DNA of 64,000 nucleotides from Dehalogenimonas formicexedens (GTDB taxonomy: Bacteria; Chloroflexota; Dehalococcoidia; Dehalococcoidales; Dehalococcoidaceae): contig NZ_CP018258.1 in NCBI RefSeq assembly GCF_001953175.1, forward strand, positions 1,950,210-2,014,209, in the 5' to 3' direction. Below, one piece after another: positions 1-64,000 of the stretch; position 1 is the first letter of the stretch; every line of letters begins with the position of its first letter. The position numbers and the translations under genes are program-made. A model generated the notes under the pieces. It was not told the origin of the DNA. It saw only the letters and a program-made list of their open reading frames with translations, and searched no databases.

Positions 1-290
1 GAAAGGGGCGCACCAAGACCGAAGTCGACGAGATCATCCGCTGGCTAACCGGGTACAGCCAGATCGAGCTGGAGGCGGTTCTTGAAAAGAGGACCGACTT
101 CGAGACCTTCTTCGCCGAAGCGCCCCACCTCAACCCCTCCCGCACCCTTATCAAAGGCCTGATCTGCGGCATCCGGGTAGAGGACATCGAAGAGCCGACA
201 ATGCGGGAAATCCGCTTTATGGATAAGCTGGTTGATGAGTTGGCACAGGGGAAAGCGATGGAGAAGATTTTACGGCCGAAGACCTGTTAG
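1..290 (+). CDS. DUF2200 family protein, 3' fragment
   Basis: The window opens inside this gene; about 96 codons remain, ending with TAG at 288-290. The remaining protein matches my recollection of the DUF2200 family, short proteins of about 120 residues without an established function. Recognisable pieces are [18 protein letters not shown] near the left edge, a DFETFF segment, [20 protein letters not shown], and the closing [16 protein letters not shown]. The first partial codon (?GA) is compatible with the Arg that usually precedes KGRT. No partner gene is visible, and the next gene points the other way. The family call is from recall of the consensus, not from a search. Confidence 0.8.
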
Positions 291-345
291 TATGATATAT
301 TCCTTCAAAGTTGGCATTTTACCAGAAGCCACACTCAGTCATTTT

Positions 346-873
346 TCAAATGTAGAAGCCAATTTTTTGTCTGCGACCTCTTCGTTTCGGAAGAGATATT
401 ATTCCAAGGAAGGTTAGAATCAACGGCATACCAACAATGCCCCAAAATGTATATGTATTCCACCCTAGTGGCGCGCTCATGTTGCGTGAATAGTCGTAAA
501 CAACGTCAATCGGATCTCCCTGTTTAAGTGGCTTATATAAATTATAAGAAAGCGAATGCGTTGCCGTCCACGATCTGCCATCGTTCGCTGTAAACGCATA
601 TGTAACGCGGTAGTCAGTTGAATACCTGCCTGTCGAGACCGCTTTCGTGCTAACTACCACCGCTGTAGCATGTGTTCCTGTGTTTAAAAAAACAGCTTCC
701 TGAATATGCATATATAAGAAATATGAGAACCACGCAACAGCGCCAATAAAAAATAGTACAGGAACAACCATTGTGGGAAGATGGAAATTTGGGAAGAAAC
801 GACGTTTTTTCCTTTCTGTAGTGTTTACAACTTCGTAATTGATTTTTTGGTTAGTGCTACCAGCGGTCAGCAA
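346..873 (-). CDS. DUF3592-like membrane protein
   Basis: A 175-residue protein with a basic N-terminus (KKRRFF), one hydrophobic segment at about residues 34-53, an extracytoplasmic beta-rich middle and a second hydrophobic segment at about 143-160, then a basic tail. The middle has the DUF3592 pattern: alternating strands (ATAVVVSTKAVSTG, YRVTYAFTANDGRSW), then a Gly-Asp-x-Ile-x-Val-Val-Tyr-Asp motif. The function of DUF3592 proteins is unknown. The gene is clearly more A+T-rich than its neighbours, which suggests acquisition by transfer. It is convergent with the DUF2200 fragment and divergent from the surface protein gene. Confidence 0.65.
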   Translation of the reverse strand: MLTAGSTNQKINYEVVNTTERKKRRFFPNFHLPTMVVPVLFFIGAVAWFSYFLYMHIQEAVFLNTGTHATAVVVSTKAVSTGRYSTDYRVTYAFTANDGRSWTATHSLSYNLYKPLKQGDPIDVVYDYSRNMSAPLGWNTYTFWGIVGMPLILTFLGIISLPKRRGRRQKIGFYI

Positions 874-965
874 CTAGTGGAAAGGCGGGGCTATCCTCCC
901 CGGCGCCTTGTCGTTACAAACAGATGAGCGCAGGTGTTACCATCGTAATATTTCTAAAGAAATTG

Positions 966-994
966 GATACAGGCCGGAAAACTCGTGCTATAAT
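966..994 (+). promoter_or_regulatory. Sigma-70-type promoter of the TIG surface protein gene
   Basis: A perfect -10 TATAAT at 989-994 follows GATACA at 966-971 with a 17-bp spacer. Transcription would begin near 1001 and give a leader of about 45 nt with a strong AGGAGGG ribosome binding site at 1027-1033. Confidence 0.55.
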
Positions 995-1045
995 ACCGGC
1001 AAATTCGGAAGTACGTTTGGAATGTCAGGAGGGTAAAGCAGGCAG

Positions 1046-3163
1046 ATGAAGATTAAAACGTTGTTAAGGGTGTTCCCCGCTCTGATAATTGCTGCGTCGA
1101 TCGCGATCGGAGTGTTCATTTCTCCGGTGTCCGCGGTTAGTTCGGCACCGATAACAGGACACGTAGGCTCCACGGTGACCTTTAGTACAGATCCGACCCC
1201 GGTAACAGGGACTAATTATACTGTCCATTTTATTGGTATCGATGCCGGAAACAACAGTATAAATGTGACCGTGATCCAGTCGACGGTTATACCGACAAAT
1301 GGATTCGTTTCCGGGAATTTCCCGGTTCCCGCAGTACCCAAAGGGAACTATAAAATAAGCGTGCTTGGGGATGGCAACCCGACAGCGGTAGATGTAGGTA
1401 ATTTTGCCGTAACTCCTTCGATCACATTATCCACAATCTCCGCCACGGCAGGAACGCCAATAATCGTTTACGGTAGCGGATTTGGAGCCAATCTAGCCGT
1501 AAACATCTATTTTGGGACAACCCAAACTACAACCGGTACCCCATTGATGACTGTGAGCACAACGCAGAATGTTAATGGATCATTCACTAGCAACCCATTT
1601 AATCTCCCTCAAACTCCTTACCTGCCTGTCCCCTACTACATAACTGCCTTCGACTCAGCATCGAATATCGCCAGCACCCAATTCGCCATTCTTTCAAGGA
1701 TTATCAGTCTTTCCCAAGAAGCCGGAGCTGTAGGCGATTCGGTTACTGTTAACGCCGACGGCTTCACCGCCCTTGGTTCGGTCAGTGTCTTCTTTGACAG
1801 CATCACCAACACCCCGCTGGTCACAGTGGCCGCCAACTCCTTGGGTGCCATTCCAGCCACAAGTATAGTGATCCCGCCTGCTACCAGAGGACAGCATACC
1901 ATTTATGTCCGGGACAACACCTACACCACGGTTTTTGCGCTAAAAGCCTTTACCATCAACCAGTCCAAGATCATCCTCAGCCCGGCCTCCGGCCCGGTTG
2001 GGACGGTAATGACGGTCAACGGCACCGGGTTCGCCGACAGCGTTGTCGTCGGATTCGAATTCGACGGCACGGCGATCACCGGCGCCACGGTCACCACCGA
2101 TACCAAGGGCAGCTTCTCCAAAACTATCACCATCACTAACTCACCCTCCGGCGTCCACGTGATAACCGCCAGGGTGACTACAGACGCCGCGATGTTTGCC
2201 CAGGCCAACTTCACGGTGTCCTCCAAGATAACCGTCAGCCCGACAACGGGCAAAACCGGCGACTCTGTCACCATCAGCGGCACAGGCTTCTATCCCAACG
2301 GTCAGATAACCCTGGCTTATGATGCCATCGCCCTGCCCACCGCGCCGGCCACGCTTACGGTCCTGCCCGACGGCACTTTCAGCGGCATATTCACCGTCCC
2401 CGGCGCTGTCGAGGGCTCCCATACCATCATCGCCGCCGACGGACTGGGCAACGTTGCCACGACAGCCTTTTCTTCATCCATAACCGCCAGCATCTCGCCG
2501 GATACATCGGCTACGCCGGGCTTTGTCGGCCAGGACATCACGGTCACCGGCAGCGGCTTCAAACCTAATGCGACTATCACCGTCAAGCTTGAGGAAAACT
2601 CAGTGGCCACCGGCACATCGAACACTTCCGGCGCTTTCACCATTACCTTCAAAGCTCCGGTTATCGCCAAGGGCGCCCATCCGGTGACGGTGTCAGACGG
2701 ACAGACGACCAAACCGTTCACGTTCACTATGGAAGGCACGGCGCCGGCCGGACCGACCCTGACCGAACCGGCATCCGGGATCAAGGCCAAGCAGCCTATC
2801 ACATTCACCTGGGGCGCCGTCACCGACCAGTCCAACCCGGTGACCTACAAACTAGAAGTGGCTACCGACGCCAACTTCACCACCCTTATCCTTTCCAAGG
2901 AAGGCCTGACCACCACCAGTTACACCACGACCGAGGCTGAGGAACTGCCGACTGTCTCAAAGAAGGTCCCGTACTACTGGCGGGTTATCGCCACGGACGC
3001 CGCGGGCAATGTCGGATCCCCCAGCACCGCCAATTCCTTCGTCGTCGGCTTCTCCTGGGCGGACGTCCCGGTGTGGGTGTGGGTGACCGTCGGCTTCTTT
3101 GCCGTGATCATCATCGGGGGCGGGGTGTACCTGCTGCTGATGAGACGCCGGTCTTCATTCTAG
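1046..3163 (+). CDS. Secreted surface protein with TIG/Ig-like repeats and C-terminal anchor
   Basis: 705 residues. The N-terminus is a signal peptide (basic MKIK, hydrophobic core to about residue 28, cleavage likely after SPVSA). The body is a series of 80-100-residue modules, each with the TIG/IPT-like pattern of a hydrophobic strand followed by GxxGxxVTVxGxGF (for example GPVGTVMTVNGTGF, GKTGDSVTISGTGF, VGQDITVTGSGF). A fibronectin-III-like domain at about 560-660 follows (TYKLEVATDANF, PYYWRVIATD), then one transmembrane helix at about 674-698 and the basic tail RRRSSF. The protein is probably anchored by its C-terminus facing outward. Ser, Thr and Val are abundant. It resembles the large protein at 30468-33572 in its C-terminal architecture. 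Its role (S-layer, adhesion) is inference. Confidence 0.75.
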   Translation: MKIKTLLRVFPALIIAASIAIGVFISPVSAVSSAPITGHVGSTVTFSTDPTPVTGTNYTVHFIGIDAGNNSINVTVIQSTVIPTNGFVSGNFPVPAVPKGNYKISVLGDGNPTAVDVGNFAVTPSITLSTISATAGTPIIVYGSGFGANLAVNIYFGTTQTTTGTPLMTVSTTQNVNGSFTSNPFNLPQTPYLPVPYYITAFDSASNIASTQFAILSRIISLSQEAGAVGDSVTVNADGFTALGSVSVFFDSITNTPLVTVAANSLGAIPATSIVIPPATRGQHTIYVRDNTYTTVFALKAFTINQSKIILSPASGPVGTVMTVNGTGFADSVVVGFEFDGTAITGATVTTDTKGSFSKTITITNSPSGVHVITARVTTDAAMFAQANFTVSSKITVSPTTGKTGDSVTISGTGFYPNGQITLAYDAIALPTAPATLTVLPDGTFSGIFTVPGAVEGSHTIIAADGLGNVATTAFSSSITASISPDTSATPGFVGQDITVTGSGFKPNATITVKLEENSVATGTSNTSGAFTITFKAPVIAKGAHPVTVSDGQTTKPFTFTMEGTAPAGPTLTEPASGIKAKQPITFTWGAVTDQSNPVTYKLEVATDANFTTLILSKEGLTTTSYTTTEAEELPTVSKKVPYYWRVIATDAAGNVGSPSTANSFVVGFSWADVPVWVWVTVGFFAVIIIGGGVYLLLMRRRSSF

Positions 3164-3181
3164 GGATTAATTTCTGAACCC

Positions 3182-3215
3182 AAAGAAGCCCCCGATTACC
3201 GGGGGCTTCTTTTTT
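3182..3215 (+). terminator. Rho-independent terminator after the surface protein gene
   Basis: A stem of 10 or more bp (AGAAGCCCCC paired with GGGGGCTTCT) with a short loop is followed by a T-run. It lies just downstream of the stop at 3163. Confidence 0.9.
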
Positions 3216-3342
3216 GCCCGCTGATTCGCGTCCGCCCGGTTCGCCTGAGATCGATTTAACCGGTTGTTGAAGTCCGGAGTATAATGTTACGTACTCTTCT
3301 CCATGATCCTTGTAACCCCGAATCCGGAGAACGGAGACCCGT

Positions 3343-6024
3343 TTGGAAACCCTCAGGCAAAGCGGAATCGACATTATCGGCAACGTGCCCTGGGGCACGC
3401 GTTTCTGTCAGTTCTATCAATCCAGGCAAGACCTGATCGACACTCTGGTGCCGTATTTCCGGTCGGGGCTTGAAAACAACGAGTTCTGCATGTGGATCAC
3501 CTCCGAACCCCTGGATGTCGCCGAGGCTAAAGCCGCCCTGTCCGAAGCGGTACCCGACCTGGATTCAAGGATCGCCTCCGGCCAGATCGAGATCCTGTCG
3601 CACCGGGACTGGTATCTGATCGGCGGGACGTTCGATTCAAATCGCGTCCTGGCAGGGTGGGTCGACAGGCTGAATAAAGCCCTCGACAACGGGTTCGAGG
3701 GGCTGCGGCTGACCGGCAACACCTTCTGGCTGGAAAAGGACGACTGGGACGGCTTTACCGATTACGAGCGCGCCGTCGATTCGGTCATCGGCCAGTACAA
3801 TATGCTGGCGCTGTGCACCTACTCGCTGGAAAAATGCGGCGCGACCGAGATCATTGACGTCATCAAGAACCATGAATTCGCCCTGATCCAGCAAAAAGGC
3901 CAGTGGCAATTGATCGAAAGCTCAGCCCACCGGGAGACCCGCCAGGCGTTGCAGCGGCAGCAGGAGCAGATCGTGGCTACCTACCGCTCGATGCGCGAGG
4001 GACTGTGCCTGCATGAACTGGTCTTCGATGATTCGGGGAAAGCCGTGGATTATCGCATCCTCGAGGTAAACCCGGCCTTTGAGTCTTTCACCGGCCTGAG
4101 CCGTTCCCAGTCGATGGGGAAAAAAGCGTCGGCGCTCTACGGCACCGGAAAGCCGCCCTATTTCGACATTTACGAAAGAGTGGCCTTAACCGGCAAACCG
4201 GAATCCTTCGAAACGTATTTCCCGCCCATGGGAAAGCACTTCAGCATTTCAGTCTTTTCGCCGGGCAAAAACCGGTTCGGCACCATCTTCAGCGACATCA
4301 CCGAGCGCAAGAGCCAGGAATCCAGCCAGGCCCTCCTGACCGGGATCCTCAAGATACTAAACCGGCATGACCCGCTCGAGGTGATTATCGGCGACACCCT
4401 CCGCCTGATCCAGAAGGCGACGGGCTTCGAGGCTGTCGGCCTGAGGCTGTCCATGGGGGAGGACTATCCCTATTTCGGCATCGAGGGCTTTTCCGATGAG
4501 TTCATCAGGGAAGAAAATTTCCTGTGCCGCAGGGGCGGCGACGGACAGGTCATCACCGGCGCGGACGGCCGTCCGAACCTGGAATGCACCTGCGGCCTGA
4601 TCCTTTCGGGACGCGGCCTTCCGGATATGCCTTGCTTTACGCCCTCCGGAAGCTTCTGGACCAACCATTCATCGGATCTGTTAGCCCTGACCCCAGAGGA
4701 GGACCCCCGGATTAAACCCCGTAACCGGTGCATCCACACAGGTTACATGTCTGTCGGCCTGTTCCCGGTGACGGCGGGTAATGAAATCGTGGGGCTGCTG
4801 CAGTTGAACGACCGGCAGCCGGGGCGTTTCACCCCCGACCAGGTGAGCTTCTTCGAGAGTATCGCCGCCAATATCGGCATGGCGCTGCAGCGGCTTTCGG
4901 CCGAGGAGCAGCTGCAACAGGCTAAAGGCAACCTGGAAGCCAGGATCCACGAGCGCACCTCGGAACTGGCGCGGGCCCACTCTTACGTACGAAGTCTACT
5001 AGAGGCTTCAGTGGATCCGCTGGTCACCATCAACCCGGAAGGCAAGATCACCGATGTCAACCAGGCAGCCGTCGAAGCCACAGGCGTTGAACGCGACATG
5101 CTCATCGGAGACGATTTCTGCGGCTATTTCACCGACCCCGAAAAGGCGCGGCAAGCGTATCTGAATGGTTTCGCGCAGGGGTTGGTGACCGGTTATCCGC
5201 TTACCATCCGGCGTGCAGATGGCAGGTTAATCGATGTTCTTTACAACGGTTCGGTTATCCGTGACCTGGACGGTAATGTCAGCGGGGTTTTCGCCGCCGC
5301 CCGCGATGTTACCGACCTTAAACAGGTCGAACTTGAACTCCGGGAACAGGTGGAGCTTCGCCGACGGGCAGAGGAAACGGCGCGGGCCCTGTCCAACCGC
5401 CTCATGGGCGTCCAGGAGACCGAACGCCGCGCCATCGCCCGCGAACTGCACGATGAGATCGGCCAGGGACTGACCGTGGCCAAGCTGATGGCGGGCCGGG
5501 CCGACCGGCAGGCCCCCGAGGAACTTCATCCCATCCTCAAGGACCTTTCCGACCAGATCGGCAACATCATCCGTGACGTGAGAAACCTTTCGCTGTCGCT
5601 GCGCCCCAGCGTGCTTGACGAACTGGGACTGGTGCCCGCCCTGGAGTCGTTGTTCAAACAGTTGCAGACCCAGGCCGGGCTGAAGGTATTTTTCGAATGC
5701 CAGCTGCTGCCCCAGATGCCCATCGACCAGGCCACCGGGGCTTTCCGCGTCGTCCAGGAGGCGCTGACCAATGTCCTGCGCTATTCCGGGGTCAAGGAAG
5801 CCTGGGTCAGCATCAAAAATGGGGGAGACAGGCTGTTCGTTGGCATCCGGGATAACGGCCGCGGTTTCGACCCTTCATTGCTGCAGCCGGGACAATCCAC
5901 GGGTTTGTCAGCGATGCGGGAGAGGGCGGCCCTCCTGGGGGGTAGTTGTGAGTGCGTTTCCGCCCCAGGCAAGGGGACGGTCATAACGCTGACCCTGCCC
6001 ATTAACGCAACCGTCAATCCCTGA
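3343..6024 (+). CDS. Cytoplasmic MEDS-PAS-GAF-PAS sensor histidine kinase
   Basis: 893 residues with no membrane segment. In order: a MEDS (DcmR-type sensory) domain at about 15-180; a PAS-like segment at about 205-320; a GAF domain at about 330-520 containing several Cys residues; a second PAS domain with PAC motif at about 545-665; a HisKA_3 dimerisation region with the phosphoacceptor in RELHDEIGQG (His703); and a C-terminal HATPase_c domain with DNGRGFD and GLSAMRERAALLGG. This is the NarX/DegS class, which signals to NarL-type regulators. The start is TTG at 3343 after a GGAGA-like site; no in-frame ATG fits as well. No response regulator is adjacent, so it is an orphan here. A possible -10 TATAAT lies at 3280-3285. 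The signal is unknown; in methylotrophs the MEDS domain is linked to one-carbon or dichloromethane sensing. Confidence 0.88.
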   Translation: METLRQSGIDIIGNVPWGTRFCQFYQSRQDLIDTLVPYFRSGLENNEFCMWITSEPLDVAEAKAALSEAVPDLDSRIASGQIEILSHRDWYLIGGTFDSNRVLAGWVDRLNKALDNGFEGLRLTGNTFWLEKDDWDGFTDYERAVDSVIGQYNMLALCTYSLEKCGATEIIDVIKNHEFALIQQKGQWQLIESSAHRETRQALQRQQEQIVATYRSMREGLCLHELVFDDSGKAVDYRILEVNPAFESFTGLSRSQSMGKKASALYGTGKPPYFDIYERVALTGKPESFETYFPPMGKHFSISVFSPGKNRFGTIFSDITERKSQESSQALLTGILKILNRHDPLEVIIGDTLRLIQKATGFEAVGLRLSMGEDYPYFGIEGFSDEFIREENFLCRRGGDGQVITGADGRPNLECTCGLILSGRGLPDMPCFTPSGSFWTNHSSDLLALTPEEDPRIKPRNRCIHTGYMSVGLFPVTAGNEIVGLLQLNDRQPGRFTPDQVSFFESIAANIGMALQRLSAEEQLQQAKGNLEARIHERTSELARAHSYVRSLLEASVDPLVTINPEGKITDVNQAAVEATGVERDMLIGDDFCGYFTDPEKARQAYLNGFAQGLVTGYPLTIRRADGRLIDVLYNGSVIRDLDGNVSGVFAAARDVTDLKQVELELREQVELRRRAEETARALSNRLMGVQETERRAIARELHDEIGQGLTVAKLMAGRADRQAPEELHPILKDLSDQIGNIIRDVRNLSLSLRPSVLDELGLVPALESLFKQLQTQAGLKVFFECQLLPQMPIDQATGAFRVVQEALTNVLRYSGVKEAWVSIKNGGDRLFVGIRDNGRGFDPSLLQPGQSTGLSAMRERAALLGGSCECVSAPGKGTVITLTLPINATVNP

Positions 6025-6074
6025 AGTCAGCCCATTTTTCCCGGAGCCAGCAAACATAATCCCAATCGCGGGAG

Positions 6075-6141
6075 TTGCCACTGCGCCTGTACACGGCAAG
6101 ACAACCGAATCAGGACGTTTACATGGGTGTGACAAATGACC
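6075..6141 (+). pseudogene. Degenerate partial copy of a GIY-YIG gene 5' end
   Basis: The reading LYTARQPNQDVYMGVTND at this position aligns with the start of the GIY-YIG gene about 106 bp downstream (YVYIMASQPNE then LYIGVTND). At DNA level both copies share GGCAAG, CAACC and the GTGAC(A/C)AATGACC block. The copy stops where the left palindromic repeat begins, so it is a truncated relic of a second element copy. Confidence 0.6.
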
Positions 6142-6150
6142 AACAACCTT

Positions 6151-6179
6151 GTCATTCCCCGCGCAGGCGGGGAATCCAC
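6151..6179 (+). repeat. Left inverted terminal repeat of the GIY-YIG element
   Basis: A 29-bp sequence containing the palindrome ATTCCCCGC-GCAG-GCGGGGAAT. It is the reverse complement of the repeat at 6477-6505 except at the palindrome centre, so the two define a roughly 355-bp unit. Confidence 0.8.
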
Positions 6180-6185
6180 ATTGCC

Positions 6186-6494
6186 ATGGATTGCACTACG
6201 TCTACATTATGGCAAGCCAACCCAACGAAACATCTCTACATCGGAGTGACCAATGACCTGATCCGCCGGGTTTACGAGCATCGGAATGACCTGGTCGATG
6301 GCTTCACAAAGAAGTATCGCGTACACATGCTGGTACATTTTGAACAATGCAACGACGTCACAGTGGCAATTTGGCGCGAGAAACGGTTAAAAAAGTGGAA
6401 CAGGGCTTGGAAGAAACAACTCATTGAATCTGATAATCCCGAGTGGCGAGACTTGTATCCCGAACTAGCAGGTGACGTGGATTCCCCGCTATAG
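6186..6494 (+). CDS. GIY-YIG nuclease-like protein, N-terminus probably frameshifted
   Basis: From LYIGVTNDLIRRVYEH onward this matches small single-domain GIY-YIG proteins of about 85-100 residues: the Arg of the RRVYEH helix, the REKRLKKWNRAWK segment containing the conserved Glu, and the NPEWRDLY tail are all present. The usual first strand (YVY-I-MASQPN) is encoded in the next frame from TTG at 6191, and one extra base near 6228-6232 (the GAAACATCTC stretch) separates it from the YIG strand. The product from ATG 6186 would therefore lack the GIY strand, so the gene is probably inactive unless the shift is a sequencing error. Its stop TAG at 6492-6494 lies in the centre of the right terminal repeat. 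The frame is open back to TTG 6075 through the relic copy. Confidence 0.6.
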   Translation: MDCTTSTLWQANPTKHLYIGVTNDLIRRVYEHRNDLVDGFTKKYRVHMLVHFEQCNDVTVAIWREKRLKKWNRAWKKQLIESDNPEWRDLYPELAGDVDSPL

Positions 6495-6505
6495 CGGGGA
6501 ATGAC
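6477..6505 (+). repeat. Right inverted terminal repeat of the GIY-YIG element
   Basis: GTGGATTCCCCGC-TATA-GCGGGGAATGAC mirrors the left repeat at 6151-6179. The centre TATAG supplies the stop codon of the GIY-YIG frame. Confidence 0.8.
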
Positions 6506-6524
6506 AAACCTTTGGGGGCGATGC

Positions 6525-6956
6525 TCAACGGCGAGTTGGTTTGCTCAGTGTTTCCAGGAGTGCCTCGAGTTCTTCCACGGCGCCCGGCGCGCCGGAGAAA
6601 CTGCCCTCAGCGTCGACGGTCAGATTCCAGAGTTTTTCGAGCCCCTCCTGGCAGTCTTTCTTATCGGCGTCGGCGTTCCATTGGATGCAGGATTCGGGCT
6701 TGAATTTGTGGACGCGGCAGAAGAAAACCCGTTTGTCCGGCTGTTGCTCCAGAAAAACGCAATGTCCCTCCCGGTGGCGCAGCAGCACCGTCCTCGTCCC
6801 CGGCCAGGCGCCGTCAAGATAATCGTTCTCGAAAATATCCCATTCAATTTTCAATTTTTCAGCGATGCGGTGCGCTTCATTCACCGTCATCTGGACCTGG
6901 TACTTGGAACAGCACACGCCGCAGCAAAAGCACTGGAAAGAACCTTCACCGGACAC
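6525..6956 (-). CDS. YkgJ-family Cys-cluster (zinc/iron chelating) protein
   Basis: 143 residues. The N-terminal CFCCGVCCSKYQV motif and later Cys residues (GHCVFL, VFFCRVH, PESCIQW, KDC) fit the YkgJ/UPF0153 family of small proteins thought to bind a metal through a CxxCxxCC-type cluster. No enzymatic role is firmly established for the family. The gene stands alone on the reverse strand between the GIY-YIG element and the universal stress protein gene, and a short hairpin (CCTGGG...CCCAGG) lies in its 5' flank near 6978-6994. Confidence 0.75.
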   Translation of the reverse strand: MSGEGSFQCFCCGVCCSKYQVQMTVNEAHRIAEKLKIEWDIFENDYLDGAWPGTRTVLLRHREGHCVFLEQQPDKRVFFCRVHKFKPESCIQWNADADKKDCQEGLEKLWNLTVDAEGSFSGAPGAVEELEALLETLSKPTRR

Positions 6957-7049
6957 ATGTCACCTCATATTAAAACGCCTGGGATTTCACCCAGGCCTGT
7001 CGACATCGACAGAAATATTATAGGTTAACCGATGGATGCTGTCATTTTC

Positions 7050-7080
7050 TTGCCACGGCGCAGGCAAACGATGTTATACT
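7050..7080 (+). promoter_or_regulatory. Probable promoter of the universal stress protein gene
   Basis: TTGCCA at 7050-7055 and TATACT at 7075-7080 are separated by 19 bp, which is slightly long. The gene starts at 7127 after a GAAAGG ribosome site. Confidence 0.45.
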
Positions 7081-7126
7081 AGCGATACAGGCGATCATTC
7101 GACTCTCTGAAGAAAGGTAAAGCCGC

Positions 7127-7987
7127 ATGATCAAAGAGGTTGTAATTCCCCTCGACGGCTCGGCGGAGGCGGAAATAACCGTCCCTTACGGCATGGCGCT
7201 GGCTCAGAAACTGGGCGCTCAGCTTGATTTTGTCAGCGTCGACGAAACCGGCGCCGCCGATACCGGCAACCTGTACCGGAATTATCTCCGCCACCTCGAC
7301 GAACGCTTAAAAGCCAAATATCCCGGCCAGCGAGCCTGGCAAACCCGCCTCCAGAACGGTAAAGCCGCCGAGGAAATCCTGCGGTTCATCGAGGAACACG
7401 TAGCCGACCTGGTCATCCTTTCAGCCCACGGGGCTTCGGGACGCGGCTCGGCGCTGGTAGGCAAGGTTGCCAACAAGATCATGACCGGCACCAATAAGCC
7501 GGCGCTTCTCATCAAATCTCCGCCGCCTGAGAATAGACCGCTCATCAGTAAAATCCTGGTTCCCCTCGACGGATCCGGCATTGGGCAAGCCGCCCTGGAT
7601 ATCGTCAGCCAGCTGGCGCCGGCCTTCAACGCCGAGGTTGTGCTTACCCAGGTTGTCGAACCCGTCCGGTACCTGCCGAGCGTTGACGGTATGGGCGCCT
7701 ATACCCTCCCCATAGATGACGCCGAGATCGAAGCGGACGCCACCACCTTTTTGAACCGCCGCGCCGAAGCCCTGCGCCAAAAGGGCATCACCGTGTCTAC
7801 GGTGGTCAAAACCGGGTCCGCCGCCGAACTGATCATGAATTATGCCCGGGATAACCAGGTGGACCTCATTGCCATGTCAACCCATGGCCTGTCCGGTCTG
7901 ACGCGGTGGGTGTTCGGTTCTGTCACAGAAAAGATTGTCGTTTACGGTACAACCCCGGTGCTGGTGGTGCATCCGCCGGGCGGATAA
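7127..7987 (+). CDS. Tandem-domain universal stress protein
   Basis: 286 residues made of two UspA domains, about 1-130 and 140-286. Each begins with the typical VIPLDGS/VPLDGSG strand-loop. The second domain keeps the nucleotide-binding loop (STHG-x9-GSVTEKIV) except that the first Gly is Ser. In the first domain GSV is replaced by GKV, so only one site may bind ATP. Such proteins are cytoplasmic and are induced by starvation or redox stress in many bacteria; the exact role is rarely known. It is monocistronic, followed by a gap to a convergent methyltransferase gene. Confidence 0.92.
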   Translation: MIKEVVIPLDGSAEAEITVPYGMALAQKLGAQLDFVSVDETGAADTGNLYRNYLRHLDERLKAKYPGQRAWQTRLQNGKAAEEILRFIEEHVADLVILSAHGASGRGSALVGKVANKIMTGTNKPALLIKSPPPENRPLISKILVPLDGSGIGQAALDIVSQLAPAFNAEVVLTQVVEPVRYLPSVDGMGAYTLPIDDAEIEADATTFLNRRAEALRQKGITVSTVVKTGSAAELIMNYARDNQVDLIAMSTHGLSGLTRWVFGSVTEKIVVYGTTPVLVVHPPGG

Positions 7988-8030
7988 ATCCGAAAGCACG
8001 AAGCACGAAATACGAAACAAATCCCCGTAC
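7985..8030. repeat. Degenerate AT-rich dispersed repeat (GCACGAA type)
   Basis: Short tandem words (GCACGAAGCACGAAATACGAA) resemble, in reverse complement, the stretch at 17706-17768. It belongs to the loosely related AT-rich intergenic repeats also seen near 19.4, 33.8, 35.7-37.1 and 57.6 kb. Confidence 0.4.
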
Positions 8031-8060
8031 CAATTTTTCGAAGACTAACGGTCCGGTGAC

Positions 8061-8630
8061 TTATTTTGCACCGGTCCCGTAATAGTGTTTCTCAGTCCAC
8101 ATGGCAGTCCGGAACATCTTGAAACCCGCGACTCCGAACATTGTCTCCATTCGTTCGGCAGATATTCGTATATTGAGCGGCGGGCCGTGGCTTTCATAAT
8201 CCGGCCGCCACTCTACTGCCAGTAAAATGCCGCCCGGTTTCAGGAGCCGATAGGCTTCAGCCAGCAATTTTTCAGGATGCCTGGTCTCGTGCAAAATGAA
8301 CGCCGTAAGGCAGAAATCCGCAATGCCGTTTTCAAGGCCGGTCCCGATGAAATCCGCTTTAATCGTAACCACATTCCCCGGTGGATTGCGGGACCCAAGG
8401 ATACCCAGCATTTCAGCGCTGTCATCAACGGCAAAAACTTTGCCACTGTCTCCGGCCATGCCGGCCAATGGCAGCGTAAATGTCCCGGTGCCGCATCCCA
8501 GGTCGACGCAGACCATTCCGGTTTTCACCCCGCCGATGTCGCGCAGAAGATCGGGAATCCTCAACTCTGCGATGCGGCCGGGATTATCCAGGCGGGCGGC
8601 TTTGGATATGTCAAAATGGGCGTCGGTCAT
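8061..8630 (-). CDS. Class I SAM-dependent methyltransferase
   Basis: 189 residues with the canonical Rossmann-type SAM site: motif I VDLGCGTGTFTLPLA at about 41-55, an acidic residue after the second strand (VFAVDDS), a motif III-like region, and LLKPGGILLAVEW at motif VI. It falls in the Methyltransf_11/25 group; the substrate cannot be told. Its ATG overlaps the stop of the upstream phospholipase-D-like gene in an ATGA (8627-8630), so the two are probably translationally coupled although their base compositions differ (this gene is G+C-rich, the partner is A+T-rich). Confidence 0.85.
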   Translation of the reverse strand: MTDAHFDISKAARLDNPGRIAELRIPDLLRDIGGVKTGMVCVDLGCGTGTFTLPLAGMAGDSGKVFAVDDSAEMLGILGSRNPPGNVVTIKADFIGTGLENGIADFCLTAFILHETRHPEKLLAEAYRLLKPGGILLAVEWRPDYESHGPPLNIRISAERMETMFGVAGFKMFRTAMWTEKHYYGTGAK

Positions 8631-9430
8631 AGTTTATCATAGCAGTTTCGGCACAAAGGTTTTGCCATTGTGGTCTTATGGGATTTTCCGCAACTGTGAC
8701 AAAATTCTGCAGGGTAATCCACATTTTTCCATTTAGACCAAACTGCGTAGCAATCTGGACAATACGGTTTCTCTGGGTCAAAGTCGATTTTGCTACCACA
8801 CTTAATGCAATGACCTTGTTCTGGACCAAAAATCCCGGACAAAGCAGCCGCCAAACCACCAATTACTTTATCTGTTGAACTCTGCTTTTTTGAGTCGGTA
8901 ATCTGGACTCGGGGTTTTGGATTGTGATTAACCCTAGTGGGGTTTTCACGAATAAAAGCAATAGACAATTCTTTAGGTTTATATGTTGTGGTTTTAGGGC
9001 TTTCATGGGGAACAGCCGAGCCCGTGATGAAATTCGCTTCTTTAACCGCTTCATTGAAAAGTGTGGAGTCAGCATCATTTTTAAGCAAAATGCCCATCTC
9101 ATAGTTGTTTTGCTGTGAATAATCATGAAGGTTCAGTGAGGTAATCACCATACAAGACTCGTTGTAGAAGCACTTGGCGTGTAGTTCTTTAAGATACCTC
9201 AAATCTAAGTGCTTAAGATTTAATAGTTCTTGTAAGGTATCCTCCTTCAAATCGTCTTTACGGCAAACAATGATAGTATTTCCACCATTTTTGTCGTAAT
9301 ACATTAACCTTTGCATCAATTGGGAAGGCATTTTAATGTAAGGAGTTATGAGCACCAGTTGGTGTTGCGCTTTCGCGACGATATCGGTAATGGCAGCATA
9401 GGCGTTTTGGGTGTTTAGAAATTCGGCCAT
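8627..9430 (-). CDS. Phospholipase-D-like protein with C-terminal zinc ribbons
   Basis: About 267 residues from ATG 9430, chosen because GGAG at 9437-9440 lies 6 nt upstream and because the protein starts sensibly (MAEFLNTQNAYAAI). The N-terminal 150 residues have the PLD/HKD nuclease fold pattern: LVLITPYIK, then the single catalytic motif LHAKCFYNE and the SLNLHDYSQQNNYEMGI region. Single-HKD proteins act as dimers in the Nuc/bacterial nuclease group. The C-terminus holds two CxxC pairs typical of zinc ribbons (CIKCG...CPDC and CHSCG...CRNC), suggesting nucleic-acid or protein binding. The gene is A+T-rich relative to the window, a sign of transfer. A defence role is possible but unproven. 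Confidence 0.75.
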   Translation of the reverse strand: MAEFLNTQNAYAAITDIVAKAQHQLVLITPYIKMPSQLMQRLMYYDKNGGNTIIVCRKDDLKEDTLQELLNLKHLDLRYLKELHAKCFYNESCMVITSLNLHDYSQQNNYEMGILLKNDADSTLFNEAVKEANFITGSAVPHESPKTTTYKPKELSIAFIRENPTRVNHNPKPRVQITDSKKQSSTDKVIGGLAAALSGIFGPEQGHCIKCGSKIDFDPEKPYCPDCYAVWSKWKNVDYPAEFCHSCGKSHKTTMAKPLCRNCYDKL

Positions 9431-9534
9431 TTTTAACTCCCAGGCAATCCCTTGGGCTTTTGTATATACCAAACTAGCCAGAAAATGCAAAACGTGGCTA
9501 TTGATTAATTGTCACCGATATTACCTAATTACGA

Positions 9535-9693
9535 TTATTTCCCCTTCTTCCCCGCCCGTTTCTCGACGCTTTGCCGATAAATCAGCGCAATCGATTTACC
9601 GTGATGCGTCATCCGGTTTTTCTGCGCCTGGCGCTTCTTTTCCCGGCGCTCCTGGCGGGTTTCCGAGTAACCCTGATCGTTATCGCCTGGCAC
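9535..9693 (-). CDS. Small basic hypothetical protein overlapping the uvrB 3' end
   Basis: A 52-residue frame starts with GTG at 9693, inside the last codons of uvrB (overlap about 14 nt), and ends with TAA at 9535-9537. The product is very basic and probably alpha-helical: an [18 protein letters not shown] stretch, then [17 protein letters not shown] and a KKGK tail. Neighbouring frames across the same stretch are less protein-like, and the overlapping start suggests translational coupling to uvrB. I do not recognise a family; a nucleic-acid or ribosome-associated role is a guess from charge only. Confidence 0.5.
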
Positions 9694-11692
9694 GGGGCTT
9701 GGCCTCCGGTTCTATCAATTCACGTTTCAATTCAACAATCCGGTCGCGCAAGAGCGCCGCCCGTTCGAAGTCCATGATCTTGGCCGCCTTCTTCATCTGG
9801 GTGTCGAGTTCACGAATGAGACGAGCCAGGTCCTCCTTAGTCAGAGGCATGGCTTTGTAAGACTCGGCTGACTGCTCGGCTACCACCGCCTCGGCGGTGC
9901 GGATTCGTTCGGTGATATCCTTGATGGCTTTGCGGATGCCCTGCGGTGTGATGCCGTGCTCGGCGTTGTAGGCTTCCTGCACTTCACGCCGGCGCTTGAC
10001 CTCGGCGATGGCCCGCTCCATGGAGCCGGTCATATTATCAGCGTACATGATAACCCGGCCGTCGACGTGGCGGGCAGCACGACCCATTGTCTGGATGAGC
10101 GCCCACTCGGAACGGAGGAAACCCTCCTTATCGGCATCGAGGATGGCAACGAGAGAGACCTCCGGAAGGTCCAAGCCCTCACGGAGAAGGTTGATGCCGA
10201 CGACCACGTCGTAGACACCCAATCGAAGATCGCGCAGTATCTCCACCCGCTCGAAGGTTTCAACCTCTGAATGCAGGTACTGGGTCTTGATCCCTGATTC
10301 GGCAATGTATTCCGATAAAGTCTCCGCCAGTTTCTTGGTCAGTGTGGTCACCAGACAGCGCTCGCCCTTCTCAACCCTCAGTTTAATCTGGTACAGCAGG
10401 TCGTCGATCTGGCCCTCAGTCGGTTTCACCTCGATAATGGGTTCGAGGAGTCCGGTCGGCCGAACGAGTTGCTCGACAGTGTTCTGAGAATGTTCCTTCT
10501 CGTAAGGCCCGGGCGTCGCCGAGACGTAAACCACCTGCTCGAAACGCTGCCGGAATTCGGAAAAGTTCAAGGGCCGGTTGTCCATGGCCGACGGCAGCCG
10601 GAAACCGTAATCGACAAGGACTTCCTTACGTGCCCGGTCTCCGTTGTACATGCCCCGGATCTGGGGCAGCGACATGTGGGACTCATCGACAAACAGGATG
10701 AAATCCTTGGGGAAATAATCCAGCAGCGTCCATGGCGCCGAACCCGCCGGCCTGCCGGAGAGGTGCCGGGCATAATTCTCCACGCCGTTGCAATAACCGG
10801 CTTGTTCCAACATCTCAATGTCGTATTCGGTGCGCTGTTCCAACCGGGCGGCTTCGAGGAGTTTACCTTCTTTCTTCAGTTGCTCCACCCGCTGCGCCAG
10901 CTCCTCCCGGATGGCCTGGATAGCCTTGACAAGCTTTTCCGGCGAGGTGACGAAATGCTTGGCCGGGTAGATATCCACCATCTTGAGCTCTTCCAGCATC
11001 TCGCCGGTAAGCGGATCTATCCTCACCATGCGCTCGATCTCATCGCCGAAGAATTCGATCCGCAGAGCCGTTTCCTCGTAAGCCGGGTGCAGTTCTAGCG
11101 TATCTCCCCGCAGCCGGAACTTCGACCGCGAAAAATCGAGGTCGTTTCGCTCGTATTGCATATCGACCAGTTTGTGCAGGATCTCTGCCCTCGGGTACCG
11201 CGCCCCTTTTTCGAGATTCAGAACGAAGCGCATGTATTCTTCAGGTTCGCCGAGGCCGTAGATACAGGAAACCGAGGCGACGATGATGGTGTCCCGGCGC
11301 GACAGGAGCGACCTGGTAGCGGCATGCCGGAGCTTGTCGATCTCGTCGTTGATGTCGGCATCTTTTTCGATGTACATATCCTTGGATGGAACGTACGCTT
11401 CAGGCTGGTAGTAATCGTAGTAGCTGACAAAATATTCGACGGCGTTGTTGGGGAAAAACTCCCGGAACTCGGCGTAGAGCTGGGCCGCCAGGGTCTTGTT
11501 GTGGGAAATGATCAGCGCCGGGCGGCCGCAGCGGGCGATGATGTTGGCCATAGTGAAAGTCTTGCCCGAGCCGGTGACGCCGAGCAGGGTCTGGTCCTTA
11601 AGACCATCGGCGAGGCCCTTGGTCAACCCCGCCACCGCCCCAGGTTGATCACCCATAAGTCCAAAATCGGAAATAAGATTGAATTCAGGCAT
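9680..11692 (-). CDS. uvrB: Excinuclease ABC subunit B
   Basis: 670 residues from ATG 11692 ([20 protein letters not shown]), the family's usual start and length; the frame is open further upstream but that part is repeat and transposase sequence. UvrB is the damage-verification helicase of nucleotide excision repair, acting with UvrA and UvrC. Visible motifs: Walker [13 protein letters not shown], the beta-hairpin region [31 protein letters not shown] (motif II), REGLDLPEV and QTMGRAARH (motifs V and VI), and the C-terminal UVR motif [20 protein letters not shown]. The start codon overlaps the stop of the RAYT transposase, and only a weak ribosome site is seen. A small frame overlaps its 3' end. 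uvrA and uvrC are not in the window. Confidence 0.97.
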
Positions 11693-12239
11693 TTTTCGTG
11701 TAGGGGCGGGTCGTTGACCCAACCTTTCTCTCTGTCCGCGGATTCTCTTCATCATCTGCCCAACCGACCGGGTTGGTCTCGATGTAATCGTAAATAGTGT
11801 TCAGGTCTTGTTCGTCCCGGATGATATGCTCGAAATAGTTTCGTTGCCAGACCGGGGTACCACGATTCCCGAGTTTCTTATTGCATCGGTTAGCCGAAAA
11901 ACTTTTGGCAAATCTTACAACTTCAGATAGCTGAATGGTGTTACGATTATCGGCTGTTTGATTGATAATAACTATCGCGTGTACGTGGTTGGGCATGACA
12001 ACACAGGAACCTATCTCGACCGATGGATAATGGGAAGGCAGCGCATCAATCACATCCCGGACAATACTACCCAATTCATTCAAATACATTTTACCGGCAA
12101 CGACGTCACCGAATAAACTCGTTCGGTTATTAGTACAAAACGTGACAAAATACGCCCCGGGCTGGTAATAATCGTACCCTTCGAGGCGAATCGAACGTCT
12201 ATGGTGGATTTTTAATTTACTATTCGGCATTTTCGTCAT
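11685..12239 (-). CDS. REP-associated tyrosine transposase (RAYT, Y1_Tnp)
   Basis: 184 residues. The N-terminus [20 protein letters not shown] is the usual RAYT opening; the HUH motif is in [12 protein letters not shown], and the catalytic Tyr is expected in [16 protein letters not shown], followed by [12 protein letters not shown]. These are single-strand-specific relatives of IS200/IS605 transposases that process REP hairpins. The last codons ([11 protein letters not shown]) run through a half copy of the flanking palindrome, and the stop TGA lies within the first codons of uvrB. Upstream lies a 198-bp tandem array repeating this gene's own 5' end with its REP hairpins. The gene looks intact. 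Confidence 0.92.
11700..11722. repeat. Half REP sequence at the RAYT/uvrB junction
   Basis: GTAGGGGCGGGTCGTTGACCC matches the first hairpin of the REP units at 12244, 12442 and 12640 but lacks the second half. It is read through as the last codons of the transposase and forms the immediate 5' flank of uvrB. Confidence 0.75.
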
Positions 12240-12692
12240 CTTATGTAGGGGCGGGTCGTTGACCCGCCCCGGGCAGGTTAAAAACCTGCCCCTACGAAAT
12301 CAACATTATCCGGGAGATGTTCCTTATCCATATAATTTCCTTTTCGGTGGGAATGATGTCATCGAGTAATCAAACCCCTCGAAATGGATCGAGCATCTAT
12401 GGTGGATTTTTAATTTACTATTCGGCATTTTCGTCATCTTATGTAGGGGCGGGTCGTTGACCCGCCCCGGGCAGGTTAAAAACCTGCCCCTACGAAATCA
12501 ACATTATCCGGGAGATGTTCCTTATCCATATAATTTCCTTTTCGGTGGAAATGACGTCACCGGATGATCAAACCCTTCGAGGCGAATCGAACGTCTATGG
12601 TGGATTTTTAATTTACTATTCGGCATTTTCGTCATCTTATGTAGGGGCGGGTCGTTGACCCGCCCCGGGCAGGTTAAAAACCTGCCCCTACG
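12174..12692. repeat. 198-bp tandem array of RAYT 5' end plus REP hairpins (2.6 units)
   Basis: Units begin at about 12174, 12372 and 12570 with an exact 198-bp period (shared word ATGGTGGATTTTT at 12201, 12399 and 12597). Each unit holds the first 20 or so codons of the RAYT gene in reverse orientation, then a REP pair: hairpin GGGGCGGGTC-GTT-GACCCGCCCC and hairpin GGGCAGGTT-AAA-AACCTGCCC, bounded by GTAGGGGC and GCCCCTAC. The first two units continue with about 75 bp of spacer; the third stops at the REP end. Only the unit at 12174 joins a complete transposase gene. Confidence 0.95.
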
Positions 12693-12785
12693 GGCACCGA
12701 CGAACGATTCGAAATGGTCTTGAATTCAGGCATACATTAAATTATAAGACATTTGGGCGATTATGTAACGGCATCAAATCGGTTG

Positions 12786-12822
12786 GAAAAACAAAAGAGG
12801 AGACCACAAGGGCCTCCTCTTC
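12786..12822 (-). terminator. Rho-independent terminator of the protease genes
   Basis: Read on the reverse strand, AAGAGGAG...CTCCTCTT forms a hairpin with a G+C inner part, followed by TTTTGTTTTT. It lies just after the stop of the gene at 12841. Confidence 0.85.
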
Positions 12823-12840
12823 GTATCCCATTAAATTCGA

Positions 12841-13671
12841 CTAGGTGATGTTAGCGCCTGTTAACAATGTAGCCGCCGCATCGACCGGGATGTAATCGTA
12901 AATCCCGTCCGCTATGCCGAGCGAGGCGATTCCGACCAGCTTCCCGTCCATGGTGAACAGGCCGCCGCCGCCGCTGCCTTGGGCGATATCAGCATCGCTC
13001 TGGATGAAGTAGTTGGCCGGTATGTCGGTACGCAGCGCCGATACGATCCCGGTGTCGAACGTCGCCGGGCCGTGCAGTTCATCGCTTAAGGGGTAACTGG
13101 CCGAGATCACTATCTGTCCGTTCTGAAGGGTGCTCATCGATCCCCGGGCTGCCGCTGGAAAATCCGTTCGCGTCGAAGTCAGTTTGATCAGCGCCAGGTT
13201 GTTTACGGTATCGGTGGCGCTCAGCGTCCCGGTGAACTGTTCGCCGGTAGACAGGGTGACGGTGATTGATCTGGCACCGGTGACATTATGCAGTACGGTG
13301 AGGACGTATCCGTTGGAACTTACCAGCACGCCGGAAGCAAAACCCCTGAGGCCCGTACCGGTGGCATTGATCTTGACGACGACCGGGTTAATCGAATTCA
13401 TCACCGTGCCGTATTTTGAGGCCGCGGAAGACGTCTGGGAGGTCAGCTTGTCCACCGCCGCCTGAACCGCCGCCAGGGCTGTCTGAGCCTGGGTATTGCT
13501 GCTTTGAAGGGATGCCAGGCCACTTTGCATCGAGGTATTGGCGGAGGTCAAATCCGAGATCTTTGCCTGGTCGGAATTAATTGTGCTGGCCGCCCCAAGG
13601 TTGAAAGCGGCAAAAACGCCGTTGGCAACCAGAAGTACGACGACAATAGCGATTGAAGCTGGATTTTTCAT
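12841..13671 (-). CDS. HtrA-like protein with degraded catalytic triad (pseudoprotease)
   Basis: 276 residues: a transmembrane or signal-anchor helix at about 5-25, an Ala/Ser/Thr/Gln-rich coiled coil at about 30-85, and a trypsin-like S1C domain without PDZ. Aligned with the adjacent paralogue, the His is kept (GYVLTVLHNV), but the Asp position is Asn (VNNLALIKL against ADLDAAILKM) and the nucleophile motif GNSGGG has become GSGGGG, which places Gly at the Ser position. It is therefore probably not a protease but a binding or regulatory partner. The gene lies about 30 nt downstream of the intact paralogue, so the two are likely co-transcribed and exported together. A shifted Ser acting as nucleophile cannot be excluded. 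Confidence 0.8.
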   Translation of the reverse strand: MKNPASIAIVVVLLVANGVFAAFNLGAASTINSDQAKISDLTSANTSMQSGLASLQSSNTQAQTALAAVQAAVDKLTSQTSSAASKYGTVMNSINPVVVKINATGTGLRGFASGVLVSSNGYVLTVLHNVTGARSITVTLSTGEQFTGTLSATDTVNNLALIKLTSTRTDFPAAARGSMSTLQNGQIVISASYPLSDELHGPATFDTGIVSALRTDIPANYFIQSDADIAQGSGGGGLFTMDGKLVGIASLGIADGIYDYIPVDAAATLLTGANIT

Positions 13672-13701
13672 ATCATTTCAACCTCTCCTTCTTCAATTAC
13701 A

Positions 13702-14748
13702 CTACTTTACCGAACTCTGGATGAGGGCTTTGACAGCGTCGATCGGTATGGCGGTGTTGATACCGGTGGCAAACCCGTATGACGGGATGCCGACAAGCTT
13801 GCCGTCAAGGGTGAACAGCCCGCCGCCGGAGTTGCCCGGGTTGATGTCGGCATCAATCTGAATGTAGTCAAGGGTGAAAGCCGGGTTATCAGTATTGCCG
13901 GAAGGGAGGTTGCGTATTGCCGAGACCACGCCGGCGTTGAAGGTGGCGGGACCGAAGGCGGCATTGGGGGCGAAGAGATCGGAGCCGAGCGGGAAGCCGC
14001 AGGTCAGGATTTCCTGGCCGATGACCACCGAGGCCGAAGAGCCAATGGTTACCGTCGGCAAGTCGGTGCGGGTGGTGTTCATCTTGAGAATGGCGGCATC
14101 GAGGTCGGCGTTGCTGTTAACCAATGTGGCCGTAAACTTCTCACCCGTTTTCAATGTAACGGTTATCGACGTCGCGCCTGCGATCACGTGCTGGTTGGTC
14201 AGGACATAACCGTCGGAGCGGATAATGGTGCCTGAACCGCTGGCGCCGCCGGTACGGTCGGTAACCTCTATATACACTACCTGGGGTTCGATCAGCTTGG
14301 CGGGCGTGACAAAATCAGTGGTCGTGGGGGTCGGAGTGGTGGTGCCGCTCAGCTTGGACACGGTCTGCTGCAGCGCTGCCAGATTGGCACTCAACGTATT
14401 GGCCGCAGTCTGCTGCTGAGCGATAGAGGATTGAAGGGAGGTGTTAGCGCTTTGAGCTGAGGTCAGGTCGGTATTGGCCGTGTTCACCTTGGAATTTGAT
14501 TGAATAGCCAGCGCGCCGTTGCCTACGGTGGCAAGAGCCAGGATGACGATGAGGACGGCGACGAGAGCGTTGCTTCCCGATCCGTGCGATTTTCGCGGCA
14601 TGGGTTCCATGCGTTCGGGCGCCGGTTGAGAAGGCGCGGGCTGCCGCATTGCCGCGGGATGCGTTTCCGGTGCCCTCATCTCTTCCGAAGGATTTTGTTC
14701 CGGCATGTTCGACGATTCCATTTCCATTTCCAATCTCATCCTTTCCAA
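13702..14748 (-). CDS. Membrane-anchored HtrA/DegP-like serine protease without PDZ
   Basis: 348 residues at most. A Pro/Met/Glu-rich cytoplasmic N-terminus is followed by a transmembrane helix at about 58-80 (ALVAVLIVILALATVG), a coiled-coil stalk at about 85-135, a Thr/Pro linker and an S1C trypsin-like domain. The triad is intact: His in LTNQHVIAGA, Asp in ADLDAAILKM, Ser in GNSGGGLFTLDGKLVG. The start is uncertain: TTG 14748, ATG 14739 or later Met codons within the first 15 residues are all possible, because the GGAAAGG-like site overlaps them. It acts outside the membrane in protein quality control. The inactive paralogue follows at once. Confidence 0.88.
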   Translation of the reverse strand: MERMRLEMEMESSNMPEQNPSEEMRAPETHPAAMRQPAPSQPAPERMEPMPRKSHGSGSNALVAVLIVILALATVGNGALAIQSNSKVNTANTDLTSAQSANTSLQSSIAQQQTAANTLSANLAALQQTVSKLSGTTTPTPTTTDFVTPAKLIEPQVVYIEVTDRTGGASGSGTIIRSDGYVLTNQHVIAGATSITVTLKTGEKFTATLVNSNADLDAAILKMNTTRTDLPTVTIGSSASVVIGQEILTCGFPLGSDLFAPNAAFGPATFNAGVVSAIRNLPSGNTDNPAFTLDYIQIDADINPGNSGGGLFTLDGKLVGIPSYGFATGINTAIPIDAVKALIQSSVK

Positions 14749-14909
14749 TATTCTTGTAAAATTACGACTTATTTACCCTCTTTTTCTATTATGACATTTT
14801 TATTTTGTCACGCAATAGTGGATAAATTATGTGCGATTCGTGGGAACTTTGAGGTCAAGCGATTTGAAAGACCTCGAAGAAATGAATTCTCAACCGTTAC
14901 TGCGTCCGG

Positions 14910-14938
14910 TTGCTGAGGCAAAATGGTATTGCTATACT
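14910..14938 (+). promoter_or_regulatory. Promoter of gatB
   Basis: TTGCTG at 14910-14915 and TATACT at 14933-14938 with a 17-bp spacer. Transcription near 14945 would leave a leader of only about 9 nt before ATG 14954, with a short AAGG at 14942. Confidence 0.6.
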
Positions 14939-14953
14939 TACAAGGTTAATTTT

Positions 14954-16432
14954 ATGACTAACGCGACGATCCCCTCCAAATACGAGACAGTCATCGGGCT
15001 GGAAGTACACGCCCAGTTGGCGACCGAGAGCAAGATGTACTGCCGCTGCGCCTCGGACTATGCCGACGCTCCGCCCAACACCCGCGTCTGCCCGGTTTGC
15101 CTTGGCCTGCCCGGCGTACTGCCGGTGATCAACAAGAAAGCCGTCGAATTCACCATGATGACGGCGCTGGCGCTTAACTGCACCATCGCGCCGCACTCAA
15201 AGTTCGACCGTAAGAATTATGCCTATCCCGACCTGATGAAGGGCTACCAGATCTCCCAGTATGACGAACCCATCGGCCGCCAGGGCTGGATCGACATCAC
15301 CGTCGACGGCAAGGTCAGGCGGATCGGCATCACCCGCGTCCACCTGGAAGAGGATGTCGCCAAGCTCGTCCATCGTGACGAACCGGGCGGCCCGGGTTAC
15401 TCCCTGGTGGACGTCAACCGTTCCGGCGTGCCGCTCATGGAGATCGTTTCCGAGCCGGATATGCGCACCCCGGAGGAAGCCCGCCAGTACCTGATGAAGC
15501 TCCGCACCATCCTGCGCTACCTCGGCGTGTCGGTAGCCAACATGGAAGAAGGTTCTTTCCGCTGCGACGCCAATATCTCGCTGCGGCCAACAGGCGAAAC
15601 CGGTTTCAATCCCAAGGTTGAAGTCAAGAACATGAACTCATTCCGCGCCGTTTTCCGGGCGCTGGAATACGAAGAAGTCCGCCAGGCTAAAGACTACGAC
15701 AATCACGTCCGGGTTCCCCAGGAGACGCGCGGTTGGCAGGACGAAAAAGGCGTCACCGTTTCCCAGCGCTCCAAGGAATTCGCCCACGACTACCGGTATT
15801 TCCCGGAGCCCGACCTGCCGCCGCTCCAGTTCGACGACAGGTGGATCGCCGAGATCAGGGCTAAACTTCCCGAACTGCCCGAAGTCCGCCAGGCCAGGTT
15901 TACGCGTGATTACGAGTTGTCCGAATATGACGCGACGCTGCTGACCGCTGCCCGGGACACCGCCGATTATTTTGAAGGCGTGCTGTCCGCCGATCTGAAA
16001 GTCAGCGCCAAAGAAGCCGCCAACTGGGTCAACGGCGAGGTTACCCGGATCATGAACGCGGTTAACGCGGGCATCGATGCTTTCGCCGCCAGGGTTCCGG
16101 CTTCGGCCCTGGCTCAGCTGATTACCATAACCTCCAAAGGCGCCATCAATACCGCCACCGCCAAGACCGTGCTCGAAGAAATGTGGCAGACAGGCAAGGC
16201 TGCCGATGCCATCATCGCCGAGAAAGGCCTGGCCCAGATCTCCGATGATTCAGCGTTGCGGGAGATGGCGGCGAAAATCATTGGCGATAATCCAGCCGCT
16301 GTCGCGGATTTCAAAGCGGGCAAGGAGCAGTCGCTGAAATTCCTCGTCGGCCAGATGATGAAACTGTCCAAAGGGCGAGCCAACCCGGCAGTGGCTTCTG
16401 ATATAATATTGCAAAAGCTCAAGGAAGGTTAA
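14954..16432 (+). CDS. gatB: Aspartyl/glutamyl-tRNA amidotransferase subunit B
   Basis: 492 residues from ATG 14954 ([22 protein letters not shown]), chosen because the family starts shortly before the [10 protein letters not shown] motif; the frame is open upstream but that stretch is not conserved. GatB binds the mischarged Glu-tRNAGln or Asp-tRNAAsn and phosphorylates the side chain before amidation by ammonia from GatA. Motifs: [25 protein letters not shown] (zinc Cys), [37 protein letters not shown], and KNMNSFRAV. The C-terminal helical and tail (YqeY-like) domain is complete. gatA and gatC are not adjacent here. Confidence 0.97.
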
Positions 16433-16443
16433 TTTAAGCCCGC

Positions 16444-16467
16444 GGGCACGGCGCGCCGTGCCCCTAC
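16444..16467. repeat. Solo REP-like palindrome between gatB and secG
   Basis: The perfect 20-bp palindrome GGGCACGGCGCGCCGTGCCC is followed by CTAC. It shares its ends (GGGCA...TGCCCCTAC) with the second hairpin of the RAYT-associated REP units at 12.2-12.7 kb, so it may be a mobilised solo copy. It could also slow transcription between gatB and secG. Confidence 0.6.
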
Positions 16468-16481
16468 AGGAAGGTTAAAAC

Positions 16482-16700
16482 ATGCTGACATTCTTACTCG
16501 TTGCCCAGATAATCGTCGCTGTCGCGCTGGGCCTGGCGGCGTTGTTGCAGGTCCGCGGCGGCGGATTAGGCGGCATTTTCGGGCAGTCCGACACTGTTTT
16601 CCGCACCAAGCGCGGCATTGAAAAGACGCTTTTCCAGATGACCATCGTCCTGGTCGTCCTCCTGGTTCTCATTTCCATCTGGGTGTTGCTGGTAATCTAA
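16482..16700 (+). CDS. secG: Protein translocase subunit SecG
   Basis: 72 residues with two transmembrane helices (about 1-22 and 47-70) and the family's central Gly-rich loop GGGLGGIFGQSD. SecG joins SecY and SecE in the inner-membrane channel and stimulates SecA-driven export. The ribosome site AGGAAGG lies just upstream, after the REP-like palindrome. An imperfect hairpin (ATACTC...GAGTAT around a CCGCG stem, 16707-16737) follows the gene. secD and secF lie 7 kb downstream. Confidence 0.92.
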   Translation: MLTFLLVAQIIVAVALGLAALLQVRGGGLGGIFGQSDTVFRTKRGIEKTLFQMTIVLVVLLVLISIWVLLVI

Positions 16701-16775
16701 CTTAAAATACTCTCGCCGCGATCCCGCGGTCGAGTATCATGAGAGGGCGGGGCCAAACTCGCCCGGGGGTGGGTC

Positions 16776-17603
16776 ATGTCCGGCATTATCACCCTGACTA
16801 CCGACTTTGGGGATTCCGGCGGCTATATCGCCGCCATGAAGGGCGTCATCCTGGGTATCGCCCCTGAGACCCAGATTGTCGATATCAGCCACCGCATCTC
16901 ACCGCAGAACGTCTTCGAGGCCGCTTTTACCCTTGCAACGGTTTACCGCTTCTTTCCGGAGAACACCGTTCACCTGGTTGTAGTCGATCCCGGGGTCGGC
17001 ACCGGCCGCAAGATCATTACCGTTAAAACGCCCGAGGGCATATTTGTCGGCCCTGACAACGGGGTGTTTTCGTACGTCCTCAGAGATTATGCGACCCAAA
17101 TTGGCCCTTCGGAGGACGGCCGGCATCGCGCCGAACTTGCTGCGGCGGCCCAAGCGGTGGCCGTCACCAACAGCCGGCACTTCCGCCAACCGGTATCGAA
17201 CACCTTCCATGGACGCGATATCATGGCTCCCGTGGCGGCGATGCTCTCGAAGGGATTTGAGTTAACCGCTTTCGGAGAACCCATGGACCGCCTTGTTATG
17301 CTCGATTTGCCGCAGGCAACCAGGCAGACCGACGGGTCGATTCTGGGTCGCATTGTCATTGTCGACAGCTTCGGCAATCTCATCACCGATGTCCGCGCCG
17401 ATGACCTGCCTTTGGGTAACCGACTGCGCGTCGAATTGGGCAAATACGTTATAAGCGGGCTGAAAAAGACCTATGCCGAGGGTACCGGATTGATAGCTCT
17501 CATCGGGTCCTCAGGTTACCTGGAAATAGCTGTGCCTGGGGGAAGTGCGGCGGCTTCAACCGGCATTCAAGCGGGCGGCAAAATCAGAATTTCATCCGAA
17601 TAA
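16776..17603 (+). CDS. SAM hydrolase (SAM hydroxide adenosyltransferase, DUF62)
   Basis: 275 residues. The two-domain DUF62 fold is visible: ITLTTDFGDSGGYIAAMKG at the start, VVVDPGVGTGRK, GPDNGVFS, NTFHGRD, and a C-terminal beta barrel (GRIVIVDSFGNLITD). The Asp71-Arg78-His145 triad that marks the hydrolase (SAM plus hydroxide to adenosine plus methionine) is present. The fluorinase and chlorinase enzymes of the same superfamily lack this Arg/His pair, so a halogenase is not supported despite the organism's probable link with halogenated compounds. It follows secG by 75 bp and may be co-transcribed. Confidence 0.88.
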   Translation: MSGIITLTTDFGDSGGYIAAMKGVILGIAPETQIVDISHRISPQNVFEAAFTLATVYRFFPENTVHLVVVDPGVGTGRKIITVKTPEGIFVGPDNGVFSYVLRDYATQIGPSEDGRHRAELAAAAQAVAVTNSRHFRQPVSNTFHGRDIMAPVAAMLSKGFELTAFGEPMDRLVMLDLPQATRQTDGSILGRIVIVDSFGNLITDVRADDLPLGNRLRVELGKYVISGLKKTYAEGTGLIALIGSSGYLEIAVPGGSAAASTGIQAGGKIRISSE

Positions 17604-17691
17604 CAGGGTTCTGGCAATTAATCGATTGCGTGTAATCGCCGAAATCAGTTCATAGCTCAGTGAACTCCCCGGCTGGAACCGGAACAGCGCC

Positions 17692-17768
17692 GCAAGGTTC
17701 TGCGGCTTGAATTTGGAATTTTGGTCCTTTGAATTTGTTTAGGATTTCGTGCTTGGTGCTTGGAATTT
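17692..17768. repeat. Hairpin and AT-rich dispersed repeat after the SAM hydrolase gene
   Basis: GCCGCA-AGGTTC-TGCGGC forms a small hairpin at about 17692-17709. The following 60 bp (TTGAATTTGGAATTTTGG ... GTGCTTGGTGCTTGG) is the reverse-complement style of the GCACGAAGCACGAAAT repeat at 7985-8030. Confidence 0.4.
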
Positions 17769-17811
17769 AAAAAAGAGGCGGGTGCCTAGCTAGTCCGCTT
17801 AAGCACCCGCC
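17769..17811 (-). terminator. Reverse-strand Rho-independent terminator
   Basis: GGCGGGTGC at 17777-17785 pairs with GCACCCGCC at 17803-17811, and on the reverse strand the stem is followed by TCTTTTTT. No annotated protein gene precedes it, so it must end an RNA transcribed from the right. Confidence 0.8.
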
Positions 17812-18200
17812 CCAAGATTGAACTCTTTTGAACCCTTGGTTGAAACCAGATTGGTTGGAACCAGTGGATCCTTGAGACCTATTCTATTTTCGTTACCCGG
17901 GAAAGTTCTTCGCCCTTTACTTTTCCGTCCTGGTCAGAAAACCAGATGGGTTTCAATCCTCACTTATGAAAAGCTCAAGAGCCTTCGTCCTGACTCCTCG
18001 CCATGGACATTGACTAGGATTTCCCACCTCCCAGCGAGGAGCATGTGCACGGAAAGAGCCAAATCCCGAGAACGGCTTGTCTCTCTACCATTCGCCCTCC
18101 TTTCGCTTTATTTGGGTGACCCTGTGAGTACTAGTACCGGTACTCACACCTATAACCTACTCCCAATCCGGTATAAGGTCAACGGTAAGTGTAGCTAAAC
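17769..18200 (-). ncRNA. Candidate structured non-coding RNA, family unknown
   Basis: No convincing coding frame exists on either strand for about 590 bp. On the reverse strand the region ends in a strong terminator and contains many self-complementary segments: the 8-bp arms 17994-18001 and 18034-18041, CTGGT/ACCAG at 17930-17945, GCTC-AA-GAGC at 17973-17982, two similar TGGT...ACCA hairpins at 17837-17863, and the GTGAGTAC/GTACTCAC pair at 18124-18147. TTGACC on the reverse strand near 18178-18183 could be a -35 box, though the matching -10 is poor. I checked for signatures of tmRNA, RNase P RNA, SRP RNA and 6S RNA by eye and did not find them. Size, 5' end and function are inference. Confidence 0.4.
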
Positions 18201-18326
18201 AGGCGGATTTGCCGGCAATCACCATAATCGTTCACTCGTATTAACCCGTCTCCAAGCCCGTTTTTCTTCTCTTATCGCGTTATGAATACCGTGTTCATAA
18301 ACCCATATATCCATCTGATTCGTATT

Positions 18327-18359
18327 TTGACCGGTCAAACCGGAATACCGGTTTATGTT
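18327..18359 (+). promoter_or_regulatory. Palindromic control region just upstream of trmD
   Basis: TTGACCGGTCAA (18327-18338) is a perfect 12-bp palindrome containing a -35-like TTGACC. It is followed by AAACCGG-AATA-CCGGTTT (18337-18354) and a -10-like TATGTT at 18354-18359. The spacer to that -10 is 21 bp, too long for an ideal promoter, so one palindrome may be an operator. The trmD ATG lies only 12 nt later without a clear ribosome site. Confidence 0.45.
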
Positions 18360-18370
18360 AAAATCAGTCG

Positions 18371-19135
18371 ATGCGGATTGATATTCTGACGCTGTTCCCG
18401 GAAATGTTTGCCGGACCGTTTTCCGAAAGCATCTTGAAACGGGCCGCCGAAAAGGGCCTTCTGGAGATCCACTTTCACCAGATCCGGGACTATACCCATG
18501 ACAAACACCACGTCGTGGATGACACGCCCTACGGCGGCGGTGCCGGCATGGTTATGAAACCGGAGCCTGTGGTGGAGGCCATCGAATCCGTAAAAAGGCT
18601 GTCAGATGCGGAATCAAGGACAATTCTGCTGTCCCCCTCCGGAAAACTCTTCAGCCAGGGTATTGCTGCGGAACTTGCTCTAAAATCACGCCTCATCCTC
18701 ATCGCCGGACATTACGAAGGGTTCGACGAACGGGTGAGATCATATATCGACGACGAGATCAGCATCGGGGATTACGTCCTCTCCGGGGGCGAACTGCCCG
18801 CTATGGTCATCGTGGACGCCGTGGCAAGGCTCATTCCCGGCGTCCTGGGATGCGGAGAGTCCCACGTTGAGGAATCCCACAGCCAGGGGCTCCTGGAATA
18901 TCCCCACTATACCCGCCCTCCGGAATTCCGGGGGACACCCGTGCCGGCGATTCTCCTCTCAGGAAATCACGCAGAGATTGCCAAATGGCGGCGCAAAGAA
19001 TCGCTGAAACGCACCTCGGAACGGAGACCGGACATGTTGGCTGGTGTCGCGTTATCAAAGGCCGACCGGAAAACGTTAGCCGAACTAAATTCGGAACCGG
19101 AGGCGACGCGTGAAACTGACAGCCAAACGGGCTAA
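18371..19135 (+). CDS. trmD: tRNA (guanine-37-N1)-methyltransferase
   Basis: 254 residues. TrmD methylates G37 next to the anticodon using SAM bound in a SPOUT trefoil knot. Motifs: [12 protein letters not shown] at the N-terminus, [54 protein letters not shown] and the [10 protein letters not shown] segment. The gene heads a short run with a small membrane protein gene and rplS, echoing the common rpsP-rimM-trmD-rplS order, although rpsP and rimM are absent here. The mRNA leader looks very short. Confidence 0.96.
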
Positions 19136-19313
19136 GATCTTCGTGGCGCCTATCGGCATTGTGGTTACCTTGTCTCTGGGCATCACCTTTGGCGACGCCG
19201 TTTTTAATAACGAGTTGACCGCTTTCGGATTCCTCATTCTCGTTTTTTGGCTGGTCGCCATGTTCATCGACGGTCTGGCTCAGGATATGAACGACAGGAA
19301 TATGCGAACATAG
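19110..19313 (+). CDS. Small two-helix membrane protein, function unknown
   Basis: 67 residues from GTG 19110, overlapping the 3' end of trmD by 26 nt. The protein has a basic start (KLTAKRAK), a hydrophobic segment at about 10-27, a short loop and a second hydrophobic segment at about 38-55, then a charged tail. I recognise no family. The overlap suggests translational coupling with trmD. Confidence 0.55.
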
Positions 19314-19365
19314 CCTGAAATCTTCTATCACCCCTCCCCGTTTTAAATATCCGGGGGCCTGCCTT

Positions 19366-19432
19366 CCGTTTGATATTGGATATTTGGTATTTGTTATTTG
19401 TTTGGTATTTGGAACTTGGGATTTGAGGTTTC
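19366..19432. repeat. AT-rich GATATTTGGTATTTG-type repeat
   Basis: Tandem words of the form GATATTTGGTATTTGTTATTTG fill the gap before rplS. Similar words occur at 33818-33870 (opposite orientation), 36195-36215 and 37005-37025. I see no gene in it. Confidence 0.5.
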
Positions 19433-19554
19433 CGGCGCCTTTAGCCGGCTGGGCTTGCCATCAACCCCCCATTTGTGATTTACTATTCAGTCTGTGACAT
19501 TGAATTTATCCGCCTGGTGATGACCGGGGCGGGCAAGACAAGGAGTTCCCAGGT

Positions 19555-19908
19555 ATGAGAATTGATGAATTGGTGCCTCCGGTGGTCAAAGCCGAGTTTC
19601 CGGAGATCAACCCCGGCGACACCGTCAAAGTGCATTACCGGATTATCGAAGGTGATAAGGAACGCATCCAGGTGTTCCAGGGCATTGTTCTGAGGAAACG
19701 CTCCGGCGCCGATGGCGGCAACTTCACAGTGCGCCGCGTATCTTACGGTGTCGGCGTCGAACGCATATTTCCTTTCACCTCGCCCCTGATTGCCAGGATC
19801 GAGATGACCCGCCGAGGCCGTGTCCGCCGCGCCAAACTCTACTACCTGCGCAACCTGTCCGGCAAGGCCGCCCGAATCAAGGAAGGCGAGCGCGGAACCG
19901 CCACCTGA
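19555..19908 (+). CDS. rplS: 50S ribosomal protein L19
   Basis: 117 residues, the normal size. Family landmarks are the start [40 protein letters not shown], the [16 protein letters not shown] core and [16 protein letters not shown]19 lies at the 30S-50S interface. A ribosome site AAGGAG lies 12-17 nt upstream. It follows the trmD pair after a 240-bp gap holding an AT-rich repeat, and a perfect hairpin follows it. Confidence 0.97.
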
Positions 19909-19930
19909 TTTCTCCGGTCGTTGAATTTCA

Positions 19931-19960
19931 TCGGCGTCTCCAGATAGGAGACGCCGATTT
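19931..19960 (+). terminator. Hairpin between rplS and priA
   Basis: A perfect 11-bp stem, TCGGCGTCTCC paired with GGAGACGCCGA around AGATA, is followed by only TTT. It is probably a terminator or partial attenuator, since priA starts 20 bp later. Confidence 0.65.
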
Positions 19961-19977
19961 AACAAGGGGAGTATGCT

Positions 19978-22398
19978 TTGCCTTACGCCGAGGTCAGCGT
20001 CAATTCCCCAGCCGCCGGGCGCGGCGCGTACAGCTACGAACTGCCGGAAAACCTCGCCGTCCGTCCCGGCCAGGCGGTCCTGGTTCCTTTCGGCCCCAGG
20101 ATACTTCAGGGCATCGCCGTCGAGGTCTCGGACACCCCCAGATTCGATGCCACCCGCCAGCTCTCCGGGGTCATCGATCCGCCGTTATACCTGACCGCCG
20201 CTCAACTGGCCGCCGGCCGCTGGATAAGACGCCATTACCTGGCGCCGTTATTCCCTTCTTTGGCGCTGTGGCTGCCGCCCGGTTTTGAGCGGTCCGCCGA
20301 GTCGGTGTTTACCCGTTCGGGGCTGGACATCGGCCAAATCCCCCTTTCGGAACTCGAACGGGACTTCCTGGCTACCCTTGACACCACTATTCCCGCTGAT
20401 CAGAAAACGCTCGAAAAGCGGTTCGGCAAACTCGCGGCCCAAAAAGCCGTTCGGCATCTGCTGGGTCACGGGCTGATCGAACGCCGCTACCGGCTGCAGG
20501 CGCTCAAGGTGAAGCCCCTGCTTGAAAGGGTAGTGCACCTGAAAGGCGATCCCGAGAACGCCCTGAAAAACGCGGCTAATCTGCTTAAGCGATCCCCCAA
20601 ACAATCGGCGGTCCTCCGGCTGTTAGCCACCTCGCGCGGCCGCCTCCCGTTAGCCGAGATCCGGCGGGAATTTGGCGATGTCGCCGCCGTTGTTTCGGCT
20701 CTTGTGGCCAAAGACCTCGTTCACATCGCCAACGAGGAATCCCGCCGCAATCCGAGTCTTCCGGCAGCCGTCGAGCTCCCCATGCCTCATACTTTGACCC
20801 CCGCCCAAGCCGCGGCCGTTTCCGAAGTGACCGCTTCTGTCGACCGGGCCGGGGGCGAGACCTTCCTGCTTCACGGCGTGACCGGCTCCGGCAAGACGGA
20901 GGTCTACCTCCATGCCGCCAAACACACCCTGAAACAGGGCAAGCAGGTCGTGGTGCTGGTGCCGGAGATTTCCCTGACCCATCAGATCATCGAGCGCTTC
21001 ACCGCCCGGTTCTCGGGCCGGGTGGCGGTTCTCCACAGCAAACTCTCGCTGGGGGAAAGGTTTGACCAGTGGCGGGGCATCGCCGAGGGCGATTACGACA
21101 TCGTCATAGGTCCCAGAAGCGCCCTGTTCGCCCCGTTCGCCAATCCGGGTCTGATAGTCATCGACGAAGAACACGAATGGGCTTACAAGCAGCAGGATAC
21201 GCCGCCTTTATATCACGCCCGGGAGGCCGCCCGCCGCCTGTCCCTGGAAACCGGGGCTACGCTGCTCCTGGGGTCCGCTACCCCGGACATCGAGAGTTAT
21301 TTCAAGGCCCTGCGCGGCGATTACCACCTCCTGGAACTGCCGGACCGGCTCACTCCCCACCCCTCCGCCCCGCTTCCCCCGGTGACCCTGATCGACATGC
21401 GCGACGAATTGAAAAGCGGCAATCTCTCCATTTTCAGCCGCAAACTGAAAGCCGAGATAGAAGCCGCGCTCAAAAACGGCGAACAGGTCATCCTCTTTTT
21501 CAACCGGCGCGGCGGCGCCACTTTCATCCAGTGCCGCGACTGCGGCGAAGTCCTGAAATGCCGCAACTGCCGCCTGCCCTTAGGCTTTCACCCGGTGGAG
21601 AACCGGCTGGTGTGCCACCACTGCAACGCTCAGTACCGGGTGCCTGCCGTCTGTCCCGTTTGCGGCCGCAGCCGTATCAAGTTTATCGGCCTGGGCACGC
21701 AGAAACTGGAAGAAGAGACGAAGAAGGAGTTTCCGGGAGTCAAAATCCTGCGCTGGGACTCTGATGCCGCCCGAGATAAAGATACCGGATACCGGATTTT
21801 CGATGATTTCCGCGCCGGCAAGGCGGATATCCTGATCGGCACCCAGGTCGTCGCCCGCGGCCTCGACCTGCCCAGGGTGGGACTGGTGGGCGTCATCAAT
21901 GCCGATACCGCGCTCAACCTCCCCGATTTCCGGGCTGGCGAGCGGACCTTCCAGCTTCTGCTTCAGGTGGCGGGACGCGCCGGGCGGGGAGAGTTTCCCG
22001 GCCGGGTCGTTGTCCAGAGCTACCAGCCCGCGCACTATGCCATCACCGCGGCGGTGGCGCATGACTATAAGGGCTTCTATCAAAAAGAACTGGAGTATCG
22101 CCGTCTGCTGGGGTATCCTCCCTTCATCGAACTGGCGGTGCTCACCGTCCAGCATCCTGCGGAGGCGGATGGCCTGCAGATTGCCCACAATCTCAAGAAG
22201 AAACTGGAATTGGAACGGGATTCCACCGGGGCCAAGGACATCGAGTTTATCGGCCCGGCGCCGGCGTTCGTTCCCCGCCGCCGGGGCAAATACCGCTGGC
22301 AGGTTATCGTGAAGGGGCGGGATATCGTTGATTTCCTGGATAAAGCCTGTCTGTCTTCCGGCGTCGGCGTAGACGTGGATCCCCTCGGTTTGGATTAA
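19978..22398 (+). CDS. priA: Primosomal replication restart helicase PriA
   Basis: 806 residues. PriA recognises stalled forks and reloads the replisome. The N-terminal 3'-binding domain (about 1-100) and winged helix are followed by the helicase core with Walker [25 protein letters not shown] (DEAH-type box), GSATPDIES and GTQVVARGLDLP. The zinc site contains eight Cys in paired CxxC motifs (CRDCG, CRNC, CHHC, CPVCG). The start is TTG 19978 (MPYAEVSVN) behind AAGGGGA; the nearby ATG 19973 is in another frame that soon stops. Confidence 0.95.
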   Translation: MPYAEVSVNSPAAGRGAYSYELPENLAVRPGQAVLVPFGPRILQGIAVEVSDTPRFDATRQLSGVIDPPLYLTAAQLAAGRWIRRHYLAPLFPSLALWLPPGFERSAESVFTRSGLDIGQIPLSELERDFLATLDTTIPADQKTLEKRFGKLAAQKAVRHLLGHGLIERRYRLQALKVKPLLERVVHLKGDPENALKNAANLLKRSPKQSAVLRLLATSRGRLPLAEIRREFGDVAAVVSALVAKDLVHIANEESRRNPSLPAAVELPMPHTLTPAQAAAVSEVTASVDRAGGETFLLHGVTGSGKTEVYLHAAKHTLKQGKQVVVLVPEISLTHQIIERFTARFSGRVAVLHSKLSLGERFDQWRGIAEGDYDIVIGPRSALFAPFANPGLIVIDEEHEWAYKQQDTPPLYHAREAARRLSLETGATLLLGSATPDIESYFKALRGDYHLLELPDRLTPHPSAPLPPVTLIDMRDELKSGNLSIFSRKLKAEIEAALKNGEQVILFFNRRGGATFIQCRDCGEVLKCRNCRLPLGFHPVENRLVCHHCNAQYRVPAVCPVCGRSRIKFIGLGTQKLEEETKKEFPGVKILRWDSDAARDKDTGYRIFDDFRAGKADILIGTQVVARGLDLPRVGLVGVINADTALNLPDFRAGERTFQLLLQVAGRAGRGEFPGRVVVQSYQPAHYAITAAVAHDYKGFYQKELEYRRLLGYPPFIELAVLTVQHPAEADGLQIAHNLKKKLELERDSTGAKDIEFIGPAPAFVPRRRGKYRWQVIVKGRDIVDFLDKACLSSGVGVDVDPLGLD

Positions 22399-22472
22399 CC
22401 CTTTCGGGTTTCTCCTGATTCGACGTTAATCATCGCCGGCAAGGTCGGCGCCCATGGTTTCAGGCTTAACGC

Positions 22473-22501
22473 TTGTCGTAGTCACCCCCTGCTTGTATAG
22501 T
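22473..22501 (+). promoter_or_regulatory. Promoter giving a near-leaderless mRNA for the CCA-type gene
   Basis: TTGTCG at 22473-22478, a 17-bp spacer and TATAGT at 22496-22501. Transcription near 22508 is only about 4 nt before ATG 22512, and no ribosome site fits between them. Confidence 0.6.
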
Positions 22502-22511
22502 AGTGTACTTA

Positions 22512-23999
22512 ATGGCGTCTTTACCTGATCTTGTGATTACAGACCCCGGCCAGCTTGAGATCATCGCGGCCGCCGTGGTCGCCGCGGGCCGCGGCGAACG
22601 GGTTTCCATCGTCGGCGGTTTTATCCGCGACACCCTGCTGGGCCGTCCGGTTAAGGACCTGGATCTGGCGGTGGAAGGTGATGCCGGCGCTTTTTCCGGG
22701 GCTCTGGCGGCAAAACTCGGCGCCACCATGTTCGTTCTACACCAGGAAGCCGGGATGTACCGGATCAACCTGGCTGCAGGCGCGTTCGATCAGATTGACG
22801 TCACCATGGTAGATGGGACACTGGCCGATGACCTGATGCGCCGGGACTTCACCGCGGACGCCATGGCGGCGCCGCTGACGATTCCGGAGCTGACCGGTAA
22901 CCGGCTGGCCATTATCGATCCTGCCAACGGCCTCGCCGACACCCGGAACCTGATTCTCCGCGCCGTTTCCCCCGGCGTATTTCAAAGCGATCCCGCCCGA
23001 TTGTTGCGCGGGGTGCGCCTGTCCGCCGAACTGGGCTTCGCCATCGAGCCTGAAACCGAGAAGTTGATTGCCGAGAACGCCGCCCTGTGTCAGAACGTCG
23101 CTGGCGAACGCACCCGGGAGGACCTGGTCAAACTGTTTTCGCTGCCGTCGATGGACTCGGTAGTGGACTATCTCGACCGGCTGGGGCTTTTGACCCGGAT
23201 TTTCCCCGAACTCGAGCCTTCGAGGGGCGTCGACCAGCCCATCGAGCACGCCTGGGATGTCTTAGGGCATCAGTTCAAGACGGTCCAGTCCCTGGATTGG
23301 GTGCTGCGCCGGGGCCCCTGGAACTATGCCCCCGTCGAGGCGCAAAAACTGATCCCCTGGACAAAAACTGTCCAAAACTACTTTGAGTCCACCGTTAACT
23401 CAGGCGCCTGCAGGACGGCGTTGACCCGCCTGGCGGCCTTGATCCATGACATCGCCAAGCCGGAGACCAAGACCCTGGCTCCCAACGGACGGGTAAGGTT
23501 CTACGGTCACCCAGGCCGCGGCGCCGAAACGGCGGTTTCGATGCTCACCCGCCTGCGCTTCTCCCAGAAGGAGATCAAGTTTATCGCCGCCATGGTGGAA
23601 CTTCACATGCGCCCCACCCAGATGGGCCCGGACTCGATCCAGCCCACCCCCAGGGCGGTCTACCGCTTCAACCGGGATGCCGGCGATGCCGCCGTCGCCA
23701 CCCTCTATTTAAGCCTGGCCGACCACCTGGCGGCGCGGGGACCGACCCTTCAGCTTGATAACTTCGCCGAACATGTTAAAATAGTGACTTATGTTTTGTC
23801 CGAGCGCGACCGTCAGCAGGCGGAAGCCCCTGACCGGCTGATCGACGGCAACGATCTGCAGTCGCGGTTCGGCCTGAAGCCGGGACCGGAACTCGGCCGG
23901 ATCCTGGAAGAGCTCGCCGAAGCCCGGGCGACCGGCGAAATCAGCACCCACGAAGAGGGTCTCGAGCTGGCCGAACGGTTGATCAATACAGCCAAATGA
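22512..23999 (+). CDS. CCA tRNA nucleotidyltransferase / poly(A) polymerase family protein with HD domain
   Basis: About 495 residues from ATG 22512 (GTG 22503 is an alternative). The class II nucleotidyltransferase head is clear: IVGGFIRDTLLGRPVKDLDLAV (GG motif and DxD), DQIDVTMVDG, and RRDFTADAMA. The RNA-binding part contains DPARLLRGVRLSAELGF. A C-terminal HD domain follows with LIHDIAKP and the later His/Asp, as in the E. coli type. The enzyme adds or repairs the tRNA 3' CCA end, but some family members only add CC or A, or tail RNA, so activity is not certain. It follows priA on the same strand but has its own promoter. Confidence 0.88.
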   Translation: MASLPDLVITDPGQLEIIAAAVVAAGRGERVSIVGGFIRDTLLGRPVKDLDLAVEGDAGAFSGALAAKLGATMFVLHQEAGMYRINLAAGAFDQIDVTMVDGTLADDLMRRDFTADAMAAPLTIPELTGNRLAIIDPANGLADTRNLILRAVSPGVFQSDPARLLRGVRLSAELGFAIEPETEKLIAENAALCQNVAGERTREDLVKLFSLPSMDSVVDYLDRLGLLTRIFPELEPSRGVDQPIEHAWDVLGHQFKTVQSLDWVLRRGPWNYAPVEAQKLIPWTKTVQNYFESTVNSGACRTALTRLAALIHDIAKPETKTLAPNGRVRFYGHPGRGAETAVSMLTRLRFSQKEIKFIAAMVELHMRPTQMGPDSIQPTPRAVYRFNRDAGDAAVATLYLSLADHLAARGPTLQLDNFAEHVKIVTYVLSERDRQQAEAPDRLIDGNDLQSRFGLKPGPELGRILEELAEARATGEISTHEEGLELAERLINTAK

Positions 24000-24079
24000 G
24001 GAACCTGAGGGTAAAATCCCGCTGCTCAAAAAAACTATAAATTAAACATAATTCGAACGACCATCATGGAAATGAAAGA

Positions 24080-25429
24080 ATGAAAAAACACCTTCCCGGA
24101 TTCGTAGTGATTCTCATCCTGTTTGTGCTCTCAGCCCTGATCGTCCTGCCGACCGGCAAGGGCGTCCTCTTCGGCAAGCCGATCCAGCTCGGCCTCGACC
24201 TCCAGGGCGGCTTGCATATCGTCTACCAGGCAGACCTTTCAGGGGTGGCCGACAGTGAAAAAGGCAATGTTCTCTCCGGCGTCGTCTCGGTCATTTCCAA
24301 CCGGGTCAATCCCCTTGGCGTCAGCGAACCCAACATCGCCCAGCAGGGTGACGACCGTATTGTCGTCGATCTGCCGGGCACCGCCCTTTCCGACGAGCAG
24401 AAGCAGCGCATCGGCTCCACCGCGCTGCTGGTTTTCGGCGAACTGGTCACCGGTGACGAGCCCTACACCTGGGAAAACGCCCTGGGCAAATGGAAACCGG
24501 CCACCGACACCGGAACCCCGGACGGCAAGGTGCTGGATTCCAGCTACTTCAAGGACAATACCTTTCTGACCACCAACAGCCAGACCGGCCAGGTATTACT
24601 GAATTTCGAATGGACCGATGAAGGCGCCAAGATCAGCGAGGCGGTGACCACGCGGATGCTGGGGAAGCGCCTCGGCATCTTCGAGGGCGACACCACCCTG
24701 CTTGGCGACGACGGCCAGCCGGTGGCTCCCACGGTGAACGCGGTCATCACCGACAGGGGCGTCATCGAGGGGCTTTCGATCAGCGAAGCCCAGCTTCTTT
24801 CGAAGCAGCTCAATGCCGGCCGCCTGCCGGTGCCGCTGACCATCATCTATCAAAACACCGTCTCGCCGGTCCTCGGCTCCGACTTTGTCCACCTGTCGTT
24901 CCTGGCCGGCATCGTCGGCGTGCTGCTGGTTATGGCCTTCATGATCCTCTTCTACCGCTTCCCCGGTTTCCTGGCCAGCCTGGGGCTGCTGTTTTACGTC
25001 GCTCTTATCCTGGCCGTCTATAAGCTGTTACCGGTCACCCTGTCGCTGCCGGGCATCGGCGGTTTCATCCTTTCGATAGGCATGGCGGTCGACGCCAACG
25101 TCCTCATCTTTGAAAGGATGAAGGACGAACTCCGAGCCAAACGCACCCTGGGCGCGGCCATCGAGGCCGGGTTCTCCCGGGCCTGGAGCGCCATCTGGGA
25201 CTCCAATATCACCACCCTGATCGTCTGCGGCATCCTGGTCTGGGTCGGCGCCACCGTCACCGGCGGCGAGAAGGTCCAGGGCTTCGCCCTGACGCTGGGC
25301 ATCGGCGTCATCGCCAGCATGTTCACCGCCATTTTCGTCACCCGCACCTTCCTGAGGATGACTATCGGGACGAATCTCACCAAAAACCTGGCCCTGTTTA
25401 CCACTGAATCGGGAGACCGCAATGCCTAA
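24080..25429 (+). CDS. secD: Protein export membrane protein SecD
   Basis: 449 residues, short compared with E. coli SecD but usual for many non-proteobacteria. There is an N-terminal helix at about 7-27, LGLDLQGGLHIVYQ (D1 motif), an extracytoplasmic P1 domain to about 265, then five helices including the conserved GIGGFILSIGMAVDANVLIFERMKDEL. SecD uses the proton gradient to help late steps of Sec export. The 3' end overlaps secF by 8 nt. Confidence 0.96.
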   Translation: MKKHLPGFVVILILFVLSALIVLPTGKGVLFGKPIQLGLDLQGGLHIVYQADLSGVADSEKGNVLSGVVSVISNRVNPLGVSEPNIAQQGDDRIVVDLPGTALSDEQKQRIGSTALLVFGELVTGDEPYTWENALGKWKPATDTGTPDGKVLDSSYFKDNTFLTTNSQTGQVLLNFEWTDEGAKISEAVTTRMLGKRLGIFEGDTTLLGDDGQPVAPTVNAVITDRGVIEGLSISEAQLLSKQLNAGRLPVPLTIIYQNTVSPVLGSDFVHLSFLAGIVGVLLVMAFMILFYRFPGFLASLGLLFYVALILAVYKLLPVTLSLPGIGGFILSIGMAVDANVLIFERMKDELRAKRTLGAAIEAGFSRAWSAIWDSNITTLIVCGILVWVGATVTGGEKVQGFALTLGIGVIASMFTAIFVTRTFLRMTIGTNLTKNLALFTTESGDRNA

Positions 25430-26333
25430 CTTCATCGGCAAAAGAAATATTTTTCTGATCATCTCCGGGCTGCTGGTTATCGGCTCGATACTCAGCCTGA
25501 CGATTTTCGGCCTCAAATCAGGCATCGATTTTTCCGCCGGTTCGTCGCTCACCGTCAAGTTCGACATTGCCCCCGCCCTGGCTGACCTGAACGCTAAAAT
25601 GCGCGATCTGGGCCACCCCGAAGCCGTCATCCAGGAAACCGGCAGCGGTGATTTCATCATCCATCTCAGCGTTGTCACCGATGCTCAGAAGAACAGCCTG
25701 GAGACCGGCCTTGAGACCTCCTTCGGCGCGCTCACTGAAGAGGGCTTCGAGTCAATCGATCCGACCATCGCCGGCGATACCCGGAAAATCGCCGCCGGGG
25801 CCATCGCCCTGGCCGCCGTCGGCATTCTGCTGTACCTGACCTATGCCTTCAGGCGGATGCCCAAGCCGCTTCATTATGGCACCGGCGCCGTCATCGCCCT
25901 GATTCACGATGTCATCGTCGTCCTGGGTATCTTCGCCATCCTGGCCAGCGTCTTCCATTGGGAGATAGACCTGGTATTCGTCATTGGCATCCTGGCCGTG
26001 CTCGGCTACACCGTGAACAACACCGTGGTCATCTATGACCGCATCCGGGAAAACGTGCTGCGCGGCGTGGCTCCGACCTTCGAAGCCACCGTCAACCGCA
26101 GCGTCGTCGAGACCGTGGTCAGGTCGATGAATACCTCCTTTACCACCATCATCGCAGTGCTGGCGCTGATGCTCTTCGTCGGCGCCACCGTGGAGAACCT
26201 GGCTATCGTCATGTTCATCGGCATCCTGGTCGGCACCTACGACTCCCTGTTTGTGGCCCCGGCGATCCTGGTGATCTGGGACAATTTCGACAAAAGACGC
26301 CTTGCGCCCAGGGTTTCCCGGGCAGGAACCTAG
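25422..26333 (+). CDS. secF: Protein export membrane protein SecF
   Basis: 303 residues. The N-terminal KRNIFLIISGLLVIGSI helix and GIDFSAGSSLTVKFD (SecF FxGG-like motif) are followed by a small extracytoplasmic domain and five helices with GYTVNNTVVIYDRIREN. It partners SecD, whose stop it overlaps. The product of the next gene is unrelated but is only 3 nt away. Confidence 0.96.
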   Translation: MPNFIGKRNIFLIISGLLVIGSILSLTIFGLKSGIDFSAGSSLTVKFDIAPALADLNAKMRDLGHPEAVIQETGSGDFIIHLSVVTDAQKNSLETGLETSFGALTEEGFESIDPTIAGDTRKIAAGAIALAAVGILLYLTYAFRRMPKPLHYGTGAVIALIHDVIVVLGIFAILASVFHWEIDLVFVIGILAVLGYTVNNTVVIYDRIRENVLRGVAPTFEATVNRSVVETVVRSMNTSFTTIIAVLALMLFVGATVENLAIVMFIGILVGTYDSLFVAPAILVIWDNFDKRRLAPRVSRAGT

Positions 26334-26336
26334 CTC

Positions 26337-27242
26337 ATGAGCGGTGCCAGCCGCGTCGCCGCCATCTCCGTCGGCTCCAACTCGCTGCTGATCGCCCTTA
26401 AGCTGGTAGTGGGGCTGGTCACCGGCTCGGTCAGCATCCTGGCCGAGGCCATCCATTCCTCGATCGACCTTCTGGCGGCGGTCATCGCCTTTTTCGGCCT
26501 GCGCGCCGCCGGCAAGCCCGCCGACCGGGAGCACCCTTTCGGCCACGGCAAATGGGAGAACGTCTCCGGCAGCGTCGAAGCCGTCCTCATCTTTGTCGCC
26601 GCTATCTGGATCATCTACGAGGCGGTCAAGAAGATCATGCACGGCGTCGAGGTCGAACTCCTCGGCTGGGGCATCGCGGTCATGGCGGTGTCCGTGATTG
26701 TAAATACCCTGGTCAGCCGCAACCTGTTCAAGCAGGCGAAGATCCATGATTCGATAGCCCTCGAGGCGGACGGCCAGCACCTGCGGACGGACGTCATCAC
26801 CTCGCTTGGCGTCCTGGTGGGCCTGGCGCTGGTCCAGTTCACCGGCCTCAAGATCCTCGACCCGATCATCGCCATAGGGGTTGCTTTGATCATCGTCAAG
26901 GCCGCCTGGGACATTCTCAGGAAGTCTTTCGGCGGCATTATCGATACCGGGCTGCCACCGGAGGAAGAGAAGATCATCATCGATACCCTGGCGGAACATA
27001 AAAGCCAGTTAGTCGATTTCCATGAGATCCGCACCCGAAAATCCGGCGCCGAGAGGTTTGCCGACCTGCACCTGGTCATGCCGGGGACGCTTTCGGTCGA
27101 TGAGGCGCACAAGATGTGCGACCATTTGGAAGCCGACCTGAAACGCCGCCTTCCCCGATTGGAAATAACCCTCCATGTCGAACCCTGCGACGATTCTTGC
27201 AAGTCCTGCGAAATGTCCTGCGATTCACGGCGGAGCGGATAG
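26337..27242 (+). CDS. Cation diffusion facilitator family metal exporter
   Basis: 301 residues with six predicted membrane helices and a cytoplasmic domain. The metal site is the HSSID motif in helix 2 and HLRTD in helix 5, the HxxxD type found in zinc-preferring members; a Fe, Mn or Co preference cannot be excluded. The HPFGHGKWE motif follows helix 2 as usual. The C-terminus carries an extra Cys cluster (CDDSCKSCEMSC) not usual in the family, possibly a metal-sensing or delivery tail. ATG 26337 begins 3 nt after the secF stop, so it is probably translated from the secDF mRNA. Confidence 0.9.
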   Translation: MSGASRVAAISVGSNSLLIALKLVVGLVTGSVSILAEAIHSSIDLLAAVIAFFGLRAAGKPADREHPFGHGKWENVSGSVEAVLIFVAAIWIIYEAVKKIMHGVEVELLGWGIAVMAVSVIVNTLVSRNLFKQAKIHDSIALEADGQHLRTDVITSLGVLVGLALVQFTGLKILDPIIAIGVALIIVKAAWDILRKSFGGIIDTGLPPEEEKIIIDTLAEHKSQLVDFHEIRTRKSGAERFADLHLVMPGTLSVDEAHKMCDHLEADLKRRLPRLEITLHVEPCDDSCKSCEMSCDSRRSG

Positions 27243-27243
27243 G

Positions 27244-27279
27244 GCAGTCCACAGTTCACAGTTAACAGTCGACAGTTGG
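27244..27279. repeat. Short ACAGT-type repeat after the metal exporter gene
   Basis: CAGTCCACAGTTCACAGTTAACAGTCGACAGTT is a run of near-identical 7-9-bp words. Comparable CAGCTATCAGC runs occur at 28887-28920 and 33985-34020. Confidence 0.4.
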
Positions 27280-27322
27280 CTTCTTGTCGAATATTTGGTG
27301 GTAAACAAGCCTCGCTGTCTCA

Positions 27323-27431
27323 AATCCCCTCTCCCCAACGGGGAGGGTGTATGGAGGGGGGTTCATTGCCAGAACTCCACCCGTTTGTCCCCTCTCCCTC
27401 ACGGGGAGAGGGTAGGGAGAGGGGGTTCATT
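27323..27431. repeat. Two tandem C/G-rich repeats on the 3' side of the DUF559 gene
   Basis: Two copies (about 27323-27367 and 27387-27431) share CCCCTCTCCC...ACGGGGAG...GGGGG and both end in GTTCATT. Each contains an internal palindrome (CCTCTCCC...GGGGAGAGG). The inverse copy stands on the other side of the gene at 27787-27830. Confidence 0.7.
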
Positions 27432-27780
27432 ACTCAACAAAGCCCAGGCATTGTCTTATCACTAGTATAACTCCCTCTGGATTTTGAAGTACCTCGCTGT
27501 TCCAGAACCTGATTACCTGATAACCCATCGCTTCGAGAACTTTCGCCCTCTGAGCGTCGTTGATTCGGTTGTTTGCCTCGTCGTGTTGGCCGCCATCAAG
27601 TTCTATTATGAGGAGCTTAGCCGGACAGACAAAATCCACGATGTAATCCCCGATAGGATGTTGCCGCCTGAACTTAAGGCTACCCAGTTGTTTTGCGTTC
27701 AGGTGATTCCAGAGCAATCTCTCCGCCGGCGTTTGTTCCCGCCGAAGATTTCGGGCAAGTTCTGTGTTAGTTCGTTTCAT
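27430..27780 (-). CDS. DUF559 (Vsr-like endonuclease fold) protein
   Basis: 116 residues. The DUF559 pattern is complete: LRREQTPAERLLWNHLNAKQLG, then KFRRQHPIGDYIVDFVCPAKLLIIELDGGQHDE with the Asp...Glu-x-Asp-GGQH active-site residues, and QVIRFWNSEVLQNPEGVI. The fold is that of Vsr and very short patch repair-like endonucleases, but activity in this family is not well documented. The gene stands alone between inverted copies of one C/G-rich palindromic repeat; its stop is within a few bases of the left one and its start within 10 bp of the right one. Confidence 0.85.
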   Translation of the reverse strand: MKRTNTELARNLRREQTPAERLLWNHLNAKQLGSLKFRRQHPIGDYIVDFVCPAKLLIIELDGGQHDEANNRINDAQRAKVLEAMGYQVIRFWNSEVLQNPEGVILVIRQCLGFVE

Positions 27781-27786
27781 GGAGAT

Positions 27787-27830
27787 GTTCCCCCTCTCCC
27801 TAACCCTCGCCCCGTGGGGGCGAGGGGATT
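27787..27830. repeat. Inverted copy of the DUF559-flanking repeat
   Basis: Its reverse complement (starting AATCCCCTCGCCCCCACGGG and ending in GGGAGAGGGGGAAC) matches the repeats at 27323-27431. The three copies together bracket the DUF559 gene. Confidence 0.7.
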
Positions 27831-27843
27831 GATGTGGCGGCTA

Positions 27844-28881
27844 TCAGATTTTATGGATCGTTTTGAGTTCCCTGATCAGTCCGGCTATATCCGGTGGCCC
27901 AAAGTTGTAATTTAACGGTTCCGTCTCGATCCCCACCGCCGGGGCCTCCTCCACCAACACCCTGAAAGTCGCCCCGATCGATCTGGCAAGAGCCTCCAGA
28001 TTGTACCCGCCCTCGAGGCAGAAAACGGCTTTGCCGCCGCAGCACTCCTCCGACAGCGCCGCGATCCTCGCCACAATCGCCGCGTAGCCGGTTTCGGTCA
28101 GTTTCATCCCCCCAAGCGGGTCGTCCCGGTGGGCATCATAGCCGGCGGAAACCAGGATCAACTCAGGCTTGAAACGCCTGACGGCCGGCATCACGATCTC
28201 ATCGTAGACTAAGGCGTACTGCGCGTCGCCGCAACCCGCCGGCAACGGGATGTTGACCTTGGTACCCCTCCCGCCACCCATCCCTGTATCATCGACGCCG
28301 CCGCTGCCGGGGTAGTGGGGCGACTGGTGGACGGACACATACATAGTTTCCGGATCATCGTCGAAGATCCCCTGGGTGCCGTTGCCGTGGTGGACGTCAA
28401 AATCCAGGATGGCCGCCCGCCGGACGCCGAATTTTACCCTGGCGTACCGGGCGGCGACGGCGATATTGTTGTAGACGCAGAAGCCGGAACCCCGGCCGGG
28501 GAAAGCGTGATGGCCGGGCGGCCGGACCAGGGCAAAGCATTTCCCTGTTGTTCCGCTCATCACCGCCTCTACAGCCGCCACAGCGCCTCCGGCGGCATAT
28601 TCCGATGCTTCGCAAGACCCCGGTGAAAGGACGGTATCCGCGTCCAGGCTGCCGCCGCCTGAGGCGCATATCGAATTGATTTTCTCCTGATACGCCGGGG
28701 TATGGACGAGGGAAATTTCCTCGGCGGTTGCGCGACGGGCTTCGACTTTGACCAGCCTTTCAAGGAGGCCGGACGATTTCAGGTAAGCCATCACCGATGC
28801 CAACCGCGCCGCGGCTTCCGGATGCCCGGCGCCGGGATCATGGAGGAGGTATGAGGGGTGGAAGACGTAGCCGGTTTTCAT
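27844..28881 (-). CDS. Histone deacetylase-family (AcuC/APAH-like) amidohydrolase
   Basis: 345 residues. The arginase-like deacetylase fold is marked by DPGAGHPEAAARL at the N-terminus, the catalytic His pair in RPPGHHA, the zinc ligands in LDFDVHHGNGT, the SAGYDAHRDDPLGG segment with the third ligand Asp, and LEGGYNLE. Bacterial members remove acetyl groups from proteins (AcuC) or polyamines (APAH). No acetyl-CoA synthetase or acetyltransferase gene is adjacent to indicate the substrate. It is transcribed on the reverse strand, tail to tail with no clear partner. Confidence 0.92.
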   Translation of the reverse strand: MKTGYVFHPSYLLHDPGAGHPEAAARLASVMAYLKSSGLLERLVKVEARRATAEEISLVHTPAYQEKINSICASGGGSLDADTVLSPGSCEASEYAAGGAVAAVEAVMSGTTGKCFALVRPPGHHAFPGRGSGFCVYNNIAVAARYARVKFGVRRAAILDFDVHHGNGTQGIFDDDPETMYVSVHQSPHYPGSGGVDDTGMGGGRGTKVNIPLPAGCGDAQYALVYDEIVMPAVRRFKPELILVSAGYDAHRDDPLGGMKLTETGYAAIVARIAALSEECCGGKAVFCLEGGYNLEALARSIGATFRVLVEEAPAVGIETEPLNYNFGPPDIAGLIRELKTIHKI

Positions 28882-29617
28882 AGTGCCAGCTTTCAGCTAT
28901 CAGCTATCAGCGTTCAGTCTAATTCTCTGCTGTAAAACAAATGAAACAATTCTTGCTCTCGTTGCGCTGTTTCGCGCCGGGGTGTTGTGCGTTGCGCCGG
29001 TGAGGGTGAAAACGAATGAAACGAATCGGACCCCGATAAGGAGTTGGGGGGTTGTCTGAAAAAAACGAGCAAATTGTTTTGGCGACATTTCCAAAAATGT
29101 TTTTTGCAAAACGAATGCTGTATTTTTACGTTCAGTCCAAACGTGGGATTCGTTTTCAAAACCGATTGGTTTTAAGGTTTTCGTTTTCTTTTCAACAGAG
29201 TGTTGAATCGTCATGAGGATATGTCCCCGATTTCCCAAAGACCTTTCATAGAATGTATGTACTGGCATACATAGTACCTATGTTCTTATTCGATGTCAAG
29301 CGTCTCATGACGTTTTTGGTGGAATATTTTTGTCAGCAGTTTTCAGTTTACGGTATTCAGTAATAGGCGGCCGGGGAGACTCTATCGGCAGAAAGGAAGG
29401 GTAATATCGAAGGGCGAGATGGAGATTCTTCACTACGTTCAGAATGACAATCGGGGGGACGGCGTGCTGCTTTCAAACTGAGCAGTATTCAGAAAAACGG
29501 AACTGGTTGATCTTGGACACTCCCAATCAGATTGCCACGGACTGCCAACCGGCAGCCCTCGCAAAGACACAGGGGGTAGATTGCCGCGTTGGGCTGTGCC
29601 TTCTCCAAAGCAAGCCC
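28882..29617. other. 736-bp gap with repeat debris, no convincing gene
   Basis: The left end has CAGCTATCAGC-type words (28887-28920) and the middle has low-G+C sequence with an open reverse frame of 122 codons (28900-29268) whose product lacks a recognisable family. TATGTA-CTGGCA-TACATA at about 29253-29272 is a small inverted repeat. At 29337-29370 there is a short CAG-type stretch, and at 29529-29610 lies one of two direct repeats bracketing mazEF. Confidence 0.5.
29529..29610. repeat. Direct repeat left of mazEF
   Basis: It shares GATTGCCACG, TCGCAAAGACA(C/T)AGGGGG, AGATTGCC and GGGCTGTGCC in the same order with 30301-30377 on the other side of the toxin-antitoxin pair. A truncated third copy lies at about 34190-34230. 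Confidence 0.65.
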
Positions 29618-29956
29618 CTAGTCCCCGACGATCTCGTTGAGGCCTTCAACAAGTTGCGATATCTGCTCGGGAGGGAGGACGCCGATGGTTTCTCCGATAC
29701 GTTCGTTCGAAAGGGCGCGCACCTGGCCGATCTTGACCCATGACTGTTTGGGCAGCCCGCAGCCTCCGATTTCCAGGGTTAGCGGGAAGCCCGCCCGCTG
29801 CGGTTGGCTGGTAACCGCCAAAGCAATGACGGTTCCCGATCTTTCGTTGAAAACGTCCTGGCTGATTATTACAACCGGCCTCAAACCACCCTGTTCATGT
29901 CCCTTAACGGGATTGAGATCCGCCCAGCGGACCTCGCCTCTCAGTATTCGGGCCAC
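29618..29956 (-). CDS. mazF: MazF/PemK-family mRNA interferase toxin
   Basis: 112 residues, the usual toxin size. Motifs: RGEVRWADLNPVKGHEQGG, LRPVVIISQDVFN, the SGTVIALAVTSQ strand, and GLPKQSWVKIGQVRALSNERI. MazF toxins cleave RNA at short sequences and are held inactive by the cognate antitoxin. The start overlaps the antitoxin gene by 16 nt, the usual coupling in such operons. The whole module is bracketed by roughly 80-bp direct repeats. Confidence 0.93.
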   Translation of the reverse strand: MARILRGEVRWADLNPVKGHEQGGLRPVVIISQDVFNERSGTVIALAVTSQPQRAGFPLTLEIGGCGLPKQSWVKIGQVRALSNERIGETIGVLPPEQISQLVEGLNEIVGD

Positions 29957-30183
29957 GTTATAGCGTCCTCAGCCAGACCTTCTTCGGCCATGGACCTCTC
30001 CGCTGGGATATCGAGTTTAGCGCATTCTATCGCGAGCCTGCTCCTCTGAAGCCGGTCAAGTTTCTCCTCGACGGCTTGCTGGATCGCCCTGCTTCGATTA
30101 TTGAAAACGCGGTTTTTAACCATACGATCCAGACGTTCAAGAGTCTTGGTGTCGATAGTAACAGCAACTTTGGTCTTTTCCAT
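29941..30183 (-). CDS. Ribbon-helix-helix antitoxin of the MazF pair
   Basis: About 80 residues from ATG 30183 (MEKTKVAVTIDTKTLERLD), chosen over ATG 30189 because GGAG at 30191-30194 is 7 nt from it and only 1 nt from the other. The N-terminal half is a CopG/MetJ-type ribbon-helix-helix (KVAVTIDTKTLERLDRMV, NRSRAIQQAVEEKL); the acidic C-terminus (AEEGLAEDAITWPEY) would occupy the toxin groove. It probably represses its own promoter. Confidence 0.85.
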   Translation of the reverse strand: MEKTKVAVTIDTKTLERLDRMVKNRVFNNRSRAIQQAVEEKLDRLQRSRLAIECAKLDIPAERSMAEEGLAEDAITWPEY

Positions 30184-30200
30184 ATTCATTCTCCGGTATT

Positions 30201-30240
30201 ACTATATGTCATACCTCCGAGAGCGTCAAGTTGTATGTCA
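30201..30240 (-). promoter_or_regulatory. Promoter and likely operator of mazEF
   Basis: On the reverse strand TTGACG (30229-30224), a 17-bp spacer and TATAGT (30206-30201) form a near-consensus promoter. TATGTCA occurs at 30205-30211, inside the palindromic TATG-T-CATA, and again at 30234-30240, placing possible antitoxin sites on both sides of the promoter. Confidence 0.7.
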
Positions 30241-30300
30241 GGGTTTTCTATCATGATTAACAGAGAGAAGGATTCTGAAATAGGTCAAACAATTCACGTG

Positions 30301-30377
30301 AGATTGCCACGTCACTTCGTTCCTCGCAAAGACATAGGGGGCAGATTGCCCCGTCGGGCTGTGCCCTCCTCGCAAAG
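30301..30377. repeat. Direct repeat right of mazEF
   Basis: It matches 29529-29610 in order and orientation, with a 7-8-bp difference in the first part. Recombination between the two would excise the toxin-antitoxin module. Confidence 0.65.
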
Positions 30378-30405
30378 ACAGAAGTGAATAAGGGAAAGGA
30401 ACAAT

Positions 30406-30440
30406 AGAAGAGGGGCCCCCTTGCGGGAGCCCCTCTTTTT
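30406..30440 (-). terminator. Bidirectional terminator after the large surface protein gene
   Basis: AAGAGGGGC pairs with GCCCCTCTT around a C/G-rich inner part. T-runs occur on both sides, so it can end transcription of the gene at 30468-33572 on the reverse strand. Confidence 0.8.
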
Positions 30441-30467
30441 ATCCAACCGATTGTCTAACGTTTAAGG

Positions 30468-33400
30468 TTAGGCGACGCGGCGGGTGCGGACGATGAGGAC
30501 GATAACCACGATAACCAGGAGAGCGCCGATACCGATGATCGCCCAGATGTAGGCCGGAGTGGTCTCAGCCGGGGAGGTCAGGGTAACTGTGGTGTTGGTG
30601 ATGGTGGTCGTGCCGGGAGGAGTGGTCGGCTGGGTCACCGGAGCGGCCATCGTCGTGAAGACGCTGACGACCGGATCAGACGAACCAGTGGGGGTGATGG
30701 CAACAACACGCCAGTAGTAGGTGGTGCTGTAGGCCAAAGCCGGAGTAGTCCAGGCGAAGGCCGGGACGGTGGTGGTCTGCTTGGTGCCAACCAGGGTAGC
30801 GAAGGTGCTGGAGGTTGAAACCTCAACAGTGTAGCTGGTAGCGCCGGTGACAGCGCCCCAACCGAAGCCGGGGGTGAGGGCGATGCCGGTAGCACCCATG
30901 GCGGGAGCTAGGTCCACTGGATTGGTAACAACATTGGGTTGAGTCGAGAAGGTTTTCGAACCAACCAGAGAGGTGAACGGGGTCTTGGCGAAGACACTTA
31001 CGGTGTAGGTAGTGTCAGAGGTCAAGCCACTTACGGTAACAGTGAGAGCGGTCTTGTCAACTGTCACGGTACCGACGGTGGTGGCGGTGAAGTAGTCTTT
31101 CTGTGCGGCGGTACCGGCCTTGACGAAGGCGGCGTAATCGGTAGCGCCAGCGACAGCGCCGAAGGTCACATTAGCGGTGGTGGTGGTAAAGGAAGTGACC
31201 GCAACGTTCGGGACGGCGACAGCGATGGTGTCTTTGAAGGTGTACAGCTTGGTAGCGGTAACAGCCCACAGCGTGTTGCCGCCGGCGGCGGGTACGATGA
31301 AGAGTCCAGAGGCAGCGGTGACGCCAGTGGCAGCGGCGATATCTTCGCTGGCGCTGTTGTCAGTCAACAAGCGGACGAGAGCGCCGTTAGCGCCCAGGGC
31401 GTATATAACGGGGCTGGCGGCTACGCCAGAAACGATACCAACGCCATTGGTGACTGCGGTACCGGTGTTCAAGTCGGTGGTACCCCAGGCAACTGTAGCA
31501 GCAGCGGTATCCAACTTGTAGATGTTACCAGTGCCAGTGGCATTGGTGACGGCATAGAGAACAGTGTTGGAACCATTCTGGAAGGTGACACCGCTGATGT
31601 TGGCCAGGGTCAAACCGGTGGAAAGAGCGGCCTTCCAGGTGGCGCCGAGATCGGCAGAGGTGAAGACGTTGCCGGCGGCGGTGACAGCTGCGAGAGCGGT
31701 GCTGTCAGAAGAGCGGACCAGGAAAGCGGCGTTCTGGGTGCTGACTTGGTTCCAAACGAAACCATTATTAGTGGTTCTCTGGATACCGGCGGTGGAGGTA
31801 GCGGCTACAAAGGTGGCATTGTCCAACACCACGTAGGTGGTGATGGTACCAGGGGAGAATGACTGGGCGGTGAAGGTGATACCCTGGTCGTTGGAAGCCA
31901 TGATAACGTTAGTAGCAGAGACGTAGTAGACACCCTTGTCGGTGGCATAGTTGGGGGAAACGCGGAGCATGGAATACATGCCAGCGGCCACATTGCCCTG
32001 GATGCGATTCCATTTGCCGCCGACGTTCCGCCAGAGGCTATGGTTACCGGAAGTGGTTACGGGATTCATGTCCATGGCGAAAGCGACACCGGAAGCACCA
32101 ACGGTCATGCTGGCGTTGGTGTCAACGGTTTCGAGAGCAGTGGCTGCACCAGTCCAGCTAGCATTGCCAGCTGCGGTGGCTGTAACTGTCGCCACATCTC
32201 CAACACCACCGAAGGTGATGGTCAAACCGGCGACTGAAGAAGTACCGCTTGTATTCGTAGTGATAACAGCGGCGACCGCACCAGTCAAGGTTACCGTACC
32301 AGCAGCAGTAGCTGTTAAGGTGAAGGCATCGCCGGCGCCAGGAGTAACTACGGCGGCAGAGGTAACCATGTAGTAGTCGCCATTCGCGGCGAAGGCAGTG
32401 CTATCAATCTCATTGATGGAAGAGTTGATGAAACTGATCTGGCTGAAGGTAGCGCCCTTATCGGTGGAAACGCTGAAAGCAGTTTCATCACCGGCAGCGC
32501 CAGCGGCCTTCAAGGCGAAAATGGTGCCGGAAGTGGCGTAGTCGTTAGCAAGGGCAACGTAGGCGGTGCGGGCACCACCGGTCAGGTTAGCCCCAGCAGC
32601 GTTGAAGGAGAAGCCTGCGTTGAACGTGGTGTAGACTTCACCGGCGGTAGTGCCGAAGACGATGGTAACGGCTCCACCGAAGACGCCGGAACCGGTGACA
32701 TCAATGGTGGCAACAGGCAGGTTGGCGCCCAGGTGGAAACCGGTGCCACCCAGGGTGGTGCGGAAAATGCCACCGGTTGCGCCATCAGTACCAACCCACA
32801 GGACGGGGTTGCTGGTGATATTGAAATCGGCAGAGAAGCCGATTTCACCAACCGTAGTACCAGCGCCGGAGGCGATTGTGGCCGGAGTCGGAGCGAATGC
32901 ACCGCCGGTGCTGACGTAGAGCGAGGCGTTAGTGCCAGTAGATGTTAGAGCGTAGATACCAGCGGCAGTGTTGAAGGTGGGAGACAGTTTGACGTCAAGA
33001 ACGTTGGCAACCAAGCCGCCAAAGAGGACGAACTGGTTGTTCAGGGAGACACCTTCGTCAAACAGGTACACGCCGCCATCCGTACCGGCAAATACCTTAT
33101 AGCTGCCGCCCAGGAGGCCAACAGCGAGGGATTTGACGCTTGTGACACCTGCCACGGCAATCGTGCCGACGGGCAGGGCAGCAAAGGTGGCGCCGCCATC
33201 GGTGGATTTCCACACGCTCAAGCCAGTAGCGATGTAAAGAACATTCGCTTCGCTGGGTGAGGTGGCGATGGCTGTGATGGCAGCAGCCCCGGCGGTGGTG
33301 CCGGGAGTCTTGACAGACGTCCAGGTGCGGCCACCATCGGTGGATTTGGCAAGGCTGTTGGTGTTAGCCGTGGCGGTGTTGGTCCAGGCGTAAAGGGTAC

Positions 33401-33572
33401 CATCAATGGCTTTGGTCAGAAGACCGGAACCAGTGAGGCTAGTTGTCGTGGGCATTGTGACTGCGGTCCAGGCGTTGTCCGCAGCGCTGACGGGCAGAGC
33501 GGACACCACCAGCATGCTGGCGGCGATCGCTGCGGTCATAACGATACCGAAGATTTTATTTAAGTGTTTCAT
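30468..33572 (-). CDS. Large secreted surface protein with BNR/Asp-box repeats and C-terminal anchor
   Basis: 1034 residues. A signal peptide (MKHLNKIFGIVMTAAIAAS, cleavage near PVSAADN) is followed by a beta-propeller-like region to about 790 with repeated BNR/Asp-box motifs (STDGGRTW, STDGGATF, STDKGATF, SNDQGITF, TSADLGATW), as in sialidase or VPS10-type propellers but without the sialidase active site. Two fibronectin-III-like modules at about 800-980 (TYTVSVFAKT, SYTVEVSTSSTF, TTYYWRVVAITP) and a Thr/Pro linker lead to one transmembrane helix and the tail RTRRVA. Asp and Lys are rare, Ala, Thr, Gly and Val abundant, as in S-layer proteins. It could be a major cell-surface protein; this is inference. 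Confidence 0.78.
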   Translation of the reverse strand: MKHLNKIFGIVMTAAIAASMLVVSALPVSAADNAWTAVTMPTTTSLTGSGLLTKAIDGTLYAWTNTATANTNSLAKSTDGGRTWTSVKTPGTTAGAAAITAIATSPSEANVLYIATGLSVWKSTDGGATFAALPVGTIAVAGVTSVKSLAVGLLGGSYKVFAGTDGGVYLFDEGVSLNNQFVLFGGLVANVLDVKLSPTFNTAAGIYALTSTGTNASLYVSTGGAFAPTPATIASGAGTTVGEIGFSADFNITSNPVLWVGTDGATGGIFRTTLGGTGFHLGANLPVATIDVTGSGVFGGAVTIVFGTTAGEVYTTFNAGFSFNAAGANLTGGARTAYVALANDYATSGTIFALKAAGAAGDETAFSVSTDKGATFSQISFINSSINEIDSTAFAANGDYYMVTSAAVVTPGAGDAFTLTATAAGTVTLTGAVAAVITTNTSGTSSVAGLTITFGGVGDVATVTATAAGNASWTGAATALETVDTNASMTVGASGVAFAMDMNPVTTSGNHSLWRNVGGKWNRIQGNVAAGMYSMLRVSPNYATDKGVYYVSATNVIMASNDQGITFTAQSFSPGTITTYVVLDNATFVAATSTAGIQRTTNNGFVWNQVSTQNAAFLVRSSDSTALAAVTAAGNVFTSADLGATWKAALSTGLTLANISGVTFQNGSNTVLYAVTNATGTGNIYKLDTAAATVAWGTTDLNTGTAVTNGVGIVSGVAASPVIYALGANGALVRLLTDNSASEDIAAATGVTAASGLFIVPAAGGNTLWAVTATKLYTFKDTIAVAVPNVAVTSFTTTTANVTFGAVAGATDYAAFVKAGTAAQKDYFTATTVGTVTVDKTALTVTVSGLTSDTTYTVSVFAKTPFTSLVGSKTFSTQPNVVTNPVDLAPAMGATGIALTPGFGWGAVTGATSYTVEVSTSSTFATLVGTKQTTTVPAFAWTTPALAYSTTYYWRVVAITPTGSSDPVVSVFTTMAAPVTQPTTPPGTTTITNTTVTLTSPAETTPAYIWAIIGIGALLVIVVIVLIVRTRRVA

Positions 33573-34366
33573 CGACCTTTGAGTTTACCTTTCAATTTTA
33601 TTATGGTTATTGTCTATCGGTTATTTTTGGTTATTTCCCTTAGACTTATGGGGTAGCAATTGTGTCATGTTCCGCCTTACGGCTCATTTTCGAATCCCAT
33701 CACTTCCTTTCTATATTAATTTACGACTAATCACAAAACATCGCAGTACAGGTGGTTCTCCCTGCACTTCTTACTATGATAACACCAGTGTCAATCCCTA
33801 CCACTCCTCCCGGGTCCAAATTCCAAATACCAATTTCCAAATACCAAACAGGTTCAAACTACCAAATTCCAAACGTAAGACGAAGAGCGCGAGGGGCATG
33901 CCGGTTTCAAAAATAATAACGGACGGGGAAAGGGGACGTTAGGAGAAAGTTATACATTATTTTTTTATGTCGAGTAGTTTTGGGCGTCAGCTGTCAGCAA
34001 TCAGCTATCAGCCGTCAGCTTTAACCGGTAGGCCGGGATGCTTCGGCAAAATCAAGTAAACAAACCGCCTTTTTAGCCCGTTCATGGATTCGACAGGCTC
34101 ACCACGAACGGACGGTGCTTAACAAGGATCATTTCACCCTTCGACAAGCTTCCCGATTAGCATCGGGACAAGCTAGGGCGCACGGATTAGTGAAAGCCAC
34201 GCCGGGCTTCACCCTCCTCGCAAAGACACAATAAAAAAAGGAAGGGCGCCGCAGCGCCCTTCCGGATTTCATTATAAGGGAGGGCATCCGCTCGCCCTCA
34301 CCACATTCGCTTCCGCTCAGTGCAGGCTCTACCCTCTCCCGCCGTCAGCGGGAGAGGAGATAGTTT
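33573..34366. other. 794-bp gap between the surface protein gene and rho
   Basis: No convincing gene. The right part contains AT-rich ACCAATTTCCAAATACCAAA words (33818-33876), a CAGCTATCAGC stretch (33985-34020), TTCGACAGGCTCACCACGAACGG-type sequence near 34088-34112, a truncated copy of the mazEF direct repeat (about 34190-34230) and a hairpin (CTCTCCCGC...GCGGGAGAG, about 34332-34355) related to the DUF559 repeat. The leader of the surface protein gene is unusually A+T-rich. Confidence 0.5.
34233..34263 (-). terminator. Rho-independent terminator downstream of rho
   Basis: On the reverse strand GGAAGGGCGC-TGCG-GCGCCCTTCC is followed by seven T. It lies about 100 nt beyond the rho stop. Confidence 0.9.
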
Positions 34367-35722
34367 TTAGTCTTTGCCCCGCTGCAGGTTGTCCAGGAAC
34401 TCGGTGTTGTTGCGGCTCTTCTTGAGCTTGTCCAGGACGCGCTCGGTGACCTCGGCGAAGTGGGTGGCGTCGTCGGCGATGAGGGCGACCATGCGCCGGA
34501 GCAATTGGACCTGCCTGAAAGTTTGATCCGACATAAGCAGTTCCTCGCGGCGGGTGCCGGAGCGCGGGATGTCGAAGGCGGGGAAGATCCTGCGTTCAGC
34601 CAGTCTGCGGTCGAGGTGCAGTTCCATGTTGCCGGTGCCCTTGAACTCTTCGTAGATCAGGTCGTCCATGCGGGAGCCGGTGTCGACCAGGCAGGTGGCG
34701 ATGATGGTCAAGCTGCCGCCTTCCGCGGTATTGCGGGCGGCGCCGAAGAACTTCTTGGCCGGGTGCAGGGCGACGGGGTCGAGGCCGCCGGACAGGGTGC
34801 GGCCGGATGGCGGCATGGCCAGGTTGTAGGCGCGGGTCAAGCGGGTGATGCCGTCGAGCAGGATCAGGACGTCCTTGCCGGATTCCACCATGCGCTTGGC
34901 GCGCTCGAGGGCCAGCTCGGCGACGCGGGTCTGGTTCTCCACGGCTTCATCGAAGGTGGCGGCCATGACCTCGCCCTTGACCGAGCGGCGCATGTCGGTG
35001 ACTTCTTCCGGGCGCTCGCCGATAAGGACGACCATCAGGTGAATGTCGTTGTAATTGCCGGTGGCGGCGTTGGCGATATTCTTGAGAAGCATCGTCTTGC
35101 CGGCCTTGGGCGGCGATACGACCATGCCGCGCTGGCCCCGGCCGATGGGGGCGATGAGGTTGATGAGGCGGGTCGAAAGCTGTCCCATTTCGGTCTCGAG
35201 GTTGATCATCTTGTCCGGGAACGTGGGAGTGAGAGCGCCGAAATGAGGCCGCTGCTTGGCGACGTCCGGGTTAAGGTCATTGATGGCTTCGACTCTAAGC
35301 AGCGAATAGTATTTCTCGCCCGGCTTGGCGTGGCGCGACTGGCCGATGATCATGTCGCCGGTCCTCAGTCCGAAGCGGCGGATCTGGGACTGGGAGATAT
35401 AGATATCGGAGTTCGACGGCAGCAGCGACGCCTGGCGCAGGAAGCCGTAGCCGTCCGGCATGATCTCCAGGATGCCGGAGCAGAAGATGTTGCCCTGCTG
35501 CTCGGTGAACGCCTGGAGCAGCCGCAGCACGATCTCCTGCTTCTTGGCGCCGGTGACACCGACCAGCTTCATCCGCTTGGCCAGTTCGAGCAGGTCTTCC
35601 CTGCTCATCGTCTCCAGGACGGACAAGGCCAGCGGCGGCGGCGGCGGCGGCGGGGCGGGGGGTTCGGGGGTTCGCTGAACCTCGACGGGTTCAATACTGT
35701 TGACGGGATCGATTTCGGTCAT
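34367..35722 (-). CDS. rho: Transcription termination factor Rho
   Basis: 451 residues. Rho is the hexameric RNA translocase that ends transcription of untranslated RNA. A Pro-rich N-terminal extension with nine consecutive or near-consecutive Pro (residues about 19-30) precedes the SAP-like helix region (SREDLLELAKRM), the RNA-binding cold-shock-like domain (GILEIMPDGYGFLR), and the ATPase core with Walker A SPPKAGKTMLL, LIGERPEEVTDM, and the arginine-finger and R-loop segments (DLLDGITRLTRAYN-like). Ribosome site AAGGAGA precedes ATG. No close operon partner is seen; the IVP element lies between it and tal. Confidence 0.96.
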   Translation of the reverse strand: MTEIDPVNSIEPVEVQRTPEPPAPPPPPPPLALSVLETMSREDLLELAKRMKLVGVTGAKKQEIVLRLLQAFTEQQGNIFCSGILEIMPDGYGFLRQASLLPSNSDIYISQSQIRRFGLRTGDMIIGQSRHAKPGEKYYSLLRVEAINDLNPDVAKQRPHFGALTPTFPDKMINLETEMGQLSTRLINLIAPIGRGQRGMVVSPPKAGKTMLLKNIANAATGNYNDIHLMVVLIGERPEEVTDMRRSVKGEVMAATFDEAVENQTRVAELALERAKRMVESGKDVLILLDGITRLTRAYNLAMPPSGRTLSGGLDPVALHPAKKFFGAARNTAEGGSLTIIATCLVDTGSRMDDLIYEEFKGTGNMELHLDRRLAERRIFPAFDIPRSGTRREELLMSDQTFRQVQLLRRMVALIADDATHFAEVTERVLDKLKKSRNNTEFLDNLQRGKD

Positions 35723-35737
35723 GGGATTCTCCTTGGG

Positions 35738-35812
35738 TCACGAATATCTAATGTCTAATTTCTAAATCCAAAATAATGTCTAAATCCAAATCTCTAATTT
35801 CAAAATCGGAAA
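35738..35812. repeat. AT-rich repeat, left flank of the IVP gene
   Basis: ATATCTAATGTCTAATTTC and TAATGTCTAAATCCAAA words. The reverse complement of this set reappears on the right flank at 36198-36246 and at 36929-37063. Confidence 0.7.
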
Positions 35813-35820
35813 AAGTTGTA

Positions 35821-36186
35821 TCAAGTCGTTTTATCTACAATAGCTCCAAATATCTTGGTGATCTCGGTTGCCTCTTTGAAAAGCAATTCCCTCTGTTTAA
35901 CCTGTTCGTCACCTTTTGCCTCAATAAGCTGCAACCAGTATCGCGTTTCTTTAGCCTCTTTGCGGCAGATTTTTACTCTTAATGTAAAATCTTTTTTGCT
36001 TATCGCCTCGTTGGCTTCAATATAGTTGGCACCTATTGAGCCTGATGATCTGACTAGTTGTTTAATTATTTCGACATTGGCCAAACTTTGCGGAACCGTT
36101 CCGACAAACGTAACGACCCGTTTTGCGAAATTCAACGTCCGCTCTTCAAGGTCATGTTTCGGTTTTACGGTTTCCAATTCATTCAA
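35821..36186 (-). CDS. Four-helix bundle protein (23S rRNA intervening-sequence protein family)
   Basis: 121 residues. The pattern DLEERTLNFAKRVVTFVGTVP, then IIKQLVRSSGSIGANYIEANEA, KKDFTLRVKICRKEAKETRYWLQLI and a C-terminal helix (LFKEATEITKIFGAIV) is that of the S23/IVP family, related to Avd of diversity-generating retroelements. The proteins form a pentameric four-helix bundle that binds nucleic acid in Avd; the function of free-standing copies is not known. No retroelement is nearby. The gene lies between inverted AT-rich repeats in the rho-tal gap and is more A+T-rich than its neighbours. Confidence 0.88.
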   Translation of the reverse strand: MNELETVKPKHDLEERTLNFAKRVVTFVGTVPQSLANVEIIKQLVRSSGSIGANYIEANEAISKKDFTLRVKICRKEAKETRYWLQLIEAKGDEQVKQRELLFKEATEITKIFGAIVDKTT

Positions 36187-36197
36187 CCAAAGTTTTT

Positions 36198-36246
36198 GAT
36201 ATTTGGTATTGGATATTGTTTAGACATTAGAAATTAGATATTAGAG
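36198..36246. repeat. AT-rich repeat, right flank of the IVP gene
   Basis: TTGATATTTGGTATTGGATATTG then TAGACATTAGAAATTAGATATTAGAG. It is inverted relative to the left flank, and its edge forms the last codons and the TAA stop of tal (reverse strand ...AAT CTC TAA). Confidence 0.7.
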
Positions 36247-36906
36247 ATTGGTGGCTCCCGACTTTTTCCAATCATCGAGGAAACGTTGGATGCCGATATC
36301 AGTGAGGGGATGTTTCAGCATTTGCTCAAGCACTTTGTAAGGAATAGTGGCGATATGGGCGCCGGCCTTGGCGGCGTCAATGGTGTGGAGGGGGTGGCGG
36401 ATGGAAGCGGCGATGACCTCGGTCTTGAAATCGTAGTTCCGGTAGATGGCCAGGATGTCCCGGATAAGCTGCATCCCGTCGTGGCCGATGTCGTCGAGGC
36501 GGCCCAGGAACGGGCTGATAAAGGCAACGCCGGCGAGAGCCCCCAGAATAGCCTGGTTGGCCGAAAAACACAGCGTCATATTAACCCGGACGCCGTCCTT
36601 GGCAAGTTCGCGCGTCGCCTGGAGTCCCTCGGCGTTCATCGGCAGCTTGACGACGACGTTTTCCGGCGCCCAGGAATAAAACCGCTTGCCGTCGGCGACC
36701 ATGTCGGCCACTGCCTCGGAAACGACCTCGACAGAGATCGGCGCCGCCACCGGCAGGAGGTTGGCAATCTCCTTAACGACGGCTTTATAGTCCTTGTGCC
36801 CTTCCTTTGCCACCAGGGACGGGTTGGTGGTCACGCCGTGGATGACGCCCATCGCGGCGCCCTTTTTGATTTCGGAGATGTTGGCGGTATCGAGGAATAT
36901 TTTCAT
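36241..36906 (-). CDS. tal: Transaldolase (TalC/fructose-6-phosphate aldolase-like)
   Basis: 221 residues from ATG 36906 (MKIFLDTANISEIKKG), which follows an AGGAG site and matches the short transaldolase family; the open frame extends 7 codons further. Motifs: the N-terminal FLDTAN, GVTTNPSLVAKEG, the catalytic Lys in ENVVVKLPMN, VNMTLCFSANQA, ISPFLGRLDDIG and EVIAASIRHP. It transfers dihydroxyacetone units in the pentose phosphate pathway. The short-type enzymes include true transaldolases and fructose-6-phosphate aldolases, and the sequence alone does not separate them. The last codons lie in an AT-rich repeat. Confidence 0.93.
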   Translation of the reverse strand: MKIFLDTANISEIKKGAAMGVIHGVTTNPSLVAKEGHKDYKAVVKEIANLLPVAAPISVEVVSEAVADMVADGKRFYSWAPENVVVKLPMNAEGLQATRELAKDGVRVNMTLCFSANQAILGALAGVAFISPFLGRLDDIGHDGMQLIRDILAIYRNYDFKTEVIAASIRHPLHTIDAAKAGAHIATIPYKVLEQMLKHPLTDIGIQRFLDDWKKSGATNL

Positions 36907-36928
36907 GAGGCTCCTGTTTTGAACCAAA

Positions 36929-37063
36929 ATCCTAATATCTAATGTCTAAGCACAAAACAATTTCAAATGACCAAAGCACCAATGGCAAAACACGTTTTAA
37001 ATTTCGATATTTGATATTTGGTCATTGTTTAGGATTTAGATATTAGACATTAGATATTTCAGT
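36929..37063. repeat. Gene-less inverted-repeat element between tal and pyrG
   Basis: The left part has AATCCTAATATCTAATGTCTAAG and the right part its inverse (TTTAGGATTTAGATATTAGACATTAG), with GACCAAAG...TTTGGTC arms inside. It looks like a deletion derivative of the repeat pair that brackets the IVP gene. Its right edge encodes the last residues and stop of pyrG (EISNV then TAA on the reverse strand). Confidence 0.7.
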
Positions 37064-38689
37064 CAACGGCAAAGCAGGCTGGTCACCCTCGCGGATGACG
37101 TTTTTGGCCGCGCCGATGAAATCGCGGAAGAGGGGCTGGGGTTTGCCAGGCCGCGAGGTGAACTCAGGATGGAACTGCGAGGCGATCATCCACGGATGGC
37201 CCTTCAGCTCACAGATCTCAACGAGCTTCCGGTCCGGCGACAGGCCGGAAAAAACCATGCCCGCCGCTTCATAGCGTTCCAGGTACTGGTTGTTGAACTC
37301 GAAGCGGTGACGGTGGCGTTCGTAAATAAGGTCGCGCCCGTAGGCGGATGCCGCCTGGGTGCCGCCAACCAGTTGACACGGCCAATTGCCCAGCCTCATC
37401 GTGCCGCCCTTGCCGCAGACCGCCTTCTGCTCCGGCATGATGTCTATCACCGGGTGGGCGGTGCCGGCGTCGAACTCGGTGGAATTGGCGCGGGAATGCG
37501 ACAGCACGTTGCGCCCGAACTCGATGACCATGATCTGCAGGCCCAGGCACAGGCCGAAGTAAGGCACCTTATGGACGCGGGCGTACTGGGCGGCCTTGAT
37601 CATGCCCTCGATGCCCCGGTCGCCGAAACCGCCGGGAACGATGATGCCCTGGGCGTGCTCCAGCAGTTTCTCGCCGCCGGGTTTTTCCAGGTCTTCAGAC
37701 TGGATCCAGTCTATCTGCACCTTGCGGCCGTGGAACATACCGGCGTGGGAAAGAGCCTCTCGGACGGAGTAATAGGCGTCTTTCAATTCGACATATTTGC
37801 CGACCAGCGCGATGCGGACGGTACCGCAGGCGCCCTTGACGCAGGATACCATTTCGCGCCAGGCGTCGAGTTCGGGGGCATGGGACTTCAGGTCCAGCTT
37901 GCGGACGAGGAAGTCGCCCAGGCCTTCCGATTCAAGCATCAGGGGCACTTCGTAAATAGAATCGACGGTCTGGGCAAAAATGACGGCTTCCCGGTCGACG
38001 TCGCAGAAAAGGGATATCTTGTCGCGTATCGATTCAGGGATGGGAACATCGGAACGGCAGACGACGACATCCGGCTGGATACCGATACGGCGGAGTTCGT
38101 TGACGCTGTGCTGGGTGGGCTTGGTCTTGAGTTCCTGGGTGGGCCCTATATAAGGAAGGAGAGTGACATGAACGTAGAGGACATTGTCGCGGCCGACATC
38201 CTTGCGCATCTGGCGGATGGCTTCCAAAAACGGCTGGCCTTCGATGTCGCCGACCGTGCCGCCGACTTCGATCAGGATGACGTCGGCTTTGGATTTGACC
38301 GCCAGCTTCTTGAACCGGTCTTTGATCTCGCCCGTCAGGTGCGGCACCACCTGGATGGTGCCGCCCAGGAAATCGCCGCGGCGTTCCCTAGCGATGACCG
38401 CGGAATACACCTGGCCGGATGTGGTGTTGGATTCGGCGGTGAGATCGATGTCGATAAAGCGTTCGTAGTTGCCCAGGTCGAGGTCGGTCTCGGCGCCGTC
38501 GCCGGTGACGAAGACCTCGCCGTGCTGGTAGGGAGACATGGTGCCGGGATCGACATTGAGATAAGGATCGAGCTTGAGGACCGAGACGCTGACTCCCCGG
38601 CTTTTCAGCACGGTGCCGATGCTGGCGACGGTGATGCCTTTGCCCACTGAGCTGACCACGCCGCCGGTGACGAAGATGTATTTAGTCAT
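37043..38689 (-). CDS. pyrG: CTP synthase
   Basis: 548 residues. The synthetase domain (about 1-270) begins with KYIFVTGGVVSSVGKGI and has the NVDPGTMSPYQHGEVFVT and IEVGGTVGDIEG motifs; the class I glutamine amidotransferase domain has the nucleophile in PYFGLCLGLQIMVIEF and the His/Glu pair near the end (QFHPEFTS). It makes CTP from UTP with ammonia from glutamine, in the cytoplasm. The final five codons and stop come from a flanking AT-rich repeat. A consensus promoter lies upstream. Confidence 0.97.
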   Translation of the reverse strand: MTKYIFVTGGVVSSVGKGITVASIGTVLKSRGVSVSVLKLDPYLNVDPGTMSPYQHGEVFVTGDGAETDLDLGNYERFIDIDLTAESNTTSGQVYSAVIARERRGDFLGGTIQVVPHLTGEIKDRFKKLAVKSKADVILIEVGGTVGDIEGQPFLEAIRQMRKDVGRDNVLYVHVTLLPYIGPTQELKTKPTQHSVNELRRIGIQPDVVVCRSDVPIPESIRDKISLFCDVDREAVIFAQTVDSIYEVPLMLESEGLGDFLVRKLDLKSHAPELDAWREMVSCVKGACGTVRIALVGKYVELKDAYYSVREALSHAGMFHGRKVQIDWIQSEDLEKPGGEKLLEHAQGIIVPGGFGDRGIEGMIKAAQYARVHKVPYFGLCLGLQIMVIEFGRNVLSHSRANSTEFDAGTAHPVIDIMPEQKAVCGKGGTMRLGNWPCQLVGGTQAASAYGRDLIYERHRHRFEFNNQYLERYEAAGMVFSGLSPDRKLVEICELKGHPWMIASQFHPEFTSRPGKPQPLFRDFIGAAKNVIREGDQPALPLTEISNV

Positions 38690-38780
38690 CCAAAAGCAAT
38701 ACCTGAATTTTCAAATGGAAAGTCATTGCGATGTTCATGTGGAAATTTTTGCGGGGCGGACTTTCACAAGCCCGACAGCT

Positions 38781-38809
38781 ATTATAGGTACGCCCCCGAA
38801 CGTTGTCAA
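38781..38809 (-). promoter_or_regulatory. Consensus sigma-70 promoter of pyrG
   Basis: On the reverse strand TTGACA (38809-38804), a 17-bp spacer and TATAAT (38786-38781) match the consensus at every position. The leader to the pyrG ATG at 38689 is about 85 nt. Confidence 0.85.
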
Positions 38810-38933
38810 CTGCCCAAACAGGAAAATAACCCGAAATACGTACCCCCAAAACCAATTTTTAAGTAGTTTTGCTGATGACGGTTCACCTTTTCGAGGCTAA
38901 CATTATTGGGGATTAAAGAAAGGTTCCAAGCCG

Positions 38934-40364
38934 ATGCGTTCACTTCACCCGAACCACAAACTTGTAATCCTCACGGCGATAGTTTTTGCTTCCCTTTTAT
39001 TGATCCCGGCATGCTCCGGGCAAGGCGCGAAAACAAACACCAGCACGACTTCAAACGGCATCATCACCGATCCGCCCACCATTCCCTCAACCGGCGTACC
39101 TCAACTGAACGTTCCGGCTGCGTTGATCAGCCAGAAAACCACCCTCCAGAATACCCAGTACGTTGTTTTCGCCTGGAACGACCTCGGCATGCACTGCCTG
39201 AACCCGTCCTACGATTCGGCGGTTGTCTTGCCGCCTTATAACACCATCTGGGCACAGGTGGTCAAGCGGGGTAACCCGCCGCAGGTGGTTACCCAGGGTT
39301 TTAGCGTTGAGTACCGCATCGTGGGCAATACCTACTCATATGGCAAGAGCGTTTTCGGTCAATTCTGGGACAATGTGCTCAAGCTTTTCGGCGTGACTGT
39401 CGAAAAGAACAAAGGCTTGAATCTCGTCGATCCGTCGATCAGCAACGGCCTGTCCGGTTCAATGGTCAACAAGACCGACCACTTCGAGGTCGACGGCATC
39501 CCCCTGACCCCCATCCTGGACAACGGCACCTGGACGCCCTATCAGATAGCCGAGATAACGGTAAAGAACTCCGGCGGTTCCATTGTTGCTCAAACTTACA
39601 CCACGGCGCCGACATCGGAAGAGATGAACTGCGCCAAGTGCCATGGCACCACGAATACCTTCGCCAACATCCTGGCTACCCATGACAAAAATGAAGGCAC
39701 TTCCCTGGTCAGCCAGAAACCCGTGCTGTGCGCCAGTTGCCACGGTTCTCCGGTGCTGGGGCTAACCCAACCCGGGTCTGCCGGGACCTTCCTGTCCCAG
39801 GCGATGCACACCAAGCATTCAACGGTGAATCCCCAGCCGAATTGCTACGACTGCCATCCGGGCGCCAACACCAATTGCAGCCGCAGTATAGCCCACACCG
39901 CCGCCGACGGGAACTGCACCAGCTGCCACGGGACGCTGGCTAATGTTGGAAGCTCTATCACCGCCGGCCGGGTGCCCTGGTTCACCGAGCCGAAATGTGT
40001 CCAGTGCCATTCGGGTGTGGCGGAAGTCGACACCGGTTCGATTCTCTACCGCAATGACACAGGCCACGGGGGTATGTACTGCACCGCCTGCCACTCCAGC
40101 CCGCACGCCATGGTGCCGACGGAGGTCCTATCCGACAATTTCCAGGCGTTGCAATACCAGGGCAAGGCGTTGCCTATCGGGGCCTGTGAGACCTGCCATC
40201 CCACCTCAAAGGGAGGCGGTAACAACGGGAGCCTGGGTGAGTACATGGAAGCCCACGGCGGCACCACCCCGGAGCGTTTCAACGCCTGCAACGTGTGCCA
40301 CACCGCGGTCACCACCGCCAACACCAGCCAATGGCCCCATATGTTCCAGTGGTTGAAGCGATAA
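38934..40364 (+). CDS. Eight-heme c-type cytochrome lipoprotein
   Basis: 476 residues. A lipoprotein signal with lipobox LIPAC (Cys at about residue 25) is followed by a heme-free domain of roughly 180 residues (NDLGMHC, VEYRIVGNTYSYG, KTDHFEVDGIPLTP) and then eight CxxCH heme motifs: CAKCH, CASCH, CYDCH, CTSCH, CVQCH, CTACH, CETCH and CNVCH. It is probably an electron carrier tethered to the outer face of the membrane. The N-terminal domain recurs with multiheme cytochromes in other phyla, as I recall, without a defined role. No cytochrome assembly gene or quinol dehydrogenase is nearby. Cultured Dehalococcoides are reported to respire without c-type cytochromes, so this gene stands out. Confidence 0.88.
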   Translation: MRSLHPNHKLVILTAIVFASLLLIPACSGQGAKTNTSTTSNGIITDPPTIPSTGVPQLNVPAALISQKTTLQNTQYVVFAWNDLGMHCLNPSYDSAVVLPPYNTIWAQVVKRGNPPQVVTQGFSVEYRIVGNTYSYGKSVFGQFWDNVLKLFGVTVEKNKGLNLVDPSISNGLSGSMVNKTDHFEVDGIPLTPILDNGTWTPYQIAEITVKNSGGSIVAQTYTTAPTSEEMNCAKCHGTTNTFANILATHDKNEGTSLVSQKPVLCASCHGSPVLGLTQPGSAGTFLSQAMHTKHSTVNPQPNCYDCHPGANTNCSRSIAHTAADGNCTSCHGTLANVGSSITAGRVPWFTEPKCVQCHSGVAEVDTGSILYRNDTGHGGMYCTACHSSPHAMVPTEVLSDNFQALQYQGKALPIGACETCHPTSKGGGNNGSLGEYMEAHGGTTPERFNACNVCHTAVTTANTSQWPHMFQWLKR

Positions 40365-40382
40365 GTTCACTCGGGATAAAGC

Positions 40383-40410
40383 AAGAAGGGCGGGTTGACC
40401 CGCCCTTCTT
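40383..40410. terminator. Bidirectional terminator between the cytochrome gene and clpB
   Basis: A perfect 12-bp stem (AAGAAGGGCGGG paired with CCCGCCCTTCTT around TTGA) with a T-run on the + side. It separates two convergent genes. Confidence 0.9.
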
Positions 40411-40428
40411 TTGTTTACCGTTTTGGAG

Positions 40429-42924
40429 TTACGAACCCTTGGCTGGAGCCGCCGGTTTGCGACCCTTGCGACGGCCGTTGCCGGCAGGAATTTCTTCCCC
40501 TTTAGGCGTGAAGGTCAATTCATCGCCCCCAAGATCGACAACCACCGTCGAACCCTCCTTGAAATCGCCTTTAAGGATTCGGGTGGCCAGCGGGTTCTCG
40601 ACATACTTTTCAATAGCCCGCCGTAACGGCCTTGCGCCGTAGACCGGATCGTAGCCGACCTTGGCCAGCCAACCCTTGGCAGCCTCTGTGATGACAATGC
40701 CGATCGACATATCTTCAAGCCTTGTTTCGACTTCTTTGGCCATCAGGTCCACGATATGCCGGAGTTGTTCCTCCCCGAGTTCGTGGAAGACGATAATTTC
40801 ATCGACGCGGTTTATGAATTCCGGCCGGAACATCTTGCGGACCTCGGCCAGTACCTTCTCCTGCATCTTTTCGTAGCCCTCTCGGCCGTCGCCGTTGCCC
40901 CCGGTGGCAAAACCAAGGCGGGACTCGCGGCGGATGGTCTCAACCCCGGCGTTAGAGGTCATGATGACCACGGTGTTCTTGAAGTCCACCGTCCGGCCGT
41001 GCCCGTCGGTGAGACGGCCGTCGTCCAGGAGCTGTAGCAACACGTTGAACACTTCAGGATGGGCTTTTTCGACCTCATCCAGCAGGATCACGCGGTAAGG
41101 GCGTTTCCGGACCGCTTCGGTCAGCTGGCCGCCTTCCTCGAAGCCGATGTAGCCGGGCGGCGCGCCGATCATGCGGGAAACGGTGTGGCGTTCCTGGTAC
41201 TCTGACATGTCGATCCGGACCATAGCAGTCTCATCGCCGAACATGAACCAGGCCAGAGAACGGGCCAGTTCGGTCTTACCGACCCCGGTCGGGCCGAGGA
41301 AGAGGAAGCTGCCTATCGGCCGACGGGGATCCTTCAGTCCCGCCCGGCTGCGCCTGATGGCTTCGGCCACCGCGACGACAGCCTCATTCTGGTCGACGAA
41401 ACGCTCGTGGATACGCTCTTCCATATGAACCAGCTTTTCGGCTTCACCTTCCAGCATCTGGCTTACCGGGATGCCGGTAGAGACGGCGATGAGTGCGGCA
41501 ATATCGGGAGCGCAGACTTCCCCGGTTATCTTTTTACCGGCCATCCAGGCGTCCCGCTCCTTTTTGAATTCTTCTTCCAGGCGCAGGCGCTCGCTCTTCA
41601 AAGAGGCTGCCTCCGCGTAATCGTTACGCTGGGAAGCGGCATCCTCTTCCATCTGCAGCTGTTGCAGCCGCTTTTCAATTTCACGTACGTTTTCGGGGGT
41701 ACTTTCCATATCCAGCCTGATCTTGGAGGCGGCTTCATCGATAAGATCTATGGCCTTGTCGGGCAGATGCCGATCAGTTATATAGCGCTGCGATAAACTG
41801 GCGGCGGCGTCCAAAGCCTCATCGGTGATCTTGATCTTGTGATGAGCCTCATACTTGGGGCGCAGACCCTTCAGAATCTCAATGGTATCCTCAACGCTTG
41901 GTTCGTCAACGAAGACCGGTTGCAAACGCCGTTCCAGCGCCTTGTCTTTCTCGATGTATTTGCGGTAGTCATCGGACGTAGTGGCGCCGATAACCTGCAT
42001 CTCTCCACGGGCTAGAGAGGGTTTGAGCATATTGGACGCGTCGATGGCCCCTTCGGCCGCTCCGGCGCCGACGAGGGTATGGATCTCGTCGATGAATAGG
42101 ATAACTTCCCCCTGCGACGAGCGCACCTCGTCCATCACCGCCTTAAGCCGCTCCTCAAATTCTCCCCGGAACTTGGCGCCGGCCAAAAGCGAACCCATAT
42201 CCAGGGCCATGACACGCCGATTTTTAAGGGAAGACGGGACGTCTCCGGCAACGATCTTTTCGGCCACGCCTTCGGCAATGGCGGTCTTGCCCACACCGGC
42301 CTCGCCGACGATGACCGGATTGTTCTTGGTGCGGCGGGTCAGGATCTGCATCACCCGGCGTATTTCAAGTTCGCGCCCGATGACCGGGTCCAGTTTTCCC
42401 TGTTCCGCCATTTCGTTCAGGTCGCGGGAGTACTTGGCCAGGGAACGGTACTTGCTCTCGGCGCGGGCGTCGGTGACGCGGTGGCTGCCGCGGATTTTCT
42501 GTAAAGCCGAATACACCTTTTCTTTGTCGATGCCGAAGCTCTTCAGGATAGACGCCGAAAGCCCCTTGGGCTCGCCCACGATGGCGATGAAGATATGCTC
42601 GGTGCCGATGAACTCGTCCTTCAACCGCTGGGCTTCCTGAGACGCCTCCTGGCCGACCTGGACGATGCGGGGGGTGGGGAATATCTGCTGGGCGTCATAA
42701 TCCAGTTTGGGCACCCTGGACAAGGCGGCGTCAACTTCAGTTTTAATGGCATCGGCGTCGACACCCAGTTCTTTAACAAGCTCTCCGACCAGACCCTTGT
42801 CCTGGGTCAACAACGCCATCAGCAGGTGCTCGACATCCCACTGGTTGTGCCGGTATTCCCTCACCAGTTGCTGTGACGCGGCGACGGCCTCCTGGGCCTG
42901 CTCGGTAAATTTTTCCTGTCTCAT
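40429..42924 (-). CDS. clpB: Chaperone ClpB, disaggregase ATPase
   Basis: 831 residues: a Clp-N double-repeat domain (about 1-145), AAA-1 with Walker [14 protein letters not shown], a coiled-coil middle domain at about 405-510, AAA-2 with [15 protein letters not shown] and Walker [16 protein letters not shown], and a C-terminal D2-small domain. ClpB, with DnaK and DnaJ, rescues aggregated proteins. The C-terminal tail is unusually basic and Lys/Pro-rich ([15 protein letters not shown]). ATG 42924 directly follows the hspR stop (TAA-ATG), so it is translated from the dnaJ-hspR mRNA. Confidence 0.96.
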
Positions 42925-43242
42925 TTAACTTCTTCCTTTCTGCAAGCGGAGAACTTCTGCGCGAAGCCTTTCATTCTCCTTCATCATTTCGTTCATTTTC
43001 TGCAGCATATTGGTGATAACTTCCACACCGGCCATGTTGACTCCCAACTCATCGATGAGATTCCTGACCCGGCGCAGTATATCTATGTCACTTTCCGAAT
43101 AAAGTCTGATATTGCCCGGCGACCGTTGAGGCTTCACCAGTCCCGAACGCTCATAATAACGAAGCGTATGCGTTTTTACGCCGATCAACTCAGCGGCGAC
43201 ATGGATCACATAACGTGGCCGATATCGTTCTTCTTCCATCAC
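42925..43242 (-). CDS. hspR: HspR-type MerR-family heat-shock repressor
   Basis: 105 residues. The MerR helix-turn-helix (VIHVAAELIGVKTHTLRYYERSGLVKP) and wing (SPGNIRLYSESDIDILRRV) are followed by a short leucine-rich helix (MKENERLRAEVLRLQ) rather than a ligand domain, as in HspR. In actinobacteria HspR represses the dnaK operon and clpB at a HAIR inverted repeat. Here the gene sits between dnaJ and clpB, so it probably controls its own operon. Confidence 0.88.
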   Translation of the reverse strand: MMEEERYRPRYVIHVAAELIGVKTHTLRYYERSGLVKPQRSPGNIRLYSESDIDILRRVRNLIDELGVNMAGVEVITNMLQKMNEMMKENERLRAEVLRLQKGRS

Positions 43243-43257
43243 ACACTCCTGTAACTG

Positions 43258-44193
43258 CTAACTTGCAGCCTGACCGGCAGGCCGGATTTTGGCCAGTTCA
43301 TTAAACAGTTCTTTTTCTTTATCGTTCAGTTTGGTGGGCAGGGTGACGTTCATCCGGACGATGAGATCCCCATTACCTGTCTTGCCCAGGTGAGGCATGC
43401 CCTGACCGCCTAGTTTGAACGTCTTTCCATTCTGGGTTTCTGCGGGGATCTTCAATGCCAGGCGGGTACCTTTGATGGTAGGAACTGTGACCTCTCCGCC
43501 CAAAACCGCCACGGTCAAGGGAACATCGACTGTCGTGAAAAGGTCATCGTCCTTGCGCTCAAATCTGCCATTGGGCGACACTTTGACGACCAGGTACAGA
43601 TCGCCGCGGGGACCGCCGCCGCTTCCTTCCCCGCCTTTGCCGGCGAGTCTAATCCTTGAACCGTTAGTTACCCCGGCAGGAATCTTAACTTCAAGCTTTT
43701 CCGGCTTGGCGCCCTGCATAGTCAGCATCCGGTTGGTCCCGTGGTAAGCCTCTTCCAGAGAAATCTCGATTTCATAATCAGCATCCTGGCCGCGGTGAGG
43801 CCGCCGCCGGCCGCCCCGAAGGATCTGATCAAAAAGATCACCTACGTCTTCGCCGGCATATGCGCCGCCGAAAGATCCGCCGGATTGTTGAAAATCAAAA
43901 CCTTCAAATGGAGTACCGCCGCCGCCGTACTGTCGGCTCCCCGCCCCGGCTTTTTCGAAGGCTTCGGCATGCTGCCAGTTTTCGCCGTATTTATCGTACT
44001 TGGAGCGCTTGTCCTTATCGGACAATACCTCGTGAGCTTCGTTGATTTCTTTGAACTTAGCTTCGGCGGCCTTGTCTCCGGGGTTAACGTCAGGATGATA
44101 TTTCCGCGCCAGTTTGCGAAAGGCTTTTTTTATCTCATCTTCGGTGGCGGTGCGGCTGAGACCCAAGGTAGCGTAATAGTCTTTAGCGGCCAT
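43258..44193 (-). CDS. DnaJ/CbpA-type co-chaperone without zinc domain
   Basis: 311 residues: an N-terminal J domain ([20 protein letters not shown], with the HPD tripeptide in [10 protein letters not shown]), a Gly/Phe-rich linker (about 75-115), and the two-part C-terminal substrate domain ([33 protein letters not shown]). The CxxCxGxG zinc repeats of type I DnaJ are missing, so this is the CbpA-like type II form. It recruits DnaK, which is not in the window. It heads the cluster dnaJ-hspR-clpB. Confidence 0.92.
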
Positions 44194-44201
44194 AGTGACC
44201 T

Positions 44202-44215
44202 CTTGTTACAACAAG
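44202..44215 (-). promoter_or_regulatory. Candidate HspR operator at the dnaJ transcription start
   Basis: CTTGT-TGTA-ACAAG is an inverted repeat lying at the expected transcription start of the dnaJ promoter. It shares CTTG...CAAG with the HAIR consensus (CTTGAGT-N7-ACTCAAG) but has a shorter centre. It also overlaps the AGAGG ribosome site region. Confidence 0.5.
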
Positions 44216-44222
44216 ATAATCC

Positions 44223-44252
44223 ATTATACCCGCTACTAAGGTTTTTTGTCTA
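44223..44252 (-). promoter_or_regulatory. Promoter of dnaJ-hspR-clpB
   Basis: On the reverse strand TAGACA (44252-44247), an 18-bp spacer and TATAAT (44228-44223). The expected transcription start is near 44216. Confidence 0.6.
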
Positions 44253-44384
44253 ATTATTATCATTATTCTTGATACATCTGTATTAACTCTATGGGTCATC
44301 CCCATCGTCCCAACTCCCATTGTAAGCTCTAAATCCCCGAGCTCAAAAGAGCCGTTTTAAGGGTTATAAATAAGGTTTCAGATT

Positions 44385-44405
44385 GCGTCAGCCTTCGGCA
44401 GATGC
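44385..44405 (+). promoter_or_regulatory. Hairpin in the purM 5' region
   Basis: GCGTC-A-GCC-TTC-GGC-A-GATGC forms a compact stem-loop ending 21 nt before the purM ribosome site AAGGAG. No purine-riboswitch core is apparent; the hairpin may be a transcription or translation element. Confidence 0.35.
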
Positions 44406-44438
44406 TATCATTTCGGCATCAACCCCAAGGAGACTCCC

Positions 44439-45452
44439 ATCAAACAAGATGCGTATGCCGCCGCCGGCGTTTCCATCGATTCCGCCGCCATAGCAAAGGA
44501 ACGGATCAAAAACCTTGCCAGAGCCACCTTGACGCCAAATGTCCTGGCTGGCCCCGGGTTCTTCGGCGGCATGTTCGAAGTGCCATGCGGTTACAACAAA
44601 CCAGTGCTGGTCTCCAGTTGCGACGGCGTCGGCACCAAGCTCCGGATAGCTTCGGCCATGGGCAAACACGACACTGTGGGCATCGACATAGTCAATCACA
44701 GCGTTAATGATATCCTGACCTGCGGCGCGACCCCCCTGTTCTTCCTGGACTATATCGCCATGGGCAAGCTTGACCCGGTCCTGATAGCTGAGGTTGTCAA
44801 AGGCTTGTCCACAGCATGTCAACAGGTCGGTTGCGCTTTGATCGGCGGAGAAACCGCCGAAATGCCAGGGTTATATCACGGCAATGACTATGACCTGGCT
44901 GGCTTTATCGTCGGTATCGTCGAAAAAGACGACATCCTGAACGGGCAATCCATAAAACCGGGTGATGCCGTCCTCGGGCTGCCTTCGACCGGGCTTCACA
45001 CCAACGGTTATTCCCTCGCCCGGAGAGTCCTGGGAGAGACGGCGTCGGCAATGATCATGCGTTACCCCATCCTGACCGGCAGTGTCGGTGAAGCCCTGAT
45101 CACGCCCCACCGGTCCTATCTCGCCGACTTGAAACCCGTTCTCACCGAAATCAAAGGACTGGCGCACATAACCGGGGGCGGCTTTACCGACAACATCCCC
45201 AGAACCTTACCGCCCGGTACCGCTGTCCATATCACCAAAGGCGCCTGGGAAGTACTTCCGATCTTCGAACTTATCCAGGAATTGGGGAATGTAGCCGATG
45301 CCGAGATGTACCGGGTGTTCAACATGGGTATTGGCATGGTGATTGTTGCTGAACCGGCTAAAGTTCCGTCGCTGTTGAAATCAATGCCCGAGGCAAAGGT
45401 CATCGGTGAAGTGACCGCGGATAAAGGGCTCGGGAGAGTCACCATCGATTAA
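44439..45452 (+). CDS. purM: Phosphoribosylformylglycinamidine cyclo-ligase, apparent AUC start
   Basis: 337 residues if read from ATC 44439. PurM closes the imidazole ring of purines (FGAM to AIR) with ATP. The family N-terminus (QDAYAAAGVSIDSA) is encoded from this position in frame with the rest, and AAGGAG at 44427-44432 stands 6 nt before the ATC. No ATG, GTG or TTG occurs in this frame until TTG 44529, where the first 30 conserved residues would be lost. Motifs downstream: PVLVSSCDGVGTKLRIA, GIDIVNHSVNDILTCGA, FLDYIAMGKL, ALIGGETAEMPG and HITGGGFTDNIPR. The start is either a rare AUC codon or the result of a base error. It precedes purH by 83 bp. Confidence 0.93.
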   Translation: MKQDAYAAAGVSIDSAAIAKERIKNLARATLTPNVLAGPGFFGGMFEVPCGYNKPVLVSSCDGVGTKLRIASAMGKHDTVGIDIVNHSVNDILTCGATPLFFLDYIAMGKLDPVLIAEVVKGLSTACQQVGCALIGGETAEMPGLYHGNDYDLAGFIVGIVEKDDILNGQSIKPGDAVLGLPSTGLHTNGYSLARRVLGETASAMIMRYPILTGSVGEALITPHRSYLADLKPVLTEIKGLAHITGGGFTDNIPRTLPPGTAVHITKGAWEVLPIFELIQELGNVADAEMYRVFNMGIGMVIVAEPAKVPSLLKSMPEAKVIGEVTADKGLGRVTID

Positions 45453-45535
45453 CTTTATGTCGAGTATCTTACCTCGATCTCAGAGCACTATCGCCGGCGC
45501 AAGAAAAGCCCGGCGTATCGTAGGAGGAATGCATT

Positions 45536-47071
45536 ATGCGAGCCATTCTCAGTGTCTCCGATAAAACCGGATTAGAATCCTTCGCCACCGAACTCGCCAA
45601 ACTGGGCTGGGAGGTCTTCTCCACCGGCGGCACCAAGAAATCCCTCTCGGCGGCCGGAGTCCCTGTCCATTCGATTTCAGATATCACCGGATTCCCGGAG
45701 ATCCTGGACGGCCGGGTCAAGACGCTTCATCCTATGGTTCACGGCGGCATCCTGGCCCGGCGCGACAAGGAAGACCACATGGCTCAGCTGGCCCAAAGCG
45801 GCATCACACCCATTGACATGGTGGTGGTCAACCTCTACCCATTTGTCCAGACGGTGTCAAAGGGTGATGTCACTCTGGAAACCGCCCTGGAAAACATCGA
45901 TATCGGCGGGCCGGCGATGATCCGGGCTTCGGCCAAGAATTTCCCCGGCGTCATCATCGTCACCGATCCCGGCGATTACGCTATGATCATCGACAAACTG
46001 AAGGGTCCCGGGCTCACCCTCGACGACCGCAAGCGCCTGGCTCAGAAAGCCTTCCAGCACACGGCGATGTACGACACGGCGATTTCACAGTACCTGTGGC
46101 AAGGGAATGAAGGCTTCCCGGAGAACATGACCATCGCACTTAAAAAACGCTACGGCTTGCGCTACGGCGAGAACCCCCACCAGCCTGCGGCCTTCTACGC
46201 CGAACAGCGGGTCGGCGCCAGCCAGAACAGCGGCATCACCTGGGCGGAACAGCTCTGGGGCAAAGAACTCTCGTTCAACAACATCCTGGACGCCGATGCC
46301 GCTTGGTCGACGGCCACCGATTTTTCGGATCCGACCGTAGCCATCATTAAACACACCAACCCGTGCGGGCTTGCCAGCGGCGAAGATCTATCAGAAGCCT
46401 ACAAAAAAGCGTTCGAGGGCGACCCGGTTTCCGCGTACGGCGGCATTGTGGCGGTCAACCGGACGCTCACCGCCGCTATGGCCGAGGCGATGAGAGGGAC
46501 TTTCTACGAGATCTCGATCGCTCCGGACTACGAGGAAGCCGCGCTCGACATTCTCAAAAAGCGGAAGGACCTGCGCATTCTCAAGGCCAAACTTCCTGCT
46601 CCGGAGACCCAGCCGCCCCTCGACTATCGCCGGGTGAAAGGCGGTCTGCTGGTTCAACAGGCCGACATCATGCCGGATTCGGCGTTAAGCCTCAAAACAG
46701 TGACGAAACGGGCGCCCACCGAAGCCGAAATCGCCGATATGCTGTTCGCCTTCCGTGCGGTCAAACATATCAAGTCCAACGCAATCGCCCTCGTCAAAGA
46801 CAGGATGCTCCTGGGCATGGGCGCCGGCCAACCTAACCGGGTCACCAGTGTCGATATCGCGGTCAAGAGAGCGGGCGAAAAATCGAAAGGCAGTGTGCTG
46901 GCCTCCGATGCCATGTTTCCCTTTAACGACAGCGTGCTGCAAGCAGCGGCAGCCGGGGTTGTAGCCATCATCCAACCCGGCGGCTCTATCAGGGATGATG
47001 CGTCGATCCAGGCGGCAGATGAAAACAACATCGCCATGGTTTTTACAGGGATCCGGCATTTTCTGCATTAG
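45536..47071 (+). CDS. purH: Bifunctional AICAR transformylase / IMP cyclohydrolase
   Basis: 511 residues. The N-terminal MGS-like cyclohydrolase domain has AILSVSDKTGLESFA, STGGTKKSL, FPEILDGRVKTLHPMVHGG; the C-terminal transformylase has YGLRYGENPHQPAAFY, IIKHTNPCGLASG with the catalytic Lys-His, and KSNAIALVKD. PurH performs the last two steps of IMP synthesis. An AGGAGG site precedes ATG 45536. It is followed 12 bp later by a nicotinate phosphoribosyltransferase gene and forms an operon with purM. Confidence 0.97.
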   Translation: MRAILSVSDKTGLESFATELAKLGWEVFSTGGTKKSLSAAGVPVHSISDITGFPEILDGRVKTLHPMVHGGILARRDKEDHMAQLAQSGITPIDMVVVNLYPFVQTVSKGDVTLETALENIDIGGPAMIRASAKNFPGVIIVTDPGDYAMIIDKLKGPGLTLDDRKRLAQKAFQHTAMYDTAISQYLWQGNEGFPENMTIALKKRYGLRYGENPHQPAAFYAEQRVGASQNSGITWAEQLWGKELSFNNILDADAAWSTATDFSDPTVAIIKHTNPCGLASGEDLSEAYKKAFEGDPVSAYGGIVAVNRTLTAAMAEAMRGTFYEISIAPDYEEAALDILKKRKDLRILKAKLPAPETQPPLDYRRVKGGLLVQQADIMPDSALSLKTVTKRAPTEAEIADMLFAFRAVKHIKSNAIALVKDRMLLGMGAGQPNRVTSVDIAVKRAGEKSKGSVLASDAMFPFNDSVLQAAAAGVVAIIQPGGSIRDDASIQAADENNIAMVFTGIRHFLH

Positions 47072-47083
47072 AAATAACGAAAT

Positions 47084-48109
47084 ATGAATGACCATGATTC
47101 CGCTCATTTAAACAAGTGGGAGAAGTTCCCGCCGCCCGAAGCCGTGGTCGAGGGCGATTCGGCGGACGTTTATTTTCACCGTACCATCGAAATCCTGAGA
47201 AAAGAAGACCTGAACCCGACGGCGGTCATGGAGGTCTTTCCCAACGCCCCGGGCATCATCTGTGGTATGGATGAAGTTTTGGCCTTGCTCGACCGGGTCC
47301 TGCCCGAAGCCCGCCGGGAAGTTTGGGCACTGGCAGACGGTGACGCCGTGGCTTCCAAAGAGGTCGCTTTACGCATCAGGGCGCCATACCAGAGCTTCGG
47401 GCTCTATGAGACCGCCATTCTGGGTTTCCTGGCTTCCGGAACCGGGTGGGCTACCGCCTCCGGTGAGTGCGTCCAGGCTGCCGGCGCCATTCCCTGCATC
47501 AGTTTCGGCGCCCGCCACGTCCACCCGCTGGTTTCGGGAAGAATGGACTACGCCGCCGTCATTGGCGGGTGCGCGGGCTGTTCGAGCGTTGAAGGTGCCA
47601 GACTGGCAGGCATCGAACCGTCAGGGACGATGCCTCATGCCCTTATCATCGTCATGGGCGACACCGTTAAAGCCACTCTTGCCTTTGACAAATATATCGA
47701 TCAATCCGTATCCCGGGTATCCCTGGTTGACACCTTCAAAGACGAGGCTGAAGAAAGTCTTCGGGTTGCCAATGCCCTCGGCGATAAGCTCAAAGCCGTC
47801 CGTTTGGACACCCCTGTTGAGCGCGGAAGGGTCACCTCAGAACTGGTCAAAGAGATCCGCGCCCGGCTTGACCAGGCTGGACATCATGGAGTTGGCGTTT
47901 TTGTAACCGGCGGTATTACCCCTGACCGTATCAGGTATTTCATCGAGCGCGGCGCCCCGGTGACCGGATTCGGCGTCGGCAGTTATATATCAGGCGCCAA
48001 GCCGATAGATTACACCGGAGATCTTCACGAGATCGACGGTAAACCGATAGCCAAACGAGGCAGGATCCCCGGAATAACGGCCAGCCCGCGCCTCAGGCGC
48101 GTTATGTGA
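47084..48109 (+). CDS. Nicotinate phosphoribosyltransferase-like protein
   Basis: 341 residues. It resembles the short archaeal-type nicotinate phosphoribosyltransferases of NAD salvage, which join nicotinate to PRPP: the GLYETAILGFLASGTGWAT helix, SFGARHVHP, GCSSVEGARLAGIEPSGTMPHALI, and VTGGITPDRIRYFIERG...GFGVGSYI motifs of the phosphoribosyl barrel. A quinolinate-type (NadC) enzyme is less likely because of the HVHP and SGTMPHA signatures. It lies 12 bp downstream of purH, so PRPP-using genes are grouped. There is only a weak ribosome site. Confidence 0.85.
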   Translation: MNDHDSAHLNKWEKFPPPEAVVEGDSADVYFHRTIEILRKEDLNPTAVMEVFPNAPGIICGMDEVLALLDRVLPEARREVWALADGDAVASKEVALRIRAPYQSFGLYETAILGFLASGTGWATASGECVQAAGAIPCISFGARHVHPLVSGRMDYAAVIGGCAGCSSVEGARLAGIEPSGTMPHALIIVMGDTVKATLAFDKYIDQSVSRVSLVDTFKDEAEESLRVANALGDKLKAVRLDTPVERGRVTSELVKEIRARLDQAGHHGVGVFVTGGITPDRIRYFIERGAPVTGFGVGSYISGAKPIDYTGDLHEIDGKPIAKRGRIPGITASPRLRRVM

Positions 48110-48112
48110 TTT

Positions 48113-48541
48113 CTATTTAAGTTCTTCCAGGATCTTCACCGCGCTGGCGACAAAGTTCGGACACAGGCTGGTAAACAAACCCTCGCTCCTGGCTTTGGCC
48201 AAGCCTTCGGGAGTGCCGAGATCGCAGCCCAGCAGTTCCGTGCAACCGGTCGTTCGATGAACCGCTACAAACCGCCGGTTGAATTCCTGGATCCGGGTGT
48301 AGACAGCCTCGACGCCTTCCCGAGCTGATTTCTGTTCGGAAAGCCCGATCACCATATATGCCCCAGTAACGGCGCCGCATGTATTTCCGGTTCTTCCCAT
48401 CCCCCCGCCGAATCCCCTCGATAACTTCAATGCGGTTGCCTTATCGAGCCCGAGATCCTCGCAAAAAGCGGTCAATACCGATTGAGCGCAGTTCATTTTG
48501 GATTCGATCATGTTCAGCCGCGCGTTTTCAGAACGGGTCAT
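48113..48541 (-). CDS. C_GCAxxG_C_C family redox-type protein
   Basis: 142 residues from ATG 48541, which follows GGAGA by 7-8 nt; the frame is open further upstream. The family signature is visible as MNCAQSVL, GGGMGRTGNTCGAVTGAYMV, GCTELLGCDLG and SLCPNF: conserved Cys thought to form a redox or metal site. The biochemical role is not established. It is convergent with the nicotinate phosphoribosyltransferase gene (3-bp gap) and divergent from the AbrB-like/ArsM pair. Confidence 0.85.
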   Translation of the reverse strand: MTRSENARLNMIESKMNCAQSVLTAFCEDLGLDKATALKLSRGFGGGMGRTGNTCGAVTGAYMVIGLSEQKSAREGVEAVYTRIQEFNRRFVAVHRTTGCTELLGCDLGTPEGLAKARSEGLFTSLCPNFVASAVKILEELK

Positions 48542-48794
48542 CAATTTCTCCTGTTCCAAATTCCAACCCTCGTTGGGCGTGTCGGCTAATTTACCACTAT
48601 CCCGAGGATTTTGCAGCATTAATCGTACAAGGCTTTCCTCTCCGGTGCTTTTTGTGAAAGTCCCATAATTTTAAGCGTGGGTTTTGGTTCACAGTAAACC
48701 AATTGCTCCAGCCAAGCACGCGCTTAAGACGAACAATTTGACACTATCTGCTTTTTCTGATTATACTGATTTATCTGCCTTTGCGGAGGTTGGG

Positions 48795-49061
48795 ATGACC
48801 GAGAAAACAAAATCTACCGAAAGTGGATGCGGCGAGTCGACCGAATGCTGCCGGGTCGAAGCGATAGTTTCCGTCGATGGCCGCGGCCAGGTGGTGCTGC
48901 CCAAAGAAGTGCGCGAAGGGCTGGGATTGATTGCCGGCGACAAGATGGCCTTGGTTACGCTGACGCGCAATGGAAAGCCTTGCTGCCTGGTCCTGACCAA
49001 GGCAGACAATCTAGCGAAAAACGCCAGAGATTTGCTCGGGCCCCTGGTTAAAGAACTTTAA
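48795..49061 (+). CDS. AbrB-like protein with N-terminal Cys cluster (HgcAB-associated type)
   Basis: 88 residues from ATG 48795, chosen because GGAGG lies 9 nt upstream. A Cys-containing N-terminus ([13 protein letters not shown]) leads into a SpoVT-AbrB swapped-hairpin domain ([31 protein letters not shown]), then a Cys pair (KPCCLVL) and a helix. It resembles small proteins annotated as HgcAB-associated in genomes that methylate mercury, and similar proteins found near arsM. hgcA and hgcB are not in the window. The gene ends 13 bp before arsM and probably acts with it, perhaps as a metalloid-responsive regulator; that is inference. Confidence 0.72.
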
Positions 49062-49074
49062 GGAGAGCACCAAA

Positions 49075-49902
49075 GTGAAAGACGCTGAAATCAAGAGTTA
49101 TATAAAGGACCGTTACGGGAAAATCGCCCGGACCGGAGGCAGCGGCTGTGGCTGCAGCAGTAATTGTTGCGGTTCCCCGTCTGCCGATCTTATCAGCCGG
49201 GTTATCGGCTACTCAGACGCAGAACTATCAGCGGTGCCGGAAGGCGCCAATCTCGGTCTTGGTTGCGGCAATCCCACCGCCATCGCCGCGCTCAAACCAG
49301 GGGAAACCGTCCTCGATCTGGGTTCCGGCGCAGGTTTCGATGCCTTTCTGGCTTCAAAACAGGTCGGTACCGCGGGGAGAATAATCGGTGTGGACATGAC
49401 CCCTGACATGTTGTCAAGGGCTCGTGAAAACGCACGAAAAGGCGGATACGGTAACGTCGAATTCCGGCATGGTGAAATTGAAAATCTACCGGTTGAATCC
49501 GGTACTGTCGATACCATCATTTCCAATTGCGTCATTAACCTGTCGCCGGATAAACCAAAGGTTTTCAGCGAGGCTTTCCGGGTGCTGAAACCGGGCGGAC
49601 GTATCGCCGTCTCAGATATTGTCCTGCTGGAACCTCTCCCGGAATTTGTGAGGGATTCTATTGCCGCGTATACCGCGTGTGTGGCTGGCGCCAATTTAAA
49701 GTCTGAATACCTGGGCGCGATCCAACGAGCCGGTTTTGAAAATATCAAAGTTGTCGGGGAAAATGTTTTTGACCTAGACTTCATCGACATGGCTCCCGAG
49801 CTGGTGAAAGAGGCTGAATCCCTGGGGATAACCGAAGAGATGATTCAGCATATTGCTGAAACTATCGTCAGCGTGAAGGTACGGGCGACAAAGCCAGTCT
49901 AG
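49075..49902 (+). CDS. arsM: Arsenite S-adenosylmethionine methyltransferase
   Basis: 275 residues from GTG 49075 behind AAGGAGAG. It has the SAM motif [20 protein letters not shown], and the Cys set expected of ArsM: an N-terminal cluster [11 protein letters not shown], Cys in [10 protein letters not shown] and in YTACVAGAN, which bind trivalent arsenic. The enzyme methylates arsenite to volatile or less harmful species. The upstream AbrB-like gene is co-transcribed. The 3' end overlaps the convergent tilS gene by 4 bp. Confidence 0.9.
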
Positions 49903-51341
49903 CAACCGGTTTTGGTGAACTCCAAACGAAGGATCCGCCGTGAAGACGGGGTCACCTTAACCCGGTCATCAAGCCGGTGCCCAACCACCCACACGACCTG
50001 ACAGGGGTTGACAACAAGAGGAATCCTGGAACGCCAGGCACGGGGCACTTTGGTGTCGATGAAGAAGTCCTTGACCGATTTCTGAGATTCCATGCCAAGC
50101 GGAACCAGACAATCGCCCGCCCGCCGGGCCCTGACCTTAAGTTCATCGCCAACTGCATCCAGATCGAATAGCCCGGTGTATTCATCAGATGCCCCGGCCG
50201 TCAAAAGCCCGGTCCCGTTCTCGAGTATTGTTGCCTTAACCCGCCAACCGGAGATCTCCGTCACCCCGGGAATATTCAGGCTGCGCTCTCCTTTGATCTC
50301 GGGCAACGGGATATCTTCGAAGGCATTCCTCCCTAGAGTCAGGTCCTGGTAACCCGATACAAAGGCTACGCCATCGAGCAGGTCGATGCTTCGCCCCGTT
50401 TCGCCCTCCGCCACATCGAGCATGGCTTCAATATGAACTGCCTCGATGTCCTTCGGACTCCCAAGAACCGAACTGAGTACCTGCCGGAGCAGTGCACGCT
50501 TAAGAGCCGGGTGAAGAGAGGCAAACCCTTTTCGGTCGATTGCGACGGTATTACCGTCGAGGCGGACAACCCCGGAGGCAACTTTAGAAGTTTCGGTCTG
50601 TATAAAATCGACATCATCAGCGGCAATTTTAGCCAACTTATCAAGCGCGTCGTCAATTCTAGGGTTAAAGTCTTTACGTAAGCCGGGGAGCAGAGTATGG
50701 CGAATACGGTTGCGGGTGAATGACAGAGATTCATTGGTGGCGTCGGTACGGAATTCAAGAGTCAACTCTCGGCAATATTCTTCCACCTCGGCTCGCTTGA
50801 GGCACAACAACGGCCGAATCAAGGTCAAGGGACCGACTCGCTTGTAACGCAGGATACTTTTGTCTTTAAGGCCCACGAGCCCCGTCAGGCCGGTTCCCCG
50901 CAATAGATGAAGCGTCACCGTTTCCACATGATCGCTAAGGGTGTGAGCTACCGCCACCGATGAAGCTCCAATTTTCTCAGCCACCTCTGAGAGAAATTTG
51001 TACCGAACCTCACGGGCGGCTTCTTCGGTTGACAAACGGTTTTCTTCGCGGTAAGTTCTGACAGCCCTTGCCTCGATAGTGGAAGGAAGCCCGAGCTTTT
51101 GGGCCAGGCCGGCCACAAATTGCGCGTCCTGATGGGAGGCATCCCCTCGCAGTCGATGATCCAGGTGGGCTACGTGAAGTTCACAACCAAGTTCATCCCT
51201 GACTTTATGTAATATATGAAGCAGGGTAACCGAATCCGCACCGCCGGACACGGCGACAATTACCCTGTCACCCCTGGACACCAACCGGCGCGCTCGGATA
51301 AAATCCAGGATTTTCTTTTCGGTTTTTTGCGTTGTGGTCAT
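49899..51341 (-). CDS. tilS: tRNA(Ile)-lysidine synthase
   Basis: 480 residues. TilS attaches lysine to C34 of the tRNA that reads AUA. The PP-loop is [16 protein letters not shown]; other signatures are [18 protein letters not shown], the [29 protein letters not shown] segment, [15 protein letters not shown] and [12 protein letters not shown]. The middle and C-terminal TilS domains follow (about 280-480), the last with the [11 protein letters not shown] and [14 protein letters not shown] motif. It starts a reverse-strand group ahead of arsM, though the next gene upstream ends 9 bp away. Confidence 0.96.
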
Positions 51342-51350
51342 GACGCTGAA

Positions 51351-51977
51351 CTACCAGGGATGGCTGTCGACCTGAAAACACGATTCATTGAAAACAACAA
51401 GTTTCGCTGTGCCGGCCGGGTCAACCTCGATGATCGAAAGGCTTCCCGTATTTAGCCTGAATTTCCTTATGTCGGTTTCCCTGAGACCCAAGACACGGCA
51501 AATGATAGACAAAACCACGAAATAATGGGTGACGATCAGGACCTCGCCTTCGGGAAAACGTGACGCCAGGTTCAACACGACCCGCCAGGCCCGTTCTCTT
51601 ACGTCGGCAAGCGATTCTCCCCCGGGCAAACTGGGCAACCCATTCTCGGAGACGGCGGTCAATAGTAAACCCAGCCCGCCGCCAACCTCGGCCACGGCTT
51701 TGCCCTCGAGTTCCCCGGCATCAATTTCCCGCAGATCCGGTTCCAATTCTACAGGCATGCTCCCGTGCTCTCCGGCAATGGCTTCCGCGGTAACTCTGGC
51801 CCGTCCCAGCGGGCTGGATATGATCATGGCCAGCTTTTCATTAGCCAGTCGCCCGGCCAAGCACTTGACCTGCTTCAGGCCGGTCTCATTCAACGGGGTG
51901 TCGGAACCGCCGCCCTGGATTCGGCGAATGCGGTTCCATTCGGTTTCGGCGTGCCTGGCGATGAATATTCGGGTCAT
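51351..51977 (-). CDS. Histidine phosphatase (phosphoglycerate mutase-like)
   Basis: 208 residues with FIARHAETEWNRIRRIQGG (RHG motif), SSPLGRARVTAEAIA, LREIDAGELEGKAV and the second His in VLIVTHYFVVL. These enzymes remove phosphate from varied small molecules; cobalamin-pathway (CobC) and phosphoglycerate mutase roles are both possible, and no neighbouring gene settles it. Its ATG overlaps the stop of the M48 peptidase gene (TAATG), so the two are coupled. Confidence 0.85.
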   Translation of the reverse strand: MTRIFIARHAETEWNRIRRIQGGGSDTPLNETGLKQVKCLAGRLANEKLAMIISSPLGRARVTAEAIAGEHGSMPVELEPDLREIDAGELEGKAVAEVGGGLGLLLTAVSENGLPSLPGGESLADVRERAWRVVLNLASRFPEGEVLIVTHYFVVLSIICRVLGLRETDIRKFRLNTGSLSIIEVDPAGTAKLVVFNESCFQVDSHPW

Positions 51978-53119
51978 TATATGTCCGGTTTGTCCTGATC
52001 GGGCTTGGGCTTAGCGCCAAATGCTTCCGCCATTTTAACACGGTCGATATAGCTCGGGTGGTCCTGTCCCAACCTTTCCAGGAAACTGGAAGGCCGCGAT
52101 TCGCCCAGGTTCTGGTCGGTCAATTTTGTCATCGCCGAGATGAATACATCGGACTCGCCGGTCAATCGCAGCGCAAAAGCATCGGCTCCGCCTTCGACTC
52201 TCCTGCTGAACCAGCTCTGCAAGCCAAGGCTCGGCGCCGCTGTAACGGTGAGGCAAAACAAGAACAGGGGGAGTGCCGCGGGATCGGATTGGTTGACATA
52301 ATCCGTTTGCTGTACCCAAAAAGCGTAGAGCGCCGACGCCAACCAAAAGACTCCAAGATAAATAACCGATTGAAAACCGAAGAGCCGCCAAACGTCACCG
52401 TTTCTTTGGTGTCCCAATTCATGCGCCATCACAACGTCAATTTCATCGGGCGTATAGGCGTTTATCAGGGTGTCTGAGATCACTATCCGCTTGGTCCGCC
52501 CAAGGCCCATCACCGCGGCGTTGGCCAGGGAGGTCTTTTGAGAGAATTCGATGATATAGATGCCTGATACTTTGACGCCGGCTTTTGCGGCCAGGGCGTT
52601 CAAACGGTCTTTGAGTTCGCCTTCGTCAATGGGACGCATCTTATAGAACAAAGGAATAAAAATGATTGGAGCCAGCACCGTCATCACCAGAGTGATCGCT
52701 AGAAGCAGCCCCCAGGCAACCAGCCACCACCAGCCGGGCATATGTTCTAGAAGCAAGAACATCACCGCCACCGCTACGGCGCCGAAACCAATGCCCATGG
52801 CCAGCGACTTAAAATGATCTGATACCCACCCGGACGCGGTCTGGTGCAGTAAACCGTACTCTTTTGGCAGCCGGTATCCGGTGGTATATGAAATGGGAAG
52901 GGTCAGGACGTCATAAGCCACCATCAAAATGATCAGATAAAGTGCTGCCGCCACCGGTATCGCTCCGGAAATCCCTCGGGCAATTGTTTCCGAAAGAGGG
53001 GTTAGAATTAATGCCAAAATCAGCAGGGTCGACAAAACAAAATTGATAAAACCCAGGCGCCGCCGTTTCCTGGCGTACTCTTTGGCTTGCCTCTGTCGCC
53101 CGGCGTTCAATTCAGCCAT
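51977..53119 (-). CDS. M48-family membrane zinc peptidase
   Basis: About 380 residues from ATG 53119 (MAELNAGRQRQAKEYARKRR); the earlier open frame overlaps the upstream gene. The protein has several membrane helices (about 24-44, 55-75, 100-160) and the M48 active site VVMAHELGHQRNGD with the third ligand in EGGADAFAL. It belongs to the CAAX-prenyl-protease/HtpX-like group, probably involved in membrane protein quality control or processing. Confidence 0.88.
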   Translation of the reverse strand: MAELNAGRQRQAKEYARKRRRLGFINFVLSTLLILALILTPLSETIARGISGAIPVAAALYLIILMVAYDVLTLPISYTTGYRLPKEYGLLHQTASGWVSDHFKSLAMGIGFGAVAVAVMFLLLEHMPGWWWLVAWGLLLAITLVMTVLAPIIFIPLFYKMRPIDEGELKDRLNALAAKAGVKVSGIYIIEFSQKTSLANAAVMGLGRTKRIVISDTLINAYTPDEIDVVMAHELGHQRNGDVWRLFGFQSVIYLGVFWLASALYAFWVQQTDYVNQSDPAALPLFLFCLTVTAAPSLGLQSWFSRRVEGGADAFALRLTGESDVFISAMTKLTDQNLGESRPSSFLERLGQDHPSYIDRVKMAEAFGAKPKPDQDKPDI

Positions 53120-53127
53120 AGAGTCGC

Positions 53128-53793
53128 CTAAGCCAACACCAACCGGGTGCGGTGGATTTTTAGCGGGTGGCCTCGGAATCCCAGCGCAAGACAAACCTGC
53201 TCCGGACGTCCGGAGCCCGAGGGGTCGTTTTTCAAGCGCATCAGCAGGGAAACATTATCACCGTCGACATTTTCAACGCTGATAGTTTCTATCTGGGCGC
53301 GAAGATCATAGCGCTTGGTTTCTTCATCCCTTTGGTAGCTCCAGTCCAGGGTAGACAAGCCAAGCAGGCAGTCAACGGCTTGTCCTACTTCCCCGGCTGA
53401 CCTGTCTATGACTGACAGGATGCGATATTCTGCGAAGCGTATCTGTGACTGAAGCGAGGGCGCCTCTTCAGGTACGAACATCCCCTGTCCAATGGACAGG
53501 TCTTCCGGTAATTTCCTGGAGATGCAGGTCAAAATCGATTCCGCCGGCAACGATGTATCCAACCAGACATCCATGAGTTCGGCTTCCCCGGTCCAGCCAA
53601 CGGCTAACGGGGCAGCGACAGCCAGGCGGGGATGACCGTTGAAACCCTCCGAATAGGCGAGGTCTATTCCAGCCCGCCGAAATATCCGTGGCCACAGGCG
53701 CATCATATCCAGGTGGGATAGAAACTTGAGGCCGTCGCCGCGGCCAAACTGAAAACGCAGGCGTTTCATCATTCGAATAACCTGATAGGGCAT
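53128..53793 (-). CDS. DUF2344 (TIGR03936 family) radical-SAM-associated protein
   Basis: About 221 residues from ATG 53793, which overlaps the stop of the preceding gene (TGATG); TTG 53796 and ATG 53769 are alternatives. The family begins with LRFQFGRGDGLKFLSHLDMMRLWPRIFRRA and GFNGHPRLAVAAPLAVG. In many genomes it is fused to or adjacent to a TIGR03960 radical SAM protein; that partner is not here. Function is not established; the family lies close to the tRNA or ribosome modification genes in many bacteria. Confidence 0.85.
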   Translation of the reverse strand: MPYQVIRMMKRLRFQFGRGDGLKFLSHLDMMRLWPRIFRRAGIDLAYSEGFNGHPRLAVAAPLAVGWTGEAELMDVWLDTSLPAESILTCISRKLPEDLSIGQGMFVPEEAPSLQSQIRFAEYRILSVIDRSAGEVGQAVDCLLGLSTLDWSYQRDEETKRYDLRAQIETISVENVDGDNVSLLMRLKNDPSGSGRPEQVCLALGFRGHPLKIHRTRLVLA

Positions 53794-55115
53794 CAACCGA
53801 GCTGTTTGCCGGCGGTAGAATCGACCCCGGGCGCCCCTGGGCTGGGTTCCGGGGGTTTTTCTTTAGTGATGAGGACTTCTTCGATCTTCCGGCCTCGCAT
53901 CCCACTTACTACCAGTTTGAGATTTTGGAATTTAAGTACCTGGCCCTGGCGCGGGATTTGGCCAAGCCTTTTCATGATAAAGCCGGCGATTGTTTCATAA
54001 CCCGCACCCTCGGGCAGCCCCAGATCGAGTTCCTCATTGGCATCCTGGATGCGCATGCCCCCGTCCACCTGGTAGGTAGATTCGTTGATTGATTCGTAGT
54101 CTTTTTCGGCTTGCGAAAGTTCGTCCCCGACCGGTCCGACGATCTCCTCCATGAGACGGGACAAAGAGACGATACCCGCGGTGCCGCCGTGCTCGTCTAT
54201 CACGATGCACATCCGGTAATTTTTGTCTCGCATCTCATTGAAAAGGGTGCCGATGGGTTTGGATTCAGGGGCAAAATAAGCCGGGCGAACCAGGCTGTCG
54301 ATGGGTTCTCCGGTAGAAATTTCCCCTCTGGCCTGCGCCATGAGAACGTCTTTGATCGAAAGAATTCCAATGACATTGTCCATATTTTCTTCAAAAACGG
54401 GAAAACGGGACATTGGGGATTTCTGGTAGATCTCGAAAAAGTTCTGGAGCGCCGTCCCTTTTTCCACGGCGACGACTTCAGGTCTCGGCACCAGGACTTC
54501 GGAAACCGGGCGGTCGCGAAAATCGAATACGGCCTGGAGCATCTCGGCTTGAACCGGTCCTACGGCTCCTTCTTTGTGCCCGACGTCGATCATGGTGCGA
54601 ATTTCGTCTTCATTAAACAAAGAGCGGTGATAGGTCACGCCTCCGCCGAAAACTTTCATAAATCCTGAGGCGATCCACGAAAGAACGGTGACCAGCGGGG
54701 TGAACAACCAGGCCAAAAAGCCGATCGGCCCGGCAAAAGTAAGCGCGATGCGATCCGGATGCCGTGTTGCCGCGGTCTTAGGAGTCACTTCACTAAAAAT
54801 CAGAATGATCGCGGTCGAACCGACAGTGGCTATAATGACGCCGTATTGCTCACCGAAAGCTGAAATCGCCAGGACGGTCGCGAGAGCTGAGGCCGCGATG
54901 TTAACGAAATTGTTGCCCAACAGCACGGTCGACAACAGTCTCTCAGGTTTCTCAACCAGTTTGGCTACGCGGTCGGCGCCTTTTACATTTTCATCGAGCA
55001 TATTTTGAAGACGGTATTTTGATAATGAGATAAAGGCCGTCTCCGAACTTGAGAAAAAAGCCGACAGAAAAAGGCAGGCAATAAGAAGTATCAGATAAAT
55101 GGACTCAGTTGACAT
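53793..55115 (-). CDS. CNNM/CorC-family membrane transporter (hemolysin-like)
   Basis: 440 residues. The DUF21 membrane domain has an FFSSSETAFISLSKYRL signature and about four helices (5-25, 58-82, 92-112, 125-145). A CBS pair follows (about 200-320, VLVPRPEVVAVEKG, IGILSIKDVLMAQARGE, RMCIVIDEHGGTAGIVSLSRLMEEIVG) and then the CorC/HlyC domain at about 340-420. Members transport or regulate Mg2+ or Co2+. The tail (about 425-440) is disordered and Pro-rich. It heads the cluster with the DUF2344, M48 and phosphatase genes. Confidence 0.9.
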   Translation of the reverse strand: MSTESIYLILLIACLFLSAFFSSSETAFISLSKYRLQNMLDENVKGADRVAKLVEKPERLLSTVLLGNNFVNIAASALATVLAISAFGEQYGVIIATVGSTAIILIFSEVTPKTAATRHPDRIALTFAGPIGFLAWLFTPLVTVLSWIASGFMKVFGGGVTYHRSLFNEDEIRTMIDVGHKEGAVGPVQAEMLQAVFDFRDRPVSEVLVPRPEVVAVEKGTALQNFFEIYQKSPMSRFPVFEENMDNVIGILSIKDVLMAQARGEISTGEPIDSLVRPAYFAPESKPIGTLFNEMRDKNYRMCIVIDEHGGTAGIVSLSRLMEEIVGPVGDELSQAEKDYESINESTYQVDGGMRIQDANEELDLGLPEGAGYETIAGFIMKRLGQIPRQGQVLKFQNLKLVVSGMRGRKIEEVLITKEKPPEPSPGAPGVDSTAGKQLG

Positions 55116-55227
55116 GGTTGTACTTGAGGAGAGTCTTCGGATTCATCGTAACCTGATGATAACACAGTCCGGGAGGGGTTGCACTACCTTTAACATGTCC
55201 AGGCCGATTGGCCAAGCATGTCAGGGG

Positions 55228-56241
55228 CTAGCAGATGCGCGGTAAAAGCTCACCTGAAAGCATATCCACGATGCGCCTGGCTCCGAGGGCAGTCCTTAAC
55301 ACGACGCGGTTTTTGTGTTCGGCTGTAATTTCTCCGATCACCGCGGCATCAATCCCGTACCGGTGATTTCTCAAGGCTGCCAGTACCTTATCAGCGTCCT
55401 CACGAGCTACAATAGCTATCATTTTGCCCTCGTTAGCGACATAAAGCGGGTCGAATCCAAGGAGTTCGCAGGCGCTCCGGACGGCATCCTTCACCGGAAC
55501 TTTCGATTCTTCAATTTCGATGCCCACGCCTGACTGAGCGGCTATTTCGTTCAAAGTGCTGGCAAGGCCGCCGCGGGTGGGGTCGCGAAGGACGTGAATG
55601 TTGCTTGAAACCTTCATCATTTCGGCGACAAGGCCGTTCAGAGGAGCGCAATCGCTCTCGACCGGCACGCTGAAGGTGAATCCCTCGCGCTGCGCCATGA
55701 TGGCCATGCCGTGATCTCCGATGCTGCCGCTTAACATAACTATATCGCCCGGTTTGGCGTTGACTCCTGAGATGTTTACTCCCCTCGGTACGACGCCAAT
55801 TCCCGCGGTGTTGATAAACAGTTTGTCGGCTTTTCCCCGGTTAACCACCTTGGTATCTCCGGTGACAATGCAAACACCAGCCTCCTCGGCGGTTGCCTTG
55901 ATGCTTTGGACAACCCTGGACAGATCCTCGAAAGGCAAACCTTCTTCGATGATCATTGCCAGACTCAGATATTTTGGAGTGGCGCCGGAGGTGGAGAGAT
56001 CGTTTACCGTGCCGCAGACCGCCAGCTTGCCGATGTTGCCCCCGGGGAAAAAAATGGGGCTGACCACATAGCTATCGGTAGTAAAAGCCAGGCGGCCATC
56101 GCCGGCGTCAAGGCAGGCAGAGTCGTCCATGCGGCAAAGAGCCTCATTAGCCAGTTCGCCGACAAACATATTGCGCACCAGTTCCTGGCTCAGTTTGCCA
56201 CCGGAACCGTGAGCAAGGAGTACCTGTTTGGATTTTTCCAA
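55228..56241 (-). CDS. hypE: Hydrogenase maturation protein HypE
   Basis: 337 residues from TTG 56241, which follows GGGAGG by 5 nt and gives the usual N-terminus (LEKSKQVLLAHGSGGKLSQEL); the frame is open upstream but that overlaps hypD. HypE dehydrates the thiocarboxamide on its own C-terminal Cys to a cyanide donor. The ATP-dependent fold (GDHGMAIMAQREGF, DPTRGGLASTLNEIA, SGDIVMLSGS-type motifs) and the terminal PRIC with the acceptor Cys are all present. Last gene of hypABFCDE. Confidence 0.97.
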   Translation of the reverse strand: MEKSKQVLLAHGSGGKLSQELVRNMFVGELANEALCRMDDSACLDAGDGRLAFTTDSYVVSPIFFPGGNIGKLAVCGTVNDLSTSGATPKYLSLAMIIEEGLPFEDLSRVVQSIKATAEEAGVCIVTGDTKVVNRGKADKLFINTAGIGVVPRGVNISGVNAKPGDIVMLSGSIGDHGMAIMAQREGFTFSVPVESDCAPLNGLVAEMMKVSSNIHVLRDPTRGGLASTLNEIAAQSGVGIEIEESKVPVKDAVRSACELLGFDPLYVANEGKMIAIVAREDADKVLAALRNHRYGIDAAVIGEITAEHKNRVVLRTALGARRIVDMLSGELLPRIC

Positions 56242-56266
56242 ATATGCCTCCCGAAGTCTTGCCCTG

Positions 56267-57358
56267 TTAAATCGCCTCTGCGAAGTGGTAATAGGCCGCG
56301 CACGAGCCTTCGCTTGAAACCATGCAAGGACCAACCGGATTTTCCGGCGTGCACACTTTGCGGAAGAGCTTACACTCTTCGGGCGTTTTCACAGCACGGA
56401 TTACTTCGCCGCAAAGGCAGCCTGCCGGTTCCCGCGGCGGTTTATCGAGTTTTATGTCGAATTCTTTCTCTGCATCATGGGCGGCGAATTCCGGTCTGAT
56501 GACCAACCCGCTCGCGGGAATCACCCCGACGCCCCGCCAATTGGCCGCGGCTGGTTCGAAAACCCGGTCGAGCATCGACAGGGCGACCCTGTTGCCCTCG
56601 CCCTTTACGACACGGCTGTAGGCAGTTTCCACTTTAGGGTTTCCGTTTTCGATCTGATCGACGATAAGGTCCACGCAGTACAGGATGTCCAGGGGCTCGA
56701 ATCCGGATACGGCACAGGCAATGCCGTAACGCTCCGGAATAAATTTCCATGCGTCGGCGCCGATAATGGCGGATACGTGGCCGGGCGCGATGATCCCCTG
56801 GATTTTGATCTCACCGGCGTCCAGCAGCACCTTGGTTACCGGAGGGGTGACCTTGTGGAGGGATAATACAAAGAAATTATCCAATTTCTCAGCGTGGGCC
56901 TGCAGGATAGCCGCGGCGACAGTCGGAGCCGTGGTCTCGAAACCGATGCCGACAAACACGACTTTTTTATTTGGATTTTTCCGGGCGATGTCCAGGGCGT
57001 CAAGGGTTGAATATACCGTGCGGATATCGGCGCCGGAGGCGCGAGCCCGATCCAGGCTGCCGTAACTCGCCGGAACCTTGATCAGGTCGCCAAAAGTGGT
57101 AATGACAACTCCGGGAATGGCTGCCAGAGCCATCACTTTGTCCAGGTCGGCGGTCGAGGTGACGCAAACCGGACAACCAGGCCCGGAGAGTAGTTTCAGG
57201 TGCTTCGGTAGAAGTTCTCGCAGCCCGTAGCGGAAAATGGCCACGGTATGGCCGCCGCAGAACTCCATGATATTAGCCGGTTTAGTGGATTTCCGGCGGA
57301 TATCCTGTAGCAATTTTTGAGCCAGGGCTGAATCTCGGAATTCCGTGGAGAATTTCAT
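56267..57358 (-). CDS. hypD: Hydrogenase maturation protein HypD
   Basis: 363 residues. HypD carries a [4Fe-4S] cluster and, with HypC, holds the Fe(CN)2CO precursor. Conserved pieces are EFCGGHTVAIFRYG, LLSGPGCPVCVTS, VFVGIGFETTAPT, and the C-terminal Cys set CLCGEVIRAVKTPEECKLF...CTPENPVGPCMVSSEG. ATG overlaps the hypC stop in ATGA, and hypE follows after 25 bp. Confidence 0.97.
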   Translation of the reverse strand: MKFSTEFRDSALAQKLLQDIRRKSTKPANIMEFCGGHTVAIFRYGLRELLPKHLKLLSGPGCPVCVTSTADLDKVMALAAIPGVVITTFGDLIKVPASYGSLDRARASGADIRTVYSTLDALDIARKNPNKKVVFVGIGFETTAPTVAAAILQAHAEKLDNFFVLSLHKVTPPVTKVLLDAGEIKIQGIIAPGHVSAIIGADAWKFIPERYGIACAVSGFEPLDILYCVDLIVDQIENGNPKVETAYSRVVKGEGNRVALSMLDRVFEPAAANWRGVGVIPASGLVIRPEFAAHDAEKEFDIKLDKPPREPAGCLCGEVIRAVKTPEECKLFRKVCTPENPVGPCMVSSEGSCAAYYHFAEAI

Positions 57359-57582
57359 GGCGTCTCCGGGATCATTTCCATTTCTTTGAAAAGCTTCAAT
57401 GTCTCAAGCGCCTCGTGCTCGTCGAGCACCTGGATGGCAAAGCCGGTATGAAGAAGGACGTAGTCGCCGATCTTGGCGTCGGGCACCATCACCAGACTGG
57501 CGCGGACAGTCGTCCCGGCCATGTCGACTTCCGCGATGGTATCATCGATCTTAACAATTTTCGCCGGAACCGCAAGACACAT
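57355..57582 (-). CDS. hypC: Hydrogenase maturation chaperone HypC
   Basis: 75 residues from ATG 57582. This start is required because the second residue must be the functional Cys (MCLAVPAKIV), freed after Met removal; the GTG immediately before it would bury that Cys. GGAGG stands 8 nt upstream. HypC shuttles the iron complex between HypD and the large hydrogenase subunit precursor. Later signatures: GDYVLLHTGFAIQVLDEHEA. Confidence 0.96.
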   Translation of the reverse strand: MCLAVPAKIVKIDDTIAEVDMAGTTVRASLVMVPDAKIGDYVLLHTGFAIQVLDEHEALETLKLFKEMEMIPETP

Positions 57583-57596
57583 CACAAACCTCCGTT

Positions 57597-57640
57597 TTGA
57601 ATTTCCAAAATACTAGATACAAAATTCAAACAAACTCGCC
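57597..57640. repeat. Short AT-rich repeat between hypF and hypC
   Basis: TTGAATTTCCAAAATACTAG and ACAAAATTCAAAC words resemble the AT-rich dispersed repeats near 17.7, 33.8 and 36-37 kb. No gene. Confidence 0.35.
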
Positions 57641-59941
57641 CTATTTTACCAGCGTGGCCGCGGCTACCGCGACCTGTCCCAGGGAGATGCCGCCGTCGTT
57701 GGTCGGAACCTCCGAATTAGAATAGACTTTGAACCCTTCAGCGGAAAGCCGGGCAATCGCCCCTCTTAACAATCTCCGGTTCATGAAGCACCCGCCGGAT
57801 AAGGCAACAGAATTCAGTCCTGTTTCATCCCTTATTATGTCACACGTCTTCAGTATTATGTCTATTAGAGCGTTATGGAACCTGGCGGCAATCTCGGCAA
57901 CAGGCACGCCGGTATCGAGATCCGCGACCAATTTTTCAAACATCCGGCGCAGACGAACGGCTTTACGTTCGCCAACCACTTCGATGTCGAAGGGATAACT
58001 GGACCCGGTTTCAACGCCCTCCGCGGCCATCTCGAGTTCAACGGCGGCCTGGGCTTCATATCGAATCTCCCGGCACACGCCGAGAATTGCCGAGACGGCA
58101 TCGAAGAGACGGCCGGCGCTTGAGGTTTCAGGAGAATTCAGCCCCCGATCCACCAGTTGTTTGATAAGTCCGAACTCCGACCCCTCGACATCCCTTAGAC
58201 AGCGGGCGGCCATTGTCAACCCTTCGTTACCAAAAAGCCGGTACAGGTACCCAATGGCGATCCGGTACGGCTTTTTAATGGCCGATTCTCCACCCGCCAG
58301 CGGCAGGTACTCAAGCTGCGCGGCGCGCTCGAAATCCAAGTTGTCAGCAATAAGGAACTCGCCGCCCCAGATCTTGCCGTCCACCCCGTAACCGGTGCCA
58401 TCGAAAGCGACGCCGATGACTTTTTCCTTAACGCCATTTTCAGCGAGACACGACGCAATATGGGCATGGTGGTGCTGAACTTTAACCAGGGGGACGCCAG
58501 AGCGGGCGGCCTCAGCCTCGGCCCATTTGGTCGCGAAATACTCCGGGTGCATGTCACAGGCCATAACCTGCGGCTGGATGCGGAACATCTTTTTGTAGAG
58601 ATCGAGCGTGTTCTCGAAATGCTCGAAAGTCTCCTCGTTTTCCATGTCGCCGATGTGCTGCGACACGAAGGCGTTGTCGTCCCGGGTGAGGCAAAAGATA
58701 TTTTTTTCCTGTGCCCCAACCCCAAGGATTTGCGGAACCGAATGAGTTAGACGGACCGGGTAAGGCGCGAAGCCGCGGGCTCGCCGCAGCATCCGCCGTG
58801 ATCCGGCTTCGAACATGGTGACGCTGTCGTCATAACGGGAAAAGATCTCGCGGTTATGCAGGACAAAATAGTCGGCGATCGTCCCCAGCCGAGACAATGC
58901 TTCCTTGTTGCCCCGCGCGATGGGTTCCTCGGACAGGTTGCCTGAGGTCATCACCAGCGGCCGGTTCACTTCAGCCATCAGCAGGTGGTGGAGCGGGGTA
59001 TAGGGCAGCATCACGCCCAGGTACTTCAAACCCGGCGCCACTGACGGCGCGATATCGGTGCAGCTGTTTATCTTGAGCAACACGATAGGAACCGCGGGCG
59101 AATTTAAAAGACCTTGTTCGTCGGTAGACGCCGCACAACGGCTTTCGACCTCAGCCATGTTTTCAACCATCACCGCAAACGGCTTGGCCGGTCGGTGTTT
59201 TCTTCGTCTCAACTCATCTACGGCCAGTTGATTGGTCGCGTCGCAGGCGAGTAAAAACCCGCCCAGGCCGCGTATGGCGACTATTTTGCCCTCTTTGAGG
59301 AACTCGCCAATATCGGCAATGATATCCTGACTTTCAAGCTGCCTTCCCGCCGAATCGACCAGCCGGAGCTGCGGGCCGCAGACAGGGCAGGCATTGGGTT
59401 GCGCGTGAAAGCGGCGGTCCAGGGGATTTTCGTACTCCAGGCCGCATTCGGGACACATGGGGAATACTTTCATGGTGGTCAGAGGCCGGTCATAGGGGAT
59501 GTCTTCGATGATGGTAAACCGGGGCCCGCAGTTGGTGCAGTTGGTGAACGGGTATCTGAACCGCCGGTTGGTAGGGTCGAATATTTCGCTGCGGCATTCG
59601 GGGCAGGTCGCCAGGTCGGGGGATATCATCTGGTATTTACCGGCTTCCGCCAGGCTCTCCCTGATCTCAAAGCCGGTGTATCCGCGGGGCTCAAGCCTTG
59701 TTGACATAACGCTGGTGATATGGGATTGAGGCGGCGCCTTGGGCTCGAGGTCGCCCACAAAAGCAGTTATGTTCTTTGGCGGGCCTTCAACTTCAATCCG
59801 CACCTCGCCCGAGGTGTTGGTCACCCAGCCGGCCAAACCGTTGGAGTGCGCAAGCTGATAGACAAAGGGCCTGAAGCCCACCCCCTGAACAACCCCCTTG
59901 ACAGATATTGCCAGGCGTTCTACGGTCAAATCCTCGGCCAC
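57641..59941 (-). CDS. hypF: Carbamoyltransferase HypF
   Basis: 766 residues. Order: acylphosphatase domain (SVKGVVQGVGFRPFVYQLA), two zinc-finger-like Cys pairs (CPECRSEIFDP, CTNCGPRF, CPECGLEYENP, CPVCGPQL), a YrdC-like domain (AIRGLGGFLLACDATN, RRRKHRPAKPFAVM) and a Kae1-like carbamoyl-transfer domain (VKVQHHHAHIASCLAENG, GVAFDGTGYGVDGKIWGGEF, ALSGGCFMNRRL). HypF uses carbamoyl phosphate to load a carbamoyl group on HypE. The hyp genes are on one strand with overlaps or short gaps. Confidence 0.97.
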   Translation of the reverse strand: MAEDLTVERLAISVKGVVQGVGFRPFVYQLAHSNGLAGWVTNTSGEVRIEVEGPPKNITAFVGDLEPKAPPQSHITSVMSTRLEPRGYTGFEIRESLAEAGKYQMISPDLATCPECRSEIFDPTNRRFRYPFTNCTNCGPRFTIIEDIPYDRPLTTMKVFPMCPECGLEYENPLDRRFHAQPNACPVCGPQLRLVDSAGRQLESQDIIADIGEFLKEGKIVAIRGLGGFLLACDATNQLAVDELRRRKHRPAKPFAVMVENMAEVESRCAASTDEQGLLNSPAVPIVLLKINSCTDIAPSVAPGLKYLGVMLPYTPLHHLLMAEVNRPLVMTSGNLSEEPIARGNKEALSRLGTIADYFVLHNREIFSRYDDSVTMFEAGSRRMLRRARGFAPYPVRLTHSVPQILGVGAQEKNIFCLTRDDNAFVSQHIGDMENEETFEHFENTLDLYKKMFRIQPQVMACDMHPEYFATKWAEAEAARSGVPLVKVQHHHAHIASCLAENGVKEKVIGVAFDGTGYGVDGKIWGGEFLIADNLDFERAAQLEYLPLAGGESAIKKPYRIAIGYLYRLFGNEGLTMAARCLRDVEGSEFGLIKQLVDRGLNSPETSSAGRLFDAVSAILGVCREIRYEAQAAVELEMAAEGVETGSSYPFDIEVVGERKAVRLRRMFEKLVADLDTGVPVAEIAARFHNALIDIILKTCDIIRDETGLNSVALSGGCFMNRRLLRGAIARLSAEGFKVYSNSEVPTNDGGISLGQVAVAAATLVK

Positions 59942-59949
59942 GGCTTAAA

Positions 59950-60597
59950 TTACCGCCTCAACAGCGATTTCAAGAAGTCTGTCCAGTCGTTGAAACCCTC
60001 CCCGGTTCGAGCGGATAGGGGAAACACTTTGATTCCCGGCTTAAGACCCTCTACAGCCCGGGAAAATTTGCCCAGATCGAAATCGAAATAGGGCATAATG
60101 TCTATTTTGGTGATGACGACCACATCCGCCGAGGCGAACATGCCGGGATATTTAAACGGCTTGTCGTCGCCTTCCGGCACCGACAGCAGAACCACTCTGA
60201 GGTGTTCCCCCAGCTTAAACTCAGAAGGGCAAACCAGGTTGCCGACATTCTCTATGAAAAGAACGTCGATATCATCCAGCGGCAGGTTATCGAGTCCGGC
60301 CGCCACCTGCCCGGCGTCGAGGTGACAGCCGCCGCCGGTATTGATCTGGACCACCGGGGCGCCTTTCTGAGCCACTTTTTCGGCATCGATCTGCGAGGCG
60401 ATGTCACCCTCGATGACGCCAACCCGTCCGTCCTCTCCGAGGCTGGCGATGGTAGCCAAAATAAATGTCGTCTTGCCGGCTCCGGGAGAAGCCATGATAT
60501 TGACCCCCAGGATGCCGTTGGCGTCAAGCCGAGCCCGGTTGACGTCAGCGTTCTGCGTATTGGCGGCCATTATGTCTTTAAGGACCTTTATCTGCAT
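59950..60597 (-). CDS. hypB: Hydrogenase nickel incorporation GTPase HypB
   Basis: 215 residues from ATG 60597 (MQIKVLKDIMAANTQ), which overlaps the end of hypA by 20 nt. The P-loop is MASPGAGKTTFI, and other G motifs are VIEGDIASQIDAEKV, GGGCHLDAGQV (nickel/zinc Cys-His), FIENVGNLVCPSEF and TKIDIMPYF. The His-rich or CxxCGC N-terminal nickel store found in some relatives is absent, so nickel probably comes through HypA. The GTPase drives nickel insertion into NiFe hydrogenase. Confidence 0.96.
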   Translation of the reverse strand: MQIKVLKDIMAANTQNADVNRARLDANGILGVNIMASPGAGKTTFILATIASLGEDGRVGVIEGDIASQIDAEKVAQKGAPVVQINTGGGCHLDAGQVAAGLDNLPLDDIDVLFIENVGNLVCPSEFKLGEHLRVVLLSVPEGDDKPFKYPGMFASADVVVITKIDIMPYFDFDLGKFSRAVEGLKPGIKVFPLSARTGEGFNDWTDFLKSLLRR

Positions 60598-60937
60598 CGT
60601 CCACCTCGATAGAATCGATATAGAATTCCTTACCCGCGGTGACTTCAGCCTGCCACTCGCCGCATTTGGGGCAAATCCACTCATCCGGGGCCGTCGCGAA
60701 CTCTTCACCGCACGCCCGGCATCTCATTTTAGCCGGAACGCGCTTGAAATTTAATGTCGCTCCCTCGGCGATAGTGCCCTTGGTCATAAAATCAAAATAA
60801 AACTGGATCGAATCATCAACCAAACCGGAAAGTTCACCGATAACCAGGTTGACACCGTTGACCTTTTTGGCCCCCGCCTGGGCAGCCTCTTTCAACACTA
60901 TGTCCAGGAGGCTCTGGGTTACCGCCATTTCATGCAT
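60578..60937 (-). CDS. hypA: Hydrogenase nickel chaperone HypA
   Basis: 119 residues. The N-terminal MHEMAVTQSLLDIV supplies the nickel ligand His2, and the zinc site is CRACGEEFATAPDEWICPKCG. It delivers nickel with HypB. First gene of the hypABFCDE run; it has its own promoter at 60973-61001. Confidence 0.96.
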   Translation of the reverse strand: MHEMAVTQSLLDIVLKEAAQAGAKKVNGVNLVIGELSGLVDDSIQFYFDFMTKGTIAEGATLNFKRVPAKMRCRACGEEFATAPDEWICPKCGEWQAEVTAGKEFYIDSIEVDDADKGP

Positions 60938-60972
60938 GAAATCGGAGTCCTAATACTAAAGTACAATATATT

Positions 60973-61001
60973 ATTATACCCGGCTTTCTACGATTGAGCA
61001 A
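60973..61001 (-). promoter_or_regulatory. Promoter of the hyp operon
   Basis: On the reverse strand TTGCTC (61001-60996), a 17-bp spacer and TATAAT (60978-60973). Transcription near 60966 would give a leader of about 30 nt. Confidence 0.75.
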
Positions 61002-61015
61002 TGCGGCAAACGTGC

Positions 61016-61052
61016 AAAAAGAAGAGAGCCGCCCTTTGAGGCGGCTCTCTTC
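61016..61052 (-). terminator. Rho-independent terminator of groES-groEL
   Basis: A perfect 13-bp stem (GAAGAGAGCCGCC paired with GGCGGCTCTCTTC) followed on the reverse strand by TTTTT. It lies 20 bp after the groEL stop and immediately before the hyp promoter. Confidence 0.93.
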
Positions 61053-61074
61053 CGAAAGGAGACTCGGTTTTGAA

Positions 61075-62706
<1,632 letters not shown>

Positions 62707-62716
62707 TCAGTTTTTC

Positions 62717-63010
62717 TTAATAGACTTTTTTGGCCAGGACCTGGTTCTCCGGCATGATGACCATATCGATACCTTCAACCTTGACCTCGGTGCCGCCGAA
62801 TTTAGGATAGATCACGAAATCGCCGACCTTGACGTCCATGACTTCGCGGGTGTTGTCTTTGCCTAACCGGCCGGGACCTACGGCGACGACTTCACCTTCC
62901 TGGGCTTTTTCCTGAGCGGTGTCCGGGATGACGATGCCGCTGCGCATCTCTTCCTTCTTACCGGGTTTCACCAGGATGAAGTTTTGCAGCGGTTGCACGT
63001 TGATTGCCAT
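62717..63010 (-). CDS. groES: Co-chaperonin GroES
   Basis: 97 residues from ATG 63010 (MAINVQPLQNFILVKPGKKEE), behind GGAGG; the frame is open 11 codons further. The mobile loop region (MRSGIVIPDTAQEKAQEG) and the GKDNTREVMDVKVGDFVIYPKFGGTEV core are normal. groES precedes groEL in the usual order with a gap of 31 bp. Confidence 0.97.
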   Translation of the reverse strand: MAINVQPLQNFILVKPGKKEEMRSGIVIPDTAQEKAQEGEVVAVGPGRLGKDNTREVMDVKVGDFVIYPKFGGTEVKVEGIDMVIMPENQVLAKKVY

Positions 63011-63047
63011 GAATACCTCCTTCTTGTTGTCTTTCTTCCTCATTATT

Positions 63048-63074
63048 TTAGCAGTCTCACTGCGAGACTGCTAA
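63048..63074 (-). promoter_or_regulatory. CIRCE-like operator of groES-groEL
   Basis: TTAGCAGTC-N9-GACTGCTAA is a perfect inverted repeat. The CIRCE consensus for HrcA is TTAGCACTC-N9-GAGTGCTAA; here one base on each arm is changed symmetrically. hrcA is not in the window. Confidence 0.8.
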
Positions 63075-63081
63075 CACAGCT

Positions 63082-63111
63082 ATAATAACCCACCAGCCTG
63101 AATATCGGCAA
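63082..63111 (-). promoter_or_regulatory. Probable promoter of groES-groEL
   Basis: On the reverse strand TTGCCG (63111-63106) and TATTAT (63087-63082) with an 18-bp spacer. The CIRCE-like operator would cover the transcription start. Confidence 0.5.
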
Positions 63112-63253
63112 ATTGATCCTCATCAATTGTTGCCGACTTTGCCGTCATATCCTAATTCCATGCAGTTGTTTCTGAACCTTATTTCACTGCAATTGCTCTT
63201 CATTTCTCCATTTTTCTTTCTATTTTATCATTATGCGCATGGCGCACGCCTGA

Positions 63254-63282
63254 CTGAAACCTTCACTACGGTCTGTTATAAT
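63254..63282 (+). promoter_or_regulatory. Promoter giving a leaderless tsaD mRNA
   Basis: TATAAT at 63277-63282 lies 6 nt before ATG 63289, which fits transcription starting on the A of the start codon. The -35-like CTGAAA at 63254-63259 is 17 bp upstream and weak. No ribosome site is present. Confidence 0.55.
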
Positions 63283-63288
63283 CATGCG

Positions 63289-64000
63289 ATGAGAGTTTTG
63301 GGTATCGAAACCTCCTGCGACGAAACGGCTGCGGCAGTGGTCGAAGAAGGGATTAAAATCCTGGGCAACAAGGTGGCTTCCCAGGTGGACATTCACTCCC
63401 GTTACGGAGGAGTGGTTCCCGAGGTTGCCTCGCGGCAGCATCTTCTTTCAATAGTGCCGGTAATGCGGCAATGCCTGGAGTCCGCGTCCCTGACCATGCA
63501 TGATATCGACGCCGTGGCGGTGACGTGCGGCCCCGGACTGGCGGGATCGCTTCTGGTCGGCGCCAATTTTGCCAAAGCCACCGCGATGGCTGCCGGAAAA
63601 CCGCTGATAGGGATCAACCACCTGGAAGGCCACATCTACGCCAACTGGCTGACCGGCCACATACCCACGCTGCCTGCCCTGGCGCTCATCGTTTCGGGGG
63701 GGCACACCGACCTTGTTTTGATGAAAGATCACGGCGATTATCGACTCATCGGCAGAACCAGAGACGACGCCGCCGGAGAGGCTTTCGATAAAGCCGCCAG
63801 GTTGCTCAACCTGGGCTATCCCGGCGGTCCGGTGATCGAGAAAGCGGCCAAATCGGGAAAACCGACGCTCAAACTGCCGAAAGGCGTCATCCCCGGCAGC
63901 TCCGATTTCAGTTTTTCCGGCCTCAAGACGGCTCTTTACCGGTTGGCGGAAACCGGCCAGGCCGGATCTCCCAATGATGCCGCCGCCAGCTTCCAGGAAG
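63289..64000 (+). CDS. tsaD: tRNA threonylcarbamoyladenosine synthase subunit TsaD, 5' part
   Basis: About 237 codons before the window ends. TsaD (Gcp/Kae1) transfers the threonylcarbamoyl group to A37 of tRNAs that read ANN. Motifs seen: [47 protein letters not shown], the metal-binding [34 protein letters not shown] and [12 protein letters not shown]. The start ATG 63289 is supported by homology and by the adjacent -10 box. Confidence 0.96.

Follow-up and report, generated by a model that had tools for sequence, protein, structure and literature searches.

Tandem clusters of near-identical REPINs, with their flanking sequence included, have been described in P. fluorescens SBW25, where such clusters lie by each of three RAYTs (PMC3116915, Bertels and Rainey 2011). 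TnpA-REP cleaves next to REPs and can carry out strand transfer in vitro (PMC8266576). According to published descriptions, REPtrons do not transpose as a unit (PMC6006769), and larger target duplications are not known for IS200/IS605 transposition (PMC2817692). The way in which REPs are spread by RAYTs has yet to be solved. Here we analysed a stretch of 64,000 nucleotides from Dehalogenimonas formicexedens (the window) that carries a RAYT gene with a tandem array at its 5' side. The locus is probably a REPtron that inserted at the start of uvrB and whose 5' side was then enlarged by local tandem duplication.

The RAYT gene is flanked by two inverted GTAG-tagged REPs, namely the upstream REPIN and a 3' REP, with CTAC facing outward.

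11685 to 12239, minus strand: RAYT (TnpA-REP) gene, 184 amino acids, HUH (NHVH) and catalytic-tyrosine motifs intact
11700 to 11720, plus strand: 3' REP with GTAG tag and truncated second arm, within the last RAYT codons; exact 22-nt match to the first hairpin of the REPIN, weak fold

The product matches the Y1 transposase domain (PF01797; 35.9 bits, cut-off 23, E 9e-9) and narrowly passes the RAYT subfamily model (NF047646; 80.5 bits, cut-off 80). Residues H85, H87, and Y135 are invariant in the alignment of the RAYT with four relatives. Membership in IS200/IS605 was rejected, as the score against the IS200 transposase model (NF033573) reaches 25.8 bits and stays below the cut-off of 55.

Upstream of the gene, three copies of the RAYT 5' end alternate with REPINs and spacers as follows.

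12176 to 12239, minus strand: RAYT 5' end, copy 1, where the real gene starts
12245 to 12295, strand not applicable: REPIN 1, two inverted GTAG-tagged hairpins with no spacer between them
12296 to 12373, minus strand: middle-unit spacer, similar to RAYT nt 126-195 in decayed form, following a 55-nt deletion (score 16.5)
12374 to 12437, minus strand: RAYT 5' end, copy 2, matching the gene at 57/64 positions
12443 to 12493, strand not applicable: REPIN 2
12494 to 12571, minus strand: outer-unit spacer, similar to RAYT nt 126-195 in decayed form (score 19.5)
12572 to 12635, minus strand: RAYT 5' end, copy 3, matching the gene at 64/64 positions
12641 to 12691, strand not applicable: REPIN 3

Tandem Repeats Finder, run on the window, reports a repeat at 12167-12692 with a period of 198, 2.7 copies, 92% matches, and a score of 926, and a repeat search of the window gave three copies in steps of exactly 198 bp. 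Read along the minus strand, each copy opens with a REPIN, which ATAAG separates from the RAYT start ATGACGAAAATG, whose ATG lies at 12635, 12437, and 12239. The array can be written as two units of REPIN, RAYT 5' end, and spacer, followed by a REPIN and the complete RAYT, and its outer end is the outer GTAG tag of REPIN 3. Over codons 1-21 (64 nt), the outermost copy is the same as the real gene at every position, and the middle copy differs from it at 7. The first-pass annotation had described three starts at an exact 198-bp periodicity, each with a two-hairpin REP and the 5' end of the RAYT gene, and a single unit joined to a complete gene; both searches bear out this layout, and the complete gene follows the copy at 12239 only. 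Its picture of a 198-bp unit repeated throughout stands for the roughly 120 bp common to all three copies (REPIN plus 64 nt of RAYT) and fails beyond it, where the innermost copy departs from the outer units after codon ~21 and the outer two share a spacer absent from the gene. Stops are present in all three minus-strand frames of every 198-bp unit, so the earlier remark that 198 is a multiple of 3 has no meaning for coding, and the array units are without a coding role. The same annotation had recognized the RAYT, the hairpins, and the periodicity, and had overlooked the RAYT-like nature of the spacer and the insertion at uvrB.

Each REPIN is 51 bp long and folds, at -23.6 kcal/mol and with z about -6 to -7, into two perfect hairpins, formed by two REPs in inverted orientation with their GTAG tags outward, and the hairpins end 5 nt ahead of the RAYT start. 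A search of the single genomic contig of 2,092,789 bp for both the unit and the lone hairpins, as had been suggested earlier, located the 198-bp unit at this site alone and found the hairpins on their own dispersed. The unit was consequently rejected as a dispersed element. The REPIN doublet was likewise not found elsewhere in the genome beyond its three tandem copies; we use the term REPIN here for its anatomy only. The exact REP with a CGTTG loop is confined to this locus, and nearly the same stem with a different loop is dispersed over about a dozen sites. Hairpins with this near-identical stem also make up tandem REP arrays near 1,616.8 kb (period 273/204) and near 1,830.3 kb (period 125), both with flanks unrelated to those of the RAYT-locus array, no RAYT codons, and no RAYT. 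These arrays indicate that tandem duplication carries along whatever adjoins a REP. With the unit at one site and unrelated flanks in the other arrays, the earlier reading that the RAYT mobilises units holding its own coding start is unsupported. The further idea of slipped synthesis on a REP intermediate survives in part: slippage or unequal exchange is possible and belongs to the class of mechanism we prefer, whereas a REP replication intermediate is not needed. Tandem duplication of a REP with neighboring sequence is a known habit, seen in the SBW25 clusters and in the two other arrays of this genome.

A strict pattern of GTAG-tagged hairpins with the same stem gave 29 matches in this genome versus 0-7 per Dehalogenimonas congener, and at one checked REP site (L023) the hairpin is absent from the sister genome G004. 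Because of these two observations, REPs of this stem appear to have spread recently in this genome.

The spacers of the outer two units were compared with the RAYT gene. The alignment is collinear after skipping 55 nt and corresponds approximately to codons 42-65. For the outer unit, the score is 19.5, whereas the null distribution averages 12.1 (p 0.002, shuffling), and no background segment of the window, out of 760, reaches that score. The similarity is modest in general and weaker in the middle unit, for which p is about 0.02 (dinucleotide shuffling) and 0.8% of the 760 background segments reach 16.5. An origin of the spacer from uvrB or from the upstream region was rejected, with scores no better than those of shuffles. 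These alignments support, but do not prove, the reading that the spacer derives from a part of RAYT that has decayed and suffered an internal deletion, and that each outer unit is a truncated RAYT relic cut by the next REPIN. Between the middle unit and the outer one there are 13 differences, every one of them a transition and confined to a 45-bp stretch, and the remaining 153 bp are identical; simple duplication followed by uniform decay does not explain this clustering. The 13 sites occupy window positions 12351-12395 (unit positions 43-87 on the minus strand), and some paired changes keep short palindromes. Codon changes in the middle RAYT copy are mostly non-synonymous.

The ends of the block are best described together with uvrB.

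9680 to 11692, minus strand: open reading frame of the DNA-repair gene uvrB; the ATG at 11692, identified as the true start from seven congeners, overlaps the RAYT stop (ATGCCTGA)
11679 to 11692, minus strand: right copy of the 14-bp duplication ATGCCTGAATTCAA, the functional uvrB start
12692 to 12719, minus strand: 28-nt filler separating the duplicated uvrB start from REPIN 3, read directly, no source found
12720 to 12733, minus strand: ATGCCTGAATTCAA, left copy, the remnant of what was originally the uvrB start
12741 to 12769, minus strand: GTTACA-17-TATAAT, the ancestral promoter of uvrB, from which the gene is now separated by about 1.05 kb

The old promoter and the left copy of the duplication lie together at about 12720-12769, on the far side of the array from the working uvrB, and in the congeners uvrB directly follows the TATAAT-ATG start. 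The duplication is exact and occurs nowhere else in the window. In G004, which has the same protease-like gene upstream of uvrB, the flanks of the block are 80 bp apart, and homology ends exactly at the uvrB ATG (11692). The RAYT-plus-array block of ~1.04 kb is absent from the uvrB site in 7/7 congeners, which together with the 14-bp duplication argues that it was gained rather than lost. Judged from these comparisons, the block is evidently an insertion at the uvrB start codon, flanked by a 14-bp copy of the first bases of uvrB. Given the IS200/IS605 chemistry (PMC2817692) and the reported immobility of REPtrons (PMC6006769), the duplication needs an unstated step.

Taken together, we consider it likely that the locus arose by insertion followed by local growth. 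A REPtron, that is, a RAYT with GTAG-tagged REPs, would have entered the uvrB start codon in this Dehalogenimonas lineage, and one truncated RAYT relic would have come to lie upstream of the intact REPIN-RAYT. Unequal exchange or replication slippage between the ~120-bp segments of REPIN and RAYT 5' end could then have turned one relic into two, and the same process may keep the shared segments identical. If the array has any role, it may serve as a hairpin leader in a transcript running from the old uvrB promoter through RAYT into uvrB, with the translation of the two genes possibly coupled at the ATGCCTGA overlap.

An active part of the RAYT in building the array is unlikely. The transposase would nick single-stranded DNA at GTAG-tagged REPs and rejoin a REP-bounded stretch, with the 5' end of the gene, beside itself; the in vitro activity of TnpA-REP beside REPs (PMC8266576) and the outer boundary of the array at a GTAG tag are consistent with this, but the inner boundary falls at codon ~21 rather than at a REP. 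The lack of dispersed copies of the 198-bp unit and the presence of tandem REP arrays without a RAYT in the same genome also argue against it. We gathered RAYT loci from a scan of genome contigs, from relatives, and from the phylum, and tested 174 full RAYTs. Copies that reach conserved RAYT codons were found at 2/174 loci, a rough rate given that the loci were sampled from draft genomes in which the upstream flank is sometimes short, and this rarity is a further point against the RAYT as the maker. One of the two is the window locus; at the other, L070, an 80% identical relic of the RAYT 5' end also stops at the GTAG of a REP and is followed by a complete gene, which speaks for RAYT action. 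As parallels, L113, L084, L125, L077, L110, L082, L202, L212, L246, and others, which have repeats upstream or downstream of the RAYT, were rejected, the inspected repeats being REPs or flank that stop at the RAYT start or no more than a few codons from it. A broader proposition, that the REP-ended RAYT 5' copies here and at L070 are by-products of strand transfer by the RAYT at REPs and that whole REPtrons can insert into genes with target duplication, is unlikely; if true, it would give a direct trace of how RAYTs move.

The survey yielded some side observations. A copy of the REP of the respective locus lies inside the coding sequence in 27/139 distinct RAYT genes from many phyla (loci including L043, L048, L067, L068, L070, L075, L084, L088, L092, and L236). 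It is located about 20-110 nt after the HUH codons, with none between codon ~30 and HUH and two further downstream, and it is translated through as peptides such as RATPASPLQ or VGAIHEL. The RAYT of the window has no such REP after HUH, and no description of the fixed in-gene position was found in the literature searched. A second RAYT (L048, G000:C1:2081700-2082209), whose REPs belong to a family of their own (GTAGGGGCGAGGCGAACGCCTCGCCC), is also missing from the syntenic site in G004, and a third, divergent RAYT (L052, G000:C1:1487830-1488141) is ringed by many GGTAGCTCAGGCATCTTGCCTGTG-type repeats of a different REP family.

We regard it as improbable that the array is what remains of several full RAYT copies side by side, with deletions between REPs independently removing the 3' parts of all but one. 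The resemblance of the spacer to an internal RAYT segment points in that direction, as does L252, where a partial 3' RAYT copy lies beside a full gene. The two outer units, however, have the spacer and its 55-nt internal deletion in common, so they derive from one relic by duplication and not independently. Selection on the array as a regulator of RAYT or uvrB, with hairpins that stop leaky transcription or translation, for example, is very unlikely: the stable hairpins close to the RAYT start and the old uvrB promoter upstream of the array would suit such a function, but the congeners hold no conserved counterpart and the mostly non-synonymous changes in the middle copy argue against it. Short tandem repeats are prone to mis-assembly, yet the 13 private differences of the middle unit and the single-contig genome make an assembly artefact hardly credible.

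On the favored reading of insertion and local duplication, the REPtron described here offers a concrete insertion event, with an empty site in sister genomes, a duplicated 14-bp target, and a housekeeping repair gene, uvrB, that stays readable behind it. The scar of this insertion is what most deserves to be followed up. The tandem array serves as a caution that repeated RAYT 5' ends need not mean that a RAYT copies such units.

Compared with known systems, the locus shares with IS200/IS605 elements the HUH/Y1 transposase fold family and the hairpin ends, but differs in its RAYT score (25.8 bits against the cut-off of 55) and in its target duplication, which is larger than expected there (PMC2817692). 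Like REPtrons (PMC2817692, PMC3733652, PMC6006769), it has a single full RAYT bordered on either side by GTAG-tagged REPs whose outer orientation is inverted, and REPs overlap the end of the gene. In contrast to REPtrons, which are described as not moving as a unit, the block is inserted at a gene start with a 14-bp duplication. The array resembles the SBW25 clusters (PMC3116915) in its head-to-tail, near-identical REPIN units with flanks near a RAYT, whereas here the repeated flank takes in the first codons of the RAYT itself together with a decayed stretch of RAYT, and within the REPIN one REP directly follows the other without a spacer. Clusters of REPINs plus flanks are already known, and what is new here is the unusually readable insertion scar.
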